From Anaeromyxobacter paludicola (lineage in GTDB: Bacteria; Myxococcota; Myxococcia; Myxococcales; Anaeromyxobacteraceae), in assembly GCF_023169965.1 (NCBI RefSeq), contig NZ_AP025592.1, positions 4,362,001 to 4,426,000 on the forward strand: DNA of 64,000 nt. Reading direction: 5' to 3'. Below, in pieces: positions 1 through 64,000 of the stretch. The translations under genes and the position numbers were made by a program. Under the pieces are notes generated by a model. That model saw only the letters and a program-made list of their open reading frames with translations. It made no database searches and was not told the DNA's origin. Each line of letters opens with the position of its first letter. The stretch's first letter is position 1.

Positions 1-1354
1 CGCTGGCGAAGATCTTCCGCCCGGCGGCCTGGTACAGGTCGGCCGAGCCGGTGAGCCGGTAGCCGAGCTCCTGGGCCTGGATGTCGCCCTTCCAGAAGCG
101 GCGCAGCACGTCGCGGTACTTGCCGTTCCACTCGCTCCAGCGCGTCGGGAACCCGCCCACCTGGTACCCGCCGGGCCCCACGTCCCAGGGCTCGGCGATG
201 AGCTTCACCTTCTGCAGGGCCGGGTCCTGGTGCGCCGCCTGGAGGAAGTTGCAGTAGCGGTCGAAGTCGTGCGGGTTGCGGCAGAGGGTGGTGGCGAGGT
301 CGAAGCGGAAGCCGTCCACGTGCATCTCGTCCGTCCAGTAGCGGAGCGAGTCCATCACCAGCCGCAGCACCTGCGGGTTCGAGACGTCGAGGCTGCTCCC
401 GGTCCCGGTGTAGTCGGCGTAGTAGCGCGGGTCGGGCGCGAGCTTGTAGTAGCTCCCGTTCTCGAGCCCCTTGAACGAGAGGGTGGGGCCGAGGTGGTTG
501 CCCTCGCAGGTGTGGTTGAAGACCACGTCGAGGATCACCTCGATCCCGGCCTGGTGGAGCGTCTTCACCATCTGCCTGAACTCGTCCACCTGGCCGCCGC
601 GCGAGCCGCTCGCGCTGTAGCGGTGCTCGGGGGCGAAGTAGCCGAGCGTGGAGTAGCCCCAGTAGTTCCGGAGCCCCTTGCCCTGGAGGAAGGGGTCGTC
701 CACGTACTCGTGCACCGGGAGCAGCTCCACCGCGGTGACCCCGAGCCGGCGCAGGTGCTCGAGCGCGGGCGGGCTCGCGAGGCCGGCGTAGGTGCCGCGC
801 AGCTCGGGCGGCACCTTCGGGTGGCGCATGGTGAACCCGCGCACGTGGAGCTCGTAGACGATCGAGCGGTGCAGCGGGTGCTCCGGCCGGGCGTCGCCGG
901 TCCAGTCGAAGGCGTGGTCGTCGAGCACCACGCAGCGGGGCATCGACGGCGCCGAGTCGGCCTCGCAGAAGGCGAGGTCCTCCTCGGGCGCGCCGAGCCG
1001 GTAGCCGTAGACCGGCCCGGCGAAGTCCACCTCGCCGTCGATGGCGCGCGCGTAGGGATCGACGAGGAGCTTGTGCGGGTTGAAGCGCAGCCCGCGCTCC
1101 GGCGCGTAGGGCCCGTGCACCCGGAACCCGTAGAGCGCCCCGGGCTTCAGGCCGGGGAGGTAGCCGTGCCAGACGAAGCCGGTGACCTCGGTGAGCGGGA
1201 CCCGCTGCAGCTCGCGCGACGGGTCGCCCGGGTCGAAGAGGCAGACCTCGACCGCGGTGGCGTGCTTCGAGTGGACGGCGAAGTTCACCCCCTCGCCGTC
1301 CCAGCGGGCGCCGAGCGGGTAGGCCTTCCCGGGCCACGGGTGGATGGCGTCCAT
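1..1354 (-). CDS. glgX: Glycogen debranching enzyme GlgX (3' end cut by window)
   Basis: Translated from an ATG at 1354, the protein begins with [20 protein letters not shown], the typical opening of GlgX/isoamylase proteins with an N-terminal CBM48 domain (about residues 10-100). A GH13 barrel follows. It contains a VVFNHT region near residue 278, the nucleophile motif FRFDLA with Asp352, and the acid/base motif IAEPWD with Glu388. The family hydrolyses alpha-1,6 branches of phosphorylase-trimmed glycogen in the cytoplasm. About 451 codons are visible; the family usually has about 700, so the C-terminal third lies outside the window. A GAGGA-like ribosome site precedes the ATG. The next gene upstream on the same strand ends at 1459, leaving about 100 bp. 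Confidence 0.93.
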
Positions 1355-1458
1355 GCGGGCGATCCTCGTCGACGGCCGCGGGGGCGGCCGCCCCAGCTCA
1401 AGCTAGGACGGCCGGGCAGCCCCCGCAGGCGGCGCAGACGGCGCCCGGGCGGGACCGC

Positions 1459-2613
1459 CTACCGCCAGCCGGGGAACGGCCAGATGGGCTTCGCGCTCGC
1501 GAGGTCGGGCGGGTAGACCGTCACCTGCCGCCCCTGCTGGACCTGCTCGGCGAGCATGGGGTGACGGTTCTGGTTGGTGTAGCCGTTCCCGTCCACGAAC
1601 TTCACCTGGCCCATGATCCCGTTCCAGCTGCCCTGGTCGAGCGCGGCGCGGGTCTTCTCGCGGTCGCCGCCCGCCTGCGAGGCCGCCTCGGCGGCGATGA
1701 GGAGCGACACGTAGGCGCAGGCCGCGTGGTAGGTCGGCTCCTTCCCGAACCGCTTCTTGTACCGGTCGAAGAAGGCCTTGGCCCCCGGCCACTTCACGTC
1801 GTCGGTCCACTGCGTGCTCGAGAAGACCCCGTTCGACACGTCGCGCTCGCTCGCGAACTGCACGGTGGCGAAGCCGGCGCCGGCGCCGAGGAAGGCCTGC
1901 GGCGAGAGGCCGATCTCGCGCGACTGGCGCATGAGCAGGATGGCGTCGGCCACGTACGACACCATGAAGACGAGGTCCGGGCTCGCGGACTTCACCTTGG
2001 TGAGCGTGGAGCGGTAGTCGGGCGAGCCCTTCGAGTAGGCCTCCTCGGCGACCACCTTGAGGCCGCGCTTCTCGGAGAGGGCGCGCGCGCTCTTGGCGGC
2101 GGAGACCCCGAAGTCGGTGTTCTCGTTGACGATGGCGATGGTCCGGGGCTTCCCGACGGAGAGCGCCATGTCGAGCAGGATGGCCGCGTAGTCGTCGGTG
2201 GTGGCCGAGACGCGGAAGACCCACTTCAGCCCCTGCTTCGTGATCTCCTCCTTCGACGCCGCCGGGATCACGAGCGGCACCTTGTACTGCTCGGCGCGCT
2301 TGGCGGTGGCGTTCGAGGAGGCCGAGGTGTACGGCCCGACCACGGCCGCCACGCGGTCGCGGGTGGCGAGCTTCTCCATCGCGCCCATGGCGATCTGGGG
2401 CTTGCCGGTGTCGTCCTCCCAGACGAGCTCGACGGGCGTGCCCCTGGCCTTCAGATCCTCCTCGGCGAGCTTGTAGCCGCCCGTCAGGTTCTCGCCGATG
2501 GGCGCCTCGGGGCCGGTGACGGAGTTGATGATGCCGAGCTTCACCGGCGCGGCGGCCCGGGCGGAGCCGGGGACGAGGAGCGCGGCGAGCAGCAGGGTGA
2601 GCAGCGGGCGCAT
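1459..2613 (-). CDS. ABC transporter substrate-binding protein, branched-chain amino acid type (Peripla_BP_6)
   Basis: The 384-residue protein has a clear signal peptide (MRPLLTLLLAALLVPGSARA) and then VKLGIINSVTGPEAPIGENL, the start of LivJ/UrtA-type periplasmic binding proteins. Further family marks are VAAVVGPYTSASSNATAKRA around residues 90-110 and a segment with NTDFG and SPDLVFM in the second lobe. It should bind a small amide or amino acid ligand in the periplasm and deliver it to a LivHMGF-type permease. No permease or ATPase genes lie next to it, so it is an orphan binding protein here. The start is well fixed: a perfect AGGAGGT site sits six bases before the ATG at 2613. The ligand cannot be told from sequence. 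Confidence 0.9.
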   Translation of the reverse strand: MRPLLTLLLAALLVPGSARAAAPVKLGIINSVTGPEAPIGENLTGGYKLAEEDLKARGTPVELVWEDDTGKPQIAMGAMEKLATRDRVAAVVGPYTSASSNATAKRAEQYKVPLVIPAASKEEITKQGLKWVFRVSATTDDYAAILLDMALSVGKPRTIAIVNENTDFGVSAAKSARALSEKRGLKVVAEEAYSKGSPDYRSTLTKVKSASPDLVFMVSYVADAILLMRQSREIGLSPQAFLGAGAGFATVQFASERDVSNGVFSSTQWTDDVKWPGAKAFFDRYKKRFGKEPTYHAACAYVSLLIAAEAASQAGGDREKTRAALDQGSWNGIMGQVKFVDGNGYTNQNRHPMLAEQVQQGRQVTVYPPDLASAKPIWPFPGWR

Positions 2614-2751
2614 GGGGGGACCTCCTGGAGGCGCGGGCGGGAGCGGAGCACGTTCGGTGAACGGCCCTTCGCTTCTATCCGCTTCGCGCGAGGGAGGCCC
2701 AAGACCGGAAGGGGGCCGGCGCCGGCCGGACCACCCGGGCGGGGCGCGCCG

Positions 2752-5700
2752 CTAGAACTGCACCGGCCGCGCCCTCGCGGCGGCCTTCTCGAACTTCTCC
2801 ATCCAGTCCTCACCGGAGAGCCGGCGGGCGAGCTCCACCGTGAGGTGGCGCGGCTCGGCGCCGAGCGCGGCGTTGCGCGAGAGCCCCTGCAGGCAGGACG
2901 GGCAGTTCGTGAGCATCACCGCGCCCTCGGGGCGCGTCGAGAGCGCCTCCTTCACCGCCTCGCGCTTGCGGTGGAGCATGGCGTCGGTGATGTCGGGGCG
3001 GGAGAGGGCGAGCGTGCCGGCCTCGGAGCAGCAGTGCGGGACCGCCTCGACCTCGGCGACGCCGAGCTTGCGCAGGAGCTGCGGCCCCTTGCCGTCGAGC
3101 GAGTCGTGGCAGGGGGTGTGGTACAGGAAGCCGCCCTCGGCCGGGGCGCGCAGGCCGCGGTCGAAGGCGAACTTCGCCGCGTCCACCACCGGCGCGCCGA
3201 AGATCTTGCTCGCCTCCATGGCGTGCAGCCCCTCGCGGCAGGTGCCGCAGGTGACCACGCAGGCGTCGAACGTCAGGTAGGAGAACATCTCCCGGATCTG
3301 GCTGAAGAGGATGCTGTCGCGCAGCACCTGGCGGCCGTGCTGCTGGGTCCGCGCGTTGGCGTAGGCCGGGAAGCCGCAGCAGATGAAGGGCGGCGGCAGC
3401 ACCACCCGCGTGCCGGTCTCGAGCAGCACGTGGATGGCGGCCATGGAGACGCTCGAGAAGAGCCGCTCCGAGCCGCAGCCGGGGAAGTAGAAGACGGTCG
3501 CCGTCGCCTCGCCCTCCGGCTCGAGCACCAGCGCCTGGTCGGGCTCGCAGCGCGGCAGGACGTCGTGCAGGGTGCGCGCGTCCGGCCGGGCGAGCGGCGA
3601 GCGGAGCATCTGGAGCGGGTAGCTCGCGGCGGCGCTGTCCTGGTCCTGGAGCGGCCCGAGCACCTTCGCCATGGCGCGCTGCATGAACCCGCCGAGCCGC
3701 ACCACGCCGAGGCGGAAGGCGGCGTTGTAGCCCTCCGAGCGCGACTCGAGGTACTTGAGCGTCGCGCGCGTCGCCACCTTGGTGTGCTTGAAGCCGAGCG
3801 ACATCAGGATCTCGCGCTCGAGCACCGAGACGTCGCCGGTGTCGATCGACACCGGGCAGTGCTTCACGCACTTGTGGCAGATGGTGCAGTGGTCGGCCAC
3901 CTCCTCGAGGTAGTGCAGGAGCTCGAAGCGGGCGGAGCGCTCGCGCTGCGAGTCGTAGAGCAGCGCCTCGATGAGGGCCCCGATGGCGAGGTTCTTGTTC
4001 CGGGGGTGGAAGAAGAGGCCGCGCGCCGGGTGGAAGACGCAGCAGTCGGGCTTGCACCGCCCGCAGCGGACGCAGGTGGCGATCTTGGCGGCGAGCTCGC
4101 CGAGCTGCCCGTGCTGGAGGATGCGGGCCTCGAGCTCGAGGAGGTTGAACGACGGCGTGAACACCTGCTCGAGCACGTCCACGTCCTCGAGCTTGCCGGG
4201 GTTCATCATCCCGCGCGGATCGACGGTGCGCCGGTAGGCGGAGAGCTCCTCGACGATGGCGCGGTCGAGGTACTTGATCTTGGTGATGCCGATGCCGTGC
4301 TCGCCGGAGCAGACGCCGCCGAGCGCGTCCACCTTCTCCATCACCCGGTCCACCGTGGCCTCGGCCCGGCGCATCATGGTGCGGTCGTTCGAGAGCACCG
4401 GGATGTTCACGTGCACGTTGCCGTCGCCGGCGTGCATGTGGGTGGCGATGACGATGCGGCGGGCGCGCACCTCGTCGTAGGCGGCCTGCAGCGCCGCCTC
4501 GACGCCCTCGTACCCGGCCACGGTCTCGAGGAGGTCCTCGCGGAGCTGCTTCAGCACCGAGAGGGCGCGCAGCTCCTTCTCGCCGGCGTCGCGGAGCGCC
4601 TCCATGGCCTTCACGCAGCGGGCGATGGCGCGGGCCACCTTGCCGGCGAGGAGCTGGGCCTCGTCCTCGGCGGCCTGCCCGAGCACCTCCATCGCCCGGG
4701 CCACCACCGCCTCCTGGTTGTGCCGCTCCTCGTCCACGTTGACCGCGTCGCAGAAGCGGGCGAACTCGGCGAGGGCGGTGAGCGGGAGGACGATGTCCTC
4801 GTTCAGCTTGAAGGCGTTGGTCCGCTTGGCGATGGCGCCGAGCTTCTTGCGGTCCTGCCAGAAGCGCGTGCCCTCCTCGGCGTCGCGGGCGACGAACAGG
4901 AAGGTGTTCTCGTGCGGCTCGAGCAGGCGGCGGATGGTCTCGACGCCGCGGGCGACCTGCTCCTGCGCGTGGCCCACCACGTCGATGAGGAGCACCGCTT
5001 TCGGCGTCTCCGACCGCGGCGCCTTCACCTTGTACTGGATGGCCCGGACGTACTGGTCGTCGAAGTGCTCGAGCGCCTGCAGCACCTCCTCGCCGCGGTT
5101 CGGGAAGGCCTCGGCGAGGTCGAGGATCACCCGGCTCGCCTCGTCCATGTCCGGGCCGAAGAACTCGAGGCAGAGCGTGGTCGAGCGCTCGTAGGCGGGG
5201 TAGAGGACGAAGGCCGCCGAGGTGATGACGCCGTCGGTGCCCTCCTTCTGCACGCCGGGCAGCCCCTTGAGCGCCTTGTTGGTGATGTCCTTCCAGAGGC
5301 CGTTCTTGCGGATCTCGGCGCCGGTGAGGGCGACGGTGCGCAGCTTCTCGCCGCGGGCGTCGCGCACCTCGAAGGTGACCGGGTCGGCCGGCAGGATCTT
5401 GCGCAGCTGGTGATCGACGCGGTGGATGGTGACGTGGCTGCCGTCGGGCAGGGCCATCCGCCAGGCGAGCAGGTTGTCGATGCAGGTGCCCCAGAGCACG
5501 CAGGTCTTGCCGCCGGCGTTCTCGGCGATGTTGCCGCCGATGGAGCAGGCCCAGGCGCTCGTGGGGTCGGTGGCGAAGACCAGGCCGCGCTCGGCGGCGT
5601 GGTTCATGGCGTGCTCGGTGATGACGCCCGCCTCGAGCTCCATCACCGCGCTCTTCACCGTCCGCCCGTCGGCGAGGGTGAAGCTCCGCTCGGTGACCGA

Positions 5701-6363
5701 GCGGATCCGGTCGAGCTTCTCGGTGTTGACCACCACGCAGCCGGGGCGCACCGGGACCGCGCCGCCGGTGAGGCCGGTGCCGGCGCCGCGCGGGATGGCG
5801 GAGAGGCCGAGCTGGCCGATCGTGGCGAGGAGCGGCCCGACCTGCGCCTCCTCCGACGGCATCACCACCGCCACCGGCAGGTGCAGGCGCCAGTCGGTCG
5901 CGTCGGTGGCGTGCGAGACGAGGGTGAACGGGTCGGTGAGGACGTTCTCCTTGCCCACCACCGCGCCGAGCTGGCTCTTGAGCCGCGCGCGGAAGTCGGG
6001 CGCGTCGTCCACCTCGCTGCGGAACTCGCCGAGGAGCTTGCGGCAGGCGGCGAGGATGTCGCGCACCTCCGGCTCGGCGGCGTTCTCGGCGATCACCGAG
6101 AGGTCCTGGGCGATGTTGTCGAAGAAGCGCCGCCTCCGGCTCCGGCTCGAGATGAGCTCCTCGTAGAGGAAGGGGTTCCGGCGGTGGATCAGGATCTCGC
6201 CGAGGAACCGCATGAGGAGCCGCGCGCTCCGGCCGGTCACGCGCCGGGACCGCAGCTCCTCCAGCTTCTGCCAGACCGCCGGACCGAGCAGGAAGGTGAC
6301 CGCCTGGCGGTCGTCGGCCGAGGTGTAGTTGAAGGGGATCTCGCGGGGAGTCGGAGCTGCCAT
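2752..6363 (-). CDS. DUF3683-type FAD/Fe-S oxidoreductase (GlcD-like plus GlpC-like fusion)
   Basis: The 1203-residue protein starts at ATG 6363 (MAAPTPREIPFNYTSADDRQ), matching the N-terminal DUF3683 pattern (REIPxNYTS...DR). A PCMH-type FAD-binding domain spans about residues 150-330 (IPRGAGTGLTGGAVPV). The FAD-oxidase C-terminal domain has HMHAGDGNVHVNIPV and CSGEHGIGITKIKYL. Two 4Fe-4S motifs follow, CVRCGRCKPDC near 764 and CTICHKCVKHCP near 826, and then two CCG cysteine-rich domains (YFPGCG, FICCGFPAYAN, TPCHDS, PHCCSEAG). This is the layout of FAD-linked 2-hydroxyacid (D-lactate or glycolate-type) dehydrogenases that pass electrons through Fe-S clusters to a quinone or heterodisulfide-like acceptor. 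The substrate is unknown. The open frame runs well past 6363, but the upstream residues are arginine/alanine-rich shadow sequence, and a thiolase gene diverges there. Confidence 0.88.
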   Translation of the reverse strand: MAAPTPREIPFNYTSADDRQAVTFLLGPAVWQKLEELRSRRVTGRSARLLMRFLGEILIHRRNPFLYEELISSRSRRRRFFDNIAQDLSVIAENAAEPEVRDILAACRKLLGEFRSEVDDAPDFRARLKSQLGAVVGKENVLTDPFTLVSHATDATDWRLHLPVAVVMPSEEAQVGPLLATIGQLGLSAIPRGAGTGLTGGAVPVRPGCVVVNTEKLDRIRSVTERSFTLADGRTVKSAVMELEAGVITEHAMNHAAERGLVFATDPTSAWACSIGGNIAENAGGKTCVLWGTCIDNLLAWRMALPDGSHVTIHRVDHQLRKILPADPVTFEVRDARGEKLRTVALTGAEIRKNGLWKDITNKALKGLPGVQKEGTDGVITSAAFVLYPAYERSTTLCLEFFGPDMDEASRVILDLAEAFPNRGEEVLQALEHFDDQYVRAIQYKVKAPRSETPKAVLLIDVVGHAQEQVARGVETIRRLLEPHENTFLFVARDAEEGTRFWQDRKKLGAIAKRTNAFKLNEDIVLPLTALAEFARFCDAVNVDEERHNQEAVVARAMEVLGQAAEDEAQLLAGKVARAIARCVKAMEALRDAGEKELRALSVLKQLREDLLETVAGYEGVEAALQAAYDEVRARRIVIATHMHAGDGNVHVNIPVLSNDRTMMRRAEATVDRVMEKVDALGGVCSGEHGIGITKIKYLDRAIVEELSAYRRTVDPRGMMNPGKLEDVDVLEQVFTPSFNLLELEARILQHGQLGELAAKIATCVRCGRCKPDCCVFHPARGLFFHPRNKNLAIGALIEALLYDSQRERSARFELLHYLEEVADHCTICHKCVKHCPVSIDTGDVSVLEREILMSLGFKHTKVATRATLKYLESRSEGYNAAFRLGVVRLGGFMQRAMAKVLGPLQDQDSAAASYPLQMLRSPLARPDARTLHDVLPRCEPDQALVLEPEGEATATVFYFPGCGSERLFSSVSMAAIHVLLETGTRVVLPPPFICCGFPAYANARTQQHGRQVLRDSILFSQIREMFSYLTFDACVVTCGTCREGLHAMEASKIFGAPVVDAAKFAFDRGLRAPAEGGFLYHTPCHDSLDGKGPQLLRKLGVAEVEAVPHCCSEAGTLALSRPDITDAMLHRKREAVKEALSTRPEGAVMLTNCPSCLQGLSRNAALGAEPRHLTVELARRLSGEDWMEKFEKAAARARPVQF

Positions 6364-6459
6364 GGGACCCAGCAGCCTAGCAGGTAGGGCACCTGCTTGG
6401 GGAGAGGGCCCCGCGCCGGAAGTCCTGCGCGCGCCGGCCGGCCGCCCTACGTGAGCACG

Positions 6460-7650
<1,191 letters not shown>

Positions 7651-7745
7651 CGCGCGCCCGGCCGCCCGCCCGGCCCGTTGCCGTGCCAGGACGAGCGCCA
7701 GAAATTTCACGGGGGCCGGGGACCGCCCGGCTGGAGGGGGACACC

Positions 7746-8162
7746 GTGAAACGCTTCATCGCCGCAGTCTCGCTGCTCACCCTGCTCGCGGCGCCACCGC
7801 TCGCGCGCGCGGTCGATCGGTTGCCCGGCAGCCTCGCGCCTGGCGCGCCGCGGTCGGGGGACCTGGCGCTCGACATGGGGGGCGGCGCGGGGGACGGCGG
7901 CGCCGCCAACGTGGCGCTCAGCGCGCTCTACGGCGGCCTGGCCGGCGCGCTGGTGGGCGCCGGGATCGGCCTCATCGAGGGGGGCAACTACGGGCGCGAC
8001 ATCGCCATCGGCGCCGGCGTCGGCGTGGTGGCGGGGGCGACCTGGGGGGTCGTGAGCGGCACGCAGAACCGCGACCAGCGGCTCGCGTCGGACGGGATGA
8101 GCTCGCCCGATCGCGACCCGGTGATGAACGGCCACGCGGCCGGGATCGTCGCCGAGTTCTAG
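7746..8162 (+). CDS. Secreted glycine-rich small protein (glycine-zipper type)
   Basis: A GTG at 7746 is preceded by GGAGGGGG, which fixes the start although the open frame runs further upstream inside the thiolase gene. The 138-residue product has a signal peptide (KRFIAAVSLLTLLAAPPLARA). Two glycine-rich hydrophobic stretches follow, around residues 55-75 (LYGGLAGALVGAGIGLIEGG) and 80-97 (IAIGAGVGVVAGATWGVV), with GxxxG spacing typical of glycine-zipper membrane segments. The tail is hydrophilic. It is probably an envelope protein; no specific family was recognised. Confidence 0.75.
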   Translation: MKRFIAAVSLLTLLAAPPLARAVDRLPGSLAPGAPRSGDLALDMGGGAGDGGAANVALSALYGGLAGALVGAGIGLIEGGNYGRDIAIGAGVGVVAGATWGVVSGTQNRDQRLASDGMSSPDRDPVMNGHAAGIVAEF

Positions 8163-8171
8163 CGGCGCCGG

Positions 8172-8194
8172 GGCTCGCCCAAAAAAGGCGGGCC
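8172..8194 (+). terminator. Hairpin after the glycine-rich protein gene
   Basis: Arms GGCTCGCC and GGCGGGCC pair with one G-U wobble around a 7-base loop (CAAAAAA), starting about 10 bases after the stop codon at 8162. There is no T-run after it on the plus strand, so it is only a possible terminator. Confidence 0.35.
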
Positions 8195-8226
8195 GCCCGG
8201 GTCCGGGACGGGGCAGACTCGGCGGC

Positions 8227-8592
8227 ATGATCGACCACATCACGCTCAAGGTGCGGGACTTCGCGAAGGGCAAGGCGTTCTACCAGCAGGCGCTCGGGCC
8301 GCTCGGCTACACGGTGATCGCCGACTTCCCGGAGGCCGCCGGGATGGGGGTGGGGCGAAAGCCGGACTTCTGGCTCGCGGCCGGCGAGCCGGCGCCGGGC
8401 GGGCTCCACCTCGCCTTCGCGACCGAGGACCGGGCGCAGGTGGACGCGTTCCACGCCGCCGCCCTCGCCGCCGGCGCGACCGACAACGGCAAGCCGGGGC
8501 TGCGCCCCGACTACCACCCGAACTACTACGCCGCCTTCGTGAAGGACGCCGACGGCAACAACGTCGAGGCGGTCTGCCACAAGCGGGAGTAG
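8227..8592 (+). CDS. VOC family (glyoxalase/bleomycin resistance-like) protein
   Basis: The 121-residue protein (MIDHITLKVRDFAKGKAFYQ) has the single-module VOC layout: an N-terminal HITLKV strand with the metal-ligand histidine, SKAFYQQALGPLGY-like helix, HLAFATED in the middle, and YYAAFVKDADGNNVEAV near the end, where Glu is the usual last metal ligand. Members bind a divalent metal and act as lyases, isomerases or resistance proteins. This short subgroup (HITLKVxDxxxSxxFY) is common in proteobacteria and mostly uncharacterised. It sits alone between the glycine-rich protein gene and korA. Confidence 0.88.
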   Translation: MIDHITLKVRDFAKGKAFYQQALGPLGYTVIADFPEAAGMGVGRKPDFWLAAGEPAPGGLHLAFATEDRAQVDAFHAAALAAGATDNGKPGLRPDYHPNYYAAFVKDADGNNVEAVCHKRE

Positions 8593-8635
8593 GGCGGACG
8601 GGGCAGCCGCCCCGAGCGCCCGTTATGTCTCCCGC

Positions 8636-10432
8636 ATGCAGCGGGAGCCCGTCGTCAACGACTTCGCCATCCGGGTCGCCACCCAGAACGGCTCGGGCTC
8701 GCAGAGCAGCAACACGGTGCTCCTGCGGGCCCTGTTCCAGATGGGGATCCCGGTCTCGGGCAAGAACCTCTTCCCCTCCAACATCGCCGGGCTGCCCACC
8801 TGGTACACCATCCGGCTCTCGCGGCGCGGGTACGTCGCGCGCAAGCGCGAGGTGGACCTGCTCGTGGCGATGAACCCGGCCACGGTGGCCGAGGACGTGG
8901 CGGCGCTCCGGCCGGGCGCCGCGGTGCTCTACGACGCCCCGCTCCGGCCGGCGGCGCCGCCCCCCGGGCTCGTCGCCTACGCGCTCCCCTTCGACCAGCT
9001 CGCCGCGGCGGCCTGCCCCGAGGCGCGCCTGCGCAAGCTCGTGAAGAACATGTGCTACGTGGGGGCCCTCGCCTCCCTGCTCGGGATCGAGCTCGAGGAG
9101 GTGGAGCGCGCGGTCGGCCGGCAGTTCGCGGAGAAGGCCAGGGCGCGCGAGCTCAACCTCGCGGCGGCGCGCGCCGGCTTCGAGGGGGCGCGCGCCGGCC
9201 TCGTGAAGGAGGACCCCTTCCGCGTCGAGCGGATGGACGGGAACCGGGGGAAGCTCCTCGTGGACGGCAACACCGCGGGGGCGGCCGGGTCGCTGTTCGG
9301 CGGCGTCACCGTGCTCGCCTGGTACCCCATCACCCCGTCCTCCTCGCTGGCCGAGGCGCTCATCGGCTACCTCGCCGAGCACCGCCGGGCGAAGGACGGC
9401 AAGGCGACCTACGCCGTGGTCCAGGCCGAGGACGAGCTCGCCGCGGCCGGCGCGGTGCTTGGGGCCGGCTGGGCGGGCGCCCGGGCCATGACCGCCACCA
9501 GCGGTCCGGGCGTGTCGCTCATGAGCGAGTTCGCCGGGCTCGGCTACTACGCCGAGATCCCGGCGGTGATCTGGGACGTGCAGCGGGCCGGTCCCTCGAC
9601 CGGCCTCCCCACCCGCACCGCGCAGGGCGACCTCCTCTCGACCGCCTTCCTCTCCCACGGTGACACCCGCCAGGTGCTGCTGCTCCCCGGCACGGCGGAG
9701 GAGTGCTTCGAGCTGGGGTGGCGCGCCTTCGACGTCGCCGAGGCGCTGCAGACGCCGGTGTTCGTCCTCTCCGACCTCGACCTCGGCATGAACGTCTGGA
9801 CGGCGTCGCCGTTCGCCTACCCGGACGGCCCGATCCGGCGGGGCAAGGTGCTCGCGAAGGAGGACCTCGACCGGCTCGGCGGCTTCGCCCGCTACGGCGA
9901 CGTGGACGGCGACGGGGTGGGGTGGCGCACGCTGCCGGGCACGCCGCACCCGGCGGCCGCCTACTTCACCCGCGGCACCGGCCACGACGATCGCTCCGCC
10001 TACAGCGAGGACCCGGGCACCTTCGAGCGGAACCTGGCGCGCCTCTCTCGCAAGCTCGACCGGGCGCGCGAGCTCCTGCCGGCGCCCCTGGTCGAGGGCG
10101 CCGGCGCGGAGGTCGGGATCGTGGCCTGCGGCAGCTCGCACCACGCGGTCGTCGAGGCGCGCGACCAGCTCCGGGAGGAGCGCGGCCTCGAGACCGACTA
10201 CCTGCGCGTCCGGGCCTGGCCCTTCGCCGGGGCGGTGCGCGACTTCGTCGCCGCGCACCGCCGGGTCTACGTGGTGGACCAGAACCGGGACGGGCAGCTC
10301 GCCGCGCTGCTCAAGCTCGACCTGCCGGAGGCGCTCGTGCCCCGGCTGCGCGGCGCCGCCCACCTCGACGGGCTGCCGCTCGACGCCCGGACCGTGACCG
10401 AGCTCGTGCTCGCCCAGGAGGACGCGCCGTGA
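8636..10432 (+). CDS. korA: 2-oxoacid:ferredoxin oxidoreductase, fused gamma-alpha subunit
   Basis: In this 598-residue protein the gamma domain comes first (residues 1-190; NGSGSQSSNTVLLRALFQMG, the CoA/ferredoxin-side domain). The alpha domain follows (YPITPSSSLAEAL near 228, SGPGVSLMSEF, PSTGLPTR, QGD), and then the domain-II/III region ending about 590. This gamma-alpha fusion is the KorA form of 2-oxoglutarate or related 2-oxoacid:acceptor oxidoreductases. With KorB it oxidatively decarboxylates a 2-oxoacid to acyl-CoA and reduces ferredoxin in the cytoplasm. The stop overlaps the GTG start of korB by four bases, so the two subunits are translationally coupled. The exact 2-oxoacid is inferred, not proven. 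Confidence 0.93.
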   Translation: MQREPVVNDFAIRVATQNGSGSQSSNTVLLRALFQMGIPVSGKNLFPSNIAGLPTWYTIRLSRRGYVARKREVDLLVAMNPATVAEDVAALRPGAAVLYDAPLRPAAPPPGLVAYALPFDQLAAAACPEARLRKLVKNMCYVGALASLLGIELEEVERAVGRQFAEKARARELNLAAARAGFEGARAGLVKEDPFRVERMDGNRGKLLVDGNTAGAAGSLFGGVTVLAWYPITPSSSLAEALIGYLAEHRRAKDGKATYAVVQAEDELAAAGAVLGAGWAGARAMTATSGPGVSLMSEFAGLGYYAEIPAVIWDVQRAGPSTGLPTRTAQGDLLSTAFLSHGDTRQVLLLPGTAEECFELGWRAFDVAEALQTPVFVLSDLDLGMNVWTASPFAYPDGPIRRGKVLAKEDLDRLGGFARYGDVDGDGVGWRTLPGTPHPAAAYFTRGTGHDDRSAYSEDPGTFERNLARLSRKLDRARELLPAPLVEGAGAEVGIVACGSSHHAVVEARDQLREERGLETDYLRVRAWPFAGAVRDFVAAHRRVYVVDQNRDGQLAALLKLDLPEALVPRLRGAAHLDGLPLDARTVTELVLAQEDAP

Positions 10433-11454
10433 GCGCCCAGGACCAGAACCGCATCGGCCTCACCGTGCTCGACTACCGCGGCGGCAAGAGCACGCTCTGC
10501 GCCGGCTGCGGCCACAACGCCATCTCGGAGCGGATCGTCGAGGCGATGTACGAGCTCGGGATCGAGCCGGAGCGGGTGGCGAAGCTCTCCGGCATCGGCT
10601 GCAGCTCGAAGAGCCCGGCCTACTTCATGAGCCGCTCGCACGCCTTCAACGCGCTCCACGGCCGCATGCCGTCGGTGGCCACCGGCGCGGTGCTCGCCAA
10701 CCGGCGGCTGCTCGCGCTCGGCGTCTCGGGCGACGGCGACACCGCGTCGATCGGCATCGGCCAGTTCGTGCACCTCGTCCGGCGCAACCTGCCGGTGATC
10801 TACGTGGTGGAGGACAACGGCGTCTACGGGCTCACCAAGGGCCAGTTCTCCGCCACCGCCGACGCGGGGGCGAAGCTCCGGACCGGCGCGGTGAACCCCC
10901 TGCCGCCCATCGACCTCTGCGCCCTCGCGATCCAGCTCGGCGCGAGCTACGTGGGGCGCTCCTTCTCCGGCGACAAGCGGCAGCTCGCGGCGCTCCTCAA
11001 GGGCGCGGTGGCCCACCGGGGCACCGCGGTGCTCGACGTGATCTCGCCCTGCGTCACCTTCAACGACCACGCGGGCTCGACCAAGAGCTACGCCTGGATG
11101 AAGGACCACGAGCAGCCGCTCCAGGAGCTCGGGTTCGTGCCGGCGTACGAGGACATCGCGGTCGAGTACGCGCCGGGGACCGCGCTCGAGGTCACGCTCC
11201 ACGACGGCTCGCGCCTCACCCTCCAGAAGCTCGAGGAGGAGTACGACCCGCGCGATCGCGTCCGGGCCCTGGCGCGCCTCGCGGCGCCGCCCCGGGCGGG
11301 CGAGGTGCTCACCGGGCTCTTCTTCGTGGATCCCGCCGCGCCGACGCTGGTGGACGCGCTCGAGCTGGTGGACGCGCCGCTCGCGACGCTCCCGGAGGAG
11401 GCGGTCCGCCCGCCGCCGGAGGCGCTCCGGAAGATCGTGGACGAGCTGCGGTGA
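10429..11454 (+). CDS. korB: 2-oxoacid:ferredoxin oxidoreductase, beta (TPP) subunit
   Basis: The GTG start at 10429 overlaps the korA stop (GTGA). The 341-residue protein has STLCAGCGHNAISE near residue 22, a conserved Fe-S/TPP-side motif, and KLSGIGCSSKSPAYF. The TPP-binding stretch is GDGDTASIG...NNGVYGLTKGQFS-like (here DNGVYGLTKGQFSATADAG). This is the thiamine diphosphate subunit that works with the upstream gamma-alpha subunit. Length and order match KorB of aerobes and anaerobes that run a ferredoxin-linked TCA cycle step. No separate ferredoxin (delta) gene is adjacent. Confidence 0.94.
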   Translation: MSAQDQNRIGLTVLDYRGGKSTLCAGCGHNAISERIVEAMYELGIEPERVAKLSGIGCSSKSPAYFMSRSHAFNALHGRMPSVATGAVLANRRLLALGVSGDGDTASIGIGQFVHLVRRNLPVIYVVEDNGVYGLTKGQFSATADAGAKLRTGAVNPLPPIDLCALAIQLGASYVGRSFSGDKRQLAALLKGAVAHRGTAVLDVISPCVTFNDHAGSTKSYAWMKDHEQPLQELGFVPAYEDIAVEYAPGTALEVTLHDGSRLTLQKLEEEYDPRDRVRALARLAAPPRAGEVLTGLFFVDPAAPTLVDALELVDAPLATLPEEAVRPPPEALRKIVDELR

Positions 11455-11512
11455 GGGGCGGGCCCCCTCCCTGACCCTCCCCCGCTGGCGAGGGGCGGCC
11501 AGCGGCGCCCGG

Positions 11513-12886
11513 CTACTTCAGCTCGCCCGTGATCGCCGCCTCGACCGTCACCACGTCCACCATCCCGCGCGCGCCGAAGAGCGCCGGGATGACCTGCTCC
11601 GGCGGGTGGCGGCGGCGCAGCTCGGCGACGCGCTCGGTGCCGGCGCGGTAGGCCGGCAGGTACATGCGCCCGAGGAGCGGGTGGCGCGCCCAGCCGATCG
11701 CGAGCTTCTCGGCCCGCTCCGCCGAGCAGAGGAACTGCTCGCGCAGCGTCCGGGCCACCGCCGTCCCGTCGGCGCCCTCGGCCCAGGTGAGCCAGGCGGC
11801 CTGGTTCTTGGCGTCGTCCTGGAGCAGCGAGAGCAGCATCCCGAGCCGGAGGTCGGGGTCGGCGAGCTCCGAGACGTCCACCACCCCGTGGGCCATGAGG
11901 AGCGCGTTGTTGGCGATGCCCTCCGACAGGGCGGCGCCGCGCGTGTTCATGGTGAGGAGGGTGGACTCGAACCCGAGGGCGCCCTGGACGTACCCGGCCT
12001 GCAGGAGCGCGAAGGTGGTCACGTGCCCCGGGACCACCTCGTGCGAGACCAGCTGCGCGAACTCCGGGACCGAGATCTCGAGCCGCGCGTTGACCTCGTA
12101 GGTGGACTCGTAGAGCGGCTGCCCGGCGGCCGTGCGCGCGCGGCCGAGGTAGTTCATCGAGCCCGAGAACCAGGCGTCGGCGATGGAGACGAACGCCACG
12201 TTGGCGAGCGGGACCTGGCGCAGCCGCGGCGGCAGGAACGGGACGACGTGGCGCGCGGTGCCGGCCTCGAGCTCGGCGATGAAGGCCGCGCCGAGCATGG
12301 GGATCGACCGCGAGGGCACCTTGCGCTCGGCCCGCCAGGCGTCGGCCGCGGCGAGGAGCGCCGCCGGATCGCGGGCCGGGTGGCCGGCGCGGTCGAGCAG
12401 CTCGCGGACCCGCTCGAGCTTCTCGCCGGGCCGCGACGGCTCCGGGGGCTTGCCGGTGGAGGCCTCCACGGTCCTCGCGAACGGGACCGCCGGGCCGCGC
12501 CCGAGCCGCTCCTGCGAGAGGTCCCACATCGCGCGGAGCGTCTCGGCGAGCCCGGCGAGGTAGGCGCCGCGCAGCGCCTGGCCGGGCTGCGCCGCCGCCC
12601 CGCGGGCGCCGGCCGCGAGCGCCTCGATGGCGCCGGGGAGGTCCACCGCGGCCAGGTAGGCGTCCACCGCCGCGAGGTCGGGGGCGTCGGCCGACACGCC
12701 GCCCCCCTGCCGCAGCGCCGCGGCCGCCGGGTGCGTGTAGGCCGCCGGGAGCGGCTCGTCGGAGAACCAGGAGTCGGCGATGAACCGCCCGGCGCCGGAG
12801 GGGTTCATGACGTCGCCGCCCCAGAGCGTGTCGATCCCGAGGACGGCGGTGGCGAGGGCCTGCGAGAGCTCGGCGTCCGTGCGCAT
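11513..12886 (-). CDS. DUF885-like zinc metallopeptidase
   Basis: The 457-residue protein from ATG 12886 (MRTDAELSQALATAVLGIDT) carries the inverted HExxPGH motif, here HEVVPGH at residues 282-288, followed by ALSEGIANNALL near 319-327. Together these resemble the zinc site of DUF885/gluzincin-type peptidases (HExxPGH plus a downstream SEG motif). There is no signal peptide, so it is probably cytoplasmic. An amino acid permease gene diverges only 41 bp away, which suggests a role in peptide or amino acid use. Similarity to DUF885 outside the zinc site is weak by eye, so the substrate is unknown. Confidence 0.75.
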   Translation of the reverse strand: MRTDAELSQALATAVLGIDTLWGGDVMNPSGAGRFIADSWFSDEPLPAAYTHPAAAALRQGGGVSADAPDLAAVDAYLAAVDLPGAIEALAAGARGAAAQPGQALRGAYLAGLAETLRAMWDLSQERLGRGPAVPFARTVEASTGKPPEPSRPGEKLERVRELLDRAGHPARDPAALLAAADAWRAERKVPSRSIPMLGAAFIAELEAGTARHVVPFLPPRLRQVPLANVAFVSIADAWFSGSMNYLGRARTAAGQPLYESTYEVNARLEISVPEFAQLVSHEVVPGHVTTFALLQAGYVQGALGFESTLLTMNTRGAALSEGIANNALLMAHGVVDVSELADPDLRLGMLLSLLQDDAKNQAAWLTWAEGADGTAVARTLREQFLCSAERAEKLAIGWARHPLLGRMYLPAYRAGTERVAELRRRHPPEQVIPALFGARGMVDVVTVEAAITGELK

Positions 12887-12927
12887 GGCCCCCGGTATAT
12901 CCTGGCCCGCCCGCGCGCGGCACACCC

Positions 12928-14349
12928 ATGACCGACCCCGCCCCGACCCGGCGCGCCGCGCCGTCCCCGCCGCCTCCGCGCGAGCTCTCCCTCGCCGGCC
13001 TCGCGGCCGCGACCTACTTCATCGTCTCCGGCGGGCCGTACGGGCTCGAGGAGGTGGTGAGGGGGCACGGCTACGCGCGGACCCTGCTGCTGCTCGCGGT
13101 GCTGCCGCTCGTCTGGAGCCTCCCGGTGGCGCTCCTCGTCGGCGAGCTGGGGGCGGCGCTGCCGCGCACCGGCGGCTTCTACGTCTGGGTGCGGCGCGGG
13201 CTCGGGCCGTTCTGGGGGCTGCAGGAGGCGTGGCTCTCGCTCGCCGCCGGCGCCGTGGACAATGCCATCTATCCGACGCTCCTGGTCGGCTACCTGGGGG
13301 CGCTCTTCCCCGGGCTCGGGCTCGTCCCCGAGCGCGGGCTCGGCCTCGGGCTCTCGCTCGGGGTGGTGGTCCTCTGCGCCGGCTGGAACCTGGCGGGCAT
13401 CCGCGCGGTGGGGCTCGGCGCCGCCGCGGCGGCGGCGCTGATGCTCTCGCCCTTCCTGGCGCTCGCCGTCCTCGCCGCGCTGGCGGTGCTCCGGGGCGGC
13501 GCCGCGCCGGTCGCGGCGGCCCTGGCCGCGCCCCCGCCGGCGGCCGGCCCCGCCTTCTCCGCCGGCCTGCTGCAGGCGATGTGGAACTACATGGGCTGGG
13601 ACAACGCCTCCACCTTCGCCGGGGAGGTCCGCGCGCCGCAGCGGACCTACCCGCGCGCCATGTGGCTCTCGCTCGCGGCGGTGGCGGCCGCCTACCTCGC
13701 CGCGGTGCTCGCCGGCGCCGCCTCGGGCCTCCCCGCCGCGGCCTGGCGCGACGGCGCCTGGGTGGAGGTGGCGCGCGCGCTCGGCGGCGGCGGGCTCGCG
13801 GTGGCCGTCGCCGCGGGCGGGGCGGTGAGCGCGGTCACCATGTTCGCGGCCCTGCTCCTCTCCTGGTCGCGCCTCGCCGAGGCGGTGGCCGCCGACGGCT
13901 GGCTCCCGGCGCCGCTCGCCCGGCGCAGCCCGCGCACGCACGTCCCCACCCGCGCCCTCTCGCTCGGCGCCGCGCTCTCGGCCCTCTGCCTCGGGCTCGG
14001 GCTCGAGCGGCTCATCGCCCTCGACGTGCTGCTCTACGGCGCCTCCCTCCTGCTCGAGCTGGCGGCGCTCGTGGCGCTGCGCCTGCGCGAGCCGGCGCTG
14101 CCCCGGCCCTTCCGCGTGCCGGGCGGCCTCCCCGGCGTGCTCGCGCTGGCGGCGCTGCCGGTCGGGCTCCTCGCCTACGCGGCGTCGGGGCTGTCCGCGG
14201 AGACGCGCGTGCTGGGGCTCGGGCCGTTCGCGCTCGCGGCGGCGCTGGCGGCGGTGGGACCGGTCTGGTACCTCGCCGGGCGGCGCCGGTCGAGGAGGTC
14301 GCGCGTGGCGGACGAGGGCGGGGCGGACGAGGGCGGGGCGACGGGGTGA
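12928..14349 (+). CDS. APC superfamily amino acid permease
   Basis: The 473-residue membrane protein has about 12 hydrophobic segments. After a proline-rich cytoplasmic N-terminus comes LSLAGLAAATYFIVSGGPYG, the first-helix motif of APC transporters (SGGP where many have GSGIF). Then come LPRTGGFYVWVRRGLG (helix 3 loop) and WNYMGWDNASTFAGEV (helix 6 region, typical of the family). It should import amino acids or amines by proton symport or exchange. It diverges from the DUF885-like peptidase gene and ends with an Asp/Glu/Gly-rich tail containing two copies of DEGGA. The substrate cannot be predicted. Confidence 0.88.
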   Translation: MTDPAPTRRAAPSPPPPRELSLAGLAAATYFIVSGGPYGLEEVVRGHGYARTLLLLAVLPLVWSLPVALLVGELGAALPRTGGFYVWVRRGLGPFWGLQEAWLSLAAGAVDNAIYPTLLVGYLGALFPGLGLVPERGLGLGLSLGVVVLCAGWNLAGIRAVGLGAAAAAALMLSPFLALAVLAALAVLRGGAAPVAAALAAPPPAAGPAFSAGLLQAMWNYMGWDNASTFAGEVRAPQRTYPRAMWLSLAAVAAAYLAAVLAGAASGLPAAAWRDGAWVEVARALGGGGLAVAVAAGGAVSAVTMFAALLLSWSRLAEAVAADGWLPAPLARRSPRTHVPTRALSLGAALSALCLGLGLERLIALDVLLYGASLLLELAALVALRLREPALPRPFRVPGGLPGVLALAALPVGLLAYAASGLSAETRVLGLGPFALAAALAAVGPVWYLAGRRRSRRSRVADEGGADEGGATG

Positions 14350-14394
14350 GCGGCGCGCGCCGGCCGCGCGCCCCGGTGCGCCTCGCGCTCCCGG

Positions 14395-15057
14395 TCACGC
14401 CTCGAGCGGCGGCTCGCGGCCAGGGGGCGGTCCGGCCCGGAGCGCCGGCAGCGGCCGCTCCCGGAGCAGGAGCCCGAAGAGCACGCCGCCGGCGAGCCCG
14501 CCGAGGTGGGCGGCGTTGTCGATGAACCCCGACATGAGCCCGAGCCCGACGTTGAGGGCCACCACCCAGCCCACGTCCTGCAGGATGAGCCGCCGCGCCT
14601 GCGGCGTGAGCCGCCGCCGGGCCCGCACGGCGAAGCCGAGCAGCGCGCCGAAGAGCGCGAAGATGCCGGCCGACGCGCCCACCGAGGGCTGCGGCACGAA
14701 GGCCACGCTGGCCGCCATCCCGACCGCGCCGCCGGCGAGGAAGACGAGCAGGAACTTCGGCCGGCCGTAGAGCAGCTCGATCGAAGGGCCCACCGAGGCG
14801 AGCGCCATGGAGTTGAAGGCCAGGTGGGCGAGCCCGCCGTGCAGGAAGCTCGCGGTCACGAGCCGCCAGACCTCGCCCTCCCGGATCGCCTCGTTCACCT
14901 TGGCGAAGCGCTGCACCAGCAGCGCGTCGGGGTCGAGCGCGGAGAGGAGGAACACGGCCACGAAGCTGCCGATGAGCGCCCAGGTCGCCGGCGCCTGCCG
15001 GACGCGCTCCCGGAAGCTCGGGGCCGGGGACCGGTCGGCGGGGGAGGGTGGGCGCAC
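14395..15057 (-). CDS. Rhomboid family intramembrane serine protease
   Basis: The 220-residue protein has six predicted membrane segments. WRLVTASFLHGGLAHLAFNS near residue 65 is the rhomboid helix-2 region with the HxxxHLxxN pattern. The catalytic serine is Ser129 in GASAG and the catalytic histidine is His184 in NAAHLGGLAGG. Rhomboids cut membrane proteins inside the bilayer. It is convergent with the permease gene and lies downstream of the TonB-like gene on the same strand with 57 bp between them. Both catalytic residues are present, so it should be active. Confidence 0.92.
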   Translation of the reverse strand: MRPPSPADRSPAPSFRERVRQAPATWALIGSFVAVFLLSALDPDALLVQRFAKVNEAIREGEVWRLVTASFLHGGLAHLAFNSMALASVGPSIELLYGRPKFLLVFLAGGAVGMAASVAFVPQPSVGASAGIFALFGALLGFAVRARRRLTPQARRLILQDVGWVVALNVGLGLMSGFIDNAAHLGGLAGGVLFGLLLRERPLPALRAGPPPGREPPLEA

Positions 15058-15114
15058 GCGCCCCGGATCATACGCGCCGCCCGCCCGCGCGGCACCTTCG
15101 GCGAGGGGGACGGG

Positions 15115-15939
15115 CTACCCGGAGGTGAAGCGCACCGGCATCACCACCCAGAGCCGCACCGGCCGGCCCTGGGCGTCGGCGCCCGGCACGAAGCGGCACG
15201 CGAGCACCGCGCGGCGGATCGCCTGCTCCACCCGCGGATCCCCGCCCGGCGTCAGCAGCTCCACCAGCCCCACCGAGCCGTCCCGCGCGACGGCGAAGCG
15301 GACCGAGATGAGGCCGGAGACGAAGCCGGCGAGCTCGGGCGGGAGCCGGACCAGCTCCCGGACGCAGCCGGGCCGCGCCTCGGCGGGGCGCCGGAAGCCG
15401 CCGGTCGCGTACTGCGGGGCCTCCTCGATCTCCTCGGCCGCCCCCCGCGGCAGGGCGGACGCGCCCGGCAGCACGCCCCCGACCACGCCGCCGATGACGC
15501 CGCCCACCACCCCGCCGACCACGCCGCCCTCGACGCCGCCTTCCTCGCCCTCGGCCTCGCCGCCCCCCGCCTCGGCGCCGTCCGCGGCGCCGGGCGCCGT
15601 CGCGGTGACGAGGACGGGCGCGATCTCCCTCGGCTGGAAGATGGCGGTGGGCGCGGGCGGCTTGCGGGGCACGGGCTTCGAGGCGACCTGCGCGCGCGGC
15701 GCGCCACCGCCCGCGCGCTTCGGTGGCGGGGGAGGCGGAGGCGGCGGCGGGCGCGGCGGGGCGGCGCGCACCAGCCGCACCTCCACGAGCGGCGCCCGCG
15801 CGACGTCGGCGGCGAGCCAGGCGGAGGCGGCGACGAGCGCCACACCCAGGAGCGCCTGGAAGGCGGCGGCTCCGATCACGTACGGGATGCGGTGGACCTC
15901 GAGCTGCCAGACGCCGGGCCGGACGACGTGCGCGAACAT
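15115..15939 (-). CDS. TonB-like energy transducer
   Basis: The 274-residue protein from ATG 15939 (MFAHVVRPGVWQLEVHRIPY) has one membrane segment (about residues 21-45), then a proline-rich periplasmic spacer with a run of ten prolines and PKP-type repeats. A glycine/valine repeat stretch (VVGGVIGGVV) follows, and then a TonB C-terminal domain (about 180-274; GLISVRFAVARDGSVGLVEL, VLACRFVPG, VRLWVVMPVRF). TonB-type proteins pass proton-motive energy to outer-membrane receptors. No exbB/exbD or receptor is adjacent. An upstream GTG at 15975 is possible, but only the ATG has a ribosome site (GAGGT, seven bases upstream), and that site lies inside a perfect inverted repeat. Confidence 0.85.
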   Translation of the reverse strand: MFAHVVRPGVWQLEVHRIPYVIGAAAFQALLGVALVAASAWLAADVARAPLVEVRLVRAAPPRPPPPPPPPPPKRAGGGAPRAQVASKPVPRKPPAPTAIFQPREIAPVLVTATAPGAADGAEAGGGEAEGEEGGVEGGVVGGVVGGVIGGVVGGVLPGASALPRGAAEEIEEAPQYATGGFRRPAEARPGCVRELVRLPPELAGFVSGLISVRFAVARDGSVGLVELLTPGGDPRVEQAIRRAVLACRFVPGADAQGRPVRLWVVMPVRFTSG

Positions 15940-15940
15940 G

Positions 15941-15964
15941 GGCGCCACCTCGGGAGGTGGCGCC
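15941..15964. promoter_or_regulatory. Perfect inverted repeat covering the tonB-like ribosome site
   Basis: Two perfect 11-base arms (ggcgccacctc and gaggtggcgcc) are separated by two bases, one base upstream of the ATG at 15939. The GAGGT ribosome site of the gene lies in the arm nearer the start. As RNA it can form a 10-bp stem with a 4-base loop that hides the site; as DNA it would be a symmetric protein-binding site. Confidence 0.6.
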
Positions 15965-16069
15965 GGGGCGTCCACCCCGAGGTGCGATGGTACCCCCGGC
16001 CCTGGTCACAGGGCCGGCGCGAACTCGGGGCGCGCCCTCGGGACTGGGCCCTGCGGGGCGCCCCGAGGG

Positions 16070-16702
16070 CTACTTCTTGGCCGGGCCGGCCGGCGGCGGG
16101 AACGGCGCGACGGGCCGGGCCGCCGGGCCGCCGCCCTGATCGAGCCGCTGCAGCGCCTGGCTCGCCTGCGTGCCGATGGGGCTCGCCGGGTCGATCTCGA
16201 GGATCTTCTTCCAGGCCAGGCGCGCCTTCTCGGGCTGCTTCAGGTCGTCGGCCAGGACCACGCCGAGGTTGAAGAGGCTCTGCATGTGGCGCGGGTCCAC
16301 CTTGCTCGCCTTCTCGAAGTTGGCGGCCGCCTTGTCGAAGGAGCCGAGCTCCCGGTACATCACGCCCTGGTCGGTGAGCACGTTGGCGTCGTTCGGCTCG
16401 AGCTCGAGCGCCTTCTGGTAGGCGTCCACGGCCTTCTGGCGCTGGTGCGTGTCGAAGTAGTCGTTGCCGAGCGCCACCCAGGCCCCGCGGTTCTTCGGGT
16501 CCTGCTCCACGATCCGCTTCGTCGCCTCGATCTGCTGATCCAGCCCGGCGACGGGGGCCCCGGGCATGCCGCCGCCCTGCGGCGCCGTCACGGGCGCGAT
16601 GGGCGCCGGGGACGAGTCGTTCATCTTCGAGACCACCAGGTAGCCGATCAAGAGCGCCACGACGACGCCGACGACGAACCCGAGCACGGTGTTGCGATCC
16701 AA
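16070..16702 (-). CDS. Membrane-anchored TPR protein
   Basis: A TTG at 16702 preceded by GAGGAGG is the best start; the frame stays open further upstream without a good site. The 210-residue protein has one N-terminal membrane helix (TVLGFVVGVVVALLIGYLVV, residues 5-24) and a Pro/Gly linker. Tetratricopeptide repeats fill residues 60-180 (AWVALGNDYFDTHQRQKAVD, AYQKALELEPNDANV, YRELGSFDKAAANFEKASKV, LFNLGVVLADDLKQPEKARL), and the tail is Pro/Ala-rich. TPR units mediate protein-protein contacts; this layout resembles CcmH/NrfG-type or envelope assembly helpers. No cytochrome c maturation genes are next to it, so the partner is unknown. Confidence 0.85.
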   Translation of the reverse strand: MDRNTVLGFVVGVVVALLIGYLVVSKMNDSSPAPIAPVTAPQGGGMPGAPVAGLDQQIEATKRIVEQDPKNRGAWVALGNDYFDTHQRQKAVDAYQKALELEPNDANVLTDQGVMYRELGSFDKAAANFEKASKVDPRHMQSLFNLGVVLADDLKQPEKARLAWKKILEIDPASPIGTQASQALQRLDQGGGPAARPVAPFPPPAGPAKK

Positions 16703-16832
16703 GCGGCACCTCCTCTGGCGGGGACCCTCCCGCGGGCGGGCGGATTCTCGCACGAGTCGGCCCGGGCGCCACCTCGAAGATGAGCGGCCGGACGTCCGGC
16801 GCGGGCCGGTCCACTGGGGTCGGTCAACCCTC

Positions 16833-17810
16833 TCAGCGCTTGTGCGGCCGGATCCCCTTGCACGGGTCGTCGCGCTCGGCGCCCGGCGTGAAGACCACGT
16901 AGTCGAAGGGCACGGCGCGGGCGCCGTAGTCGGCCGCGTAGGCCTCCGGCGTACAGCCGTCGCGGGTCACCTCGGTCATCGCCACCGCGAGCACCTTCTC
17001 CCGCGCGGCGGCCGGCAGGTACCAGGGGACGCCGCGGTCAGTCCGGGCGTGGCCGGAGCCGGCGATGAGGATGACCGGCCCCTTGCCCGCCGCCGCGGCC
17101 AGCGTCGCGGCGAGCTGGGCGTCGCGCGCGCGCTGGCCCACCACCATCGGCTCGAGCAGCTCCTCCGGCAGCTTGCCGCAGTGCGACTCGGCCATCTCCT
17201 CGCGCATCTCGCGGAGCGCCTCCGGCGCCATCGGCGCCTCGACCGCGGCGCGCAGCTCCAGCGGGAGCGCGGTCGCCCCCTCCATCACCACGCCCTGGAC
17301 CTCCTTGCGGGCGAGGTTCGCGGCCAGGATCGGCAGCCGCTCGTCGAGCGCCGCCGCGAAGATGGGGCGGTAGAGCGCGAACGGCGGCCAGCCGCTCTTG
17401 TCCCAGCGGACCGCGTCGCCCACGGCCTGCGGGTCGGAAGGTTGCTTGGCGAGGGCGGCGTCGAGGGCCGGCTGCACGCCGCGATCGAGCATCTCGAAGG
17501 CGAGGGCCGGCCGCCGCCCGCCCGACGCCGCCGCGCGGACCAGCCGCGCCTGGAGCAGGTGATGGTCGGGGTTGTCATGGGTCTCGCCGAGCAGGAGCAC
17601 CCCGGCGCCGCGCGCCGCCGCCTCGAGCGCCGCCTCGTCCACGAAGCGGGCCTGCTTCACGTCCCAGATCCGGCCCACCAGCGGGTGCTCGCGAAGGCGC
17701 GCCGACTGCCAGGCGAGCCCGAGCGCGGGCGCCCCGGCGATGGGCGGGCACTGGCGGGAGGCGCAGCCGGTCAGCGCTGCGAAGAGGAGCGCGGCGAGGG
17801 CGGTCTTCAT
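16833..17810 (-). CDS. ChaN family lipoprotein (heme-binding type)
   Basis: The 325-residue protein begins with a lipoprotein signal (MKTALAALLFAALTGC, lipobox LTGC, lipid on Cys16). The ChaN/DUF399 domain covers most of the rest: VLLLGETHDNPDHHLLQARL is the family hallmark, followed by LAFEMLDRG, KSGWPPFALYRPIF, and AGSGHARTDRGVPWYL near the end. Characterised ChaN proteins bind heme and are linked to iron uptake; here this is inferred from family only. The TonB-like gene 0.9 kb downstream on the same strand fits an iron-related setting. Confidence 0.88.
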   Translation of the reverse strand: MKTALAALLFAALTGCASRQCPPIAGAPALGLAWQSARLREHPLVGRIWDVKQARFVDEAALEAAARGAGVLLLGETHDNPDHHLLQARLVRAAASGGRRPALAFEMLDRGVQPALDAALAKQPSDPQAVGDAVRWDKSGWPPFALYRPIFAAALDERLPILAANLARKEVQGVVMEGATALPLELRAAVEAPMAPEALREMREEMAESHCGKLPEELLEPMVVGQRARDAQLAATLAAAAGKGPVILIAGSGHARTDRGVPWYLPAAAREKVLAVAMTEVTRDGCTPEAYAADYGARAVPFDYVVFTPGAERDDPCKGIRPHKR

Positions 17811-17856
17811 GCGCGGGGAACATAGCGGCCGTGCGGGCGGCCGCCACCCGTCGCCC

Positions 17857-18153
17857 CTACTGCGGCCGCTTCGGCCAGGGCGAGGCCTCGCCCCGCTCGT
17901 CCACCCGGACCCGCTCGTGGCCCGGCCCGCGCCAGACGCTCCCGGCGATGACCCGGCGCGGCAGCCAGGGCCAGCGGGCCCGCGAGGCGTCGGTGGTGAA
18001 GACGGCCGGCGAGGGCGGGATCTCGGGCGTCCCGGTGAGCGCCGGGGTGGGCGGGGCGGGAGGCCCGCCGCGCTGGCCGCGGTGGCGGCGCCGGCCGCGG
18101 CGCCCGCCGTTGCGGGTGCCGGAGGAGGGGCTGATGAAGTGCAGGTCGTCCAA
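17857..18153 (-). CDS. Small basic hypothetical protein after tgt
   Basis: A TTG at 18153 with AAGGAG seven bases upstream opens a 98-residue frame (MDDLHFISPSSGTRNGGRRG) 18 bp after the stop of the tgt fusion gene. The N-terminal third is very Arg/Gly-rich (GGRRGRRRHRGQRGG), the middle has a PPAPPTPAL linker, and the C-terminal part contains aromatic residues (RWPWLPRRVIAGSVW). It has no recognised domain. The strong ribosome site and position suggest a real gene in the tgt transcript, perhaps RNA-binding given the Arg/Gly stretch; that role is a guess. Confidence 0.6.
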   Translation of the reverse strand: MDDLHFISPSSGTRNGGRRGRRRHRGQRGGPPAPPTPALTGTPEIPPSPAVFTTDASRARWPWLPRRVIAGSVWRGPGHERVRVDERGEASPWPKRPQ

Positions 18154-18171
18154 CGTGGTTCTCCTTGAGGG

Positions 18172-20166
18172 CTACTCCGCGCCCGCGGCGAGCGCCGGCG
18201 CGGTGAACTGGGGGTGTGCGCGGATCGCGTCCAGCGCGCCGGCGGGTGCGTCCGCCGGGAGGGGGGAGGAGGAGCGGGCGAGCCGCTCCAGCCACCGGGC
18301 GTCGAGCGGGCGCGCCAGCAGGGCGGGCTCGGTCGCGGCGGCGGTGGTCTGGGCCTTGGGCCCCGAGGCGTCGCCCACGCCGACGAAGAAGCCGGCGAGG
18401 AGCAGCGCGCTCCGGACGGCGGTGGCGGTGCTGTAGGTATAGAGCGCGGCGCCGGCGGCGCAACGGTCGCGGAGCGCGGCGAAGGCGGCGGCGGTCCAGA
18501 GCTCCGGGTTCTGCTTCGGCGAGAACGGGTCCCAGAACACCACCTCGGCGCGCGAGGCCTCCCGGGAGAGCGCCTCGAGCGCGTCGCCCCGCACGAGCCG
18601 CCAGGTGGCGGCCGGCTCCTCGTGGCGCCCCTCGGCGAGGAGCGCGCGGGCCGCGGCGAGGTCCTCCGCCGCGAGGCCGAGCCGGGCCGCCCCCTCGTCC
18701 GAGGCCGCGAGCGCCAGCGCGCCGAGGTCGCGCTCGAAGCTCACCACCTCGAGCCGGCGCGCGCCCAGGGGAGCCGCCCGCGCCGCGCGCACGGCGGCGA
18801 GGGCGTTCGAGCCGGCCCCGAGCCCCACGTCGAAGAGCACCAGCGGCGGGCCGGCCTGGGCGAGCCGCTCGGCGAGCCGCGACTGCCGGACGTAGAGCTG
18901 CTCCGACTCGGCGTCGGGCCCGATGACCGGGTGCATCACCTCGCCGACCACCCGGTCGCGCACCGCCGCCGCGCCGTCGCGGGTCTGCACCAGCTCGAAG
19001 CGGGGCGCCACCGGCGCCGCCTGCGAGCCGGGCTGCCGCCGCTCCGGATCGTGCTCGTGCCGGTCGATGGCGGCGAGGGTGTCCTTCATGAAGCGCGCGT
19101 ACCGCCCCTCGGAGATGGCGGCGCGGATGGCGCGCATGAGCTCGAGGTAGTGGTGCAGGTTGTGGATGGCGAGCAGCCGCGGCCCGAGCGGCTCCTTGCA
19201 CTTCATGAGGTGGTGCAGGTAGCCGCGGGTGTGGAGCCGGCAGGTGGGGCAGCCGCACGCCGCGTCGAGGGGGGCCTGCGAGAGCCGGTGCTCGCTGCGC
19301 GTCACCCGCACCCGGCCCGTGGAGGTGAAGGCGGTGCCCTGCCAGGCCAGGGTGGTGGGGATGATGCAGTCGAACATGTCCACGCCGCAGGCGACCGCCT
19401 CCAGGATGTCGGGCGGCGTGCCCACGCCCATGAGGTAGCGCGGCCGGTCCTCGGGGAGGAGCTCCGCCGCCCGGGCGATCACCTCTCCACGCTGGGCGCG
19501 CGTGTCGCCCACGGCGAGCCCCCCGATGGCGAAGCCGTCGAAGGGGTGCTGGGTGAGGAAGGCGGCCGACTCGGCCCGGAGGGACTGCGACAGCCCGCCC
19601 TGCACGATGGCGAACAGCGCCTGCTCCGGGTTGGTGCGCGCGGCGAGGCTGCGCAGCGCCCACCGGTGGGTGCGGTCCATCGCCTCGCGGATGGCGGCGT
19701 CGTCCGCGGTGGAGGGCAGGCAGATGTCGAGCACCATCATCACGTCGGAGCCGAGCGCGGTCTGCATCGCGATCGACAGCTCGGGCGAGAGGTGGTGGTA
19801 GCTGCAGTCCACGTAGCTCTTGAACCGCGCCCCCTCCTCCGTGATGGTCCGATCCTTCGCGAGCGAGAAGATCTGGAAGCCTCCCGAGTCGGTGAGGATG
19901 GGGCGGTCCCAGGCCATGAAGCGGTGGAGGCCGCCGAAGTGGCGCATCGCCTCGGGGCCGGGCCTGAGGAGCAGGTGGTAGGTGTTGCCGAGGACGATCT
20001 CGGCGTCGAGCGCGCGCAGGTCGGCCGGGGTGAGGCCGGTGACGGTGGCGCGCGTGCCGACCGGCATGAACGCCGGCGTCTCGACGCGTCCGTGGGGGGT
20101 GGTGAAGGCGCCGCGGCGGGCGCGGGTGCCCGGGTCGCGGGGGCCGGGGTGGTAGCGGAAGGGCAT
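18172..20166 (-). CDS. tgt: tRNA-guanine transglycosylase fused to an MnmC-like methyltransferase domain
   Basis: Residues 1-375 are Tgt. TDSGGFQIFSLA contains Asp93, IGGLAVGD binds the base, the nucleophile is Asp266 in DMFDCIIPT, and the zinc ligands are Cys304, Cys306, Cys309 and His335 (CGCPTC...IHNL). Tgt exchanges guanine-34 for preQ1 (or queuine) in tRNAs. Residues about 400-664 are a separate SAM methyltransferase of the MnmC N-terminal/DUF752 type (LFDVGLGAGSNALA, FWDPFSPKQNPELWT, YTYSTATAVRSALLLAGFFVG). The anticodon-recognition motif usually written PTRNARNG reads PTTLAWQG here. The total of 664 residues compares with about 375 for normal Tgt. No stop or frameshift separates the halves. 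Confidence 0.9.
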   Translation of the reverse strand: MPFRYHPGPRDPGTRARRGAFTTPHGRVETPAFMPVGTRATVTGLTPADLRALDAEIVLGNTYHLLLRPGPEAMRHFGGLHRFMAWDRPILTDSGGFQIFSLAKDRTITEEGARFKSYVDCSYHHLSPELSIAMQTALGSDVMMVLDICLPSTADDAAIREAMDRTHRWALRSLAARTNPEQALFAIVQGGLSQSLRAESAAFLTQHPFDGFAIGGLAVGDTRAQRGEVIARAAELLPEDRPRYLMGVGTPPDILEAVACGVDMFDCIIPTTLAWQGTAFTSTGRVRVTRSEHRLSQAPLDAACGCPTCRLHTRGYLHHLMKCKEPLGPRLLAIHNLHHYLELMRAIRAAISEGRYARFMKDTLAAIDRHEHDPERRQPGSQAAPVAPRFELVQTRDGAAAVRDRVVGEVMHPVIGPDAESEQLYVRQSRLAERLAQAGPPLVLFDVGLGAGSNALAAVRAARAAPLGARRLEVVSFERDLGALALAASDEGAARLGLAAEDLAAARALLAEGRHEEPAATWRLVRGDALEALSREASRAEVVFWDPFSPKQNPELWTAAAFAALRDRCAAGAALYTYSTATAVRSALLLAGFFVGVGDASGPKAQTTAAATEPALLARPLDARWLERLARSSSPLPADAPAGALDAIRAHPQFTAPALAAGAE

Positions 20167-20256
20167 CTGGGTCAGGGCAGCGCGCGGAAGGGGGCGGGGC
20201 GGGGAGCCCGGACGAGAACTCGCCGGGGGCGTGCCGAACGTGCTTTGCTCGGGGCC

Positions 20257-20634
20257 GTGAAGACCACTCTCTTGCGCAAGGTGCTCGGGTTCCTGGTGGG
20301 CCTGCTCGTGCTCGCCGCCGCCGGCGTCGCCCTCTACACCTGGGGCGCGCTCAAGTTCACCTACTCCACCGGCGACCGGGTCGGATACGTGCAGAAGTTC
20401 TCGAAGAAGGGCTGGCTCTGCAAGACCTGGGAGGGCGAGCTGGCCATGGTCACCCTGCCAGGCGCCATCCCGGAGAAGTTCTACTTCAGCGTCCGAGATC
20501 AGGGGACCGCGGACGAGATCAACCGTCTACTCGGCCGCCGAGTCTACCTCAAATACGTCCAGCACCGGGGAGTCCCGACCACCTGCTTCGGCGAGACCGA
20601 GTACTTCGTGGACGCCGTGAAGCTGGTGGAGTAG
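20257..20634 (+). CDS. Conserved small membrane-anchored protein of unknown function
   Basis: The GTG at 20257 opens a 125-residue protein with one N-terminal membrane helix (VLGFLVGLLVLAAAGVALYT, residues 8-27). A compact soluble domain follows, with the pattern GDRVGYVQKFSKKGWLCKTW near residue 40, ELAMVTLPG, KFYFSVRD, VYLKYVQHRGVP and TCFGETEYFV. The strong conservation-like motifs suggest a widespread proteobacterial family, but I know no function. It diverges from the tgt fusion gene across about 90 bp. Two cysteines (in WLCKTW and TTCFG) could form a disulfide if the domain is periplasmic. Confidence 0.8.
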   Translation: MKTTLLRKVLGFLVGLLVLAAAGVALYTWGALKFTYSTGDRVGYVQKFSKKGWLCKTWEGELAMVTLPGAIPEKFYFSVRDQGTADEINRLLGRRVYLKYVQHRGVPTTCFGETEYFVDAVKLVE

Positions 20635-20773
20635 CGCGCCGCCTCGCGCGCGGCGCCGCCGGCCGCCGCCGTGGCGAAAACCCGAGCACCGGCCGGGGCT
20701 TCTCGAAAGGGTCGGCCCCCGGAACAGGCGCCCCCTCGCGTGCTAGCCTGCCGCGCAGGGAAGGGGGCTCCCG

Positions 20774-21787
20774 ATGATGCTGCGCCGGAGGGTGGCGGCG
20801 GCGCTCGCGAGCGCGCTGCTGGCGGGCTGTCCGAACCGGGACCAGTACAAGGGGCCGAAGGGCGACCCCGGTGCTCAGGGGCCGCAGGGCGTGACGGGCC
20901 CTCAAGGACCGGCGGGAGCCGCGGGACCCGCGGGGCCGGTGGGGCCGGCGGGAGCGACCGGTGCGCAGGGGCCGCCGGGGGCGACCGGGCCCGCCGGCCC
21001 GGTGGGCGCGCCGGGGCTCGGCATCACCTGGCGCGGACCCTGGTCGGCCTCGACCCGCTACGCCGTGAACGACGCCGTCCAGTACCTGGGCTCCTCCTAC
21101 GTCGCCTCGTCCCCGTCCACCGGCTCCGCCCCGCCGGCGGCCGGGTGGGCGCTCTTCGCGGCCCAGGGCGCGACCGGCGCGGCGGGGCCACAGGGCGTCC
21201 CCGGGCCGCAGGGGCTCGCCGGGCCGGCCGGCGCGACCGGCCCCGCCGGCCCTCAGGGCGCGCAGGGCCTCCCGGGGCCGCAGGGGCTCGCCGGGCCTGC
21301 CGGCGCGACCGGTCCGGCCGGCCCCCAGGGTGCGCAGGGGCTCCAGGGATTGCAGGGGGTCCAGGGGCCCGCGGGCCCCCAGGGCCCGGCCGGCGCGCCC
21401 GGCTCGCCGCTCGCGGTGGTGCGCGACGCCGCGGCCGCGCTGGTCGGACCGCTCGTCGCCGTCGCCGGAGCGCAGGTCTACACCGTGGAGACGGTCGGCG
21501 GCAGCCGCGTCGTGCTGGCGCGGGACCTCGCGAGCGGGGCCGCGGTGACGACCACGCCCGTCTACTTCACCGGGGCGGGCTGCACCGGGACGCCGTACGG
21601 CACCGGCCACGCGCTCGCGCTCGGAGGGCGGGTCTACAGCCTCGCCTCGACGCCCACCGCGCTCTCGTTCGGCTCGACGCTCGCGGGCGGCGCCTGCGGG
21701 CAGGGCGCCACCGCGACCGCGTTCCCGGGCACCGACGTCGGCCCGGAGCCGGCGGTGGCCGGGCCGCTCTCGATCGTGGCCCAGTGA
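20774..21787 (+). CDS. Collagen-like lipoprotein with inserted chitin-binding-like module
   Basis: The 337-residue protein starts with a lipoprotein signal ([16 protein letters not shown]). Two blocks of Gly-X-Y collagen triplets follow, about residues 28-82 and 135-213 ([32 protein letters not shown]). Between them lies a 50-residue module resembling a type-3 chitin-binding/CBM5-12 fold ([20 protein letters not shown], then SYVASS and [10 protein letters not shown]). The C-terminal 120 residues are a non-repetitive globular domain with cysteines ([17 protein letters not shown]). It is probably an outer-surface trimeric fibre. The gene's triplets are near-identical at DNA level, so its length may vary between strains. 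Confidence 0.88.
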
Positions 21788-21900
21788 CGGGTGGTGGTCG
21801 CCACGAAGCCGGCCTCGAGGGTGGCGCAGAAGGCGAGGACGGCGACGCCGCGCAGGGCGGCGAGGCGGGACGGCAGCGGGAACCGGGGGGGCGTGGTCAT
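21634..21900 (-). CDS. Possible small membrane peptide overlapping the collagen-like gene
   Basis: An ATG at 21900 has an excellent AGGAGG site nine bases upstream, on the minus strand and 72 bp after the ECF sigma factor gene. The 88-residue frame begins [20 protein letters not shown] and has one hydrophobic stretch ([19 protein letters not shown]). Its second half runs antisense to the last 154 bases of the collagen-like gene and looks like shadow sequence. The start is convincing but the coding content is not; an expressed peptide is possible. Confidence 0.35.
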
Positions 21901-21972
21901 GTCGGCGTTCCTCCTGTCCGATGGACCGGAGCGCCGGGCGGATCCGACGGCGGGACGCGCGTCCCGGAAGGG

Positions 21973-22569
21973 CTACTCGAGGAACCCCTGCTCCTTCGCG
22001 AGCCGGGCGAGCCGCTCCTTGAGCCGCTCGAACCGCTTCGACACCGTGTCGGCGCTCGCGGGGGCGCCGTCGGCGGCGAGGACCTGGGCGATCTCGCCCC
22101 AGGGGAGCTGCTGCTCGAGGCGCAGCGTGAGCAGCGACTGCTCCTCCGGCGAGAGCGCGGCCCGCAGCCTGGCGAGCGCGTCCCGCTGCCGCTCCACCCG
22201 CACCACCGTGCGCGTCCGGACCTCCTCGGCGAGCGCCGAGGCCTCGCCGGGGTGGAAGGGCCGCCCCCGCTTCCGCCAGGCCTCGTCGCGCAGGTGGAGC
22301 GCCGCGTTCCAGGCGATCCGGAAGGCCCAGGTGCGCAGCCCGGCCTCGCCGCGGAACCCCGGCAGCCCCCGCCAGAGGTTCTCGGCGAACCGGGAGAAGG
22401 CGTCGCGCGCGTCGTCCTCGACGTGGAGCACGGTGCGCAGGTAGCGCAGGACGTCGGGCCCGAGCCCGCGGATCGCCTCGGTGGCCGCCCCCCGCTCGTC
22501 GCCCGCGGCGAGGAGCGCCCGCACCCGCGCCTCGAGCGCCTGGAGCGGCTCGCCTCCGGTCGCGGTCAC
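21973..22569 (-). CDS. ECF-type sigma-70 family RNA polymerase sigma factor
   Basis: The 198-residue protein begins at a GTG (22569) that overlaps the kinase stop codon by four bases (GTGA). Region 2 includes VLRYLRTVLHVEDDARDAFS and LRTWAFRIAWNAALHLRDE (residues about 45-105). Region 4 includes LSPEEQSLLTLRLEQQLPWG and ADTVSKRFERLKERLARLA near the end. There is no sigma-1.1 or region 3, as expected for ECF factors. Translational coupling to a membrane Ser/Thr kinase suggests the kinase controls this sigma factor. No anti-sigma gene is visible nearby. Confidence 0.88.
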   Translation of the reverse strand: MTATGGEPLQALEARVRALLAAGDERGAATEAIRGLGPDVLRYLRTVLHVEDDARDAFSRFAENLWRGLPGFRGEAGLRTWAFRIAWNAALHLRDEAWRKRGRPFHPGEASALAEEVRTRTVVRVERQRDALARLRAALSPEEQSLLTLRLEQQLPWGEIAQVLAADGAPASADTVSKRFERLKERLARLAKEQGFLE

Positions 22570-25466
22570 CGTCGTGCCTCCGCCGGTCCGAGCCGCCGGC
22601 GCAGCGCCTTCGCCTCCGCCAGGTAGGGCTGGTCGGGGTCGGCCCTCGCCCAGAGCCGGAGCAGGTGATCGAGGGCCTGGCGCGCCCGCTCGCGCTCGCC
22701 GAGCCGGTCGCGGGCCAGCGCCTCGAGGTAGAAGCTCCGCGGGTACATCCAGCTCCGGGCCGCGCCGGCGGGCATGCGGCGGAACCGCTCGAGGGCGTCG
22801 GCCGCCTCGCGATCGCGCCCGGCCTCGAGCGCCGCCTCGGCCAGGAACCAGGTGGCCGGGGCGCGGACGTCGGGGTTGGGCCGGCCGGAGAGCGCGCGGA
22901 AGGAGGCGAGCGCGGCCGCCCGATCGCCGCCGCGCCAGGCCAGGGCGGCGTCCACGAGCTGGCGCCCCTCGCCCGCCGGCAGGTCGGACTCGGCCCGCGC
23001 CGCCTCGTCGCGCGCGCCGGTCAGGGCGAGCACCACCGGGAGCCCGCTCCAGCGCGGCCTGGGACCGGCCAGGAGCCGCAGGGCCTCGGCGCGCGCCGGG
23101 GCGAGGTCGCGGTCTCCGAGCAGGAAGACCAGCCGGAGGCTCTGGAGCTCGGCGCCGTGCGCCGGCCCCGCGGGGAGCGAGGCCAGGAGCCGCCGCGCCT
23201 CGCGCCGCCGGCCCTGGTAGGTGAGCTGCGCGACGAGCTGCGCGGTCGCCTTGGCCCGCTCCGGGCCGACGCCGCGCTCCGCCGAGGGGCGGAGGAGCTG
23301 CTCGGCCTCGGGGTACCGCTCGGCCAGGGCGAGCGCGCTCGCCAGGGCGGCGCGGGAGAAGTGGCTCCCGTCGAGCGCCAGCGCCCGGCGGGCGTCCGCC
23401 ACGGCGTCCTCGATCCGGCCCGCCGCCTGCGCCCCCTGCGCCCGCGCCCGCCACGCCGCCGCGCTCCCCGGCGACCGCTCCACCCAGGCGCGGCTCCGCG
23501 AGACGAGCTCGTCGGTCCGGCCGAGCCAGGCGAGGCTCTCCATCACGTGCAGGAGCGCAGGCTCCCAGGTCGGGTCGAGCGCCAGGGCGCGCTCGAAGAG
23601 CGGCAGCGCCTCCTCGGTGCGCCCCTCGTGGAAGTACAGGTCGGCCGCCATGTAGAGCGCGTCCTTGTCCTGCGGGTACGCGGCGACCGCCTGGGCGTAG
23701 AGCGCGTGGGCCTCGTCGTTCTGGTCGTCGAGGTGCGCCTTCCAGGCGCGCATGAGCAGCCGCTCCTTCTCGGGCGCGCGTTCGGGGTGGCGCAGCGCTT
23801 CCTCCACCTCGGCCTTGCGGCCCGCCGCGTCGAGGCCGGTGAACTCGCCCAGGTAGGCGATCTTGTAGTGGGCGAGGGCGAAGGTCGGGTCGGCGGCGAT
23901 GGCGCGCCGGAAGGCGGCGATCGCCTCGTCGTAGCGGGTCGCCTCCATCGCCTGCTCGCCGTGGAAGTACTCCGACCAGGCCTCGAAGCTCCCGGTGGTG
24001 GCGGACGCGACCTGCACCTGCGAGGCCTTCACCTCGGCCGGGGTCTCCCGCAAGAGCGTGCGGGTCCGCTCCGAGAGCCGGTCGATCATCCCCGGCACGC
24101 TCGCCTTGCCGCGCCCCTCCTCCTTGAGCGTGAAGAGGTAGTCGCTGGTGGCGGGGTCGAGGGCCTTGAGCTCGATGGCGTAGAGCTGGTCGAAGCGGTG
24201 GATGGTGGCGAGCACCAGCGCGCGGGCGCCGGCGCTCCGCGCCACCTCCCGCCCGAGCGGCTCGTCCACCGCCTCCACCCCCTCCTTCCCGAGCTGGCGC
24301 AGGATGTCGAGCATCCTCACGCGCGTGAGCACCGAGAGCCGGCGCGACTGCTCGAGCGAGGTGATGAGCATGCCGGAGAGGCCGGACAGCTCCGGCTCGC
24401 CCGTCTGGTTCGCGAAGTCGGCCACCGCCACGGTGACGCGCTCCGCCGGCGCGGCCGCCTCGTCCGGCGCGCCCCCGGAGGGCAGGCGGCGGACCAGGAT
24501 CGCCCCGAGCGCCGCGAGCGCGAGCAGGAGCGTCACCGCGGCCGCGGGCCAGCGCGGCAGGCGCGAGCGCGTCCGCACCGGCGCGCCGGGCCCGCTCGGG
24601 GTCCGCTCGAGCTCGCCCCGGAAGGCCGCCAGCGCCGCCGCCACCTCGCCGGCGTCGCGCGGCCGCGCCACCGGATCCTTGGCGACCATGCGGCCCACGA
24701 GCCCGCCCAGCGCCGGAGCCGCGGACACCTCCAGCGCCGGCGCCGGCCGTGGCCCGGCGAGCGCCTTGCCGTGGTCGTCGTCGGGGAAGGGGAGGCGCTC
24801 CGCGAGCAGCCGGTAGAGGATCACCCCGAGCGCGAAGACGTCGGTGCGCTCGTCCTCCGGCGCGCCGCGCCGCTGCTCCGGCGCCATGTAGGCCGGCGTG
24901 CCGCCCTCGACGCGGCGGCGGCCGAAGGCGTGGGCGAGGCCGAAGTCGAGCACCTTCACCTGGCCGTCGGCGCAGAGGAAGACGTTGGCCGGCGAGAGGT
25001 CGCGGTGGACGACGCCATGGCGGTGGGCGTGGGCGAGCCCCTCGGCGGCGGCGTGCGCGATCCGGAGCGCCTCCCCGAGCGGCACCGGCCCCTGCGCGAG
25101 CCGCGCGGCGAGCGTCTGGCCGCGCAGCAGCTCGAGCACGAGGTACGGCCCGGCGTCGCACCGGCCCACGTCGTACAGGGTGACGATGTTCGGGTGGGAG
25201 AGGCGGGCCGCCGCCTCCGCCTCGGCGAGGAGCCGCTCGTCGGGGACGTCGCTCGCCGCGCGGACCGCCTTGAAGGCGACGCCGCGCCCGAGCTCGGTGT
25301 CGCGCGCCTCCCAGACCTGGCCGAAGCCGCCGCGGCCGAGCTCCGAGACGAGCTCGAAGCGGCCGATCACCGCGCCCGGCCGGAGCACCTCGTCCCATGC
25401 CGAGCCGCGCGCCTCCTCGGGGAGGCGCGCGAGCTCGTGCAGCAGGGAGGAGAGCCCTTCGGGCAA
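22566..25466 (-). CDS. Membrane Ser/Thr protein kinase with FlgO-like and TPR sensor region
   Basis: The best start is TTG 25466 with GGAG seven bases before it; the frame is open to 25529 across a hairpin. The 966-residue protein has a Hanks-type kinase domain: GRGGFG at 44-49, VAFKAV lysine 66, HRDLSPAN at 154-161, DFGLA, and GTPAYMAPEQ. HRDLSPAN has Ser where HRDLKPxN kinases have Lys. One membrane helix lies near 304-326. A domain resembling FlgO/CsgG-type periplasmic domains follows (VAVADFANQTGEPELSGLSG), then about 450 residues of TPR helices. The cytoplasmic kinase would thus read an outer sensor domain. It overlaps the ECF sigma gene. Confidence 0.9.
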   Translation of the reverse strand: MPEGLSSLLHELARLPEEARGSAWDEVLRPGAVIGRFELVSELGRGGFGQVWEARDTELGRGVAFKAVRAASDVPDERLLAEAEAAARLSHPNIVTLYDVGRCDAGPYLVLELLRGQTLAARLAQGPVPLGEALRIAHAAAEGLAHAHRHGVVHRDLSPANVFLCADGQVKVLDFGLAHAFGRRRVEGGTPAYMAPEQRRGAPEDERTDVFALGVILYRLLAERLPFPDDDHGKALAGPRPAPALEVSAAPALGGLVGRMVAKDPVARPRDAGEVAAALAAFRGELERTPSGPGAPVRTRSRLPRWPAAAVTLLLALAALGAILVRRLPSGGAPDEAAAPAERVTVAVADFANQTGEPELSGLSGMLITSLEQSRRLSVLTRVRMLDILRQLGKEGVEAVDEPLGREVARSAGARALVLATIHRFDQLYAIELKALDPATSDYLFTLKEEGRGKASVPGMIDRLSERTRTLLRETPAEVKASQVQVASATTGSFEAWSEYFHGEQAMEATRYDEAIAAFRRAIAADPTFALAHYKIAYLGEFTGLDAAGRKAEVEEALRHPERAPEKERLLMRAWKAHLDDQNDEAHALYAQAVAAYPQDKDALYMAADLYFHEGRTEEALPLFERALALDPTWEPALLHVMESLAWLGRTDELVSRSRAWVERSPGSAAAWRARAQGAQAAGRIEDAVADARRALALDGSHFSRAALASALALAERYPEAEQLLRPSAERGVGPERAKATAQLVAQLTYQGRRREARRLLASLPAGPAHGAELQSLRLVFLLGDRDLAPARAEALRLLAGPRPRWSGLPVVLALTGARDEAARAESDLPAGEGRQLVDAALAWRGGDRAAALASFRALSGRPNPDVRAPATWFLAEAALEAGRDREAADALERFRRMPAGAARSWMYPRSFYLEALARDRLGERERARQALDHLLRLWARADPDQPYLAEAKALRRRLGPAEARR

Positions 25467-25501
25467 GCGGAGGCTCCGGGCAGGGGACCCCGCTAGCCTA
25501 A

Positions 25502-25521
25502 CCGGGGCGCGGGCGCCCCGG
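25502..25521. terminator. Hairpin after the NfnAB-rubrerythrin gene
   Basis: Perfect 8-bp arms (ccggggcg / cgccccgg) with a 4-base loop lie 18-37 bases after the stop codon of the minus-strand fusion gene and before the preferred kinase start. There is no strong T-run. It probably slows or ends transcription between the two genes. Confidence 0.45.
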
Positions 25522-25538
25522 AAGGCCAACTCTGGGGA

Positions 25539-28500
25539 CTACAGCAGGCCCGGCTTGCCCTGCTTCCAGCGGGCGAGCTCGGTCGTGAGCAGGGCCACGT
25601 GCTCCTGCTCCTCCGCCGCGAGCTCCTTGTAGAGCTGGCGCGCCGCGGAGCCGGCCGGGGCCTTGTCCACGTTCTCGGTGAAGAACTTCACCGCCCGCTG
25701 CTCGAAGAGGATCGCGATCTGGAAGAGGCTCTCCGGGTCGCTCGGCCGGTGCTCGAGGCCGGCGAAGATGGCCGCGCTGGCGATGCGGAAGGAGTCCGAC
25801 GGGGCGGCCGGGGCCTCCACGTGGTACCGCCGCTGCAGGGTCGCCATGTGCTCGGTCTCCATCCCGGCGAAGCGCCCGAACAGCTCGCGCAGGGCCGGGT
25901 CGGTGGCCTCCTTGGCGGCCCGCGTGTAGAAGGCCATGCCGCCGAGCTCGATCTCGAAGGCCACGCGCACGGCGTCGAGCGCGGCGCCCGAGACCTCGCG
26001 GTCGTCGAGCGGGGCGAGCTTGCCCTCGCCGCAGATCGGGCAGAGCCCGTACGGGAAGGCGAAGCCCTCGCTCACCTTGGCGCACTTCTCACAGCGCCAG
26101 GAGAGCTGCGCGCCGGCGCAGCAGACGTACTCCTCGTCGCCCTCGATCGGGCGGTGGCACTTCGGGCAGGTGCGCACGGGCTCCTCCAGGGCGCCAGCGG
26201 GGACGGTGGCGCCGGCCGGCGCGGGCCGGACCTGGGCCGGGGGCTCGAACGCGGCCGCCTCCTCGGCGGTCACCGGCCAGCTCCGCTTGCCGTTCCTCAG
26301 CCAGGCGGCGATGGAGCGCGCGGCGCGGCGGCCGGCGCCCATGGCGAGGATCACGGTGGCGCCGCCGGTCACGATGTCGCCGCCGGCGAAGACGCCGGGG
26401 AGGTTGGTGGCCTGGGTGGACTGGGGCTTGCCGTCGTCGGCGGCGATGTTGCCCCACTTGTTGAGCGCGAGGCCGGGGGTGGACTCGGTGACCACCGGGT
26501 TCGCCTTGGTACCGAGGGCGGAGATGACGGTGTCGCACTCGAGCACGTGGAGCTCGCCCGTGCCCATCGGCTTGCGGCGCCCCTTCTCGTCGGGCTCGCC
26601 GAGCACCATCCGCTCCACCTTCATGCCGGTGACGTTCCCGTCGGCGTCGGCCAGGATCTCGACCGGGCCGTGGAGGAAGTAGAACTCGATCCCCTCCTCC
26701 TTGGCGTGCCGGATCTCCTCGATGCGGGCCGGGGCCTCGGCCTCGGAGCGCCGGTAGACGCAGCGCACCGTCGGCGCGCCGAGCCGCTTGGCCACGCGGA
26801 GGCAGTCCATGGCGGTGTTGCCGGCGCCGATCACCACCACGCTGTTGCCGAGCCGGATGGGGGTGTCGAGGTAGGGGAACTTGTCCCCGCCCATGAGGTT
26901 CACGCGGGTGAGGAACTCGTTGGCGCTGTAGACCTGCCCGGCGTTCTCGCCGGGGATGCCGAGGAAGGCCGGGGCGCCGGCGCCCACGCCGAGGAAGACG
27001 GCGTCGAAGCCCTTCTCCTCGAGGAGCTGCGGCACGGTGAAGGTCTTGCCGATGACCTTGTTGGTCTCGATCTTCACGCCCGCGTCGCGCAGCTGCTTCA
27101 CCTCGCGCTCGATGATGTCGCGCGGGAGGCGGAAGGACGGGATGCCGTACTGGAGCACGCCGCCCACCACGTGGAGCGCCTCGAACACGGTGACGTCGGC
27201 GCCGTAGCGGACGAGGTCGGCGGCCGCGGCGAGGCCGGCGGGGCCGGAGCCGCAGATGGCGACGCGGCCGAGCCGGTCCTGGGGCGCGAAGACGGGCGGC
27301 TTCGCCTTGGGCAGCGCGGCGGTGTCGCCGACGAAGCGCTCGAGCCGGCCGATGGCCACCGACTCCATCTTCTTCGCGATGATGCACTGCGACTCGCACT
27401 GCGTCTCCTGCGGGCAGACGCGGCCGCAGACCGACGGGAAGGCGTTCGACTCGCGGATGACGGCGGCGGCGCCGTCGAGATCGCGGACGAGGAGGTGCCG
27501 GATGAAGCGCGGGATGTCGATCGACACCGGGCAGCCGGCCACGCAGGTCGGCTTCGCGCACTGGATGCAGCGCTCGGCCTCGGTGAGGGCGTCCTGGAGC
27601 GAGTAGCCCAGGTTCACCTCCTTGAAGTTCCGGGCGCGCTCCTGCGCGTCGCGCTCGGGCATGTGCACCGCCTTGGGCGCGAGCTCCTTCAGCTTCTTGT
27701 AGTTGCGCTTCTCGTCCTCGAAGAGCTGCTTCTCGAGGTTGCAGACGTGCGCGTAGTCCTGGTTGGCGGCCGCCTCCTGCTCCTTGAAGCGGCGCTGGCG
27801 GGCCATGAGCTCCTTGAAGTCCACCTTGTGGCCGTCGAAGTCCGGACCCTCGACGCAGGCGAACTTGACCTTGCCGTCCACGGTGACGCGGCAGGAGCCG
27901 CACATGCCGGTGCCGTCCACCATGATGGCGTTGAGGCTCACCATGGTCTTCACGCCGAAGGGCCGGGTGGTCTCGACGCAGGCGTTCATCATCGGGAGCG
28001 GGCCGATGGCGACCACCAGATCCGGCTTGTCCTTCTCGCAGATCTCCTTGAGCGCCTGGGTGACGAAGCCCGGCTTGCCGTAGCTGCCGTCGTCGGTGCA
28101 GACCACGAGGTCGTCGCAGTACGTCTTGAACTTGTCCTCCCAGAACACCAGGTCCTTGTTGCGGAACCCGATGACGCCGGTGGTGCGGCAGCCGGCCTCC
28201 TTGAAGGCGCGCAGCTGCGGGTAGACCGGCGCGACGCCGAGGCCGCCGCCGACGAGCACCACGTGGCCGAACTTCCCCACGTGCTGCGGCAGGCCGAGCG
28301 GGCCCACGAAGTCCAGGAAGGTGTCGCCCTCCGCGTAGTTCGTCATCATCTCGCGCGTCGTCTTGCCGAGCGCCTGGACCACCATCGTGATGGTCCCCTT
28401 CTCGCGGTCGAAGTCGGCGACGGTGAGCGGGATGCGCTCCGACCCCTCGTGCAGCCGCAGCATCACGAAGTGGCCCGGCTGGGCGGCGCGGGCGACGTCG

Positions 28501-28565
28501 GGGGCCTCGACTTCCCAGAGGAAGGTGGTGTCGGAGAACGCTTGGCGGCGGACGATCCTGGTCAT
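25539..28565 (-). CDS. Three-part fusion: NfnA-like flavoprotein, GltD/NfnB-like oxidoreductase, rubrerythrin-like domain
   Basis: Residues 1-285 are a ferredoxin-NADP reductase/PyrK-type subunit (PGHFVMLRLHEGSERIPLTV, VGGGLGVAPVYPQLRAFKEA, and the 2Fe-2S motif with DGTGMCGSCRVTV). Residues about 310-770 are the GltD/NfnB type: CIQCAKPTCVAGCPVSIDIP and CGRVCPQETQCESQC cluster motifs, GSGPAGLAAAADL, VVIGAGNTAMDC, and FAGGDIVTGGATVI. Residues about 790-1008 hold zinc/rubredoxin-like CPKCHRP, CEKC and CPICGEG motifs and a rubrerythrin-type diiron helix bundle (EIELGGMAFYTRAAKEATD, METEHM, AAEEQEHVALL). NfnAB links NADH, NADPH and ferredoxin; rubrerythrin reduces peroxide. One polypeptide could feed electrons directly to peroxide. 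Length and continuity are certain; the activity is inferred. Confidence 0.88.
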   Translation of the reverse strand: MTRIVRRQAFSDTTFLWEVEAPDVARAAQPGHFVMLRLHEGSERIPLTVADFDREKGTITMVVQALGKTTREMMTNYAEGDTFLDFVGPLGLPQHVGKFGHVVLVGGGLGVAPVYPQLRAFKEAGCRTTGVIGFRNKDLVFWEDKFKTYCDDLVVCTDDGSYGKPGFVTQALKEICEKDKPDLVVAIGPLPMMNACVETTRPFGVKTMVSLNAIMVDGTGMCGSCRVTVDGKVKFACVEGPDFDGHKVDFKELMARQRRFKEQEAAANQDYAHVCNLEKQLFEDEKRNYKKLKELAPKAVHMPERDAQERARNFKEVNLGYSLQDALTEAERCIQCAKPTCVAGCPVSIDIPRFIRHLLVRDLDGAAAVIRESNAFPSVCGRVCPQETQCESQCIIAKKMESVAIGRLERFVGDTAALPKAKPPVFAPQDRLGRVAICGSGPAGLAAAADLVRYGADVTVFEALHVVGGVLQYGIPSFRLPRDIIEREVKQLRDAGVKIETNKVIGKTFTVPQLLEEKGFDAVFLGVGAGAPAFLGIPGENAGQVYSANEFLTRVNLMGGDKFPYLDTPIRLGNSVVVIGAGNTAMDCLRVAKRLGAPTVRCVYRRSEAEAPARIEEIRHAKEEGIEFYFLHGPVEILADADGNVTGMKVERMVLGEPDEKGRRKPMGTGELHVLECDTVISALGTKANPVVTESTPGLALNKWGNIAADDGKPQSTQATNLPGVFAGGDIVTGGATVILAMGAGRRAARSIAAWLRNGKRSWPVTAEEAAAFEPPAQVRPAPAGATVPAGALEEPVRTCPKCHRPIEGDEEYVCCAGAQLSWRCEKCAKVSEGFAFPYGLCPICGEGKLAPLDDREVSGAALDAVRVAFEIELGGMAFYTRAAKEATDPALRELFGRFAGMETEHMATLQRRYHVEAPAAPSDSFRIASAAIFAGLEHRPSDPESLFQIAILFEQRAVKFFTENVDKAPAGSAARQLYKELAAEEQEHVALLTTELARWKQGKPGLL

Positions 28566-28728
28566 TGGGCGCGGGTCCTCGCTGGCGGATTCCCGGGGGG
28601 TCTTTCCCGCTCGGGGTGAACCTTCCTACGCGAAGGACCTCGCTGTGGTCAAATGGGCGAAAACTGGACGGATTGGGTCAGGTTCTCGACCCGGTCTGAA
28701 CCCTCGATTTCACTGAGAGAGGGGAAGC

Positions 28729-29814
28729 TCACCAGCGGTCGTCGTCCCCCTTTGGGGCGAGCGGCCAGGGAGCGGCCGGGCGGCCGTCGATGGTGGTCCC
28801 GCCCTGGAAGAAGGACGCGTTGTTGGCCACGAAATCGTGGGGGAAGTCGAGCTTCGGGACGGTGAGCGCCTCGAGCCGCCCGGCCTGGGCGGGGGTGAGG
28901 GTCACGTCGGCGGCGCCGAGGTTGTCCTCGAGCTGGGCGACGGTGCGGGCGCCGAGGATGGTGGAGCTGACGCCGGGGCGGCCCATGACCCAGGCGAGGG
29001 CGACCCGCGACACGGTGGTGCCGAGCTCCCGGGCGAGCTCGCCGAGGAGGTCGATCACGGCGTAGGCCCGCTCGTCGAGCGCGCGCGTGGCCCACTCGCC
29101 GCGGCCGGCCTGGTGCCGGCCGTGCTCCTCGCGCCGGTACTTGCCGGTGAGCACGCCGCTCTTGAGCGGGGACCAGGGGGTGATCCCCATCCCGTGCTCG
29201 CGCGCCATCGGGACGAGCTCGCCCTCGATGGTGCGCTCGAGGAGCGAGTACTCCACCTGGATGGCGGTGACGGGCGCCTGCCCCAGGAAGCGGGCCAGCA
29301 CCTGCGCCTCGGCGCACTTCCAGGCGGGCGTGTCGGAGAAGCCGACGTAGCGGACCTTGCCCTCGCGCACCAGGTCGTCGAGCGCGCGCAGCGTCTCGTC
29401 GATGGGCGTGGAGGCGTCCCAGCTGTGCATCCAGTAGAGATCGACGTACCCGGTCTGCAGCCGCCGCAGCGACTGCTCGCAGGCGGAGACGATCGCCTTG
29501 CGGCTGGCGCCGCCGCCGTTCGGGTCGCCGGAATACAGGTTCGAGAAGAACTTGGTGGCGATCACCACCCGGTCGCGCTTCGCCGGGTGCCGGCCCAGGT
29601 GGTCGCCGATGATCTTCTCGGAGTGCCCCTTGGTGTAGATGTTGGCGGTGTCGATGAAGTTGCCGCCGCGCGCGAGGAAGCGGTCGATCATCGCCTCGGA
29701 GTCGGCGACGCTCGCGCCCCACCCCCAGTCCTCGCCGAAGGTCATGGCGCCGAGGCAGAGGGGCGAGACGCGCAGGCCGGAGCGGCCCAGGCTGACGTAG
29801 TGGTCGAGGGGCAT
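28729..29814 (-). CDS. Aldo/keto reductase
   Basis: The 361-residue protein has the aldo/keto reductase tetrad: Asp in FIDTANIY, Tyr in the same motif, Lys in VIATKFFS, and His in DLYWMHSWD. It also has LGTTVSRVALAWVMGRPGVS and SSTILGARTVAQLEDNL for NADPH binding. These are TIM-barrel cytoplasmic enzymes that reduce aldehydes or ketones with NADPH. It is in the YajO/Tas-like group by the N-terminal pattern (LGRSGLRVSPLCLGAMTFGE). No pathway partners are adjacent. Confidence 0.92.
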   Translation of the reverse strand: MPLDHYVSLGRSGLRVSPLCLGAMTFGEDWGWGASVADSEAMIDRFLARGGNFIDTANIYTKGHSEKIIGDHLGRHPAKRDRVVIATKFFSNLYSGDPNGGGASRKAIVSACEQSLRRLQTGYVDLYWMHSWDASTPIDETLRALDDLVREGKVRYVGFSDTPAWKCAEAQVLARFLGQAPVTAIQVEYSLLERTIEGELVPMAREHGMGITPWSPLKSGVLTGKYRREEHGRHQAGRGEWATRALDERAYAVIDLLGELARELGTTVSRVALAWVMGRPGVSSTILGARTVAQLEDNLGAADVTLTPAQAGRLEALTVPKLDFPHDFVANNASFFQGGTTIDGRPAAPWPLAPKGDDDRW

Positions 29815-29866
29815 GCGCCAGGGTTAAGGGGCGCGCCCGGGGGCGGCCCTTCCCTGGCGGGGCCGG

Positions 29867-30487
29867 CTAGCCCTTCATCCAGGCCTTGAGCGCGGGGACG
29901 ATCTTCCTCGCCCAGCCCCGGCCGGCGCGCTCCGAGAGGAAGGCCTGCGCGAGCGCGTCCACCAGCGAGGAGAGCCGCTCGACGAGGTAGAGCCGCTCGA
30001 GGAGCCGGTCGTCCTCCTCCTCCGAGAGGAGCTCCGGCAGCTTGGCGGAGCGGACGTCGAGGAACTCGGCGTCGAGCGTGGCCTCGTAGGTCTTCTCGCC
30101 GTGGTCGAGCCGCACCCGGCACTGGTGCACGAGGAGCCCCTCGTCGAGGGCGTGGCGCACCTGGGCCGAGTAGGGGGCCTGGGCGCCGCGGGCGGTCACC
30201 TCGGTCACGTCGCCCTTCACGCCCTTCAGCACCAGCCGCGCCGTGAAGAGCACGGTGACGCCGGCGCCGTCCACCTCCACCACGGGCTCGCCCGCCTCGG
30301 AGCGCCAGAGCAGCCAGGTGAGGAACTCGCGGCCGAGCCAGGCCCGGTTGCGCAGGAGCTGCTCGCGCGCCTTGCCGCGCTCCACCTCGGCGAGATCCCG
30401 CTCCTCGCGATCGGTGGCCTGCCCGTCCACGCCCACGTCGCCGCGCAGGAACGCGGCCTCCTCGCGCGCCGCCTCACGCCTCGACAT
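29867..30487 (-). CDS. RdgC-associated conserved protein
   Basis: The 206-residue protein starts at ATG 30487, 14 bp inside the 3' end of the RdgC-like gene. It is charged and has LGREFLTWLLWRSEAGEPVV near residue 50, which matches a conserved partner found beside RdgC-like genes in deltaproteobacteria (recalled, not searched). The C-terminal half is helical (LVERLSSLVDALAQAFLSER). No catalytic motif was recognised. The overlap indicates coordinated translation with the RdgC-like protein, so the two products may act together on DNA. Confidence 0.7.
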   Translation of the reverse strand: MSRREAAREEAAFLRGDVGVDGQATDREERDLAEVERGKAREQLLRNRAWLGREFLTWLLWRSEAGEPVVEVDGAGVTVLFTARLVLKGVKGDVTEVTARGAQAPYSAQVRHALDEGLLVHQCRVRLDHGEKTYEATLDAEFLDVRSAKLPELLSEEEDDRLLERLYLVERLSSLVDALAQAFLSERAGRGWARKIVPALKAWMKG

Positions 30488-31121
30488 CGGCCACCTCCTC
30501 CGCGCCCGGCAGGTCCGCGCCGAAGAGCGCCCCGGTGGGCGCGAGCGCCTTGCCCTCCAGGCCGGCCTCGGCGGCGTGGCCGGCGAGGTTCCGGGGCTGC
30601 AGCTTCGCGCCGAAGGCGGCCTCGACCGCCTCGGCCACCTCCTCCACCAGGCTGCGCGAGGCGGCCCAGAGCTGCAGCGCGCCGGTCTTCCAGTCGAGGC
30701 TCACGTCGTGCACCTTGCTCGAGGGCGGCGTGCGCTGGCGGAGCACGCTGCGGATGGCGTCCTTGGCGTGGGCCTTCTCGCCGCGGGTCGCCTTGCGCCC
30801 GTGCTCCTGCTCGAAGCTCGCGAGCCAGCGGCCGAGCTCGGCCTTGAGCTGGGCGGCCGGGATCCGGATCTGGTCCACGCGGTAGCCGAAGAGCGCGTAG
30901 TCGCCCTCGAGCCCCTGGCCGAGCGGGAAGTCGGTGGCGTCGTGGTCCTCGAGGGCGACGAACCCGGCGGAGCGGTCCTCGGCGCCGGCGGCCGGGTCGA
31001 GGGGCTTGAAGGCGCCCTGCTTCAGGGCGCGCTGCAGCCAGCGGCGGGTGTCCTGGGCGGCCGCCTTGGGGAGCTCGGCCTGGAAGCGGGCGAAGGTGAC
31101 GGTTCCTGCGAGGAGGGGCAT
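30474..31121 (-). CDS. RdgC-like recombination-associated protein
   Basis: The 215-residue protein from ATG 31121 (MPLLAGTVTFARFQAEL) has the RdgC-type middle section: GYRVDQIRIPAAQLKAELGR, then EQEHGRKATRGEKAHAKDAI and a VHDVSLDWKTGALQLWAASR strand pair. RdgC proteins form DNA-binding rings that limit RecA. E. coli RdgC has 303 residues, so this is a shorter variant with an overlapping partner gene. A TTG at 31133 is a possible alternative start. No clear ribosome site precedes either. Similarity is by pattern and moderate. Confidence 0.7.
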   Translation of the reverse strand: MPLLAGTVTFARFQAELPKAAAQDTRRWLQRALKQGAFKPLDPAAGAEDRSAGFVALEDHDATDFPLGQGLEGDYALFGYRVDQIRIPAAQLKAELGRWLASFEQEHGRKATRGEKAHAKDAIRSVLRQRTPPSSKVHDVSLDWKTGALQLWAASRSLVEEVAEAVEAAFGAKLQPRNLAGHAAEAGLEGKALAPTGALFGADLPGAEEVADVEA

Positions 31122-31230
31122 GGGGGCGGGCAAGATGGGGGAGAGGGGGGCTCGGCGTCAAGCCGCCGACGGGACGGAAGACGCGCGCGGGCTTCGTTTG
31201 ACAGAGGGGTCTGACACGAGGGCTCCCGCG

Positions 31231-31316
31231 CACCGCTCACTCCGGCCAGAAGAGCTCCCCGCTGCACTCCCTGCACCGCTCACTCCGGCCAGAAGAGCTC
31301 GCCGCTGTACTCCCTC
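31231..31316. repeat. Tandem 43-bp direct repeat, two copies
   Basis: Copies at 31231-31273 and 31274-31316 share caccgctcactccggccaga and the following bases, with only about three differences. They lie directly before the larger 390-bp tandem units. Confidence 0.85.
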
Positions 31317-32200
31317 CCCGCCGGGCGTGGAGGGCGGGGGAGGGGCGGCCAGCGGTGCAGGGTGCCAGGCCTCCTTGCTTGCCGATGCTCGACCGGCGCC
31401 GCGGGGCCGCCGGGAGCCCACCGCTGCGGTGCTCGCTCCGGCGGCTCCACCCGGTCGCCGATGGGCGAGCGGCGCCGTGGGCGCAGAGCGCTCGACCCCG
31501 CTGCGGTGCCGTCCTGGTGCTGGCGCTCGGCTCCGGTCTCGGCGTTGCACGAGGGAGCGGCGCTTCCATCGTGTCACGCGGTCCGACGCCGGCGGGCGGC
31601 CCGCCTGCGCTGCGCGCCTCGGGAGGGCTCCCGGCGGCTGTGGTGCGGCGCTGATCGCTGTACGGGCGAATTCGCTTCGGGCAGGCGCGGCGGTGCACTC
31701 CCTCCCCGCCGGGGCGGGAGGGCGGGGAGGGGCGGCCAGCGGTGCAGGGTGCCAAGCCTCCTTGCTTGCCGATGCTCGACCGGCGCCGCGGCGCCGCGGG
31801 GCCGCCGGGAGCCCACCGCTGCGGTGCTCGCTCCGGCGGCTCCACCCGGTCGCCGATGGGCGAGCGGCGCCGTGGGCGCAGGGCGCTCGACCCCGCTGCG
31901 GTGCCGTCCTGGTGCTGGCGCTCGGCTCCGGTCTCGGCGTTGCACGAGGGAGCGGCGCTTCCATCGTGTCACGCGGTCCGACGCCGGCGGGCGGCCCGCC
32001 TGCGCTGCGCGCCTCGGGAGGGCTCCCGGCGGCTGTGGTGCGGCGCTGATCGCTGTACGGGCGAATTCGCTTCGGGCAGGCGCGGCGGTGCACTCCCTCC
32101 CCGCCGGGCGGGGAGGGCGGGGGAGGGGCGGTCAGCGGTGCAGGGCGCTAGCGTTCCTGACTTACGTGACCGGCGCCGCGGCGGCTGTGGTGCGGCGCTC
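31309..32200. repeat. Tandem 388-395-bp repeat, two full units and a truncated third
   Basis: Unit A runs 31309-31696 and unit B 31697-32091. They are nearly identical apart from a few substitutions and a short GC insertion in B (gccgcggc doubled). Unit C begins at 32092 but jumps from the ggcgccgcgg segment to cggctgtggtgcggcgct, missing about 280 bp. Each unit begins with a ccctccccgcc...ggaggg palindrome. Confidence 0.85.
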
Positions 32201-32333
32201 TCCGATGCGGGGGCGGGCAGGGAGCCCCGGGCCAAGCGCCTCGCGACGTGCTCACCGCGCGCGGCCCTCGGCCGTCATCGCCCCACCCCGATTGCACCCC
32301 GGGGCTCCGGGTTGCTCCCCGGCCGGGTGAATC

Positions 32334-32353
32334 TGCTATCGCCAGCGGAGGTG
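32334..32353. repeat. 20-bp direct repeat, copy 1 (flanks HNH gene)
   Basis: The sequence tgctatcgccagcggaggtg occurs here and again at 33962-33981. Matching bases extend on the left (gggtga plus one base each way). The copies flank the HNH endonuclease gene. Confidence 0.8.
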
Positions 32354-32651
32354 AAAGCGCGAAGTCGCCGCCCTGGGCGGCGCGAGCGTGGCGGAGGCCC
32401 CGCCCTTCGGGCCAGCCCATCGGGTCCAACGATTGTCGTTGACGGCATCTCGGCCCGAGTCGGCCGCCGCTCCGGTGGTCGTGTCCGAGGTCGCGTTCTA
32501 CCGCGCTGCTCGCGGCGACCTGCGCGGCGAGCGACGGGCGCGTGGAGGCGAAGGCCCCTCCTCCGGAAATCGCGCCTCCGTGGCCGATAGGCGCCTTCCC
32601 GGAGGTCACGAAAACCCGTGAGAACATCGGTTCCCACAAGGGGGATGGACC

Positions 32652-33992
32652 ATGAACGATGGAATTGCGCGGTCTTCGGCAGACGCTCTCGGCGCTTTCG
32701 ACCTGGCGCGCCGCCTGCGAGAGCTCGCCGGAGACGAGCGGAACGTCCAGGCCGACTTCCTGCTCCACCTCGACGCCTTCGACCGGCACCGGGCCTACCT
32801 CGACGCCGGCCATGCGTCGCTCTGGGAGTTCTGCCTGAAGGCGCTCCACCTTCGCGAGGGCGCGGCGGGGCGGCGCATCGGGGCCATGCGCGTGCTGCGT
32901 CGCTTCCCCGCGCTCGAAGAAGCGCTCAGGGACGGCAGGCTCTGCCTCTCCACGCTCGGGCTGCTCGGACCGGTGCTCACCGAAGGCAACCGGGAGGAGA
33001 TGCTGGCCCGCGCCGCCTTCCAGACCCGGGCCGAGGTGGAGCGGCTGATCGCCTCCATCCAGCCGAGGCCGGCTCCGAAGGACGGGATCCGCCGGGTGCC
33101 CGGACCGCTGCAGCGGGTGGCGGGAGCGGAGGAGGCCATTGGCGCGCCGGGTCAGGCGCCCGAGGTGGCGGCCGGCGCGGCCACCGCGCTACCCGCGGAG
33201 GAGCCGCCGCCGGGCGATGCCCCGCGTGACCTTCGTCCTTCTGACGAGTCGCGCGCCGGCTCCGAGCCGCTGGCCCTGAGCACGCCAGCGCCTTCGACGC
33301 TCTCCCACGACCGGCCTGCCTCGCGCCCGGAGCTCCGGCCCGTGTCGGAGGAGAGCTACTCCCTTCGCCTCACGCTCGACGCGGCGTTCAAGGGCGAGCT
33401 CGACCAGCTCAGGCAGCTCCTCAGCCACAAGCTCCCGAACGGTGATCTGGCCGCGGTGCTCCGGGAGGCGGTGCGCTGCGCCATCGAGAAGCACGGGAAG
33501 CGGCGCGGCGCGGTGGCGCCGAAGAAGGTGAGGGCGCAGGCGAAGGGAACGGGCAAGAAGGAAGGGAGCGCGGAGGGCATCGAGGAGCGAGGCACGACGG
33601 CGAAGGATCGCGCCGCTCCAGCCGCGCCGAGAGCCCACGCGCTCGCGGCCGGCCCGGAAACTGGGGGAACGGCTCGCGACCGGCAGCGCCGGGCGAGGCG
33701 CGCCATCCCCGCCGCGCTTCGCCGGGAGGTCTGGGCGCGCGACGGCGGCCAGTGCGCCTGGCGCGGCGAGGACGGCCGCCGCTGCGAGAGCCGGTGGCAG
33801 CTCGAGCTCGATCACGTGATCCCGGTCGCGCTCGGCGGGGCGACGACCGCCGACAACCTCCGGCTCGCCTGCCGCGCCCACAACATCCTCAGCGCCGAGC
33901 GGGCCTTCGGGCGGGAGCACATGGCGCGCTTCCGGCGGGCGGAGTCCCGGCAGGGTGAGTTTGCTATCGCCAGCGGAGGTGGAACGGAGTGA
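32652..33992 (+). CDS. HNH endonuclease
   Basis: The 446-residue protein has an N-terminal helical region (RRLRELAGDERNVQADFLLH, LWEFCLKALHLREGAAGRRI) like the DUF222-type domains that precede HNH nucleases. A long Ala/Pro-rich middle follows, and the HNH domain is at about 360-430: REVWARDGGQCAW, LELDHVIPVALGG, TADNLRLACRAHN, with Cys pairs for structural metal. HNH enzymes nick or cut DNA with a divalent metal. The start has AAGGGGG nine bases upstream. The last codons (EFAIASGGGTE) lie inside a 20-bp direct repeat that also occurs before the gene, so the gene may sit in a mobile or recombined segment. Confidence 0.85.
   Translation: MNDGIARSSADALGAFDLARRLRELAGDERNVQADFLLHLDAFDRHRAYLDAGHASLWEFCLKALHLREGAAGRRIGAMRVLRRFPALEEALRDGRLCLSTLGLLGPVLTEGNREEMLARAAFQTRAEVERLIASIQPRPAPKDGIRRVPGPLQRVAGAEEAIGAPGQAPEVAAGAATALPAEEPPPGDAPRDLRPSDESRAGSEPLALSTPAPSTLSHDRPASRPELRPVSEESYSLRLTLDAAFKGELDQLRQLLSHKLPNGDLAAVLREAVRCAIEKHGKRRGAVAPKKVRAQAKGTGKKEGSAEGIEERGTTAKDRAAPAAPRAHALAAGPETGGTARDRQRRARRAIPAALRREVWARDGGQCAWRGEDGRRCESRWQLELDHVIPVALGGATTADNLRLACRAHNILSAERAFGREHMARFRRAESRQGEFAIASGGGTE
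33962..33981. repeat. 20-bp direct repeat, copy 2 (in HNH gene 3' end)
   Basis: The second copy of tgctatcgccagcggaggtg encodes part of the C-terminal EFAIASGGGTE of the HNH protein. The distance between the two copies is 1628 bp. Confidence 0.8.
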
Positions 33993-34059
33993 GGTGCGTC
34001 GGTGCGAGCGGTCTCGACAGAGCGCTGCGAGCGATGGTGGCGCTCCACGCCCGAGCCCG

Positions 34060-36600
34060 TCACCGCTGGTGCCGCAGGATGGTGCGGTAGGCGCCGACGG
34101 CCCAGACCAGGCCGGACGGGCTGCCGGAGACAGCGGCGAGCCGGCCGCCCCCGTACACCGAAGGCGGGCCGAAGGGCGTCTCCTGCTTCGTCCAGGCGCT
34201 CCCGTCCCAGTGCAGCACCGCGCCGCCGAAGTTCACGGAGCCGACGGCCGCGCCACCGCCGCGACCGCCGACCGCCCAGACGTCGTTCGGCCCGCTCCCC
34301 GATATCGCGTACAGGTCGTCCTGGGCGCCGGCCACCCGCGTCCAGGCCGTCCCGTCGAAGTGGAGGATCCGGCCGCCGTCGCCCACCGCCCAGACGTCGC
34401 GCGCGGAGCTGCCCCAGACGCCGTTCAGGTATCCGGCGGTCGCGCGGTCGGTCACCGTGGTCCAGGTCTTGCCGTTCCAGTGGGCCATGGCCGGGAAGTC
34501 GGGGTTGTACGTGACGCCGCCGCTCGCGGTCGCCCAGGCGTCGTCGGGCGCGCTGGCCCAGACGCCGGTGAAGGTCAGGTTGGGAGCCGGAGCGATCGAC
34601 CAGTTGGCGCCGTCCCAGTGCCAGACCTCGCCGTTCCCGACGGCCCACACGTCGCTCGCCGAGGTGCCGAAGACGGCGGTGAGGATCCGCCGAGGGTCGG
34701 CGCCGGGCGGCGCGGGAACCGCCGACCAGGCGCTTCCGTCCCAGTGCACGGCTCCCGCGCCCACCGCCCACACGTCGTCCCCGGCGCTCCCCCAGACCGC
34801 GCGGAACCCCGTCCCTGGGTGCGAGGCGGTGATCCAGCTCGCGCCGTCCCAGTGGAAGATCGATCCCAGCTCGTCCACCGCCCAGGCGTCGGCGTCATCG
34901 TGCACCCAGACGCCGGTGAGCTCGCGCGCGAAGATCCGGTCCGGGGTCTTCGACCAGGCGACGCCGTCCCAGTGCAGCATCTCCCCATCATTGCCGACGG
35001 CCCAGACGTCGTCGGCGGCGCTCCCCCACAGGGCGAGAGGATTGCTCTCTGGGAGAGAGGCGCTCGACCAGGTGGCACCGTCCCAGTGGAGTGCCCCGAT
35101 GCCCCCGACAATCCAGGCGTCCGTCGCCGAGCTGCCCCAGACCGCCGCCTCCTGGGTCCACCACCCCGCCGGCGTGGGCACGGCCGACCAGGCCTGGCCA
35201 TCCCAGTGAAGGACCACGCCGTTCCAGCCCACGGCCCAGACGTCGCGCGCCGAGCTGCCCCAGACGCTCGTGAGCCTGGGACCGCCGCCGAGGTTCCACG
35301 CCGCGGCGAACGCGGCCAGGGCGGACATCGGCGTCGGCACGGGCGACCAGGAGCGGCCGTCCCAGTGCATCGGCTCGCCGGTCCCGACCGCCCAGACGTC
35401 GTCGGCCGCGCTCCCCCAGACCGCCTGGAGCGAGGTGCCGACCGGGGGCGGGCTGGCGCTCCACGCGTAGCCGTCCCAGTGGAGCACGGTCCAGCCGCCC
35501 ATCGCCCAGACGTCGTCGGCGGCGCTGCCCCAGATCGAGGTGAGCGAGAGCTGGCCCACGTCGGTCAACCCGCTCGGCACGGCGGTCCAGCCGCGCCCGT
35601 CCCAGTGCTGGATGGACCACCCGACGGCCCAGACGTCGTCCGCCGAGCTGCCCCAGACCGCCGCGAAGCGGTTCTCGAGCGCGGCCGCGCCTCCGGGGGA
35701 CGCCGGAGCGTACGCGGACCAGGCCGCGCCATCCCAGTGCAGCAGGACGTCCCACCCGACCGCCCAGACGTCGCGCGTCGAGCTGCCCCAGATTCCGCTC
35801 AGGACGTTCCCTTGCGGCTGCGGTGTCTCGACGCACCAGCCGCCCCGACAGACGGGCCGGAACCGCCGCTCGACTGGCGCGGCGCGCTGGGCGAAGTCCT
35901 GCCCGCTCGCGTCGGCGGCGCCCAGGTCCAGCAGGCGGTCCGGAGGCGTGAAGGTGTTGCCCTCGAGGAAGGGCGTGAGGAGGTACTCGCCGGGATGGAG
36001 GTCGGTGAAGGCGTAGCGCCCTCCGTCCGCCGTGGTGACCGTCTGCCCGAAGGGAAAGCCCGGGGCGGGAGAGAGCCGCACGGTGATCCCGTCCGGAGCG
36101 GCTCCCGAGATGGTGCCAGAGATGACGAGGCTGGAGCTCGCGGCGCTGGCGGCGAAGTCCACGCGGGTCACGTCGTGGCCGCTCACGGTGACGCGCGACC
36201 GGGGCGGGCTGAAGGCGAGCCCCGGGCCCTCGGGGAAGAGGACGTACTCGCCATCGGGCACCGCGCCGAACCGGTAACCCCCGCGGGCGTCCGGGTGAAC
36301 GTCGATGGCGCTGGAGCCGAGCAGCTGCACGTTCACTCCGGTGAGCGAGATCGCGACGCCGCCGCTCGCGCCCGACACGGTGCCGGAGATGGCGTGGAGC
36401 GCGCCCGTGGCTGGGGGCGGAGGCGAGCCGGCGCCACCGTCCACCCCTGCGTCCGGGGCAGCGCCACCCGCTCCGCCGTCCCCGCCGGCGTTGGTGCCGC
36501 GCACGCCTCCATCTCCGCCGCCCCCGCTCGAGCAGGCGAGGCTGGCGAGCAGGACGGTGACGGCGAGCGCTCCCCCGCTCCTGGCGCTGGTCCCGGACAT
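34060..36600 (-). CDS. Surface lipoprotein with carboxypeptidase-regulatory domains and about 15 WGSS-DVWAVG propeller repeats
   Basis: The 846-residue protein has a lipoprotein signal (lipobox LASLAC, Cys23) and a Gly/Asp/Pro-rich linker. Two carboxypeptidase-regulatory-like beta domains follow (HAISGTVSGASGGVAISLTG, then LVISGTISGAAPDGITVRL) with GGYRFGAVPDGEYVL endings. From about residue 260 onward roughly 15 repeats read VWGSSADDVWAVG...HWDG.AWS, with a Trp/Asp/Gly core every 38-50 residues, as in beta-propeller proteins found in myxobacteria. It probably sits on the outer surface and binds a partner. The repeats are also alike at DNA level. Function unknown. Confidence 0.87.
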   Translation of the reverse strand: MSGTSARSGGALAVTVLLASLACSSGGGGDGGVRGTNAGGDGGAGGAAPDAGVDGGAGSPPPPATGALHAISGTVSGASGGVAISLTGVNVQLLGSSAIDVHPDARGGYRFGAVPDGEYVLFPEGPGLAFSPPRSRVTVSGHDVTRVDFAASAASSSLVISGTISGAAPDGITVRLSPAPGFPFGQTVTTADGGRYAFTDLHPGEYLLTPFLEGNTFTPPDRLLDLGAADASGQDFAQRAAPVERRFRPVCRGGWCVETPQPQGNVLSGIWGSSTRDVWAVGWDVLLHWDGAAWSAYAPASPGGAAALENRFAAVWGSSADDVWAVGWSIQHWDGRGWTAVPSGLTDVGQLSLTSIWGSAADDVWAMGGWTVLHWDGYAWSASPPPVGTSLQAVWGSAADDVWAVGTGEPMHWDGRSWSPVPTPMSALAAFAAAWNLGGGPRLTSVWGSSARDVWAVGWNGVVLHWDGQAWSAVPTPAGWWTQEAAVWGSSATDAWIVGGIGALHWDGATWSSASLPESNPLALWGSAADDVWAVGNDGEMLHWDGVAWSKTPDRIFARELTGVWVHDDADAWAVDELGSIFHWDGASWITASHPGTGFRAVWGSAGDDVWAVGAGAVHWDGSAWSAVPAPPGADPRRILTAVFGTSASDVWAVGNGEVWHWDGANWSIAPAPNLTFTGVWASAPDDAWATASGGVTYNPDFPAMAHWNGKTWTTVTDRATAGYLNGVWGSSARDVWAVGDGGRILHFDGTAWTRVAGAQDDLYAISGSGPNDVWAVGGRGGGAAVGSVNFGGAVLHWDGSAWTKQETPFGPPSVYGGGRLAAVSGSPSGLVWAVGAYRTILRHQR

Positions 36601-36683
36601 GTCGGCCGGCGCAAACGTACGGCGCGTCGAGCGCGCCGACAGCGACCCGAGCGGACGACGGCGGGCCGGCCGCCTCGCGGCGC

Positions 36684-38237
36684 CTACCGCTTCCCGTGCG
36701 GCGGCCGCCCGGGCTTGTCGTCCTCGCCCGGCGGCTTCGGCTGCGGGGGCGAGAGCGGGGGGCGCGTCACGTAGGTCACGAGGGGGCCGGGGGGCTCGCG
36801 GCGCGGGGGGCGCGGAGGGTGACCGCCGCGGCGGTCATCGCGGGGGCCGCCTCGCGCGTCGCGGCGGACGTGGGGAGGCGGGGCGCTCCGCGCGGCTCCG
36901 CCCCGGCTCTCCGCGGCCGGCGGGGAGGGGGACTGCGCGGGGCGGCCCTGCTGGCCCCGGTGCGGACCAGGGTGAGCCGGTCTGCCGCCGGCGTGAGGCT
37001 GCGGGGTGCTCCTGGCGGCCCCTCCACGGCCCTCCCCGCGCGGCGGGGAGGGGGGCAGCGCGGGACGGCTCGGGGCGCCGGACTGCGGCGGAGTGGGCTG
37101 CGCGGGACGGTTGGGGGCGCCGGCCTGCGGCGGCTGCGCGGGGCGGCTCGGGGCGCCGCGCGGGCCGGAGTGCGCCGGTCTGCCGCCGCCGTGGTGCTGC
37201 GGGGTGCTCCTGGCGGCCCCTCCCCGGCCCTCCCCGCGCGGCGGGGAGGGGGGCTGCGCGGGGCGGTTCGGGGCGCCGGTCTGCGGCGGGGTGGGCTGCG
37301 CGGGACGGTTCGGGGCGCCGCGCTGTGGGCCGGACTGCGCCGCCCTGCCTCCGCCCTGCGGCGCGCCGGACTGCGCCGGCTTGCCCCCGGCGTGCGGCTG
37401 CGGCCCGCCGTGGCGGCCGCCGTGCGGCTTGCGGTCCCGCTCGTGCGAGCGGCCGCCGTGGCGCTCGTGGCGCCCGTGGCGGGCGGGCTCGGGGGGGAGC
37501 CGGCCGGTGGGGACGAAGTCGGGGGTGAGCTCGCGGCGGACGTAGGCGCGCCAGATCTCGCGCGCGTCGCCGGCGGCGGCGGCGACGGCCGGGTCGAGCG
37601 GGGCGAAGAAGCGGCGGATGGTCTCGAGGTCGCGCTCGAAGAACCGCTCGGCCTGGCTGTTGTGCGCCGCCCCGACCACCTGCGGGAAGTCGATGACGGT
37701 CGGGCCGTTCCAGGCGAGGAGCACGTTGTAGGGCGAGAGGTCGCCGTGGATGAGGTCGCAGCAGAGCATCCGCACCACCTGCTGGCGCAGGTCGGCGTAC
37801 CACTCGGCGGCGCGCTCGGGCGGCACGGCGGTCTCGACGAGCCGGGGCGCGGCGTGCCCCTCGGCGTCCACCACCGCCTCCATGAGCAGCACGCCCTCGT
37901 AGAACATCACCGGCCGGGGCACCCGGACGCCGGCGGCGTGGAGCTGGTGGAGGGCGTCGGACTCCTTCGCCTTCCAGGCCTCCTCGGCCGCCTGCTGGCC
38001 GAAGCGGCTGCCCCGGTCCATGGCGCGCTGGGTGCGCGAGTCGCGGACCTGGCGCCCTTCCTTGTAGGCGGCGTTGTTGCGGAAGTTGCGCGCGTGCAGG
38101 TCCTTGTAGACCTTCGCGGCGACCACCTCGCTCCCGTGCTGCACGAGCCAGATGTCGGCCTCCTTGCCGCTCTTCAGGCGCGCGACGACCTGGTCGATGA
38201 CGCCGTCGGCCAGGAGCTGCTGGAGGGGGTCGTTCAT
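36684..38237 (-). CDS. RIO-type atypical protein kinase with repeat-rich proline tail
   Basis: The 517-residue protein has a RIO kinase core in residues 1-275: IDQVVARLKSGKEADIWLVQ, AAKVYKDLHARNF (ATP lysine), LIHGDLSPYNVLL with the catalytic Asp near 165, and VIDFPQVVG with the metal-binding Asp. RIO kinases are ATP-dependent serine kinases or ATPases. The 240-residue tail is Pro/Arg/Gly-rich with repeats such as APNRPAQPTPPQ. Two copies of PSPPRGEGRGGAARSTPQ are encoded by palindromic DNA repeats (37030-37052 and 37228-37250) that also occur between genes here. The tail is probably disordered and may bind RNA; that is a guess. Confidence 0.87.
   Translation of the reverse strand: MNDPLQQLLADGVIDQVVARLKSGKEADIWLVQHGSEVVAAKVYKDLHARNFRNNAAYKEGRQVRDSRTQRAMDRGSRFGQQAAEEAWKAKESDALHQLHAAGVRVPRPVMFYEGVLLMEAVVDAEGHAAPRLVETAVPPERAAEWYADLRQQVVRMLCCDLIHGDLSPYNVLLAWNGPTVIDFPQVVGAAHNSQAERFFERDLETIRRFFAPLDPAVAAAAGDAREIWRAYVRRELTPDFVPTGRLPPEPARHGRHERHGGRSHERDRKPHGGRHGGPQPHAGGKPAQSGAPQGGGRAAQSGPQRGAPNRPAQPTPPQTGAPNRPAQPPSPPRGEGRGGAARSTPQHHGGGRPAHSGPRGAPSRPAQPPQAGAPNRPAQPTPPQSGAPSRPALPPSPPRGEGRGGAARSTPQPHAGGRPAHPGPHRGQQGRPAQSPSPPAAESRGGAARSAPPPHVRRDARGGPRDDRRGGHPPRPPRREPPGPLVTYVTRPPLSPPQPKPPGEDDKPGRPPHGKR
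37030..37052. repeat. CCCTCCCCGC palindrome inside the RIO kinase gene, copy 1
   Basis: Arms ccctccccgc and gcggggaggg with a 3-base spacer; flanked by ggcggcccctcc. It encodes the PSPPRGEGRG segment on the minus strand. Confidence 0.8.
37228..37250. repeat. CCCTCCCCGC palindrome inside the RIO kinase gene, copy 2
   Basis: Same 10-3-10 palindrome as at 37030-37052, in the same frame, again encoding PSPPRGEGRG. The flanks are also nearly identical. Confidence 0.8.
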
Positions 38238-38372
38238 GGGGAGCCCGCGGGGGGCGCTGCGAAGGAGTAGAGGACCGCTCGGGCCGGGTCAAGTCCGCCG
38301 CGCGCCTCCTTTGCGGAGCGCTCCCCGTCCGGCCGGTGGCGGGGCGGCGCGGTGGCCAGGAACCTTCACTCG

Positions 38373-38666
38373 ATGCGGAGCTCTCGCGTGGACCCGCGCG
38401 CCCTGGTCGCGCTGTTCGTCGCCTTCAACGCGGTGGACGCCGTGACCACGGCCTGGCTGGTGGGCGTGCGCGGGGCGGGCGAGGCGAACCCGGTCATGGG
38501 CGCGGTCCTGTCGCTCGGGACGGCGCCGTTCGTCTTCGTGAAGCTCGGCCTCGCCTTCGTCCTCGCGGCCTTCACGGCGCGCTACGCGGTCCGGGTCCTG
38601 CGCGCCCTCTGCGTCGCCTTCGCCGGCATCGCCGCCTGGCAGGTGACGCTCTGCTTCACGATGTAG
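38373..38666 (+). CDS. Small membrane protein, DUF5658-like
   Basis: The ATG at 38373 opens a 97-residue, largely hydrophobic protein with three membrane segments (ALVALFVAFNAVDAVTTAWL, FVFVKLGLAFVLAAFTARYA, VAFAGIAAWQVTLCF). The pattern NAVDAVTTAW...GEANPVMG...FVKL is that of DUF5658. A GTG at 38352 is the alternative start. The function of the family is unknown. Its 3' end overlaps by 11 bases the 3' end of the convergent methyltransferase gene. Confidence 0.75.
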   Translation: MRSSRVDPRALVALFVAFNAVDAVTTAWLVGVRGAGEANPVMGAVLSLGTAPFVFVKLGLAFVLAAFTARYAVRVLRALCVAFAGIAAWQVTLCFTM

Positions 38667-39330
38667 CGGCCCCCTCCATCTCGAGGACGCGGGTGCGCCG
38701 GACGGCGGTCGCCTCGATCGCCACGGAGGTGGGCACGTCGTACTCGGCGAGCACGGCCGCGCCCGACGCGGGCGAGTAGTTCCGGCCCGGGTCGCCGGCC
38801 AGCACGCGCAGCCCGGACGCCGCGAGCGCGCCGAACCAGGCGAAACTCCGCTCCGCCAGCGCGCGCTCGTAGAAGACGTCGCCGGCGAGCACGACGTCGA
38901 AGCCCGCCAGCGGCCGGCCGAGGAGGTCGTCGGTGCGGACCTCGAGCGCGAGCCGGTTCAGCCCGGCGTTGAGCGGGAGGACGGCGGCGCAGAACGGGTC
39001 GATGTCGGCGGCGACCACCCGCGCCGCGCCGGCACGCGCGGCGGCGAGGCCGACGAGCCCGCTGCCGGAGGCGAAGTCGAGCACGCGGCGGCCGCGCACC
39101 AGGGCGGGATGATCGAGGACGTGGCGCGCGAGGGCCTGGCCTCCGGCCCAGGGGAACGCCCAGAACGGCGAGTCGTCCCAGCCCCGCAGCTCGGCGGCGG
39201 TGGCGTGCCACAGCGACGTCATCTCGGTCGCCGTGTAGAGCGTCAGCTCGGGGCAGAGGGGCACCGGCGTCGGGGCGGTGCGCTCCCGGACGAAGGCCTG
39301 GAGCTCGGCGGGGGAGCGGGGGCTGGGCAC
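38656..39330 (-). CDS. Class I SAM methyltransferase, EtfB lysine methyltransferase type
   Basis: The 224-residue protein has PELTLYTATEMTSLWHATAA near residue 28, then FWAFPWAGGQALARHVLDHP, the SAM-binding motif VLDFASGSGLVGLAAARAGA and ADIDPF. The catalytic-region sequence is DVVLAGDVFYERALA, where the family has GDVFY(E), and GDPGRNYSP follows. This pattern matches the bacterial relatives of METTL20 and PrmA, which methylate lysines of electron-transfer flavoprotein beta or ribosomal L11. The acceptor in this organism is unproven, and no etf genes are in the window. Confidence 0.87.
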   Translation of the reverse strand: MPSPRSPAELQAFVRERTAPTPVPLCPELTLYTATEMTSLWHATAAELRGWDDSPFWAFPWAGGQALARHVLDHPALVRGRRVLDFASGSGLVGLAAARAGAARVVAADIDPFCAAVLPLNAGLNRLALEVRTDDLLGRPLAGFDVVLAGDVFYERALAERSFAWFGALAASGLRVLAGDPGRNYSPASGAAVLAEYDVPTSVAIEATAVRRTRVLEMEGAATS

Positions 39331-39444
39331 GGCCCATCAGGCCCGCGGCGCGAGCCCGAGTCAATGGGCAGCGTCCCGACCGGCCCGGAGACTCCCCAGG
39401 TGGAGGTAACCCCGAAGACGGGCCTCTCGTCGAGGGAGCGCGTT

Positions 39445-39984
39445 GTGGACAACGGATCGCGCCGCTGCGACGATACCGGCGTGCTGCTGCGTTTCCCTTC
39501 ACCCCACACCTTCGAGGAGCGCAACCGGGCCCTGCTCGACGACCCGCGCGCGCTGCCCCCGGCCGACCTGCTGCTCTGGCGGCAGGGGCGGGACGAGCTC
39601 GCGCGCCGCGCGCTGGAGGGCCAGCAGGAGGCGTCGCGCCGGCGCACGCCGCGGGTGGACGCGGTCTACCCGGCGTTCCTCGCCGGCTACGGCGGCGTCT
39701 TCACCGTCGACCTCGGCTTCGAGGGGGTGTCGCTCCGGGTCTGCGCGGGCACCCGCCTGCGCCGCGCCGAGCCGGCCTCGGTCCGGCTCAAGGTGGGCAA
39801 CCAGTCCATCTACCTGAGCGGCCGGGTCGCCTGGGGCAGCGACGATCGCGTCGGTCTCCAGGTCGAGCAGGTGCACCCGGCGGACGAGCAGGTGCTGCAG
39901 GCGGCGGTCTGCAAGCGCCTCCTCGAGGTGCTGCAGCCGGGGAGCGGCGGGCGGGCCCTGATGGGCCGGCGGGCCGGCGATTAG
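39445..39984 (+). CDS. PilZ-domain-like protein, paralogue 1
   Basis: A GTG at 39445 has GAGGG about eight bases upstream; a second GTG at 39481 is the alternative start. The protein is about 179 residues. An N-terminal helix (FEERNRALLDDP, LLWRQGRDELARRALEGQQE) leads to RRTPRVDAVY, an RxxxR-like c-di-GMP binding box, and then the PilZ beta barrel (FTVDLGFEGVSLRV, VRLKVGNQSIYLSGRVAW, VGLQVEQVHPADEQVLQAAV). The next gene is a clear paralogue. PilZ proteins usually respond to cyclic di-GMP, but binding residues here are not complete, so it is a PilZ-like call. Confidence 0.72.
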   Translation: MDNGSRRCDDTGVLLRFPSPHTFEERNRALLDDPRALPPADLLLWRQGRDELARRALEGQQEASRRRTPRVDAVYPAFLAGYGGVFTVDLGFEGVSLRVCAGTRLRRAEPASVRLKVGNQSIYLSGRVAWGSDDRVGLQVEQVHPADEQVLQAAVCKRLLEVLQPGSGGRALMGRRAGD

Positions 39985-40015
39985 ACAGGCGCTCCGACCC
40001 GCCTCACAATGAGGT

Positions 40016-40480
40016 GTGTCGCCTTCCCTGCGCGAGGAGTTCGAGAGCCACAACCGCCTGCTCGTCGGGGGCGAGCGGCCGCTCACGCCCGAGGAGCTGG
40101 CGGTCTGGTCGCGGGGCCGCGACCTCCTGGTCCAGCGGGCGCTCGCGCGGCAGCAGCCGGTGGAGGGGTCGCGCCGGCGCCGCCATCCCCGGGCGCGGGC
40201 CCGGCTCTCCGCCCACCTCGCCGGCTGCGGCTCCGCCTTCACCGACGACGTCGGGTTCGGCGGGCTCTCGCTGCGCACCACCCGCCGCGCCGCGCTGCGA
40301 CGCGGCGACGACGCCTACGTGAAGCTCAAGTGGGCGCAGCGGTCGATCTTCCTCGAGGGGCAGGTGGCCTGGATCGACGGGGCGCGGATCGGCCTCGCCA
40401 TCACGCGGATCCACCCGGAGGACGAGCACGCGCTGCAGGCGGTCGTCTGCGCCGGGCTGTCCTCGGCCTGGGAGAGCTGA
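40016..40480 (+). CDS. PilZ-domain-like protein, paralogue 2
   Basis: The GTG at 40016 opens a 154-residue protein 31 bp after paralogue 1. It shares the layout: EEFESHNRLLVGGERPLTPE, VWSRGRDLLVQRALARQQ, SRRRRHPRARARL (RxxxR-type box), FTDDVGFGGLSLRT, YVKLKWAQRSIFLEGQVAW, IGLAITRIHPEDEHALQAVV. The GAGGT site directly abuts this GTG, so the real start may differ; an ATG at 40009 is in another frame. The pair arose by tandem duplication and has diverged to roughly half identity. Confidence 0.7.
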   Translation: MSPSLREEFESHNRLLVGGERPLTPEELAVWSRGRDLLVQRALARQQPVEGSRRRRHPRARARLSAHLAGCGSAFTDDVGFGGLSLRTTRRAALRRGDDAYVKLKWAQRSIFLEGQVAWIDGARIGLAITRIHPEDEHALQAVVCAGLSSAWES

Positions 40481-40492
40481 GGGCCGCGCGCC

Positions 40493-41551
40493 TCACTCGG
40501 CGAGGCGGCGCCGGCGCACGGCGTCGGCGAGCGCCTCGAGCACCCGCGCGCTCTCCTCCCACCCCAGGCAGCCGTCGGTGATGCTCTGGCCGTAGGCGAG
40601 CGGCTTGCCGGGCGCGAGGTCCTGCCGGCCGGCGACGAGGTGGCTCTCGATCATCACGCCGAAGATCCGCCCCTCGCCCGAGGCGATCTGCCGCGCCACG
40701 TCCTCGCACACGGGCACCTGGTTCTCCGGCTTCTTGCGGCTGTTGGCGTGGCTCGCGTCGATCATGAGCCGCTGGGCGAGGCCGGCCCTGGCGATCTGCT
40801 GGCAGGCCTGCTCCACGCTCGGGGCGTCGTAGTTGGGCTCGGTGCCGCCGCGCAGGATGACGTGGCAGTCCTCGTTCCCTCGCGTGGAGACGATGGCCGA
40901 GTGGCCGCCCTTCGTGACCGAGAGGAAGTGGTGCGGCTGCTGGGCGGCGCGGATGGCGTCCACGGCGTTGCGGACGTTGCCGTCGGTGCCGTTCTTGAAC
41001 CCGACCGGGCAGGAGAGGCCGGAGGCGAGCTCGCGGTGCACCTGGCTCTCGGTGGTGCGCGCCCCGATGGCGCCCCAGGAGACGAGGTCGGCGATGTACT
41101 GGGGCGTGATCATGTCGAGGAACTCGCACCCGGCGGGCAGGCCGAGCTCGTCGATCCGGAGGAGCAGCTGGCGCGCGGTGCGCAGGCCGGCGTTGATCTC
41201 GAAGCTGCCGTCGAGCTGCGGGTCGTTGATGAGCCCCTTCCAGCCGACGGTGGTGCGCGGCTTTTCGAAATACACCCGCATCGCGATCTCGAGGTCGGCG
41301 GCGTGGCGCTCGCGCTCGGCGAGGAGCCGCCCGGCGTACTCCTCGGCGGCCGCGACGTCGTGGATCGAGCAGGGGCCGATCACCACCACCAGCCGGTCGT
41401 CCATCCCGTGCAGGATGCGGTGGATGGCGTCCCGGGCGTCGTGCACCACGGCGCTCGCCCGCTCGCTGCACGGGAGCTCCCGGATGAGGTGGGCGGGGGG
41501 CGCGAGCTCCCGGATGGCCTTGATGCGCAGGTCGTCGGTGCGGAAGGGCAT
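40493..41551 (-). CDS. aroG: 3-deoxy-7-phosphoheptulonate synthase, class I
   Basis: The 352-residue protein from ATG 41551 (MPFRTDDLRIKAIRELAPPA) has every class I DAHP synthase mark: VVVIGPCSIHD, KPRTTVGWKGLINDP, SWGAIGARTTESQVHRE, PVGFKNGTDGN, DASHANSRKKPENQ and ITDGCLGWEES. It joins phosphoenolpyruvate and erythrose 4-phosphate in the first step of the shikimate pathway. Length equals that of E. coli AroG. A double-ACT protein gene diverges upstream. The longer open frame above 41551 is shadow sequence. Confidence 0.96.
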   Translation of the reverse strand: MPFRTDDLRIKAIRELAPPAHLIRELPCSERASAVVHDARDAIHRILHGMDDRLVVVIGPCSIHDVAAAEEYAGRLLAERERHAADLEIAMRVYFEKPRTTVGWKGLINDPQLDGSFEINAGLRTARQLLLRIDELGLPAGCEFLDMITPQYIADLVSWGAIGARTTESQVHRELASGLSCPVGFKNGTDGNVRNAVDAIRAAQQPHHFLSVTKGGHSAIVSTRGNEDCHVILRGGTEPNYDAPSVEQACQQIARAGLAQRLMIDASHANSRKKPENQVPVCEDVARQIASGEGRIFGVMIESHLVAGRQDLAPGKPLAYGQSITDGCLGWEESARVLEALADAVRRRRLAE

Positions 41552-41738
41552 GGGGCCGACCACTCTAGCAGAGGACGGCGCGGGCTCATCGGAGTGCCCG
41601 GCGGGCGGGCACTCGGTGCTCGCGGTCCGCACAGCGCGGGGGCGGCTCCCGCCCGGCGCGGCCTGGGGGCGGGCTCCAGAGGGCGGCGCCACCCGCGGCA
41701 CGTGCCTTGCTTCGCCTCCCGGGGAGAACGGAGGCGCC

Positions 41739-42347
41739 TTGCTCGACACCACCGCCTGGACCACCCGCACCCAGACCCGCCCCGCCGCGCACTCGCCCAC
41801 CGTGGCCATGCTCGCCTCGCTGGGGAGCGGCCGCCACCTCCTCGACCTCTCCGGCCGGCTCGCGCTCGGCTGGATGGGCCGGCTCGCCGCCGCGCTGGCC
41901 GACCGCCGCGTCAACATCGTGTCCGCGCGGGCCCGCCAGGGCGCCCCGCGCCAGTGGGTCGCCGCCTTCGAGCTCGAGCCGGTGGATCCGGGCCTCGACC
42001 TCGCCGCCCTCGACTTCGTCTCCTTCGCCGCGCTCCAGCCGGCGCGCCCGCCGGCGCTCGAGCCGCGGCTGCGCTCCTACCGGCTGGAGCGGACCGAGGG
42101 CGGGCTCCGGGTGGAGCTCCGCGCCGACGACCAGCTCGGGTTCCTCGACGGCATCCTGCGCACCTTCGCCGCCTGCGGGCTCTTCCCGGACGAGATGCTG
42201 GTCGAGACCCGCGACGGCGAGGCCCGCGACGCCTTCGTGCTGCGCGGCATCGGCGGCTCGGAGCCGCCGAGGGCCATCCGCGAGGCGCTCGACGCCCGGC
42301 TGGCGCGGCTGGCCCGCCGCGCCGCGCCGGGCGCCCGCTCACGCTGA
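41739..42347 (+). CDS. Double ACT-domain protein
   Basis: A TTG at 41739 with GGAGG just upstream opens a 202-residue protein (LLDTTAWTTRTQTRP); GTG 41802 and ATG 41808 are alternatives. Two ACT-type ligand domains are visible: DLSGRLALGWMGRLAAALAD followed by RVNIVSARARQ, and LRVELRADDQLGFLDGILRT followed by a FPDEMLVETRDGEARDAFVL strand pair. ACT domains bind amino acids and regulate enzymes or transcription. It diverges from aroG, so it may sense an aromatic amino acid, which is inference. No enzyme domain is attached. Confidence 0.72.
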   Translation: MLDTTAWTTRTQTRPAAHSPTVAMLASLGSGRHLLDLSGRLALGWMGRLAAALADRRVNIVSARARQGAPRQWVAAFELEPVDPGLDLAALDFVSFAALQPARPPALEPRLRSYRLERTEGGLRVELRADDQLGFLDGILRTFAACGLFPDEMLVETRDGEARDAFVLRGIGGSEPPRAIREALDARLARLARRAAPGARSR

Positions 42348-43031
42348 CTCGCGCCGGTCCGGCGGCGGCTCGCCGGCGGTCTCGCGCTCGTACCAGCCCG
42401 GGTGGTGGTAGCGGGCCCAGCGGCGCGTGACCCAGCCCTGGGTCATGGCGCGCATGGAGCCGCGCGTCCAGAGGGCGGCGTAGACGTGGACGCCGATGCC
42501 GACGAACATCACGAAGGCGAAGACGGCGTGCAGCACCGCCGCCAGCCGGCGCCCGTCCACCGGGATCGCCGGCGCGACGTAGGGCCGCCAGAGCAGCAGC
42601 CCGGTCGCGAGCAGCCCGGCGACGAAGCCGATCATCGACCAGTACATGAGCTTCTGGCCGGCGTTGTACTTGCCCTCGACCCGCAGCTCGTCCCGCCCGG
42701 TCATGTAGCCGAGCATGCCGCGCAGCCAGCGCCGGTCCGAGGGGAGGAGCAGGTTCTCCCGCCAGAGCCGGGAGGCGTAGGCGAAGAAGAGCACCGCCAG
42801 CGCCACGCCGATGAACGGGTGGAGCACCCGCATGAGCGCCGCCGACCCGAACAGCCCGGAGAGCCAGAAGAAGAACGGGTGGAAGAGGGCGAGCCCCGAG
42901 CAGAAGAGGAGCACGTAGGCGAGGGCCACCGCCCAGTGGGTGAGGCGCGAGGCCTCGGAGTAGCGCTGCAGCGCGTCGGGCGGCCGCTCCGCCGCGAAGG
43001 CGTGGCCGTGGCGCGGGGGGGTGACGCTCAT
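42339..43031 (-). CDS. fdnI: Formate dehydrogenase-N cytochrome b556 subunit (gamma)
   Basis: The 230-residue membrane protein starts at ATG 43031, overlapping the beta subunit stop (ATGA). It has four membrane helices. [20 protein letters not shown] has a heme-ligand His, and [40 protein letters not shown] and [20 protein letters not shown] contain further His residues. [13 protein letters not shown] near the C-terminus is a FdnI/FdoI mark. It holds two b hemes and passes electrons from the beta subunit to menaquinone in the inner membrane. Confidence 0.93.
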
Positions 43032-43909
43032 GACCGCTTCTCCTCTCCGCCCTCGGGGCGCGCGTCGGGATCGACCGGCCCGACCTTCATCCAGTGGAAG
43101 AACCCGGCCAGGAACACCGCGCCCATGGTCACCGCCCCGAGCGTGCGCGCGAAGGTGCTCCGCCAGAGCGCGACCAGCGGGGAGATCGAGGGATCGCGCG
43201 GCTTGCGGTACAGCGCCGGGTCGCCGTGCGGCATCACGTAGAGCACGTGCGTGCCGCCCACGCCCGAGGGGTCGTAGACCTGCGCCTGGCCGTAGCCGCG
43301 CTCCTTGAGCTCGCCCACGCGCTCGTCGGCGAGGGCGCGCATGTCCTCCTTGGCGCCGAAGCTGAGCGCCTGGGTGGGGCAGGTCTTGATGCAGGCCGGC
43401 TCGAGCCCCACCGCCACGCGGTCGGAGCAGAGCGTGCACTTGTACGCCTTGTCGTCCTTGGGGGAGTAGCGCGGGACGTCGAAGGGGCACCCGGCCTGGC
43501 AGTAGCCGCAGCCGATGCAGGCCTCCTGCTGGAAGTCCACGATGCCGTTCGAGAGCTGCACGATGGCGCCCGGCGCGGGGCAGGCCTTGAGGCAGCCCGG
43601 GTCCGAGCAGTGGAGGCAGCCGTCCTTGACGATGAGCCACTGGAGCCCGCGCTCCGGCAGCTCCTCCTCGAAGAAGCGCATCACCGTCCAGGAGCTGGCG
43701 GTGAGGTCGGCCGGGTTGTCGTAGGCGCCGGCGGTGGCGCCGACCTCTTCGCGCAGGTCGTTCCACTCCATGCAGGCCGCCTGGCACGCCTTGCAGCCGA
43801 TGCAGCGCGAGATGTCGATGAGCTTCGCCACCTCCTGGCGCGACCGGATGTCGGGCGCGCGGGTCTCGCTGGCGGAGCGGCGGCGGACGTCGAGGGATTC
43901 GAGAGCCAT
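43028..43909 (-). CDS. fdnH: Formate dehydrogenase-N iron-sulfur subunit (beta)
   Basis: The 293-residue protein has four 4Fe-4S cysteine clusters: [46 protein letters not shown] and CTLCSDRV...[10 protein letters not shown]. One C-terminal membrane helix ([18 protein letters not shown]) anchors it to FdnI, as in E. coli FdnH. It carries electrons from the molybdenum/selenium site of FdnG to the hemes of FdnI. It overlaps fdnI by four bases and starts 10 bp after fdnG. Confidence 0.95.
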
Positions 43910-43919
43910 GGCCGCCTCC

Positions 43920-46900
43920 TCACGCCCGCTCGATGGCCACGGAGAACGCCTTGAACTCCGGCGTCTGCACGTTGGCGTCGCCCACGAACGGCGTGAGCGC
44001 GTTGACGAGGTAACCGGGCTTCGCCTGCCCGGTGAAGCCCCAGTGGATGGGCAGGCCGACCACGTGCACGGTCCTCCCCGCGACCCGCAGCGGCTGCAGC
44101 CGCTTCGTCACCACCGCCTTGGCGACGACGAAGCCGCGCTTCGAGCGGACCTTCACCCGATCGCCGGCCTTGATCCCCTTCTCGCGCGCCAGCGCCTCGC
44201 CGAGCTCCACGAACTGCTCGGGCTGGAGCACCGACGGGATGCGGGCGTGCTTGGTCCAGAAGTGGAAGTGCTCGGTGAGCCGGTAGGTGGTGGCGGCGTG
44301 CGGGAACTCCTCGCAGGTGCCGAGCCGCTGCCGGTCCCCGGCGAAGATCCTCGCCGCCGGGTTGTTCCTCGCCCGCGGGTCCTTGTGGAGCGGGTTCCCG
44401 GGCAGCGGGCTCTCGAAGGGCTCGTAGTGCTCGGGGAAGGGGCCGTCGGCGAGCTTGTCCACCGCGAAGAGCCGGCCCACCCCCTCGGCGTTGAGGATGA
44501 ACGGTCCCATGCCGGCGGAGGGCGGGGTGTCGGCCTTGTTGTCGGGCACGTCGGGGCCGGTCCACTTGTCGCCGCTCCACCGCACCAGCGCCCGCCGCGG
44601 ATCCCACGGCTTGCCGGAGGGATCGCAGGAGGCGGCGTTGTAGAGGACGCGGCGGTTGGCGGGCCAGGCCCAGCCCCAGCCGGGCGCGAGGCCGAGCCCG
44701 CTCGGATCGGCCGGGTCGCGCCGCGCCATCAGGTTCTCCTTGCCGAAGCTGCCGCAGTAGATCCAGCAGCCGCAGGCGGTCGAGCCGTCGTCGGCGAGCT
44801 GCGCGAAGCTCGCGAGCGGCTCGCCCTTCTTCACCGCCACCCTGGCCGGGTCGGCCGGGTCGGGGAGGTCGGCGAGCGCCTTGCCGCTGTACTCGCGGGC
44901 CACCTCCGCCGGGCTGGGCCGGAGCGGCTGCTGGTAGGGCCAGGTGAGCCGGGTGATCGGCTCCGGCACCTTGCCGCCCTCCTGCGCGTAGAGGGCGCGG
45001 ACGCGGGTGAAGAGCTCGGCCACGATGTCGAGGTCCTGGCGCGCGCCCGGCGGCGGCTCGGCGCCGGGGTGGTGCCACTGCAGCCACCGGCTCGAGTTGG
45101 TGAGCGAGCCCTCCTCCTCGGCGAAGCAGGTGGACGGGAGCCGGAAGACCTCGGTCTGGATGGCGGCCGGATCGACCGGGTGGTGCTCGCCGTGGTTCCG
45201 CCAGAACTCGGAGGTCTCGGTGGCGAGCGGGTCGATGACCACGAGGAACTTGAGGTTCGACAGGCCGGCCTGGACCTTCTCCTTGTCGGGCGCCGAGCCG
45301 AGCGGGTTGAAGCCCTGGCAGACGTAGCCGTTCAGCTTCCCCTGCGCCATCAGGTCGAAGACGGTGAGGACGTCGTAGAGCCGGTCGAGCTTCGGCAGGT
45401 AGTGGTAGGCGAAGCCGTTCTCCTTCGTGGCCGCGTCGCCCCACCAGGCCTTCATCAGCGAGGCGAAGAACTTGGGGTAGTTCTTCCAGTAGCTGAGCTG
45501 GCCGGGCCGGAGCGGCTGGAGCGTGCGCGGGCCGAGGTACCCCTCGAGCGTGGCGTCCTGCTCCTTCGGCATGGAGAGGTAGCCGGGGAGGAGGTCGGAG
45601 AGCACGCCGAGATCGGTGAGCCCCTGGATGTTGGAGTGGCCGCGGAGCGCGTTCACCCCGCCGCCCGCCATCCCCATGTTCCCGAGCAGGAGCTGGATCA
45701 TCGCGATGGAGCGGATGTTCTGCGCGCCGACCGAGTGCTGCGTCCAGCCGAGCGCGTAGAGGCTCGTCATGGTGCGGCCGGGGACGGCGGTGCTGGCGAC
45801 GAGCTCGCAGACCTTCAGGAACTGGTCCTTCGGCGTCCCGGTGAGCTCGCTCACCACCTCCGGCGTGTAGCGCGCGACGTGGCGCTTCAGGAGCTGGTAG
45901 ACGCAGCGCGGGTGCTCGAGGGTGGGGTCCACCCGGGCGTAGCCGTCGGGCCCGAGCTCGTAGCCCCAGCTCGCCTTGTCGTAGCTGCGCTTCGCCTCGT
46001 CGTAGCCGGAGAAGAGCCCGTCCTCGAAGGCGAAGCCCTCCTTCACGAGGAAGCTCGCGTTGGTGTACGCCTGCACGTACTCGCGCTGGATCTTCCCGTG
46101 CTCGAGCAGGTAGTGCATGACGCCGCCGAGGAAGGCGATGTCGCTGCCGGGCCGGATGGGCACGTAGAGGTCGGCGAGCGCGGCGGTGCGCGTGAAGCGC
46201 GGGTCCACCACGACGAGCCGGGCCTTGTTGTGGGCCTTGGCCTCGGTCACCCACTTGAAGCCGCAGGGGTGCGCCTCGGCCGGGTTGCCGCCCATCACCA
46301 GGATGACGTCGGCGTTCTTGATGTCGGCCCAGTGGTTCGTCATCGCGCCACGGCCGAAGGTGGTGGCCAGACCGGCCACCGTGGGGCCGTGTCAGACCCG
46401 CGCCTGGTTGTCGATCCCGACCACCCCCATGGATCGGAAGACCTTGTGGGTGAGGTAGCCGGTCTCGTTCGACGAGGCGCTGGCGGCGAGCACGCCGAGC
46501 GTGGGCCAGCGGTTCACCGTCACGCCGGCGGCGTTCTTCTCGACGAGGTGGCGGTCGCGGTCGTCCTTCATCAGGCGGGCGATCCGATCGAGAGCCTCGT
46601 CCCACGAGATGGGCGTCCACTCCTTCGCGCCCGGGGCGCGGTGCTCGGGCTGCTTGAGCCGGGTGGGGCTGTTCACGAAGTCGAGCAGGCTCGCCCCCTT
46701 CGGGCAGAGCGTGCCGCGGTTGACCGGGTGGTCGGGGTCGCCCTCGACGTGGACCAGCCGGCGGCGGGCGTTCTTGGCGCCGTCCCCGAGCGCGTAGAGC
46801 ACGATGCCGCAGCCGACGGAGCAGTAGGGGCAGGTGTTCCGCGCCTCGCTGGCGCGCGCGAGCTTGTAGCCGCGCACGTCGGCGGCGGCGAGGGTGGGCA

Positions 46901-46979
46901 CGGCCCCGAGCGCGGCGAGCGTGCTGGCCCCGGCGGTGGTGGCGGAGAGCTTGAGGAATTGCCTGCGGGTGAAGTTCAT
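43920..46979 (-). CDS. fdnG: Formate dehydrogenase-N catalytic subunit, selenoprotein (alpha)
   Basis: Read from ATG 46979 through an in-frame TGA at 46392-46394, the protein has 1019 residues with selenocysteine at 196, the same position as in E. coli FdnG (1015 residues). The N-terminus has a twin-arginine signal ([20 protein letters not shown]). [20 protein letters not shown] binds a 4Fe-4S cluster. The residues around the TGA read VGIDNQARV, Sec, [16 protein letters not shown], which is the classic FdnG active site. The periplasmic enzyme oxidises formate to CO2 with a molybdopterin or tungstopterin. Without Sec decoding the gene would appear as two ORFs (43920-46379 and 46392-46979). A GGAGG site precedes the ATG. 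Confidence 0.96.
46349..46391 (-). promoter_or_regulatory. Bacterial SECIS element of fdnG
   Basis: Directly after the TGA (46392-46394), the mRNA has outer arms CACGGCC / GGCCGTG (7 bp). An inner perfect stem GGTGGCC / GGCCACC closes a loop GGTCT, the loop sequence recognised by SelB in E. coli fdhF and fdnG. Spacing from the stop codon is as expected for bacterial SECIS. Confidence 0.92.
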
Positions 46980-47161
46980 GTGGCCTCCGAGCGAGGGACA
47001 GTAGTCCCGTCGCCGGCGGAGGGCATACCGATCGCGGCTGGCCATTTTGGGGGTTAACGTATCGTGACGATCGCGCGCCACGGCCGGGCGCGCGCCCGGA
47101 GCGGTGCGCGGCGGCGCGGCCCCGCCGGCTCAGGGCCGGTGAGGGATCCCTTCACGGGCTC
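46980..47161. promoter_or_regulatory. Intergenic region between fdnG start and uspA end
   Basis: The 182 bp probably hold the fdn promoter (minus strand). An ATCGTgACGAT palindrome lies at 47061-47071, and a near-palindrome gtgagggatcccttcac at 47139-47155 follows the uspA stop and could be its terminator. Neither is strong. Confidence 0.3.
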
Positions 47162-47617
47162 TCAGGCGGCGCTGCCGGAGCGGACGGTCACGACCGGGCA
47201 CGCGGCCCGGCGCACCACCTGCTCGGCGGTGGAGCCGAGGATGGCGTGCGCGAGGCCGGTCCGGCCGTGCGTCCCCAGCACGATGGCGTCACAGCCGAGC
47301 TCGCGCGCGGCGTGCACGATCTGGAGCGCGGGCTCGCCGATCCCCTTCTCCGTCGCCACCCGCGGGGCGCCCTGCGCCTCGGCGAGCGCCTTCCACTCGG
47401 CGAGGTGCGCCTCGGCGCGATCCGAGAGCTCCTGCAGCATCCGCGGGCTCGCCACGACCGAGCCCTCCGGCAGCGTGTAGCCCGGCAGCTGGTAGGCGTG
47501 GAACAGCACCAGGTCGGCGTCGAGGTGCCGGGCGATCTGGACGGCCGAGGCCATGGCGCCGCGCGCCGGCTCGGAGAAGTCCACGGGGCAGAGCACCTTC
47601 TTCCAGGGGAAGCTCAT
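47162..47617 (-). CDS. Universal stress protein UspA family
   Basis: The 151-residue protein from ATG 47617 (GGAGG four bases upstream) has the Usp fold: KKVLCPVDFSEPARGAMASA, then IVLGTHGRTGLAHAILGSTA with the G2xG9G(S/T) ATP-binding pattern and ACPVVTVRSG at the end. Usp proteins of this type bind ATP and help survival under stress or starvation. It lies beside fdnG on the same strand but is separated by 182 bp, so it need not be co-transcribed. The start above is well supported. Confidence 0.93.
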   Translation of the reverse strand: MSFPWKKVLCPVDFSEPARGAMASAVQIARHLDADLVLFHAYQLPGYTLPEGSVVASPRMLQELSDRAEAHLAEWKALAEAQGAPRVATEKGIGEPALQIVHAARELGCDAIVLGTHGRTGLAHAILGSTAEQVVRRAACPVVTVRSGSAA

Positions 47618-47677
47618 GCGGCCTCCTTCTCGAAGGAGTTTGACACCGTCGCGACGCTGCCGCAAAGACCAGGGGGA

Positions 47678-48379
47678 ATGAGCCCGAATGCGCCGTCCGT
47701 CCTCCGCACCGAGCACCTCTCGCGCGCCGTGGACGGCCGGGCCCTGGTGGACGGCGTCTCGGTCGAGGTGCGCGAGGGCGAGGTGCTGGCGGTGGTCGGT
47801 CCGAGCGGGGCGGGCAAGTCCACCTTCCTGCGGCTGCTCAACCGGCTCGACGAGCCGACGGGCGGCACGGTGTACCTCGACGGCCAGGACTACCGCTCCC
47901 TGCCGCCGCGCGAGCTCCGGCGCCGGGTGGGCATGGTGATGCAGACCGCCTCGCTCTTCCCCGGGACGGTGGCGGACAACGTCCGCTTCGGCCCGCGGCA
48001 GCGCGGGGTGGAGCTGCCCGAGGCCGAGGTGGAGGCGCTGCTCCGGCAGGTGGGGCTGCCGGGCTTCGCCGGGCGGGACGCGTCCCGCCTCTCCGGCGGC
48101 GAGGCCCAGCGGGTGGCGATCGCGCGCGCGGTGGCGAACGAGCCGGCGGTCCTCCTCCTGGACGAGCCGACCTCGGCCCTCGACGAGGCCTCCAAGCGCG
48201 AGATCGAGCGGCTGGTGGCGGGCGTGGTCGAGGCCCGCGGCCTCACCTGCGTCGTCATCACCCACGACCTCGCCCAGGCGGCGCGGGTCGCGGGGCGCGT
48301 GCTGGTGCTCGAGGCCGGGCGGGTGCGCCGGCTCGGGCCGGTGGAGGAGGTGCTGCGTGCTGAGTCGACTGGTCCGTGA
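47678..48379 (+). CDS. fetA: ABC transporter ATPase, FetA type
   Basis: The 233-residue protein has Walker A VVGPSGAGKSTFLRLLNRLD, the Q-loop QTASLFPG, the signature LSGGEAQRVAIARAVANEPA and Walker B VLLLDEPTSALD, with VITHDLAQAARV as H-loop. Together with the overlapping UPF0014 membrane gene it forms a FetAB-type exporter, which in E. coli pumps out iron and protects against peroxide. An AGGGGGA site precedes the ATG. It overlaps the next gene by 23 bases. Confidence 0.85.
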   Translation: MSPNAPSVLRTEHLSRAVDGRALVDGVSVEVREGEVLAVVGPSGAGKSTFLRLLNRLDEPTGGTVYLDGQDYRSLPPRELRRRVGMVMQTASLFPGTVADNVRFGPRQRGVELPEAEVEALLRQVGLPGFAGRDASRLSGGEAQRVAIARAVANEPAVLLLDEPTSALDEASKREIERLVAGVVEARGLTCVVITHDLAQAARVAGRVLVLEAGRVRRLGPVEEVLRAESTGP

Positions 48380-49142
48380 CCCGCTGCTGCTGAGCCTGGC
48401 GCAGGCGGGCGTGGCCGCGCTGGCGGCGCTCGCGGTGGCGCTCCTGGCGCGGCGGCGGCGCATCCACGTCGAGCGGGAGCTGCTCGTCGCGCTCGTGCGG
48501 GGGCTGGCCCAGATCTCGGCCGTCGGCTCGGTGCTGCTCCTCATGCTCGAGGGGCCGGGCTGGCTCGGGGTGCTGGCGCTCGCGGGGATGATGGTCGCCG
48601 CGGCCGCCACCTCGGCCCGCCGCGCCCGGCGCGTGCCGGGCGCCTTCCGCGTCTCGCTCCAGGCCATCGCGGCGGGGTCGGGGACGGTCATCGCCCTCAT
48701 GGCGCTCGCGGGCGTGGTCGAGACCCACGTGACGGTGCTCGTGCCGGTGGGCAGCATGCTCATCGCGAGCGCCATGAACGCCAACGGGCTCGCGCTCGAC
48801 CGCTTCCGCGCCGACGTCGTGGCCCACCGGCGGGAGGTCGAGTCCGCGCTGGCGCTCGGCGCGGCGCCGGAGGTGAGCGTGGCCCCGCACCTCCAGTCCT
48901 CCTTCCGCGCCAGCCTCATCCCGGCGATCGACAACCTCCGGTCGCTCGGGATCGTCTGGATCCCGGGGCTGATGACCGGCATGGTCCTCTCCGGCACGCC
49001 GCCCCTGCACGCGGCCATCTACCAGTTCGTGACCATCGCGATGATCTTCGCGTCCTCCGGGCTCACCTGCCTCGTGGGGACCACGCTCATCCGCGCCCAG
49101 GTCTTCTCGGAGGCGGAGCAGCTGCTCCTCCAGGCGCCGTGA
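48357..49142 (+). CDS. fetB: FetB/UPF0014 family membrane exporter subunit
   Basis: The GTG start at 48357 lies inside the 3' end of the ATPase gene. The 261-residue protein has seven predicted helices and the UPF0014 pattern: LLVALVRGLAQISAVGSVLL, VGSMLIASAMNANGLALDRF, EVESALALGA, LIPAIDNLRSLGIVWIPGLM and TGMVLSGTPPLHAAIYQFVT. This is the YbbM/FetB membrane partner. The Fur-like regulator and rubrerythrin genes follow within 1 kb, so iron/peroxide control is plausible for the whole region. Confidence 0.9.
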   Translation: MLSRLVRDPLLLSLAQAGVAALAALAVALLARRRRIHVERELLVALVRGLAQISAVGSVLLLMLEGPGWLGVLALAGMMVAAAATSARRARRVPGAFRVSLQAIAAGSGTVIALMALAGVVETHVTVLVPVGSMLIASAMNANGLALDRFRADVVAHRREVESALALGAAPEVSVAPHLQSSFRASLIPAIDNLRSLGIVWIPGLMTGMVLSGTPPLHAAIYQFVTIAMIFASSGLTCLVGTTLIRAQVFSEAEQLLLQAP

Positions 49143-49274
49143 GCGCCGCGGTGCGGAACGCCGCGCCGGCTCACTTCTCGAGGTCGCCGGGCGCTTCGCC
49201 CGCGCTGCGGCGGCGGCCCTCCTCCTCGGCGCGCCGGAAGGCGTCGGGATCCGCCTCCACCTCGCGGCGGGCCC

Positions 49275-49679
49275 TCAGCGCCGGTGCAGGCGGCCGCGGA
49301 GCACGACCTGGTACTCGCGCACGTCCACGCCCTTCAGCGCCTCGACCCGGCGCACGTCGAGCGCGTCCCAGGGGACGTCGTGGATCGCGCCGCTCGCCTC
49401 GTCCACGAAGTGGTGGTGCGGGGCGACGTTCGGATCGAAGACCACCTTGCCCTCGGCGAGCACGAGCTGCTTCAGGAGCTTCTTGCGCACGAGGAGGTTG
49501 AGCGTGTTGTAGACGGTGGCGCGGCTGATGCGCGGGTTGCGCGCCGCCACCGCCTCGAAGACGCGGTCGGCGGACGGGTGGGCGGTGGTGTCGAGGACGA
49601 ACTCCGCCACCGCGCGGCGCTGGGCCGACGGCTGGATGCCGTGGCGCTCCAGGATCGCGGCGGCGGCGACGGGCTCCAT
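49275..49679 (-). CDS. Fur/PerR-family transcriptional repressor without zinc cysteines
   Basis: The 134-residue protein from ATG 49679 (MEPVAAAAILERHGIQPSAQ) has the winged-helix DNA-binding domain (RRAVAEFVLDTTAHPSADRV, ISRATVYNTLNLLVRKKLLK) and a dimer domain with the metal site HHHFVDEASGAIHDVPWD. The CxxC zinc motifs of E. coli Fur and PerR are absent (DEASGAIHD where others have CxxCG), as in some Irr/PerR-like members. It diverges from the rubrerythrin operon; a perfect 7-1-7 palindrome lies between them. It probably represses that operon and senses peroxide or iron. The open frame to 49856 is shadow sequence. Confidence 0.88.
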   Translation of the reverse strand: MEPVAAAAILERHGIQPSAQRRAVAEFVLDTTAHPSADRVFEAVAARNPRISRATVYNTLNLLVRKKLLKQLVLAEGKVVFDPNVAPHHHFVDEASGAIHDVPWDALDVRRVEALKGVDVREYQVVLRGRLHRR

Positions 49680-49798
49680 GCCTCTCCAATTACGGACGGG
49701 CGGGGTCCATTTCAACGTCCAGTGAGCCTCCTCGAGGTCACTCCGGCTTCCCGCGCGTTCGTACCCAACTGGGACTTTCGCCGGGCGCGGGCCCGCGA

Positions 49799-49813
49799 TT
49801 AGACGGCGTCTAA
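49799..49813. promoter_or_regulatory. Perfect 7-1-7 operator (Fur/PerR-like)
   Basis: The sequence ttagacggcgtctaa is a perfect 7-1-7 inverted repeat 35 bp before the rubrerythrin start and 120 bp from the repressor start. The 7-1-7 shape with TTA ends is that of Fur/PerR boxes. It probably overlaps the promoter of the rubrerythrin operon. Confidence 0.75.
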
Positions 49814-49848
49814 ATCGTAACACCCCCTCACGCAAAAGGAGAGACGAG

Positions 49849-50268
49849 ATGGCCAAGCTGAGCGGCTCGAAGACCCACCAGAACCTGAAGGACGCCTTCG
49901 CCGGCGAGTCGCAGGCGAACCGTCGCTACCTGTACTTCGCCAAGGTGGCCGACGTGGAGGGCTACCCGGAGGTCGCCTCCAACTTCCGCGAGACGGCGGA
50001 GGGTGAGACCGGCCACGCCCACGGCCACCTCGACTACCTGAAGGAGGTCGGCGATCCCGCCACCGGGCTCCCGCTCGGCGACACCTCCACCAACCTCAAG
50101 GCCTCCATCGCCGGCGAGACGCACGAGTACACCGACATGTACCCGGGCATGGCCAAGACGGCGCGCGAGGAGGGCTTCGCCGAGATCGCCGACTGGTTCG
50201 AGACGCTCGCCAAGGCCGAGAAGTCGCACGCCGGCCGCTTCGAGAAGATGCTCGGCACCATCTCCTGA
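49849..50268 (+). CDS. rbr: Rubrerythrin (diiron domain only)
   Basis: The 139-residue protein has the rubrerythrin four-helix diiron site: [20 protein letters not shown] (Glu20), [40 protein letters not shown], and [16 protein letters not shown]. The C-terminal rubredoxin domain of classic rubrerythrins is missing, so electrons must come from another protein. Rubrerythrins reduce hydrogen peroxide in the cytoplasm. An AAGGAG site is eight bases before ATG. The Fe-S protein gene begins 22 bp later and is the likely electron donor or partner. Confidence 0.94.
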
Positions 50269-50290
50269 GCCGGAAGGCGAGAGGGACCCG

Positions 50291-51652
50291 ATGAGCGGAG
50301 AGAGCGTGGAGAAGCGGATCTCGTACCAGCCGACGGAGTGGCTCTCGTACGACCCGTCGGAGGAGAAGTACTGGGACGCCAAGGGGCTGCGGGAGGAGGT
50401 CGTCCGCGCCTTCGAGATCTGTCACGGCTGCCGCATGTGCTTCAAGTACTGCGACAGCTTCCCCACGCTCTTCTCCCTCATCGACGAGCAGCACGGCGGG
50501 GACGTGCGCCGGCTCACCGAGCCGGAGGTGGAGCGGGTGATGGACGCCTGCTTCCAGTGCAAGCTCTGCGAGGTGCAGTGCCCGTACACCCCGCGCGACG
50601 GGCACGAGTTCCAGCTCGACTTCCCGAAGCTCGTCCATCGCCACGACGCGGTGAAGCTGCGGGCGCGCGGGAAGACGCTGCGCGAGCGGGTGCTCGGCGA
50701 TCCCGACCGCGCGGCCAGGGCGGCGCGGGCCTCGCTCGGCCTCGCCAACGCCGCCAACCGGTCGCGCCCGCTGCGGGTGCTCATGGAGAAGACCGTCGGC
50801 ATCCACCGCGACAAGCTCCTGCCCGACTTCGCCGGCCAGCCCTTCGACGACTGGGCGGAGGAGAACGGCTACGTCCGCGCCGAGCCGGGCGGCGAGGTGG
50901 TGCTCTTCCAGACCTGCTTCGTGCAGCACAACGAGCCGCAGCTCGGGAAGGACGCGCTCGAGGTGCTCCGGGCCTGCCAGGTGGACGCGCGGGTGGTGAA
51001 GGGGCTCGCCTGCTGCGGGATGCCGGCCTGGGAGCACGGCGATCTCGACGCGCTGCGCCGGCAGGCGCGGCGGGACCTCGACCTCCTCCTCCCGTACGTG
51101 GACGCGGGGGCGAAGGTGCTGGTGGTGAACCCGACCTGCTCGATGATGATGCGCAAGGAGTGGCCGCACCTGCTCGAGGGCGAGGACCGGTCCCGCGCCG
51201 CGCGGCTCGCCGCGGCGGTGCGCGATCCCTCCGAGTTCCTCTGGTCCATCCGCGACGAGCCGCGGTTCGTGAAGAGCTTCCGGAGCGTGCCGCCGGGCGG
51301 CAAGGTCGCCTACCACGCCCCCTGCCACCTGCGCGCCCAGGGCGTCGGCTTCAAGGGGCGCGACCTGCTGCGGCGCATCCCGGGCGTCACCGTGGCGGCG
51401 ACGGTGATGGAGTGCTGCGGCCACGACGGCACCTACGCCATGACCGTCGAGGGCTTCGGCCCGTCGCAGCGCATCGGCAAGAAGGCCTTCGACGGCATGA
51501 AGAAGGCGGAGGCCCGGGTCTGGGCCACCGACTGCCCGCTGGCGGCGCTCCAGTTCGCGCAGCACGCCGGCCGCAAGCCGCTCCACCCCCTCGCCATCCT
51601 CGCGCGCGCCACGCGCCCGGACGGCTTCGCCGACCTCGAGGAGAAGGAATGA
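50291..51652 (+). CDS. Rubrerythrin-linked heterodisulfide reductase-like Fe-S protein
   Basis: The 453-residue protein has two 4Fe-4S motifs, [18 protein letters not shown] near residue 45 and [15 protein letters not shown] near 88. Two CCG cysteine-rich domains follow ([61 protein letters not shown]), as in GlpC and HdrB proteins. It has no flavin domain. It shares an operon with rubrerythrin and DUF3501, an association seen in other proteobacteria. It probably relays electrons to the rubrerythrin or to a thiol/quinone. The ATGA overlap couples it to the DUF3501 gene. Confidence 0.88.
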
Positions 51653-52200
51653 AGATCAGCCGGTCCGAGATCCTGAAGCTGGAGGAGTACGACGCCCGCC
51701 GCACCGCCATCCGGGCCGAGGTGCTGGAGCTCAAGAAGCCGCGGCGCGTGCACGCGGGGCCGCTCACGTTCCTGTTCGAGAACGCCGACACCGTCCGCTA
51801 CCAGGTGCAGGAGATGGTGCGGGCGGAGCGGCTCTACCGCGACGCCGAGATCCAGCACGAGGTGGACACCTACAACGAGCTCCTCGGCGGGCCGGGCGAG
51901 CTCGGGTGCACCCTCCTCATCGAGCTCACCGACCCCGAGGAGCGCGACCGGAAGCTCCGCGCCTGGGCCGGGCTCCCGGAGCGCCTCTACGCGCGGCTCC
52001 CGGGCGGCCGGCTCGTCCGCCCCACCTACGACCGGCGGCAGGTCGGCGACGACCGGCTCTCGTCGGTGCAGTACCTGCGCTTCCCGGTGGGCGGCGAGGC
52101 GCCGGTGGCGGTCGGGTGCGACCTGCCGGCGCTCTCCCTCGAGACGGCGCTCACCGAGGCGCAGCGCGCCGCGCTGGCGCAGGACCTGGCGCGGAGCTGA
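51649..52200 (+). CDS. DUF3501 family protein
   Basis: The 183-residue protein starts at ATG 51649 overlapping the previous stop. Its features (LKKPRRVHAGPLTFLFENAD, TVRYQVQEMVRAERLY, EIQHEVDTYNELLGGPGELG, LLIELTDPEERDRKLR) are those of DUF3501, always found next to rubrerythrin and Fe-S genes of this type. No catalytic residues or cofactor motifs are obvious. The function is unknown; membership of the peroxide operon is clear. Confidence 0.88.
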   Translation: MKISRSEILKLEEYDARRTAIRAEVLELKKPRRVHAGPLTFLFENADTVRYQVQEMVRAERLYRDAEIQHEVDTYNELLGGPGELGCTLLIELTDPEERDRKLRAWAGLPERLYARLPGGRLVRPTYDRRQVGDDRLSSVQYLRFPVGGEAPVAVGCDLPALSLETALTEAQRAALAQDLARS

Positions 52201-52205
52201 GGCAC

Positions 52206-53426
52206 TCACCGCCACCGCACCGTCCACATGTAGCGACCGTAGGTCCCCGGCGGCTCGAGCCGCCCGTCGAAGAGCGGCGAGAACCAGAGGAAGAGGGCGG
52301 CGCACGCTGCGACGAGCGCGACCGCCGCGGGCCGCGCCGCGCGCGCCGGGGCGAGCCGCAGGAGGGCCCAGACCACCGCCGGCCCGAGCCAGAGCGAGGC
52401 CGGGTAGAAGTAGTAGAAGATCTGCATCCGCGGGAGCGCCGCCCAGAAGAGGAGCTGCCCCCAGTAGAGCAGCGCGAGCTGCCGCTCCGCCCGGCTCGCG
52501 CGGCGCGATAGCGCGCGCAGCCCGAGCCAGAGCGTCGCCGGCAGCGCCAGGGCGAAGAGGAGCGGGTTCCCGCCTCCCCAGACGTACCGCTCGCCGCCCG
52601 CCACCCGCTGGAAGTGGTACCAGGCCGGGCGCAGCAGCGTGGGCCACTGCCAGAAGCGCGAGTGGTAGGGGTGCGTCGAGAGGTCCACCCGGCTGAAGCC
52701 CTCCAGCATCTTCAGCTGGTAGGCGGGGATGCCGGAGAGCGGCGTGGCGTCCTTCGCGAGCAGGGCGAGCGGGGCGAAGGGGAGGGCGTAGGCGAGGACC
52801 GCCAGCGCGACCCCGGCGACGCGGCGGCGGAGCGGCCAGGGCGACCAGAGCGCCGCGAGCGCGCAGAGCGGCGCCGCCGACCACTTCGACGCCATGGCGA
52901 GCCCGAGGAGCGCCCAGCCCACCCAGGGCGAGGCGCCGTCGCCGCCGCGGCGCACCCGGCGGAGCCCGGCCAGCGCGAAGGCCGCCGAGAAGGGCTCGAG
53001 CATCGCCGTCCGGCTCTGGACGAACCAGAGGAAGTTCAGCCCGGTGAGCCAGACCGCCGCCTCCGCCGCCCAGCCCGCGAAGCCGAGGTCGCGCAGGAGC
53101 CCGCCGACCGAGAGGAGCGCCCAGAGCCCAAAGGCGAAGGCGACGACGCGGAAGGCGGCCGGCTCCGAGGCGAGGTGCAGCGCCTCGAGGAGCCGCGCGC
53201 CGAGCCCGAGCAGCCACTTGCCGAGCGGCGGGTGCTCCCAGTTGAGGTCGCCGGCGAGCCGGGCGAGGGCCCTCGCCGCGGGGACGTAATGGGTCTCGTC
53301 GAAGACGAGGTCCGCGGGCTCCCCCGCGTGCGCCAGGAAGAGGGCCCCGAAGGCGAGGGCGGCCGCGAGCGGGCCCGCGGCGCGGCGGAGCGCGGAGGGG
53401 GCGGCGGGGGGCGGGCTCGGGGGCAT
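52206..53426 (-). CDS. PMT-type membrane glycosyltransferase
   Basis: The 406-residue protein has about 10 hydrophobic helices. The first periplasmic loop carries LVFDETHYVPAARALARLAG, the Asp-Glu motif of dolichyl-phosphate-mannose mannosyltransferase (PMT/GT39) enzymes, and NWEHPPLGKWLLGLGARLLE, where the HPPLGK motif is also typical. Such enzymes move a sugar from a polyprenyl-phosphate carrier to protein or lipid. The substrate is unknown. It converges with the DUF3501 gene with only five bases between them. Confidence 0.87.
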   Translation of the reverse strand: MPPSPPPAAPSALRRAAGPLAAALAFGALFLAHAGEPADLVFDETHYVPAARALARLAGDLNWEHPPLGKWLLGLGARLLEALHLASEPAAFRVVAFAFGLWALLSVGGLLRDLGFAGWAAEAAVWLTGLNFLWFVQSRTAMLEPFSAAFALAGLRRVRRGGDGASPWVGWALLGLAMASKWSAAPLCALAALWSPWPLRRRVAGVALAVLAYALPFAPLALLAKDATPLSGIPAYQLKMLEGFSRVDLSTHPYHSRFWQWPTLLRPAWYHFQRVAGGERYVWGGGNPLLFALALPATLWLGLRALSRRASRAERQLALLYWGQLLFWAALPRMQIFYYFYPASLWLGPAVVWALLRLAPARAARPAAVALVAACAALFLWFSPLFDGRLEPPGTYGRYMWTVRWR

Positions 53427-53486
53427 GTGCCCACGAGTGTACGCGGGCGGGCGGGGCGGCGCCCGGGCGCGTTACATTGGCCGGGC

Positions 53487-54587
53487 ATGCCGACCTTCCG
53501 CTACGCCAACCCCCCCGTGATCCACTGGGGCCCGGGCTGCGTCGCGGCCGGGCTCCCCGGAGAGCTCGGCCGCCTCGGCGCCGGGCGCGTCCTCCTCGTC
53601 ACCACCCGGAGCGCGGTCGCCGACCCCGCCCTGGCCCCCGCCGTCGAGGCGATCCTGGGCGAGCGGCTCGCGGGGCGGGCGGTGGTGGGGCAGCACGCGC
53701 CGGTGGGCGAGGTGATGGCCGCGGCCGAGGCGGCGCGGGACCTCCGGGCGGACGCGCTCGTGTCGCTCGGCGGCGGCTCGCCGGTGGACGCCGCCAAGGC
53801 GGTGGCCTTCTCGCTCGCGACCGGGCTCGACCTGCGCGCGCCCGACGCGCCGGCCCGCGCCCGCGAGGCCACCGTCGGGCCGGTGCTCCCGCACCTCGCC
53901 CTGCCCACCACGCTCTCGGTGGCCGAGCTCTCCTCCAGCGCCGGCTTCAGCGCGGAGGGGACGCGCGAGAAGGTGGGCGTCTCGGCCCCGGCGCTCTGCC
54001 CGGCGGCGGTGCTCTACGACGCCCGGCTGGCGGTCCGGACGCCCGTGCCGCTCTGGCTGTCCACCGGAGTCCGCGCCGTGGACCACGCCGCCGAGACCCT
54101 CCTCGCCGAGGGCGAGCACCCGCTGCCCGACGCGGCGGCGCTCGACGGCCTGCGGCGGCTCGCGGCGGCCCTGCCCGCGGTGCGCGCGCGGCCGGGCGAC
54201 GAGGCGGCCCGCACCGAGTGCCAGCTGGGCGCGTGGCTCACCTACCTCCTGCCCGGGCCGGCCGCCCGCGGGCTCTCCCACACCCTCGGCAAGCGGCTCG
54301 GCTCGCGCCACGGCATCCCGCACGGCGTGACCTCCTGCCTGCTCCTGCCGCACGTGCTCCGCTACCTCGCCCCGCGCGCGCCCGGGCCGCTGGCGCGGAT
54401 CGCCGCCGCCCTCGGCGCGCCCGACGCCGCGGGCGGGGTGGCGGCGCTCCTCGACCGGCTCGGCGTGCCGCGGCGGCTCTCGGAGTTCGGCCTCTCCGAC
54501 GCCGACCTGGTCGAGGCCGCGCGGCCGCTCGCCACGGCGGCCCTCCCGCTCGAGGACCTCGTGGGGATCCTGAGGGCGGCCTCGTGA
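53487..54587 (+). CDS. Iron-containing alcohol dehydrogenase family protein
   Basis: The 366-residue protein has the NAD-binding motif LGGGSPVDAAKAVAF and PVLPHLALPTTLSVAELSSS. The metal ligands appear as GVRAVDHAAETLLA (Asp, His) and GLSHTLGKRL...RHGIPHGVTSCLLLP (His, His), as in maleylacetate reductase and group III alcohol dehydrogenases. It should oxidise or reduce an alcohol, glycerol or maleylacetate with NAD(P)H. The start has MPTFRYANPPVIHWGPG, matching the family opening. The neighbour genes give no pathway clue. Confidence 0.88.
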   Translation: MPTFRYANPPVIHWGPGCVAAGLPGELGRLGAGRVLLVTTRSAVADPALAPAVEAILGERLAGRAVVGQHAPVGEVMAAAEAARDLRADALVSLGGGSPVDAAKAVAFSLATGLDLRAPDAPARAREATVGPVLPHLALPTTLSVAELSSSAGFSAEGTREKVGVSAPALCPAAVLYDARLAVRTPVPLWLSTGVRAVDHAAETLLAEGEHPLPDAAALDGLRRLAAALPAVRARPGDEAARTECQLGAWLTYLLPGPAARGLSHTLGKRLGSRHGIPHGVTSCLLLPHVLRYLAPRAPGPLARIAAALGAPDAAGGVAALLDRLGVPRRLSEFGLSDADLVEAARPLATAALPLEDLVGILRAAS

Positions 54588-54610
54588 CGCGCCTGGCCGC
54601 CCCTCCCCAT

Positions 54611-54634
54611 CCCTCCCCGCCCGGGCGGGGAGGG
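54611..54634. repeat. CCCTCCCCGC palindrome, intergenic
   Basis: Perfect 24-bp palindrome (ccctccccgccc / gggcggggaggg) preceded by ctggccgcccctcccc, directly after the alcohol dehydrogenase gene. Same family as the copies inside the RIO kinase gene and at 57945. Confidence 0.8.
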
Positions 54635-54678
54635 GGACCCCGGAGCTCCGCGCGAGCTTCCGCAGCCGCGGGGGCCTG

Positions 54679-54763
54679 GAAGTCCACCCTCTCCCGCGAA
54701 GCGGGGGAGGGCGACCCCCGGCGCTCCTCGAAGTCCACCCTCTCCCGCGAAGCGGGGGAGGGC
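54679..54763. repeat. Two 34-bp direct repeats with CCTCTCCCGC hairpins
   Basis: Copies at 54679-54712 and 54730-54763 are identical (gaagtccaccctctcccgcg, then aagcgggggagggc), 51 bp apart. Each has an inverted repeat (ccctctcccgc / gcgggggaggg). A relative lies near 58036. They fill most of the 190 bp before the sensor kinase gene, which starts 14 bp later. Confidence 0.8.
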
Positions 54764-54777
54764 CGGGGAGGGGGCAC

Positions 54778-56508
54778 GTGACTCGACGACTGCTATCGCT
54801 GCTCGCCCTGACGGTCCTCGCCCTCGCGCCCGGCGCCGCCGCGGCCGCCGCCGACCTGTCGCAGCGCGTGCTCCGCGTCGGCGGCGACCGGGACTACCCG
54901 CCCTACGAGTTCCTCGACGCCGACGGCAAGCCCGCCGGCTACAACGTGGACCTCACCCGGGCCATCGCCGAGGTGATGGGGCTGCGGGTCGAGTTCGAGC
55001 TCGGCGCCTGGTCGGCGGCGCGGCAGTCGCTCCGCGAGGGGCGCATCGACCTCCTGCAGGGCATGTCCTGGTCGGAGGCGCGGGCGCGAGAGTTCGACCT
55101 GTCGCCGCCCCACACCGTCATCTCCCACGCCATCTTCGCCCGGCGCGACGGGCGGGCGGCGCTGTCGCTGGAGGAGCTCCGCGGGCGCTCGGTGGCGGTC
55201 CACCGGGACGGCATCATGGACGAGACGCTCACCGGGATGGGGCTCGGCCAGGAGCTGCGCCGGACCGATACCCCCGCCGACGCGCTGCGGCTGGTGGCGG
55301 CCGGCAAGGCCGACTTCGCCGTGGTGGCCGAGCTGCCCGGGATCTGGCTCACCCGCGCCCTCAAGCTCGACAACGTCGTCCCGGTCGCCCACGACGTCGC
55401 CTCGCAGCGCTACGGCTACGCGGCCCGCCACGGCGACGCCGAGCTCATGGCCCGCGTCGTCGAGGGGCTCGCCATCGTGAAGAAGACCGGCCGGTACGAC
55501 GCCATCCGGCAGAAGTGGCTGGGGGTGCTCGAGCAGGGTCGGCCGAGCTGGGCCGAGTACGCCAGGTACGGCGCCGTGCTGCTCCTGCCGGTGGTGGTGG
55601 TGCTCGGCGGCACCGTCGTCTGGACCCGCTCGCTGCAGCACGAGGTGGCGCAGCGGACCGCGCTCCTCGCCCGCGAGGTGGCGGAGCGGCAGCAGGCGGT
55701 GGAGCAGCTGCGGCTCAACCAGGCGCAGCTGGTGCAGGCCGACAAGATGGCGGCGCTCGGCGTGCTGGTCTCGGGCGTGGCCCACGAGATCAACAACCCG
55801 AACGGCTACCTCCTCCTCAACCTGCCGGTGCTGAAGGACGTGGTCCTCGACGCGGTGGAGCCGCTCGAGGAGCGCTACCGCGCCGAGGGTGACTTCCGGG
55901 TGGGCGGCCTGCGCTGGTCCCGGCTGCGGGAGGAGCTCCCGGAGATGCTCGGCGAGATGATCGAGGGCTCGCGGCGCATCAAGCGGATCGTCGAGGACCT
56001 GAAGGACTTCGCCCGCCAGGAGGACGCGCCGCGGCTCGCGCCGCTCGAGCTCAACGGCGTGGTCGCGGCGGCGCTGCGGCTCGTCGGCAACTCGATCAAG
56101 GGGGCGACGCGCCACTTCGAGGTGTCGTACGCGGACGGGCTGCCGCGGGTGCGCGGCAACGCCCAGCGGCTCGAGCAGGTGGTGGTGAACCTGGTGCTGA
56201 ACGCCTGCCAGTCGCTCCCGGACCCCGGCCGCGCCGTGCGCGTCAGCACGCGCCACGACCCGCGGGAGCGCGCGGTCCTGCTGGTGGTCGAGGACGAGGG
56301 CGTGGGCATCCCTCCCGAGCACCTGTCCCGCCTGACCGATCCCTTCTTCACCACCAAGCGGGAGAGCGGTGGCACCGGCCTCGGGCTCTCGGTATCCTCG
56401 GGCATCGTGACCGAGCACGGCGGCACCCTGCGGTTCAGCTCGCGCGAGGGCGCCGGCACCACCGCGGTGGTCTCGCTCCCGGTCGCGGCCGAGGAGGGGG
56501 CGGCGTGA
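54778..56508 (+). CDS. Sensor histidine kinase with periplasmic SBP domain
   Basis: The 576-residue protein starts at GTG 54778. After a signal/membrane N-terminus, residues 30-250 are an SBP_bac_3-type periplasmic binding domain (RVGGDRDYPPYEFLDADGKP, FAVVAELPGIWLTRAL, YDAIRQKWLGVLEQG). A membrane helix (VLLLPVVVVLGGTVV, about 265-280) and coiled linker follow. The kinase core has ALGVLVSGVAHEINNPNGYL (phospho-accepting His), VNLVLNACQSLPDP (N box), EDEGVGIPPEHL (G1) and GGTGLGLSVSSGIV (G2). It should sense a periplasmic ligand, possibly a C4-dicarboxylate, and phosphorylate the overlapping NtrC-type regulator. Confidence 0.93.
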   Translation: MTRRLLSLLALTVLALAPGAAAAAADLSQRVLRVGGDRDYPPYEFLDADGKPAGYNVDLTRAIAEVMGLRVEFELGAWSAARQSLREGRIDLLQGMSWSEARAREFDLSPPHTVISHAIFARRDGRAALSLEELRGRSVAVHRDGIMDETLTGMGLGQELRRTDTPADALRLVAAGKADFAVVAELPGIWLTRALKLDNVVPVAHDVASQRYGYAARHGDAELMARVVEGLAIVKKTGRYDAIRQKWLGVLEQGRPSWAEYARYGAVLLLPVVVVLGGTVVWTRSLQHEVAQRTALLAREVAERQQAVEQLRLNQAQLVQADKMAALGVLVSGVAHEINNPNGYLLLNLPVLKDVVLDAVEPLEERYRAEGDFRVGGLRWSRLREELPEMLGEMIEGSRRIKRIVEDLKDFARQEDAPRLAPLELNGVVAAALRLVGNSIKGATRHFEVSYADGLPRVRGNAQRLEQVVVNLVLNACQSLPDPGRAVRVSTRHDPRERAVLLVVEDEGVGIPPEHLSRLTDPFFTTKRESGGTGLGLSVSSGIVTEHGGTLRFSSREGAGTTAVVSLPVAAEEGAA

Positions 56509-57908
56509 GCGGGCGCTACCCGTCCTTCGCGATCGTGGCCGTGGACGACGAGCCGGCCTGGCTGCGCTCGCTCTCGCTGGTGCTGGAGCGGGCCGGGATC
56601 GACCACCTCGTGCCGTGCCAGGACGCCCGCGAGCTCCCGGCCCTCCTCGCCCGGGAGGACGTGGGGCTCGTGCTCCTCGACCTCAACATGCCCCACCTCT
56701 CCGGCGAGGAGGTGCTGGCGCGGGTCGCCGCCGAGCACCCCGGCGTGGCGGTGATCGTCGTCTCCGGGATGAACCAGGTCGAGACCGCCGTCCGCTGCGT
56801 CAAGCTCGGCGCCTTCGACTACTTCGTGAAGACGGCGGAGGAGGACCGGCTCGTCGGCGGGGTGCTGCGCGCGGTGCGCATGCTCGAGCTCGAGCGCGAG
56901 AACCGCGACATGGCGAGCCGGGTGCTCTCGGGGACGGTGGCGCGCCCGGAGGCCTTCGCCGGCATCGTCACCCGGGATCGGGCGATGCTCTCGATCTTCT
57001 CCTACCTCGAGGCGGTGGCGCCGAGCCCGCAGCCGCTCCTGGTGCTGGGCGAGAGCGGGGTGGGGAAGGAGCTCTTCGCCCGCGCCGCCCACGCCCTCTC
57101 CGGCAGGCCGGGGCCGCTCGTGGCCGTGAACGCGGCCGGGCTCGACGAGGCGATGTTCGCGGACACGCTCTTCGGCCACGCGCGCGGCGCCTTCACGGGC
57201 GCCGACCAGGCGCGGCGGGGGATGATCGAGGAGGCGGCGGACGGCACGCTCTTCCTCGACGAGATCGGCGACCTCGGCACCGGCTCGCAGGTGAAGCTGC
57301 TGCGCCTCCTGCAGGAGGGCGAGTACTTCCCGCTCGGCAGCGACCGGCCGCGGCGGCTGCAGGCGCGCGTGATCGTGGCGACCCACCAGGACCTGGCCGC
57401 GCGCCAGGCGGCCGGCACCTTCCGGCGCGACCTCTACTACCGGCTCTGCACGCACCAGGTGCGCATCCCGCCGCTGCGCGAGCGCAAGGGCGACCTCCCG
57501 CTGCTGCTCGACCACTTCCTCGAGGAGACCGCGCGCGAGCTCGGCAAGAAGCGGCCGACCGCGCCCAGGGAGCTCGTGGCGCTCCTCGGCACCTACGCCT
57601 TCCCCGGGAACGTGCGCGAGCTGCGGGCGATGGTGGCCGACGCGGTCAGCCTGCACCGCGAGAAGGTGCTCTCGATGGACGCCTTCGTGGCCGCCATCGA
57701 GCGCGGCGGCGGGGCGGCGTCGCCGGGCGCGGCGCCGGCCGCCAACCCGTTCGCCCCGGTGGAGCAGCTCCCCACCATCCACGACGCGGTCGAGCTGCTG
57801 GTCCAGGAGGCGCTCTCGCGGGCCGGGGGGAACCAGACCCTGGCCGCCCGGCTGCTCGGGATCACGCAGTCGGCGCTCAGCAAGCGGCTCAAGGCGGCGC
57901 GGGGCTGA
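56505..57908 (+). CDS. Sigma-54-dependent response regulator (NtrC family)
   Basis: The 467-residue protein from GTG 56505 overlaps the kinase stop (GTGA). The receiver domain (1-125) has VDDEPAWL and LLDLNMPHLSG with the phospho-accepting Asp. The AAA+ domain (about 145-375) has Walker A GESGVGKELFARAAH, the sigma-54 contact loop ARGAFTGADQ, and Walker B GTLFLDEIGDLG with GNVRELRAMV. A Fis-type helix-turn-helix ends the protein (AGGNQTLAARLLGITQSALS). It is the likely activator of the sigma-54 promoter at 58214 before the Dcu carrier gene, since tandem palindromes lie in front of that gene. Confidence 0.95.
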   Translation: MSGRYPSFAIVAVDDEPAWLRSLSLVLERAGIDHLVPCQDARELPALLAREDVGLVLLDLNMPHLSGEEVLARVAAEHPGVAVIVVSGMNQVETAVRCVKLGAFDYFVKTAEEDRLVGGVLRAVRMLELERENRDMASRVLSGTVARPEAFAGIVTRDRAMLSIFSYLEAVAPSPQPLLVLGESGVGKELFARAAHALSGRPGPLVAVNAAGLDEAMFADTLFGHARGAFTGADQARRGMIEEAADGTLFLDEIGDLGTGSQVKLLRLLQEGEYFPLGSDRPRRLQARVIVATHQDLAARQAAGTFRRDLYYRLCTHQVRIPPLRERKGDLPLLLDHFLEETARELGKKRPTAPRELVALLGTYAFPGNVRELRAMVADAVSLHREKVLSMDAFVAAIERGGGAASPGAAPAANPFAPVEQLPTIHDAVELLVQEALSRAGGNQTLAARLLGITQSALSKRLKAARG

Positions 57909-57944
57909 GGGCGGCCTCGGGCGCTCCTGGCCGCCCCTCCCCAT

Positions 57945-57967
57945 CCCTCCCCGCCCGGCGGGGAGGG
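57945..57967. repeat. CCCTCCCCGC palindrome, intergenic
   Basis: Arms ccctccccgcc and ggcggggaggg, preceded by ctggccgcccctcccc, just after the response regulator gene. Same family as at 54611 and inside the RIO kinase gene. Confidence 0.8.
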
Positions 57968-58087
57968 AGCCACCCCAGGTGACCTCTTCCCCTCTCCCGC
58001 TCGGGAGCACGTCCCGCGGGTAGCGCCGCGTCGTTCCCCTCTCCCGCGGAGCGGGGGAGGGTGAGGGAGGGGGTGGGACTCGCTGGG

Positions 58088-58136
58088 CCATGAGGAAAGT
58101 CATGGCCCCTCCGCCGAGCCATGAGCGCGCTCATGC
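58088..58136. promoter_or_regulatory. Tandem CCATGA-N6-TCATG operators (likely activator sites)
   Basis: Two palindromes share the half-site CCATGA and TCATG: one at 58088-58105 (spacer ggaaag) and one at 58119-58136 (spacer gcgcgc). Their centres are 31 bp apart, close to three DNA turns. They lie about 100-150 bp before the predicted sigma-54 start site, as enhancer sites for NtrC-type activators do. Confidence 0.75.
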
Positions 58137-58213
58137 CCCTTCGCCGCCGCGCCGGGCCCGCTCGAGCGGGGAAAGCGCAGCCCCGGCGCGGGCTTTCGCC
58201 GCCCGGCCCGCTC

Positions 58214-58229
58214 CGGCATCCCGCTTGCT
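58214..58229 (+). promoter_or_regulatory. Sigma-54 (-24/-12) promoter of the Dcu carrier gene
   Basis: cGGCAtcccgcTTGCt has GG and GC separated by exactly ten bases and matches the TGGCAC-N5-TTGCW consensus at eight of ten main positions. Transcription would start about 12 bases downstream, 38 bp before the ATG at 58278. Confidence 0.82.
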
Positions 58230-58277
58230 CCTGGGGAGGTGCGCGCCGGGCCCGGTCCCAGCGCACGGAGGCTCACC

Positions 58278-59633
58278 ATGTTGATGTTCTGGATCCAGTT
58301 CTTCCTCGTGCTCGGGGCCATCCTCCTCGGCATCCGCCGCGGCGGCGTGGCGCTCGGCCTCATCGGCGGCCTCGGCGTCGCCGTGCTCGTGATGGGCTTC
58401 CGCGCCGCGCCCTCCGAGCCGCCGGTCGCGGTGATGCTCATCATCCTCGCGGTGGTGACCGCCTCGGCCACGCTGCAGGTGGCGGGCGGCCTCGACTACC
58501 TCGTCCAGCTCGCCGAGAAGCTGCTGCGCGCCCACCCCAAGTACGTCACGATCCTCGCGCCGCTCTGCACCTTCTTCCTCACCGTCTGCGTCGGCACCGG
58601 GCACGCCGTCTACGCGCTCCTGCCGGTGATCGCCGACGTGGCCCTGCGGACCAAGACCCGCCCCGAGCGCCCCATGGCCGTCTCGAGCGTGGCCTCGCAG
58701 ATGGGCATCACCGCGAGCCCGGTGGCGGCCGCCGTGACCACCTTCCTCGGCTACTCGGCGAAGATGGGCACCCCGGTCACCATCTACGACATCATCAAGA
58801 TCACGCTCCCGGCCGGCGTCGTCGGCGTGCTCGCCGCGGCGGCCTGGAGCCTCAACCGCGGGCGCGACCTCTACTCCGACCCCGAGTTCCTGGCGCGCCT
58901 GGAGGACCCGAAGTTCAAGGAGGCGCTCGACGTCTCCGTCACCACCCTCGACAAGAAGCTCCCCCGCACCGCCAAGCCGTCGGTGGCGCTCTTCTTCTCC
59001 GGCGTGCTCGTCATCGTGCTCATCGCGCTCCGCGACACCGCGGTGAACGCCGGCTACCACCTCCCGAACATCCTCCCGCTCGTCGGCGGCAAGCCGGTGC
59101 CGATGACCACGGTGGTGCAGTTCGTGATGCTCTCCTTCGGCGCCTTCATCCTCTTCGCCGGGAACATCAAGGCGGCGGACATCGCCAAGTCGAGCGTCTT
59201 CACGGCCGGCATGATCGCGGTGGTCTCGATCTTCGGCATCGCCTGGATGAGCGACACCTTCGTGAGCGCCAACAAGGGCTTCCTGGTGGAGAAGATCGGG
59301 CGGATGGTGCAGTTCGCCCCCTGGACCTTCGCGGTGGCGATGTTCTGCGTCTCCGCCTTCGTGAAGAGCCAGGCGGCGACGCTGACGGTGATGATCCCGT
59401 TCGGCATCGCGCTCAAGCTGCCGGCGACCCTGATGCTGGGGCTCATGCCGGCGAGCTACGCCTACTTCTTCTTCGCCTTCTACCCGAGCGATCTCGCCGC
59501 CATCAACATGGACCGGAGCGGCACCACGCGCATCGGCAAGTACCTGCTCAACCACAGCTTCATGATGCCGGGCCTCATCGGCGTGAGCGTCTCGACGGTG
59601 GTGGCGTACCTGCTCTCGCGCGTCGCCTTCTAG
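58278..59633 (+). CDS. Anaerobic C4-dicarboxylate transporter, DcuA/DcuB family
   Basis: The 451-residue membrane protein from ATG 58278 (ACGGAGG six bases upstream) follows E. coli DcuB along its length: GIRRGGVALGLIGGLGVAVL, PPVAVMLIILAVVTASATLQ, GGLDYLVQLAEKLLRAHPKY, CVGTGHAVYALLPVIADVAL, RPERPMAVSSVASQMGITAS, LDKKLP, and YPSDLAAINMDRSGTTRIGK near the end. Dcu carriers import fumarate, malate, succinate or aspartate, often in exchange for succinate, during anaerobic growth. The gene has its own sigma-54 promoter and tandem operators, and the two-component system lies directly upstream. An in-frame GTG at 58239 has no good ribosome site. Confidence 0.95.
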   Translation: MLMFWIQFFLVLGAILLGIRRGGVALGLIGGLGVAVLVMGFRAAPSEPPVAVMLIILAVVTASATLQVAGGLDYLVQLAEKLLRAHPKYVTILAPLCTFFLTVCVGTGHAVYALLPVIADVALRTKTRPERPMAVSSVASQMGITASPVAAAVTTFLGYSAKMGTPVTIYDIIKITLPAGVVGVLAAAAWSLNRGRDLYSDPEFLARLEDPKFKEALDVSVTTLDKKLPRTAKPSVALFFSGVLVIVLIALRDTAVNAGYHLPNILPLVGGKPVPMTTVVQFVMLSFGAFILFAGNIKAADIAKSSVFTAGMIAVVSIFGIAWMSDTFVSANKGFLVEKIGRMVQFAPWTFAVAMFCVSAFVKSQAATLTVMIPFGIALKLPATLMLGLMPASYAYFFFAFYPSDLAAINMDRSGTTRIGKYLLNHSFMMPGLIGVSVSTVVAYLLSRVAF

Positions 59634-59845
59634 CGGGCGAGGCCGGTCCGGGAGCGGGGCGCGCGGCCGGGCGGCCGGCGCCCCGCTCGAGCTCCGGGCG
59701 CCGGCAGCGCCAGGCCGGGTGGGTGCCCTGGGGGCCTCTGAGCGTGACGTCCCTCGACTCCCCGTTGGGTTGCGAAGCGCAGGCCCGGGGCTCATCGTCC
59801 TTCTGGCGCGGCGAGTAGGCGAGCCGTCGCGGGGGGGCGGGGGAG

Positions 59846-60175
59846 ATGCTGCAGGCGCGGTTCGAGGAGAGGCAGGGCGCGCTCCTGGTCACGCCGGAGG
59901 TCCCGGCGCTGGACGCCGAGGCCGCTCCCGGTCTGCGGGAGCTGGTCGGGGAGCGGGCGCGGGGGCGCGCGCTGGTGGTGATGTCGCTCGACCGCGTCTC
60001 CGAGGTGGACTCCTCCGGGCTGGCGGGGCTGGTCGCGGTGTGGAAGCGCATGGCCCCGGGGGGCGAGCTGCGGCTCGCCGCCGTGCCGCCGCGCGTCCGG
60101 GCCGTGCTGCACGCCACCCACCTCGACGAGGTCTTCCCGCTCTTCGAGGACGCCGCCGCCGCCCTCCCCCGATGA
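59846..60175 (+). CDS. STAS-domain protein
   Basis: The 109-residue protein (MLQARFEERQGALLVTPEVP) has the STAS anti-sigma-antagonist fold with VVMSLDRVSEVDSSGLAGLV, where the serine in DSSGL is the usual phosphorylation site, then RLAAVPPRVRAVLHATHLDE. Its ATGA overlap with the GT2 gene ties it to polysaccharide synthesis. It may be a regulatory partner of the synthase or of a separate kinase/anti-sigma. No anti-sigma gene is adjacent in the window. Confidence 0.88.
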   Translation: MLQARFEERQGALLVTPEVPALDAEAAPGLRELVGERARGRALVVMSLDRVSEVDSSGLAGLVAVWKRMAPGGELRLAAVPPRVRAVLHATHLDEVFPLFEDAAAALPR

Positions 60176-62022
60176 GCGCACCGGATCGAGAGCGGCGCGA
60201 GGGCTGGTACTTCGCGCGTTACGAGGATCGCCTGCCGCCGGAGCCCCTGCCGGCGAGCCCGGCGCGCGACTTCGTCTTCCAGGCCCTGGCCGTGCTGGCG
60301 ACGCTGCTCGGCGTCCACTACCTGGCCTGGCGCTGGGCCGCGTCGCTCAACCCGGACGCGCTGGGGTTCTCGGTCGTGGTCGCGCTCGCCGAGACCCTCG
60401 CCTTCGTGGGGGCGACGCTGTTCTTCCTCTCGGTCTGGCGGATCGAGGACCCGCCCCGGCCGCCGGCGCCGCGCACGGTCAACGACCTGCGGGCCGAGCC
60501 GCTCGCCGCGGACCGCCCGATCAAGGTGGACGTGCTCATCGCCACCTACGACGAGCCGGTGGAGCTGGTGCGCCTCTCGGTGCGCGACGCCGCGCGGATC
60601 GAGTACCCGCACCCGCTCGTGCTCAAGGTCCACGTGCTCGACGACGGCCGCCGCCCGGCGATGGCGCGCATGGCGGCGGAGGAGGGCGTCCGCTACCTCG
60701 CGCGCGAGGGGAACGCCGGGTTCAAGGCGGGGAACCTGCGCAACGGCCTCGAGCACACCGACGGCGACCTCATCGTCATCTGCGACGCCGACACCCGCCC
60801 GCTGCCGGGGCTGCTGCGCGAGACCCTGGGCTACTTCCGCGACCCGACGGTGGCCTGGGTGCAGACGCCGCAGTGGTTCTACGACGTGAACCCGGGGACG
60901 CGGCTGCCGGAGTGGCTGGCGCGGACGGCCCGCCTCGGGCCCCTGGGCCGGGGGCTGGGGCGCGTCGCCGAGGCGCTGGTGGGGCCGGTGGCGGTGGGCG
61001 CCGACCCGCTCGCGGCCGACCCGCTCGCCTTCTACGAGATCGTCCAGCGCTGCCGGAACTGGTGCAACGCCTCCTTCTGCTGCGGCGCCGGCAGCGTCCA
61101 CCGGCGCGAGGCGGTGATGGAGGCGGCGCTCAAGGACTTCGGGGCGCGCGTCGCGGCCGCCGTCCGGCCCTGGGCCGCCGGGGTCTCCGACCCGGGGCTG
61201 CGGCGGGACCTCTCGCGCGCCCTCGCCGGGCAGGCGGCGCGCCACCTCGAGCTCACGCCCTACCGCTTCCACGTCTCCGAGGACATCTACACGAGCATCG
61301 CCATCCACGCCGACGGCGAGCGGCGCTGGCGGTCGGTCTACCACCCGCGCGCGCTCACGCGGATGCTCTCGCCGCAGGACCTGGCCGCCTGGACGGTGCA
61401 GCGCTTCAAGTACGCCTGCGGCACGCTCGACATCGCCTGGCGCGACAACCCGCTCCGGCTCGACGGGCTCACCCCCTGGCAGAAGGTGATGTACGGCGCG
61501 ACCATCTACGCCTACCTGGCGCCGCTCTGGACCATCCCGCTCCTGCTCGCGCCGCTCGCCTACTTCTTCACCGGGGTCACGCCGGTCCGCGCCTTCGACG
61601 TCACCTTCTTCGGCCACCTCGCGCCGTTCCTCCTCGCGAGCCGCGTCGCCTTCGCGGTGCGGGCCTGGCGGGTGCCGACGTGGCGCTCCGAGCAGTTCCA
61701 CCTCGCCTCCTCCTGGCTGTACCTGAAGGCGCTCGTGCACGTGGTCACCGGGCGGCCGCTGCGGTTCCAGGTGACGCCCAAGGCGCGGGCCCGGCAGCGC
61801 TCGCTGCGCCTCGTGGCGCCGCACCTCGCCTTCCTCGCCGCGGCGGCGCTGGGCGTCGCCTGGCGCGCCTCGCGGCTCGCGGCGGCCGGCGGGCCGCTCC
61901 AGACCGCGGCCTTCGCCTCCAACGTCTTCTGGGCGGCCCACACCGCGCTCTGCTTCGCGCCCTTCATCGTGGCCGCGCTGGCGCTGCCGCTCGCGCGCGA
62001 GCGGGATCGGGGGGCGCCGTGA
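60172..62022 (+). CDS. Cellulose-synthase-like GT2 glycosyltransferase
   Basis: The 616-residue protein starts at ATG 60172 (ATGA overlap). Two N-terminal helices precede a GT2 domain: VDVLIATYDEPVELVRLSVR, HVLDDGRRPAM (Asp-Asp), DGDLIVICDADTRPLPGLLR (DxD), FHVSEDIYTSIAIH (catalytic Asp in SED) and VQRFKYACGTLDIAWRDNP (Q..RW region, here QRFKY). Five more helices follow. It resembles bacterial cellulose or beta-glucan synthases, but QRFKY replaces QRRRW, so the polymer may differ. It overlaps the first DUF3131 gene by four bases. Confidence 0.9.
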   Translation: MSAPDRERREGWYFARYEDRLPPEPLPASPARDFVFQALAVLATLLGVHYLAWRWAASLNPDALGFSVVVALAETLAFVGATLFFLSVWRIEDPPRPPAPRTVNDLRAEPLAADRPIKVDVLIATYDEPVELVRLSVRDAARIEYPHPLVLKVHVLDDGRRPAMARMAAEEGVRYLAREGNAGFKAGNLRNGLEHTDGDLIVICDADTRPLPGLLRETLGYFRDPTVAWVQTPQWFYDVNPGTRLPEWLARTARLGPLGRGLGRVAEALVGPVAVGADPLAADPLAFYEIVQRCRNWCNASFCCGAGSVHRREAVMEAALKDFGARVAAAVRPWAAGVSDPGLRRDLSRALAGQAARHLELTPYRFHVSEDIYTSIAIHADGERRWRSVYHPRALTRMLSPQDLAAWTVQRFKYACGTLDIAWRDNPLRLDGLTPWQKVMYGATIYAYLAPLWTIPLLLAPLAYFFTGVTPVRAFDVTFFGHLAPFLLASRVAFAVRAWRVPTWRSEQFHLASSWLYLKALVHVVTGRPLRFQVTPKARARQRSLRLVAPHLAFLAAAALGVAWRASRLAAAGGPLQTAAFASNVFWAAHTALCFAPFIVAALALPLARERDRGAP

Positions 62023-63356
62023 GCTTCCTGCGGGGGCTGCTGGCCGCGCGCTCGCACCTCGCCTTCCTGCTGGGGCTCGCCGCCGCCGTGGCCGTGGTCC
62101 GGTTCACCTCCCGCCTCGGGCGCGCCGCCGCGACGCCCGCCCCGCTCGCGGCGGCGGACGCGACCGCGCTGCCCCTGCGCCCCACCGGACCGCTCGCGCC
62201 CCGGGAGCGCGCCCTCGCGCGCGCGGCCTGGGACTACCTCGAGCGCGAGACCGACCCGGTCACCGGGCTCGCGCGCTCGGTGGCCGGCTACCCCTCGACC
62301 ACGCTCTGGGACCTGGGCTCGCAGCTCATGGGCGTGCTGGCGGCGGAGGACCTGGAGCTCGCCACCCACGCCGAGGCGCGCCGCCGCCTCGACCGGGCGC
62401 TGCGATCGCTCGCGGCCCTGCCGCTCTGCGACGGCCGGCTGCCGAACAAGGCCTACGACACCCGCACGCTCGCCATGACCGACTACTCGAACCGGTCCGC
62501 GCCGGAGGGGATCGGGTGGTCGGCGCTCGACCTCGGGCGCGTGCTCGTCCCGCTCTCGCTCGTGATCCGGCGCTTCCCGGAGCTCACGCCGCTCGTCGAG
62601 CGGGCGACGTCGCGCTGGGACCTCGAGGCGCTGTCGGACGGCGCCGAGCTGCGCGGCGCGACCCGCGGCGCCGACGGCGCCCTGCGGCACTACCAGGAGG
62701 GCCGGCTCGGGTACGAGCAGTACGCGGCCCGCGCGCTCCTGCCGTGGGGCGTGGCGGTGGCCGGCGCGCTCGAGTACCGGCACCACCTCTCGACGGCGGA
62801 GCTGTACGGCGTGGCGGTCCCGGTGGACGACCGCCGGCCGGAGGACCACGGCGGCACCCACGCCGCGGTGCTCTCCGAGCCCTGGATCCTCACCGGGATC
62901 GAGCAGGGCTTCGACGCGGTGGGGCTCGCGCTGGCGCGGCGCGTGCTCGAGGTCCAGGCGCGGCGCGCCGAGGCGACGGGGCGGCTCACGGCCCTCTCGG
63001 AGGACGCGATCGACCGGCCGCCCGGGTTCGCCTACTCGGCGGTGCTCAACGGCGGTCGGGCCTGGACCGCCTTCACTCCCGACGGGGCGCCGGCGCCGCC
63101 GACCTTCTCCACCAAGGCGGCGCTGGGCTGGGGGGTGCTGTTCGCAGGCCACTACCCGGACCGGCTCCTCGACGCGGCCCTCGCGCTGGTGGACCCGGCG
63201 CGCGGGATCCTCGCCGGCCGCTACGACGAGGGGGGCGCGCCGAACCGGGCGCGCTCGCTCAACACCAACGGGGTGGTGCTCGAGGCGCTCGCCTACCGGC
63301 TCCACGGTCCCTTCTCCCGCCGGCCGGCCCGGCTGGCGCGGCAGGTGGCGCGGTGA
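62019..63356 (+). CDS. DUF3131 protein, paralogue 1 (membrane-anchored)
   Basis: The GTG start at 62019 overlaps the synthase stop. The 445-residue protein has one N-terminal membrane helix (HLAFLLGLAAAVAVVRF). A DUF3131 domain follows: ARAAWDYLERETDPVTGLAR, YPSTTLWDLGSQLMGVLAAE, LPNKAYDTRTLAMTDYSNRS, then YQEGRLGYEQYAARALLPWG. DUF3131 is an alpha-barrel glycoside-hydrolase-like domain (inferred from family). It probably trims or binds the exported polymer. A second copy follows at once. Confidence 0.87.
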   Translation: MSFLRGLLAARSHLAFLLGLAAAVAVVRFTSRLGRAAATPAPLAAADATALPLRPTGPLAPRERALARAAWDYLERETDPVTGLARSVAGYPSTTLWDLGSQLMGVLAAEDLELATHAEARRRLDRALRSLAALPLCDGRLPNKAYDTRTLAMTDYSNRSAPEGIGWSALDLGRVLVPLSLVIRRFPELTPLVERATSRWDLEALSDGAELRGATRGADGALRHYQEGRLGYEQYAARALLPWGVAVAGALEYRHHLSTAELYGVAVPVDDRRPEDHGGTHAAVLSEPWILTGIEQGFDAVGLALARRVLEVQARRAEATGRLTALSEDAIDRPPGFAYSAVLNGGRAWTAFTPDGAPAPPTFSTKAALGWGVLFAGHYPDRLLDAALALVDPARGILAGRYDEGGAPNRARSLNTNGVVLEALAYRLHGPFSRRPARLARQVAR

Positions 63357-64000
63357 GGGCGCTCCTCGCCCTGGCGCTGCTCGCGGCCGGGAGCGCGGGC
63401 GCGGCGGCGGCGCAGGACCGCTGCGACGCGCCGGCGCTGCCCTCGGAGGCGCAGCGCGACGACGCGCGCGTCGCCTGGGCCTACTTCCAGCGCAACACCC
63501 AGCGCGCCACCGGCCTCGTGAACGCGGTGGAGGGCTTCCCGAGCACCTCGGTCTGGGACATGGGCTCGTCGCTCTTCGCGATGCTGGCGGCGCAGCGGCT
63601 CGGGCTCCTGCAGGAGGGCGAGCTCGACGCCCGCGCGGGCCAGGTGGTCGCCACGCTGGAGCGGCTGCCGCTCTTCGAGGGCGAGCTCCCGAACAAGGCC
63701 TACGACACCGCGACCGCGCGGATGGCCGACTACGCCAACCGGCCCGCGCCGGAGGGCATCGGCGTGTCGGCGCTCGACCTGGGGCGGCTCCTGGGCGCGC
63801 TCCAGGCCCTCGCCTGCGCCCGGCCCGGGCTCCGGCCCGGGATCGAGCGGGCGCTGGCGCGCTGGCGGCTCTGCCGGCTCGCGGGCGACGGCGAGCTGCA
63901 CGGCCTGGTGCGCGGCCGCGACGGGAAGGTGCAGCGGGTGCAGGAGGGGCGGCTCGGGTACGAGCAGTACGCGGCGGAGCCGCTCGCGGCGCTCGGGCTC
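63353..64000 (+). CDS. DUF3131 protein, paralogue 2 (3' end cut by window)
   Basis: The GTG at 63353 overlaps the previous stop. The visible 216 codons start with a signal peptide (RALLALALLAAGSAGAAAAQ), so this copy is probably exported. The same DUF3131 blocks appear: VAWAYFQRNTQRATGLVNAV, FPSTSVWDMGSSLFAMLAAQ, LPNKAYDTATARMADYANRP, VQEGRLGYEQYAAEPLAALG. The gene continues past 64000. Two paralogues in tandem, one anchored and one exported, suggest separate steps on the same polymer. Confidence 0.87.
   Translation, partial: MRALLALALLAAGSAGAAAAQDRCDAPALPSEAQRDDARVAWAYFQRNTQRATGLVNAVEGFPSTSVWDMGSSLFAMLAAQRLGLLQEGELDARAGQVVATLERLPLFEGELPNKAYDTATARMADYANRPAPEGIGVSALDLGRLLGALQALACARPGLRPGIERALARWRLCRLAGDGELHGLVRGRDGKVQRVQEGRLGYEQYAAEPLAALGL

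Follow-up and report, generated by a model that had tools for sequence, protein, structure and literature searches.

A putative sigma-54 switch with a tandem enhancer upstream of the dcu carrier gene of Anaeromyxobacter paludicola

In the window, that is, the whole 64,000-nucleotide stretch of Anaeromyxobacter paludicola DNA analysed here, a sensor kinase gene and a regulator gene precede a gene for a Dcu carrier (Table 1). The Pfam domains agreed with an earlier note on this DNA, made from its sequence alone, which had placed a kinase with a periplasmic binding domain and an NtrC-type activator upstream of the carrier. The structure model of the kinase suggested a membrane helix at about residues 258-286. 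The kinase and regulator reading frames share 4 bp at the kinase stop. By its Pfam domains and translation, the regulator has the architecture of group I enhancer-binding proteins, with a receiver, an AAA+ domain that carries GAFTGA, and a Fis HTH. The carrier passed three NCBIfam Dcu models (448 bits for TIGR00770, against a cut-off of 331). No NCBIfam equivalog named either the kinase or the regulator, and the best scores were far under the cut-offs. A STAS-domain protein is encoded 3' of the carrier (59846-60175).

Table 1. Features of the dcu locus, in window positions
Feature	Position	Strand	Basis
Sensor histidine kinase	54778..56508	+	Pfam SBP_bac_3 (Venus-flytrap type), HisKA, HATPase_c; match to 3H7M
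NtrC-type response regulator	56505..57908	+	Pfam receiver, sigma-54 AAA+, Fis-type HTH; open reading frame; alignment with 20 relatives
Distal enhancer palindrome (putative)	58085..58108, core 58088-58105	.	GGGCCATGA-N6-TCATGGCCC; sequence, genome counts, comparison
Proximal enhancer palindrome (putative)	58119..58136	.	CCATGAGCGCGCTCATGC; position kept in relatives, and distance in Geobacteraceae
-24/-12 (sigma-54) promoter, predicted	58214..58229	+	CGGCATCCCGCTTGCT, GG-N10-GC; in register in 8/8 pair-linked family dcu genes
Ribosome-binding site GGAGG	58267..58271	+	Sequence
DcuA/DcuB-family anaerobic C4-dicarboxylate carrier, 451 aa	58278..59633	+	PF03605, E 1e-134

The two palindromes and the -24/-12 site reported before the carrier were all present in the sequence at the positions given for them. 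The distal palindrome, GGGCCATGA-GGAAAG-TCATGGCCC, has perfect arms of 9 bp. The proximal palindrome reads CCATGA-GCGCGC-TCATGC, and its inner part, CATGAGCGCGCTCATG (58120-58135), is a perfect palindrome of 16 bp. The consensus proposed for them, CCATGA-N6-TCATGG, describes the first site, but the second ends in C. Their centres (58096.5 and 58127.5) are 31 bp apart, and lie 118.5 and 87.5 bp, respectively, upstream of the GG of the -24 element. The motif CATGA-N6-TCATG occurs at only six places in the 4.59-Mb genome, two of which are the dcu palindromes. The other four fall in long open frames, and none has a -24/-12 match closer than 400 bp; the exact search, which the note had suggested for finding further targets, returned no second one. 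A looser dyad pattern, with three mismatches allowed, had 358 matches in the genome versus 158 for the reversed control and added nothing useful.

The predicted promoter at 58214 contains GG-N10-GC and is close to TGGCAC-N5-TTGCT, and an rpoN gene is present in the genome. Such a match is not significant alone, as the window held two where 2.9 were expected at the same stringency; the weight of the site therefore comes from its conservation in register. The start site of dcu is predicted to lie near 58240. The second consensus match of the window, CGGCACGTGCCTTGCT (41696-41711), is no more than expected by chance; both strands have long open frames that overlap it.

We examined 24 Anaeromyxobacteraceae genomes, 11 of which had a dcu homologue. 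The kinase/regulator pair lay directly upstream of eight family dcu genes, that of A. paludicola included, and GGCA-N7-TGCT preceded all eight, 39-74 bp ahead of the start codon. Loss of the palindromes in close relatives had been named as a test of the proposed unit. CATGAG-N4-CTCATG dyads (at least 10 of 12 bases) were retained before six of the eight genes, with one to three each, and the remaining two loci (L026 and L027) carried altered, related sites with CATGAG/GGAATG half-sites at matching places. Across the eight intergenic regions there were 14 such dyads, versus 0.03 expected from shuffles (maximum 1). The centre of the proximal site was 86.5-87.5 bp from the GG in three genomes and 73.5-74.5 bp in three others. 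In the relatives, distal sites were found about 143-187 bp upstream of the GG, and three of these relatives have two of them spaced by 18 bp, whereas A. paludicola has one distal site only. Because the relatives' distal sites stand at other distances, the spacing of about three turns emphasised earlier holds in the A. paludicola window and is local to that genome. Three dcu genes without a pair (G010 L009/L028, the second copy of G011 at L018/L029, and G122 L162; carriers 80-86% identical) had neither the dyads nor a GGCA-N7-TGC promoter ahead of the start.

The same layout was seen in a second family. A dcuB gene 75-80% identical to the A. paludicola carrier gene product was present in 25 of 48 Geobacteraceae genomes, and 26 loci were compared, one of them from an additional Geobacter MAG. 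The regulator lay within the 1.5-kb flank at 25 of the 26 loci, and a -24/-12 site was likewise found at 25. In an unbiased distance scan, dyad pairing was best 86 bp before the GG (mean 5.64 of 10 pairs, versus 2.44 overall), followed by 176 bp. Dyads with 7 or more of the 10 pairs, typically TGCCATAGCC-N3-GGTTATGGCA, occurred 86-88 bp before the GG at 18 of 25 loci; related strains are not independent, so the Geobacteraceae counts overstate the evidence, although several genomes differ in dyad sequence. Geobacter dcuB and the A. paludicola gene thus share the carrier family, the family of the adjacent pair, the proximal enhancer distance and the sigma-54 promoter, but differ in their half-sites, which are ATAACC/GGTTAT in Geobacteraceae and CATGAG/CTCATG in A. 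paludicola. As judged from these comparisons, the putative enhancer-promoter layout is conserved between the two families, with the half-site recoded. The dcuB gene of G. sulfurreducens was reported in 2009 to be RpoN-dependent, with its start mapped by primer extension, and the available text of that report names neither an enhancer nor an activator (PMC2725144). The dcuB and dctA genes of G. bemidjiensis are each preceded by a pair of this kind, described as "possibly linked to dicarboxylate transport", and the enhancer is not named in the available text (PMC2996986).

The sensor domain of the kinase is 65% identical to PDB 3H7M (E 1.2e-96) and has the same fold, with an rmsd of 1.3 over 222 columns. 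The link from 3H7M to HK29 rests on a shared paper title and on PMC4352136. According to the available text of the latter, HK29s of G. sulfurreducens gave a closed, unliganded crystal form, and its authors were reported to have suggested that the flytrap might not open (PMC4352136). Work on HK29 dealt with the domain on its own, for which no ligand was known. The A. paludicola kinase, with its HK29-type sensor, has an adjacent sigma-54 regulator. The exact HK29s sequence, searched for in order to place it at G. sulfurreducens dcuB, occurred in none of the 48 Geobacteraceae genomes. HK29-type sensor domains were found in up to seven copies per genome in the Geobacteraceae G147 and G160-G171. 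In an alignment with the arginine/glutamine-binding AncQR, Arg102 was kept, and it was invariant among the aligned relatives; this conserved Arg presumably holds the alpha-carboxylate in amino-acid-binding relatives. Ala184 occupies the position of an AncQR Asp that we take to hold the alpha-amine in those relatives. 3H7M and the checked relatives likewise have Ala, with Gly as the one exception. This replacement would fit a ligand that has no alpha-amine.

Sister pairs precede other carriers. Group B regulators (70-74% identical) stand before DctA genes in Anaeromyxobacteraceae with their own -24/-12 sites, and their dyads, for example CATTCC-N4-GGAATG or CATGCC-N4-GGCATG, form a pair spaced by 18 bp. 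Group C regulators (67-68% identical) precede aspA-dcu2, with TGGCAC-N5-TTGCC; the same distance scan gave no clear dyad in this aspA-dcu group. The eight dcu-linked regulators grouped as one branch of the regulator tree (support 100/97), and the nine group B regulators formed another (100/100). The HTH recognition region reads TQSALSKRLK in most of the dcu-linked group A, mostly SQPALSKRLK in group B and Geobacter, and TPSALSKRLK in group C. Half-site and HTH seem to have changed together, which is a correlation. Among named genomes, the pair family extends to Geobacter and other Desulfuromonadales (with DctA), Geomonas (TRAP) and gammaproteobacteria (SDF carriers, AspA). At one locus (L064, G005:C1:292000-307000) a DctA-type pair is intact but is not directly followed by a recognisable DctA gene, as if its neighbouring target had been lost. 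A second Geomonas dcu (L161, G147:C55:261000-266649, near a contig end), present as two matching pieces, has its own TGGCATCGCCGATGCT site and is 72-76% identical to the AspA-linked Dcu2.

We consider it highly likely that the locus is a local sigma-54 switch, in which the pair senses a periplasmic C4-dicarboxylate and the regulator acts from the palindromes on the -24/-12 promoter to turn dcu on. This reading is supported by the occurrence of the sites and promoter with the adjacent pair and their lack before the three pair-less dcu genes, and by the presence of the same pair family before DctA, AspA-Dcu, TRAP and SDF carriers. In the proposed mechanism, the kinase would sense fumarate, succinate, malate or aspartate in the periplasm through its SBP_bac_3 domain and would alter the phosphorylation of the adjoining regulator in response. 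The regulator would occupy the palindromes (58088-58136) as an enhancer and then oligomerise, and its GAFTGA loop would remodel the RNA polymerase-sigma-54 complex at 58214-58229, switching dcu on. We infer that the palindromes are bound by the adjoining regulator; from the class of this regulator, the direction would be activation and not repression. The unit that the earlier note had assembled, from kinase and NtrC-type activator through tandem enhancer and sigma-54 promoter to Dcu, is supported by the domains, rpoN, the footprint with its negative controls, the Geobacteraceae geometry and the RpoN-dependent dcuB of G. sulfurreducens (PMC2725144).

We infer that the signal is a C4-dicarboxylate. 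It is possible, though unlikely, that the signal for the pair is aspartate or another amino acid, with Dcu working chiefly to exchange aspartate for fumarate or succinate. Amino acids are the usual ligands of SBP_bac_3 domains. Three Anaeromyxobacteraceae and three gammaproteobacteria have a pair of the family next to aspA, and a gene for an SDF carrier or an Asp/Glu racemase lies close to some pairs. However, these aspA-linked pairs fall outside the branch of the regulator tree that holds the dcu and dctA pairs, and the Asp expected to bind an alpha-amine is replaced by Ala184, as it is in the checked relatives, 3H7M among them. The retention of Arg102, the presumed alpha-carboxylate-holding Arg of the amino-acid-binding relatives, argues against a further, rather improbable reading, that the sensor binds no small molecule directly but is a flytrap that always stays closed and is read out by way of a partner, with the carrier, for example, as co-sensor. 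Such a reading would be in keeping with the closed and unliganded HK29s in the available text of PMC4352136, and with E. coli, where the available source text has DctA working with the sensor DcuS. That the palindromes bind an unrelated regulator, such as a repressor, while the pair acts elsewhere is very improbable: palindromes of this size are used by several regulator classes, and the conservation of the sites, though well supported, is silent on which protein binds them, but the sites and the -24/-12 element go with the adjacent pair and are absent at pair-less dcu genes, the geometry to the -24 is kept in Geobacteraceae though the half-sites change, and half-sites vary among regulator subfamilies with different HTH residues.

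The switch is very probably real and of a known kind, with its DNA sites now mapped. Rhizobial DctB/DctD consists of an adjacent kinase and NtrC-type activator with a tandem enhancer and a sigma-54 promoter; its classical target is DctA, and DctB senses with a double Cache/PAS-like periplasmic domain. The likeness to this system drawn by the note holds in function, as the A. paludicola locus also combines an adjacent kinase and NtrC-type activator, a putative tandem enhancer, a predicted sigma-54 promoter and a C4-dicarboxylate carrier. It does not extend to the sensor, where an SBP_bac_3 domain, a relative of HK29s, is the only one detected, or to the target, which is Dcu; DctA itself is preceded by the sister group B pairs. 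At glnAp2, in nitrogen control, NtrC acts from two palindromic enhancers, around -108 and -140, that are separated by about three turns. The A. paludicola palindromes lie similarly at about -112 and -143 by the predicted start, with the 31-bp spacing limited to that genome. FgrM, considered as a possible fumarate regulator, was rejected, being a flagellar activator. In E. coli, DcuS/DcuR controls dcuB in response to fumarate, with a Cache/PAS sensor and a LuxR-type regulator. The A. paludicola switch would likewise control a Dcu carrier gene, but has an SBP_bac_3 sensor, an NtrC-type regulator and a predicted sigma-54 promoter; the E. coli dcuB promoter is of the RpoD type in the available text of PMC2725144.

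The RpoN dependence of G. sulfurreducens dcuB and the adjacency of pair and carrier in G. bemidjiensis are already published, as the available parts of those reports state. What is new, at the level of sequence comparison, is the mapped putative enhancer, its geometry, its absence where the pair is lacking, and the apparent recoding of half-sites among paralogues. No earlier description of these sites was found in the open-licence literature, outside which most subscription journals fall. A likely activator and enhancer can now be named for dcuB, the carrier required for fumarate respiration in Geobacter, and the HK29s sensor domain, solved in 2009 without ligand, gains a testable ligand class and a predicted role. 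We lean towards the broader view that a single sensor/activator family has been duplicated and its copies put to use with several carriers of C4-dicarboxylates and aspartate (Dcu, DctA, AspA-Dcu, TRAP and SDF). The enhancer-promoter geometry would have been kept, and half-site and HTH residues would have been recoded jointly in each branch, so that parallel copies could work in one cell without cross-talk; HK29s would be a sensor of this family and bind a dicarboxylate. Since there are several family copies per genome and the subfamilies have distinct half-sites, they offer a natural test of insulation among paralogous enhancer-binding proteins.

A copy of a REP-like palindromic repeat, CTCTCCCGC-N2-AGCGGGGGAGGG, separates the regulator gene from the putative enhancer (58036-58062), and two more copies precede the kinase gene (54686-54763). 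Genome-wide, the repeat had 87 forward and 90 reverse matches, and most of the exact copies among the matches listed sit beyond 2.0 Mb of the 4.59-Mb chromosome.
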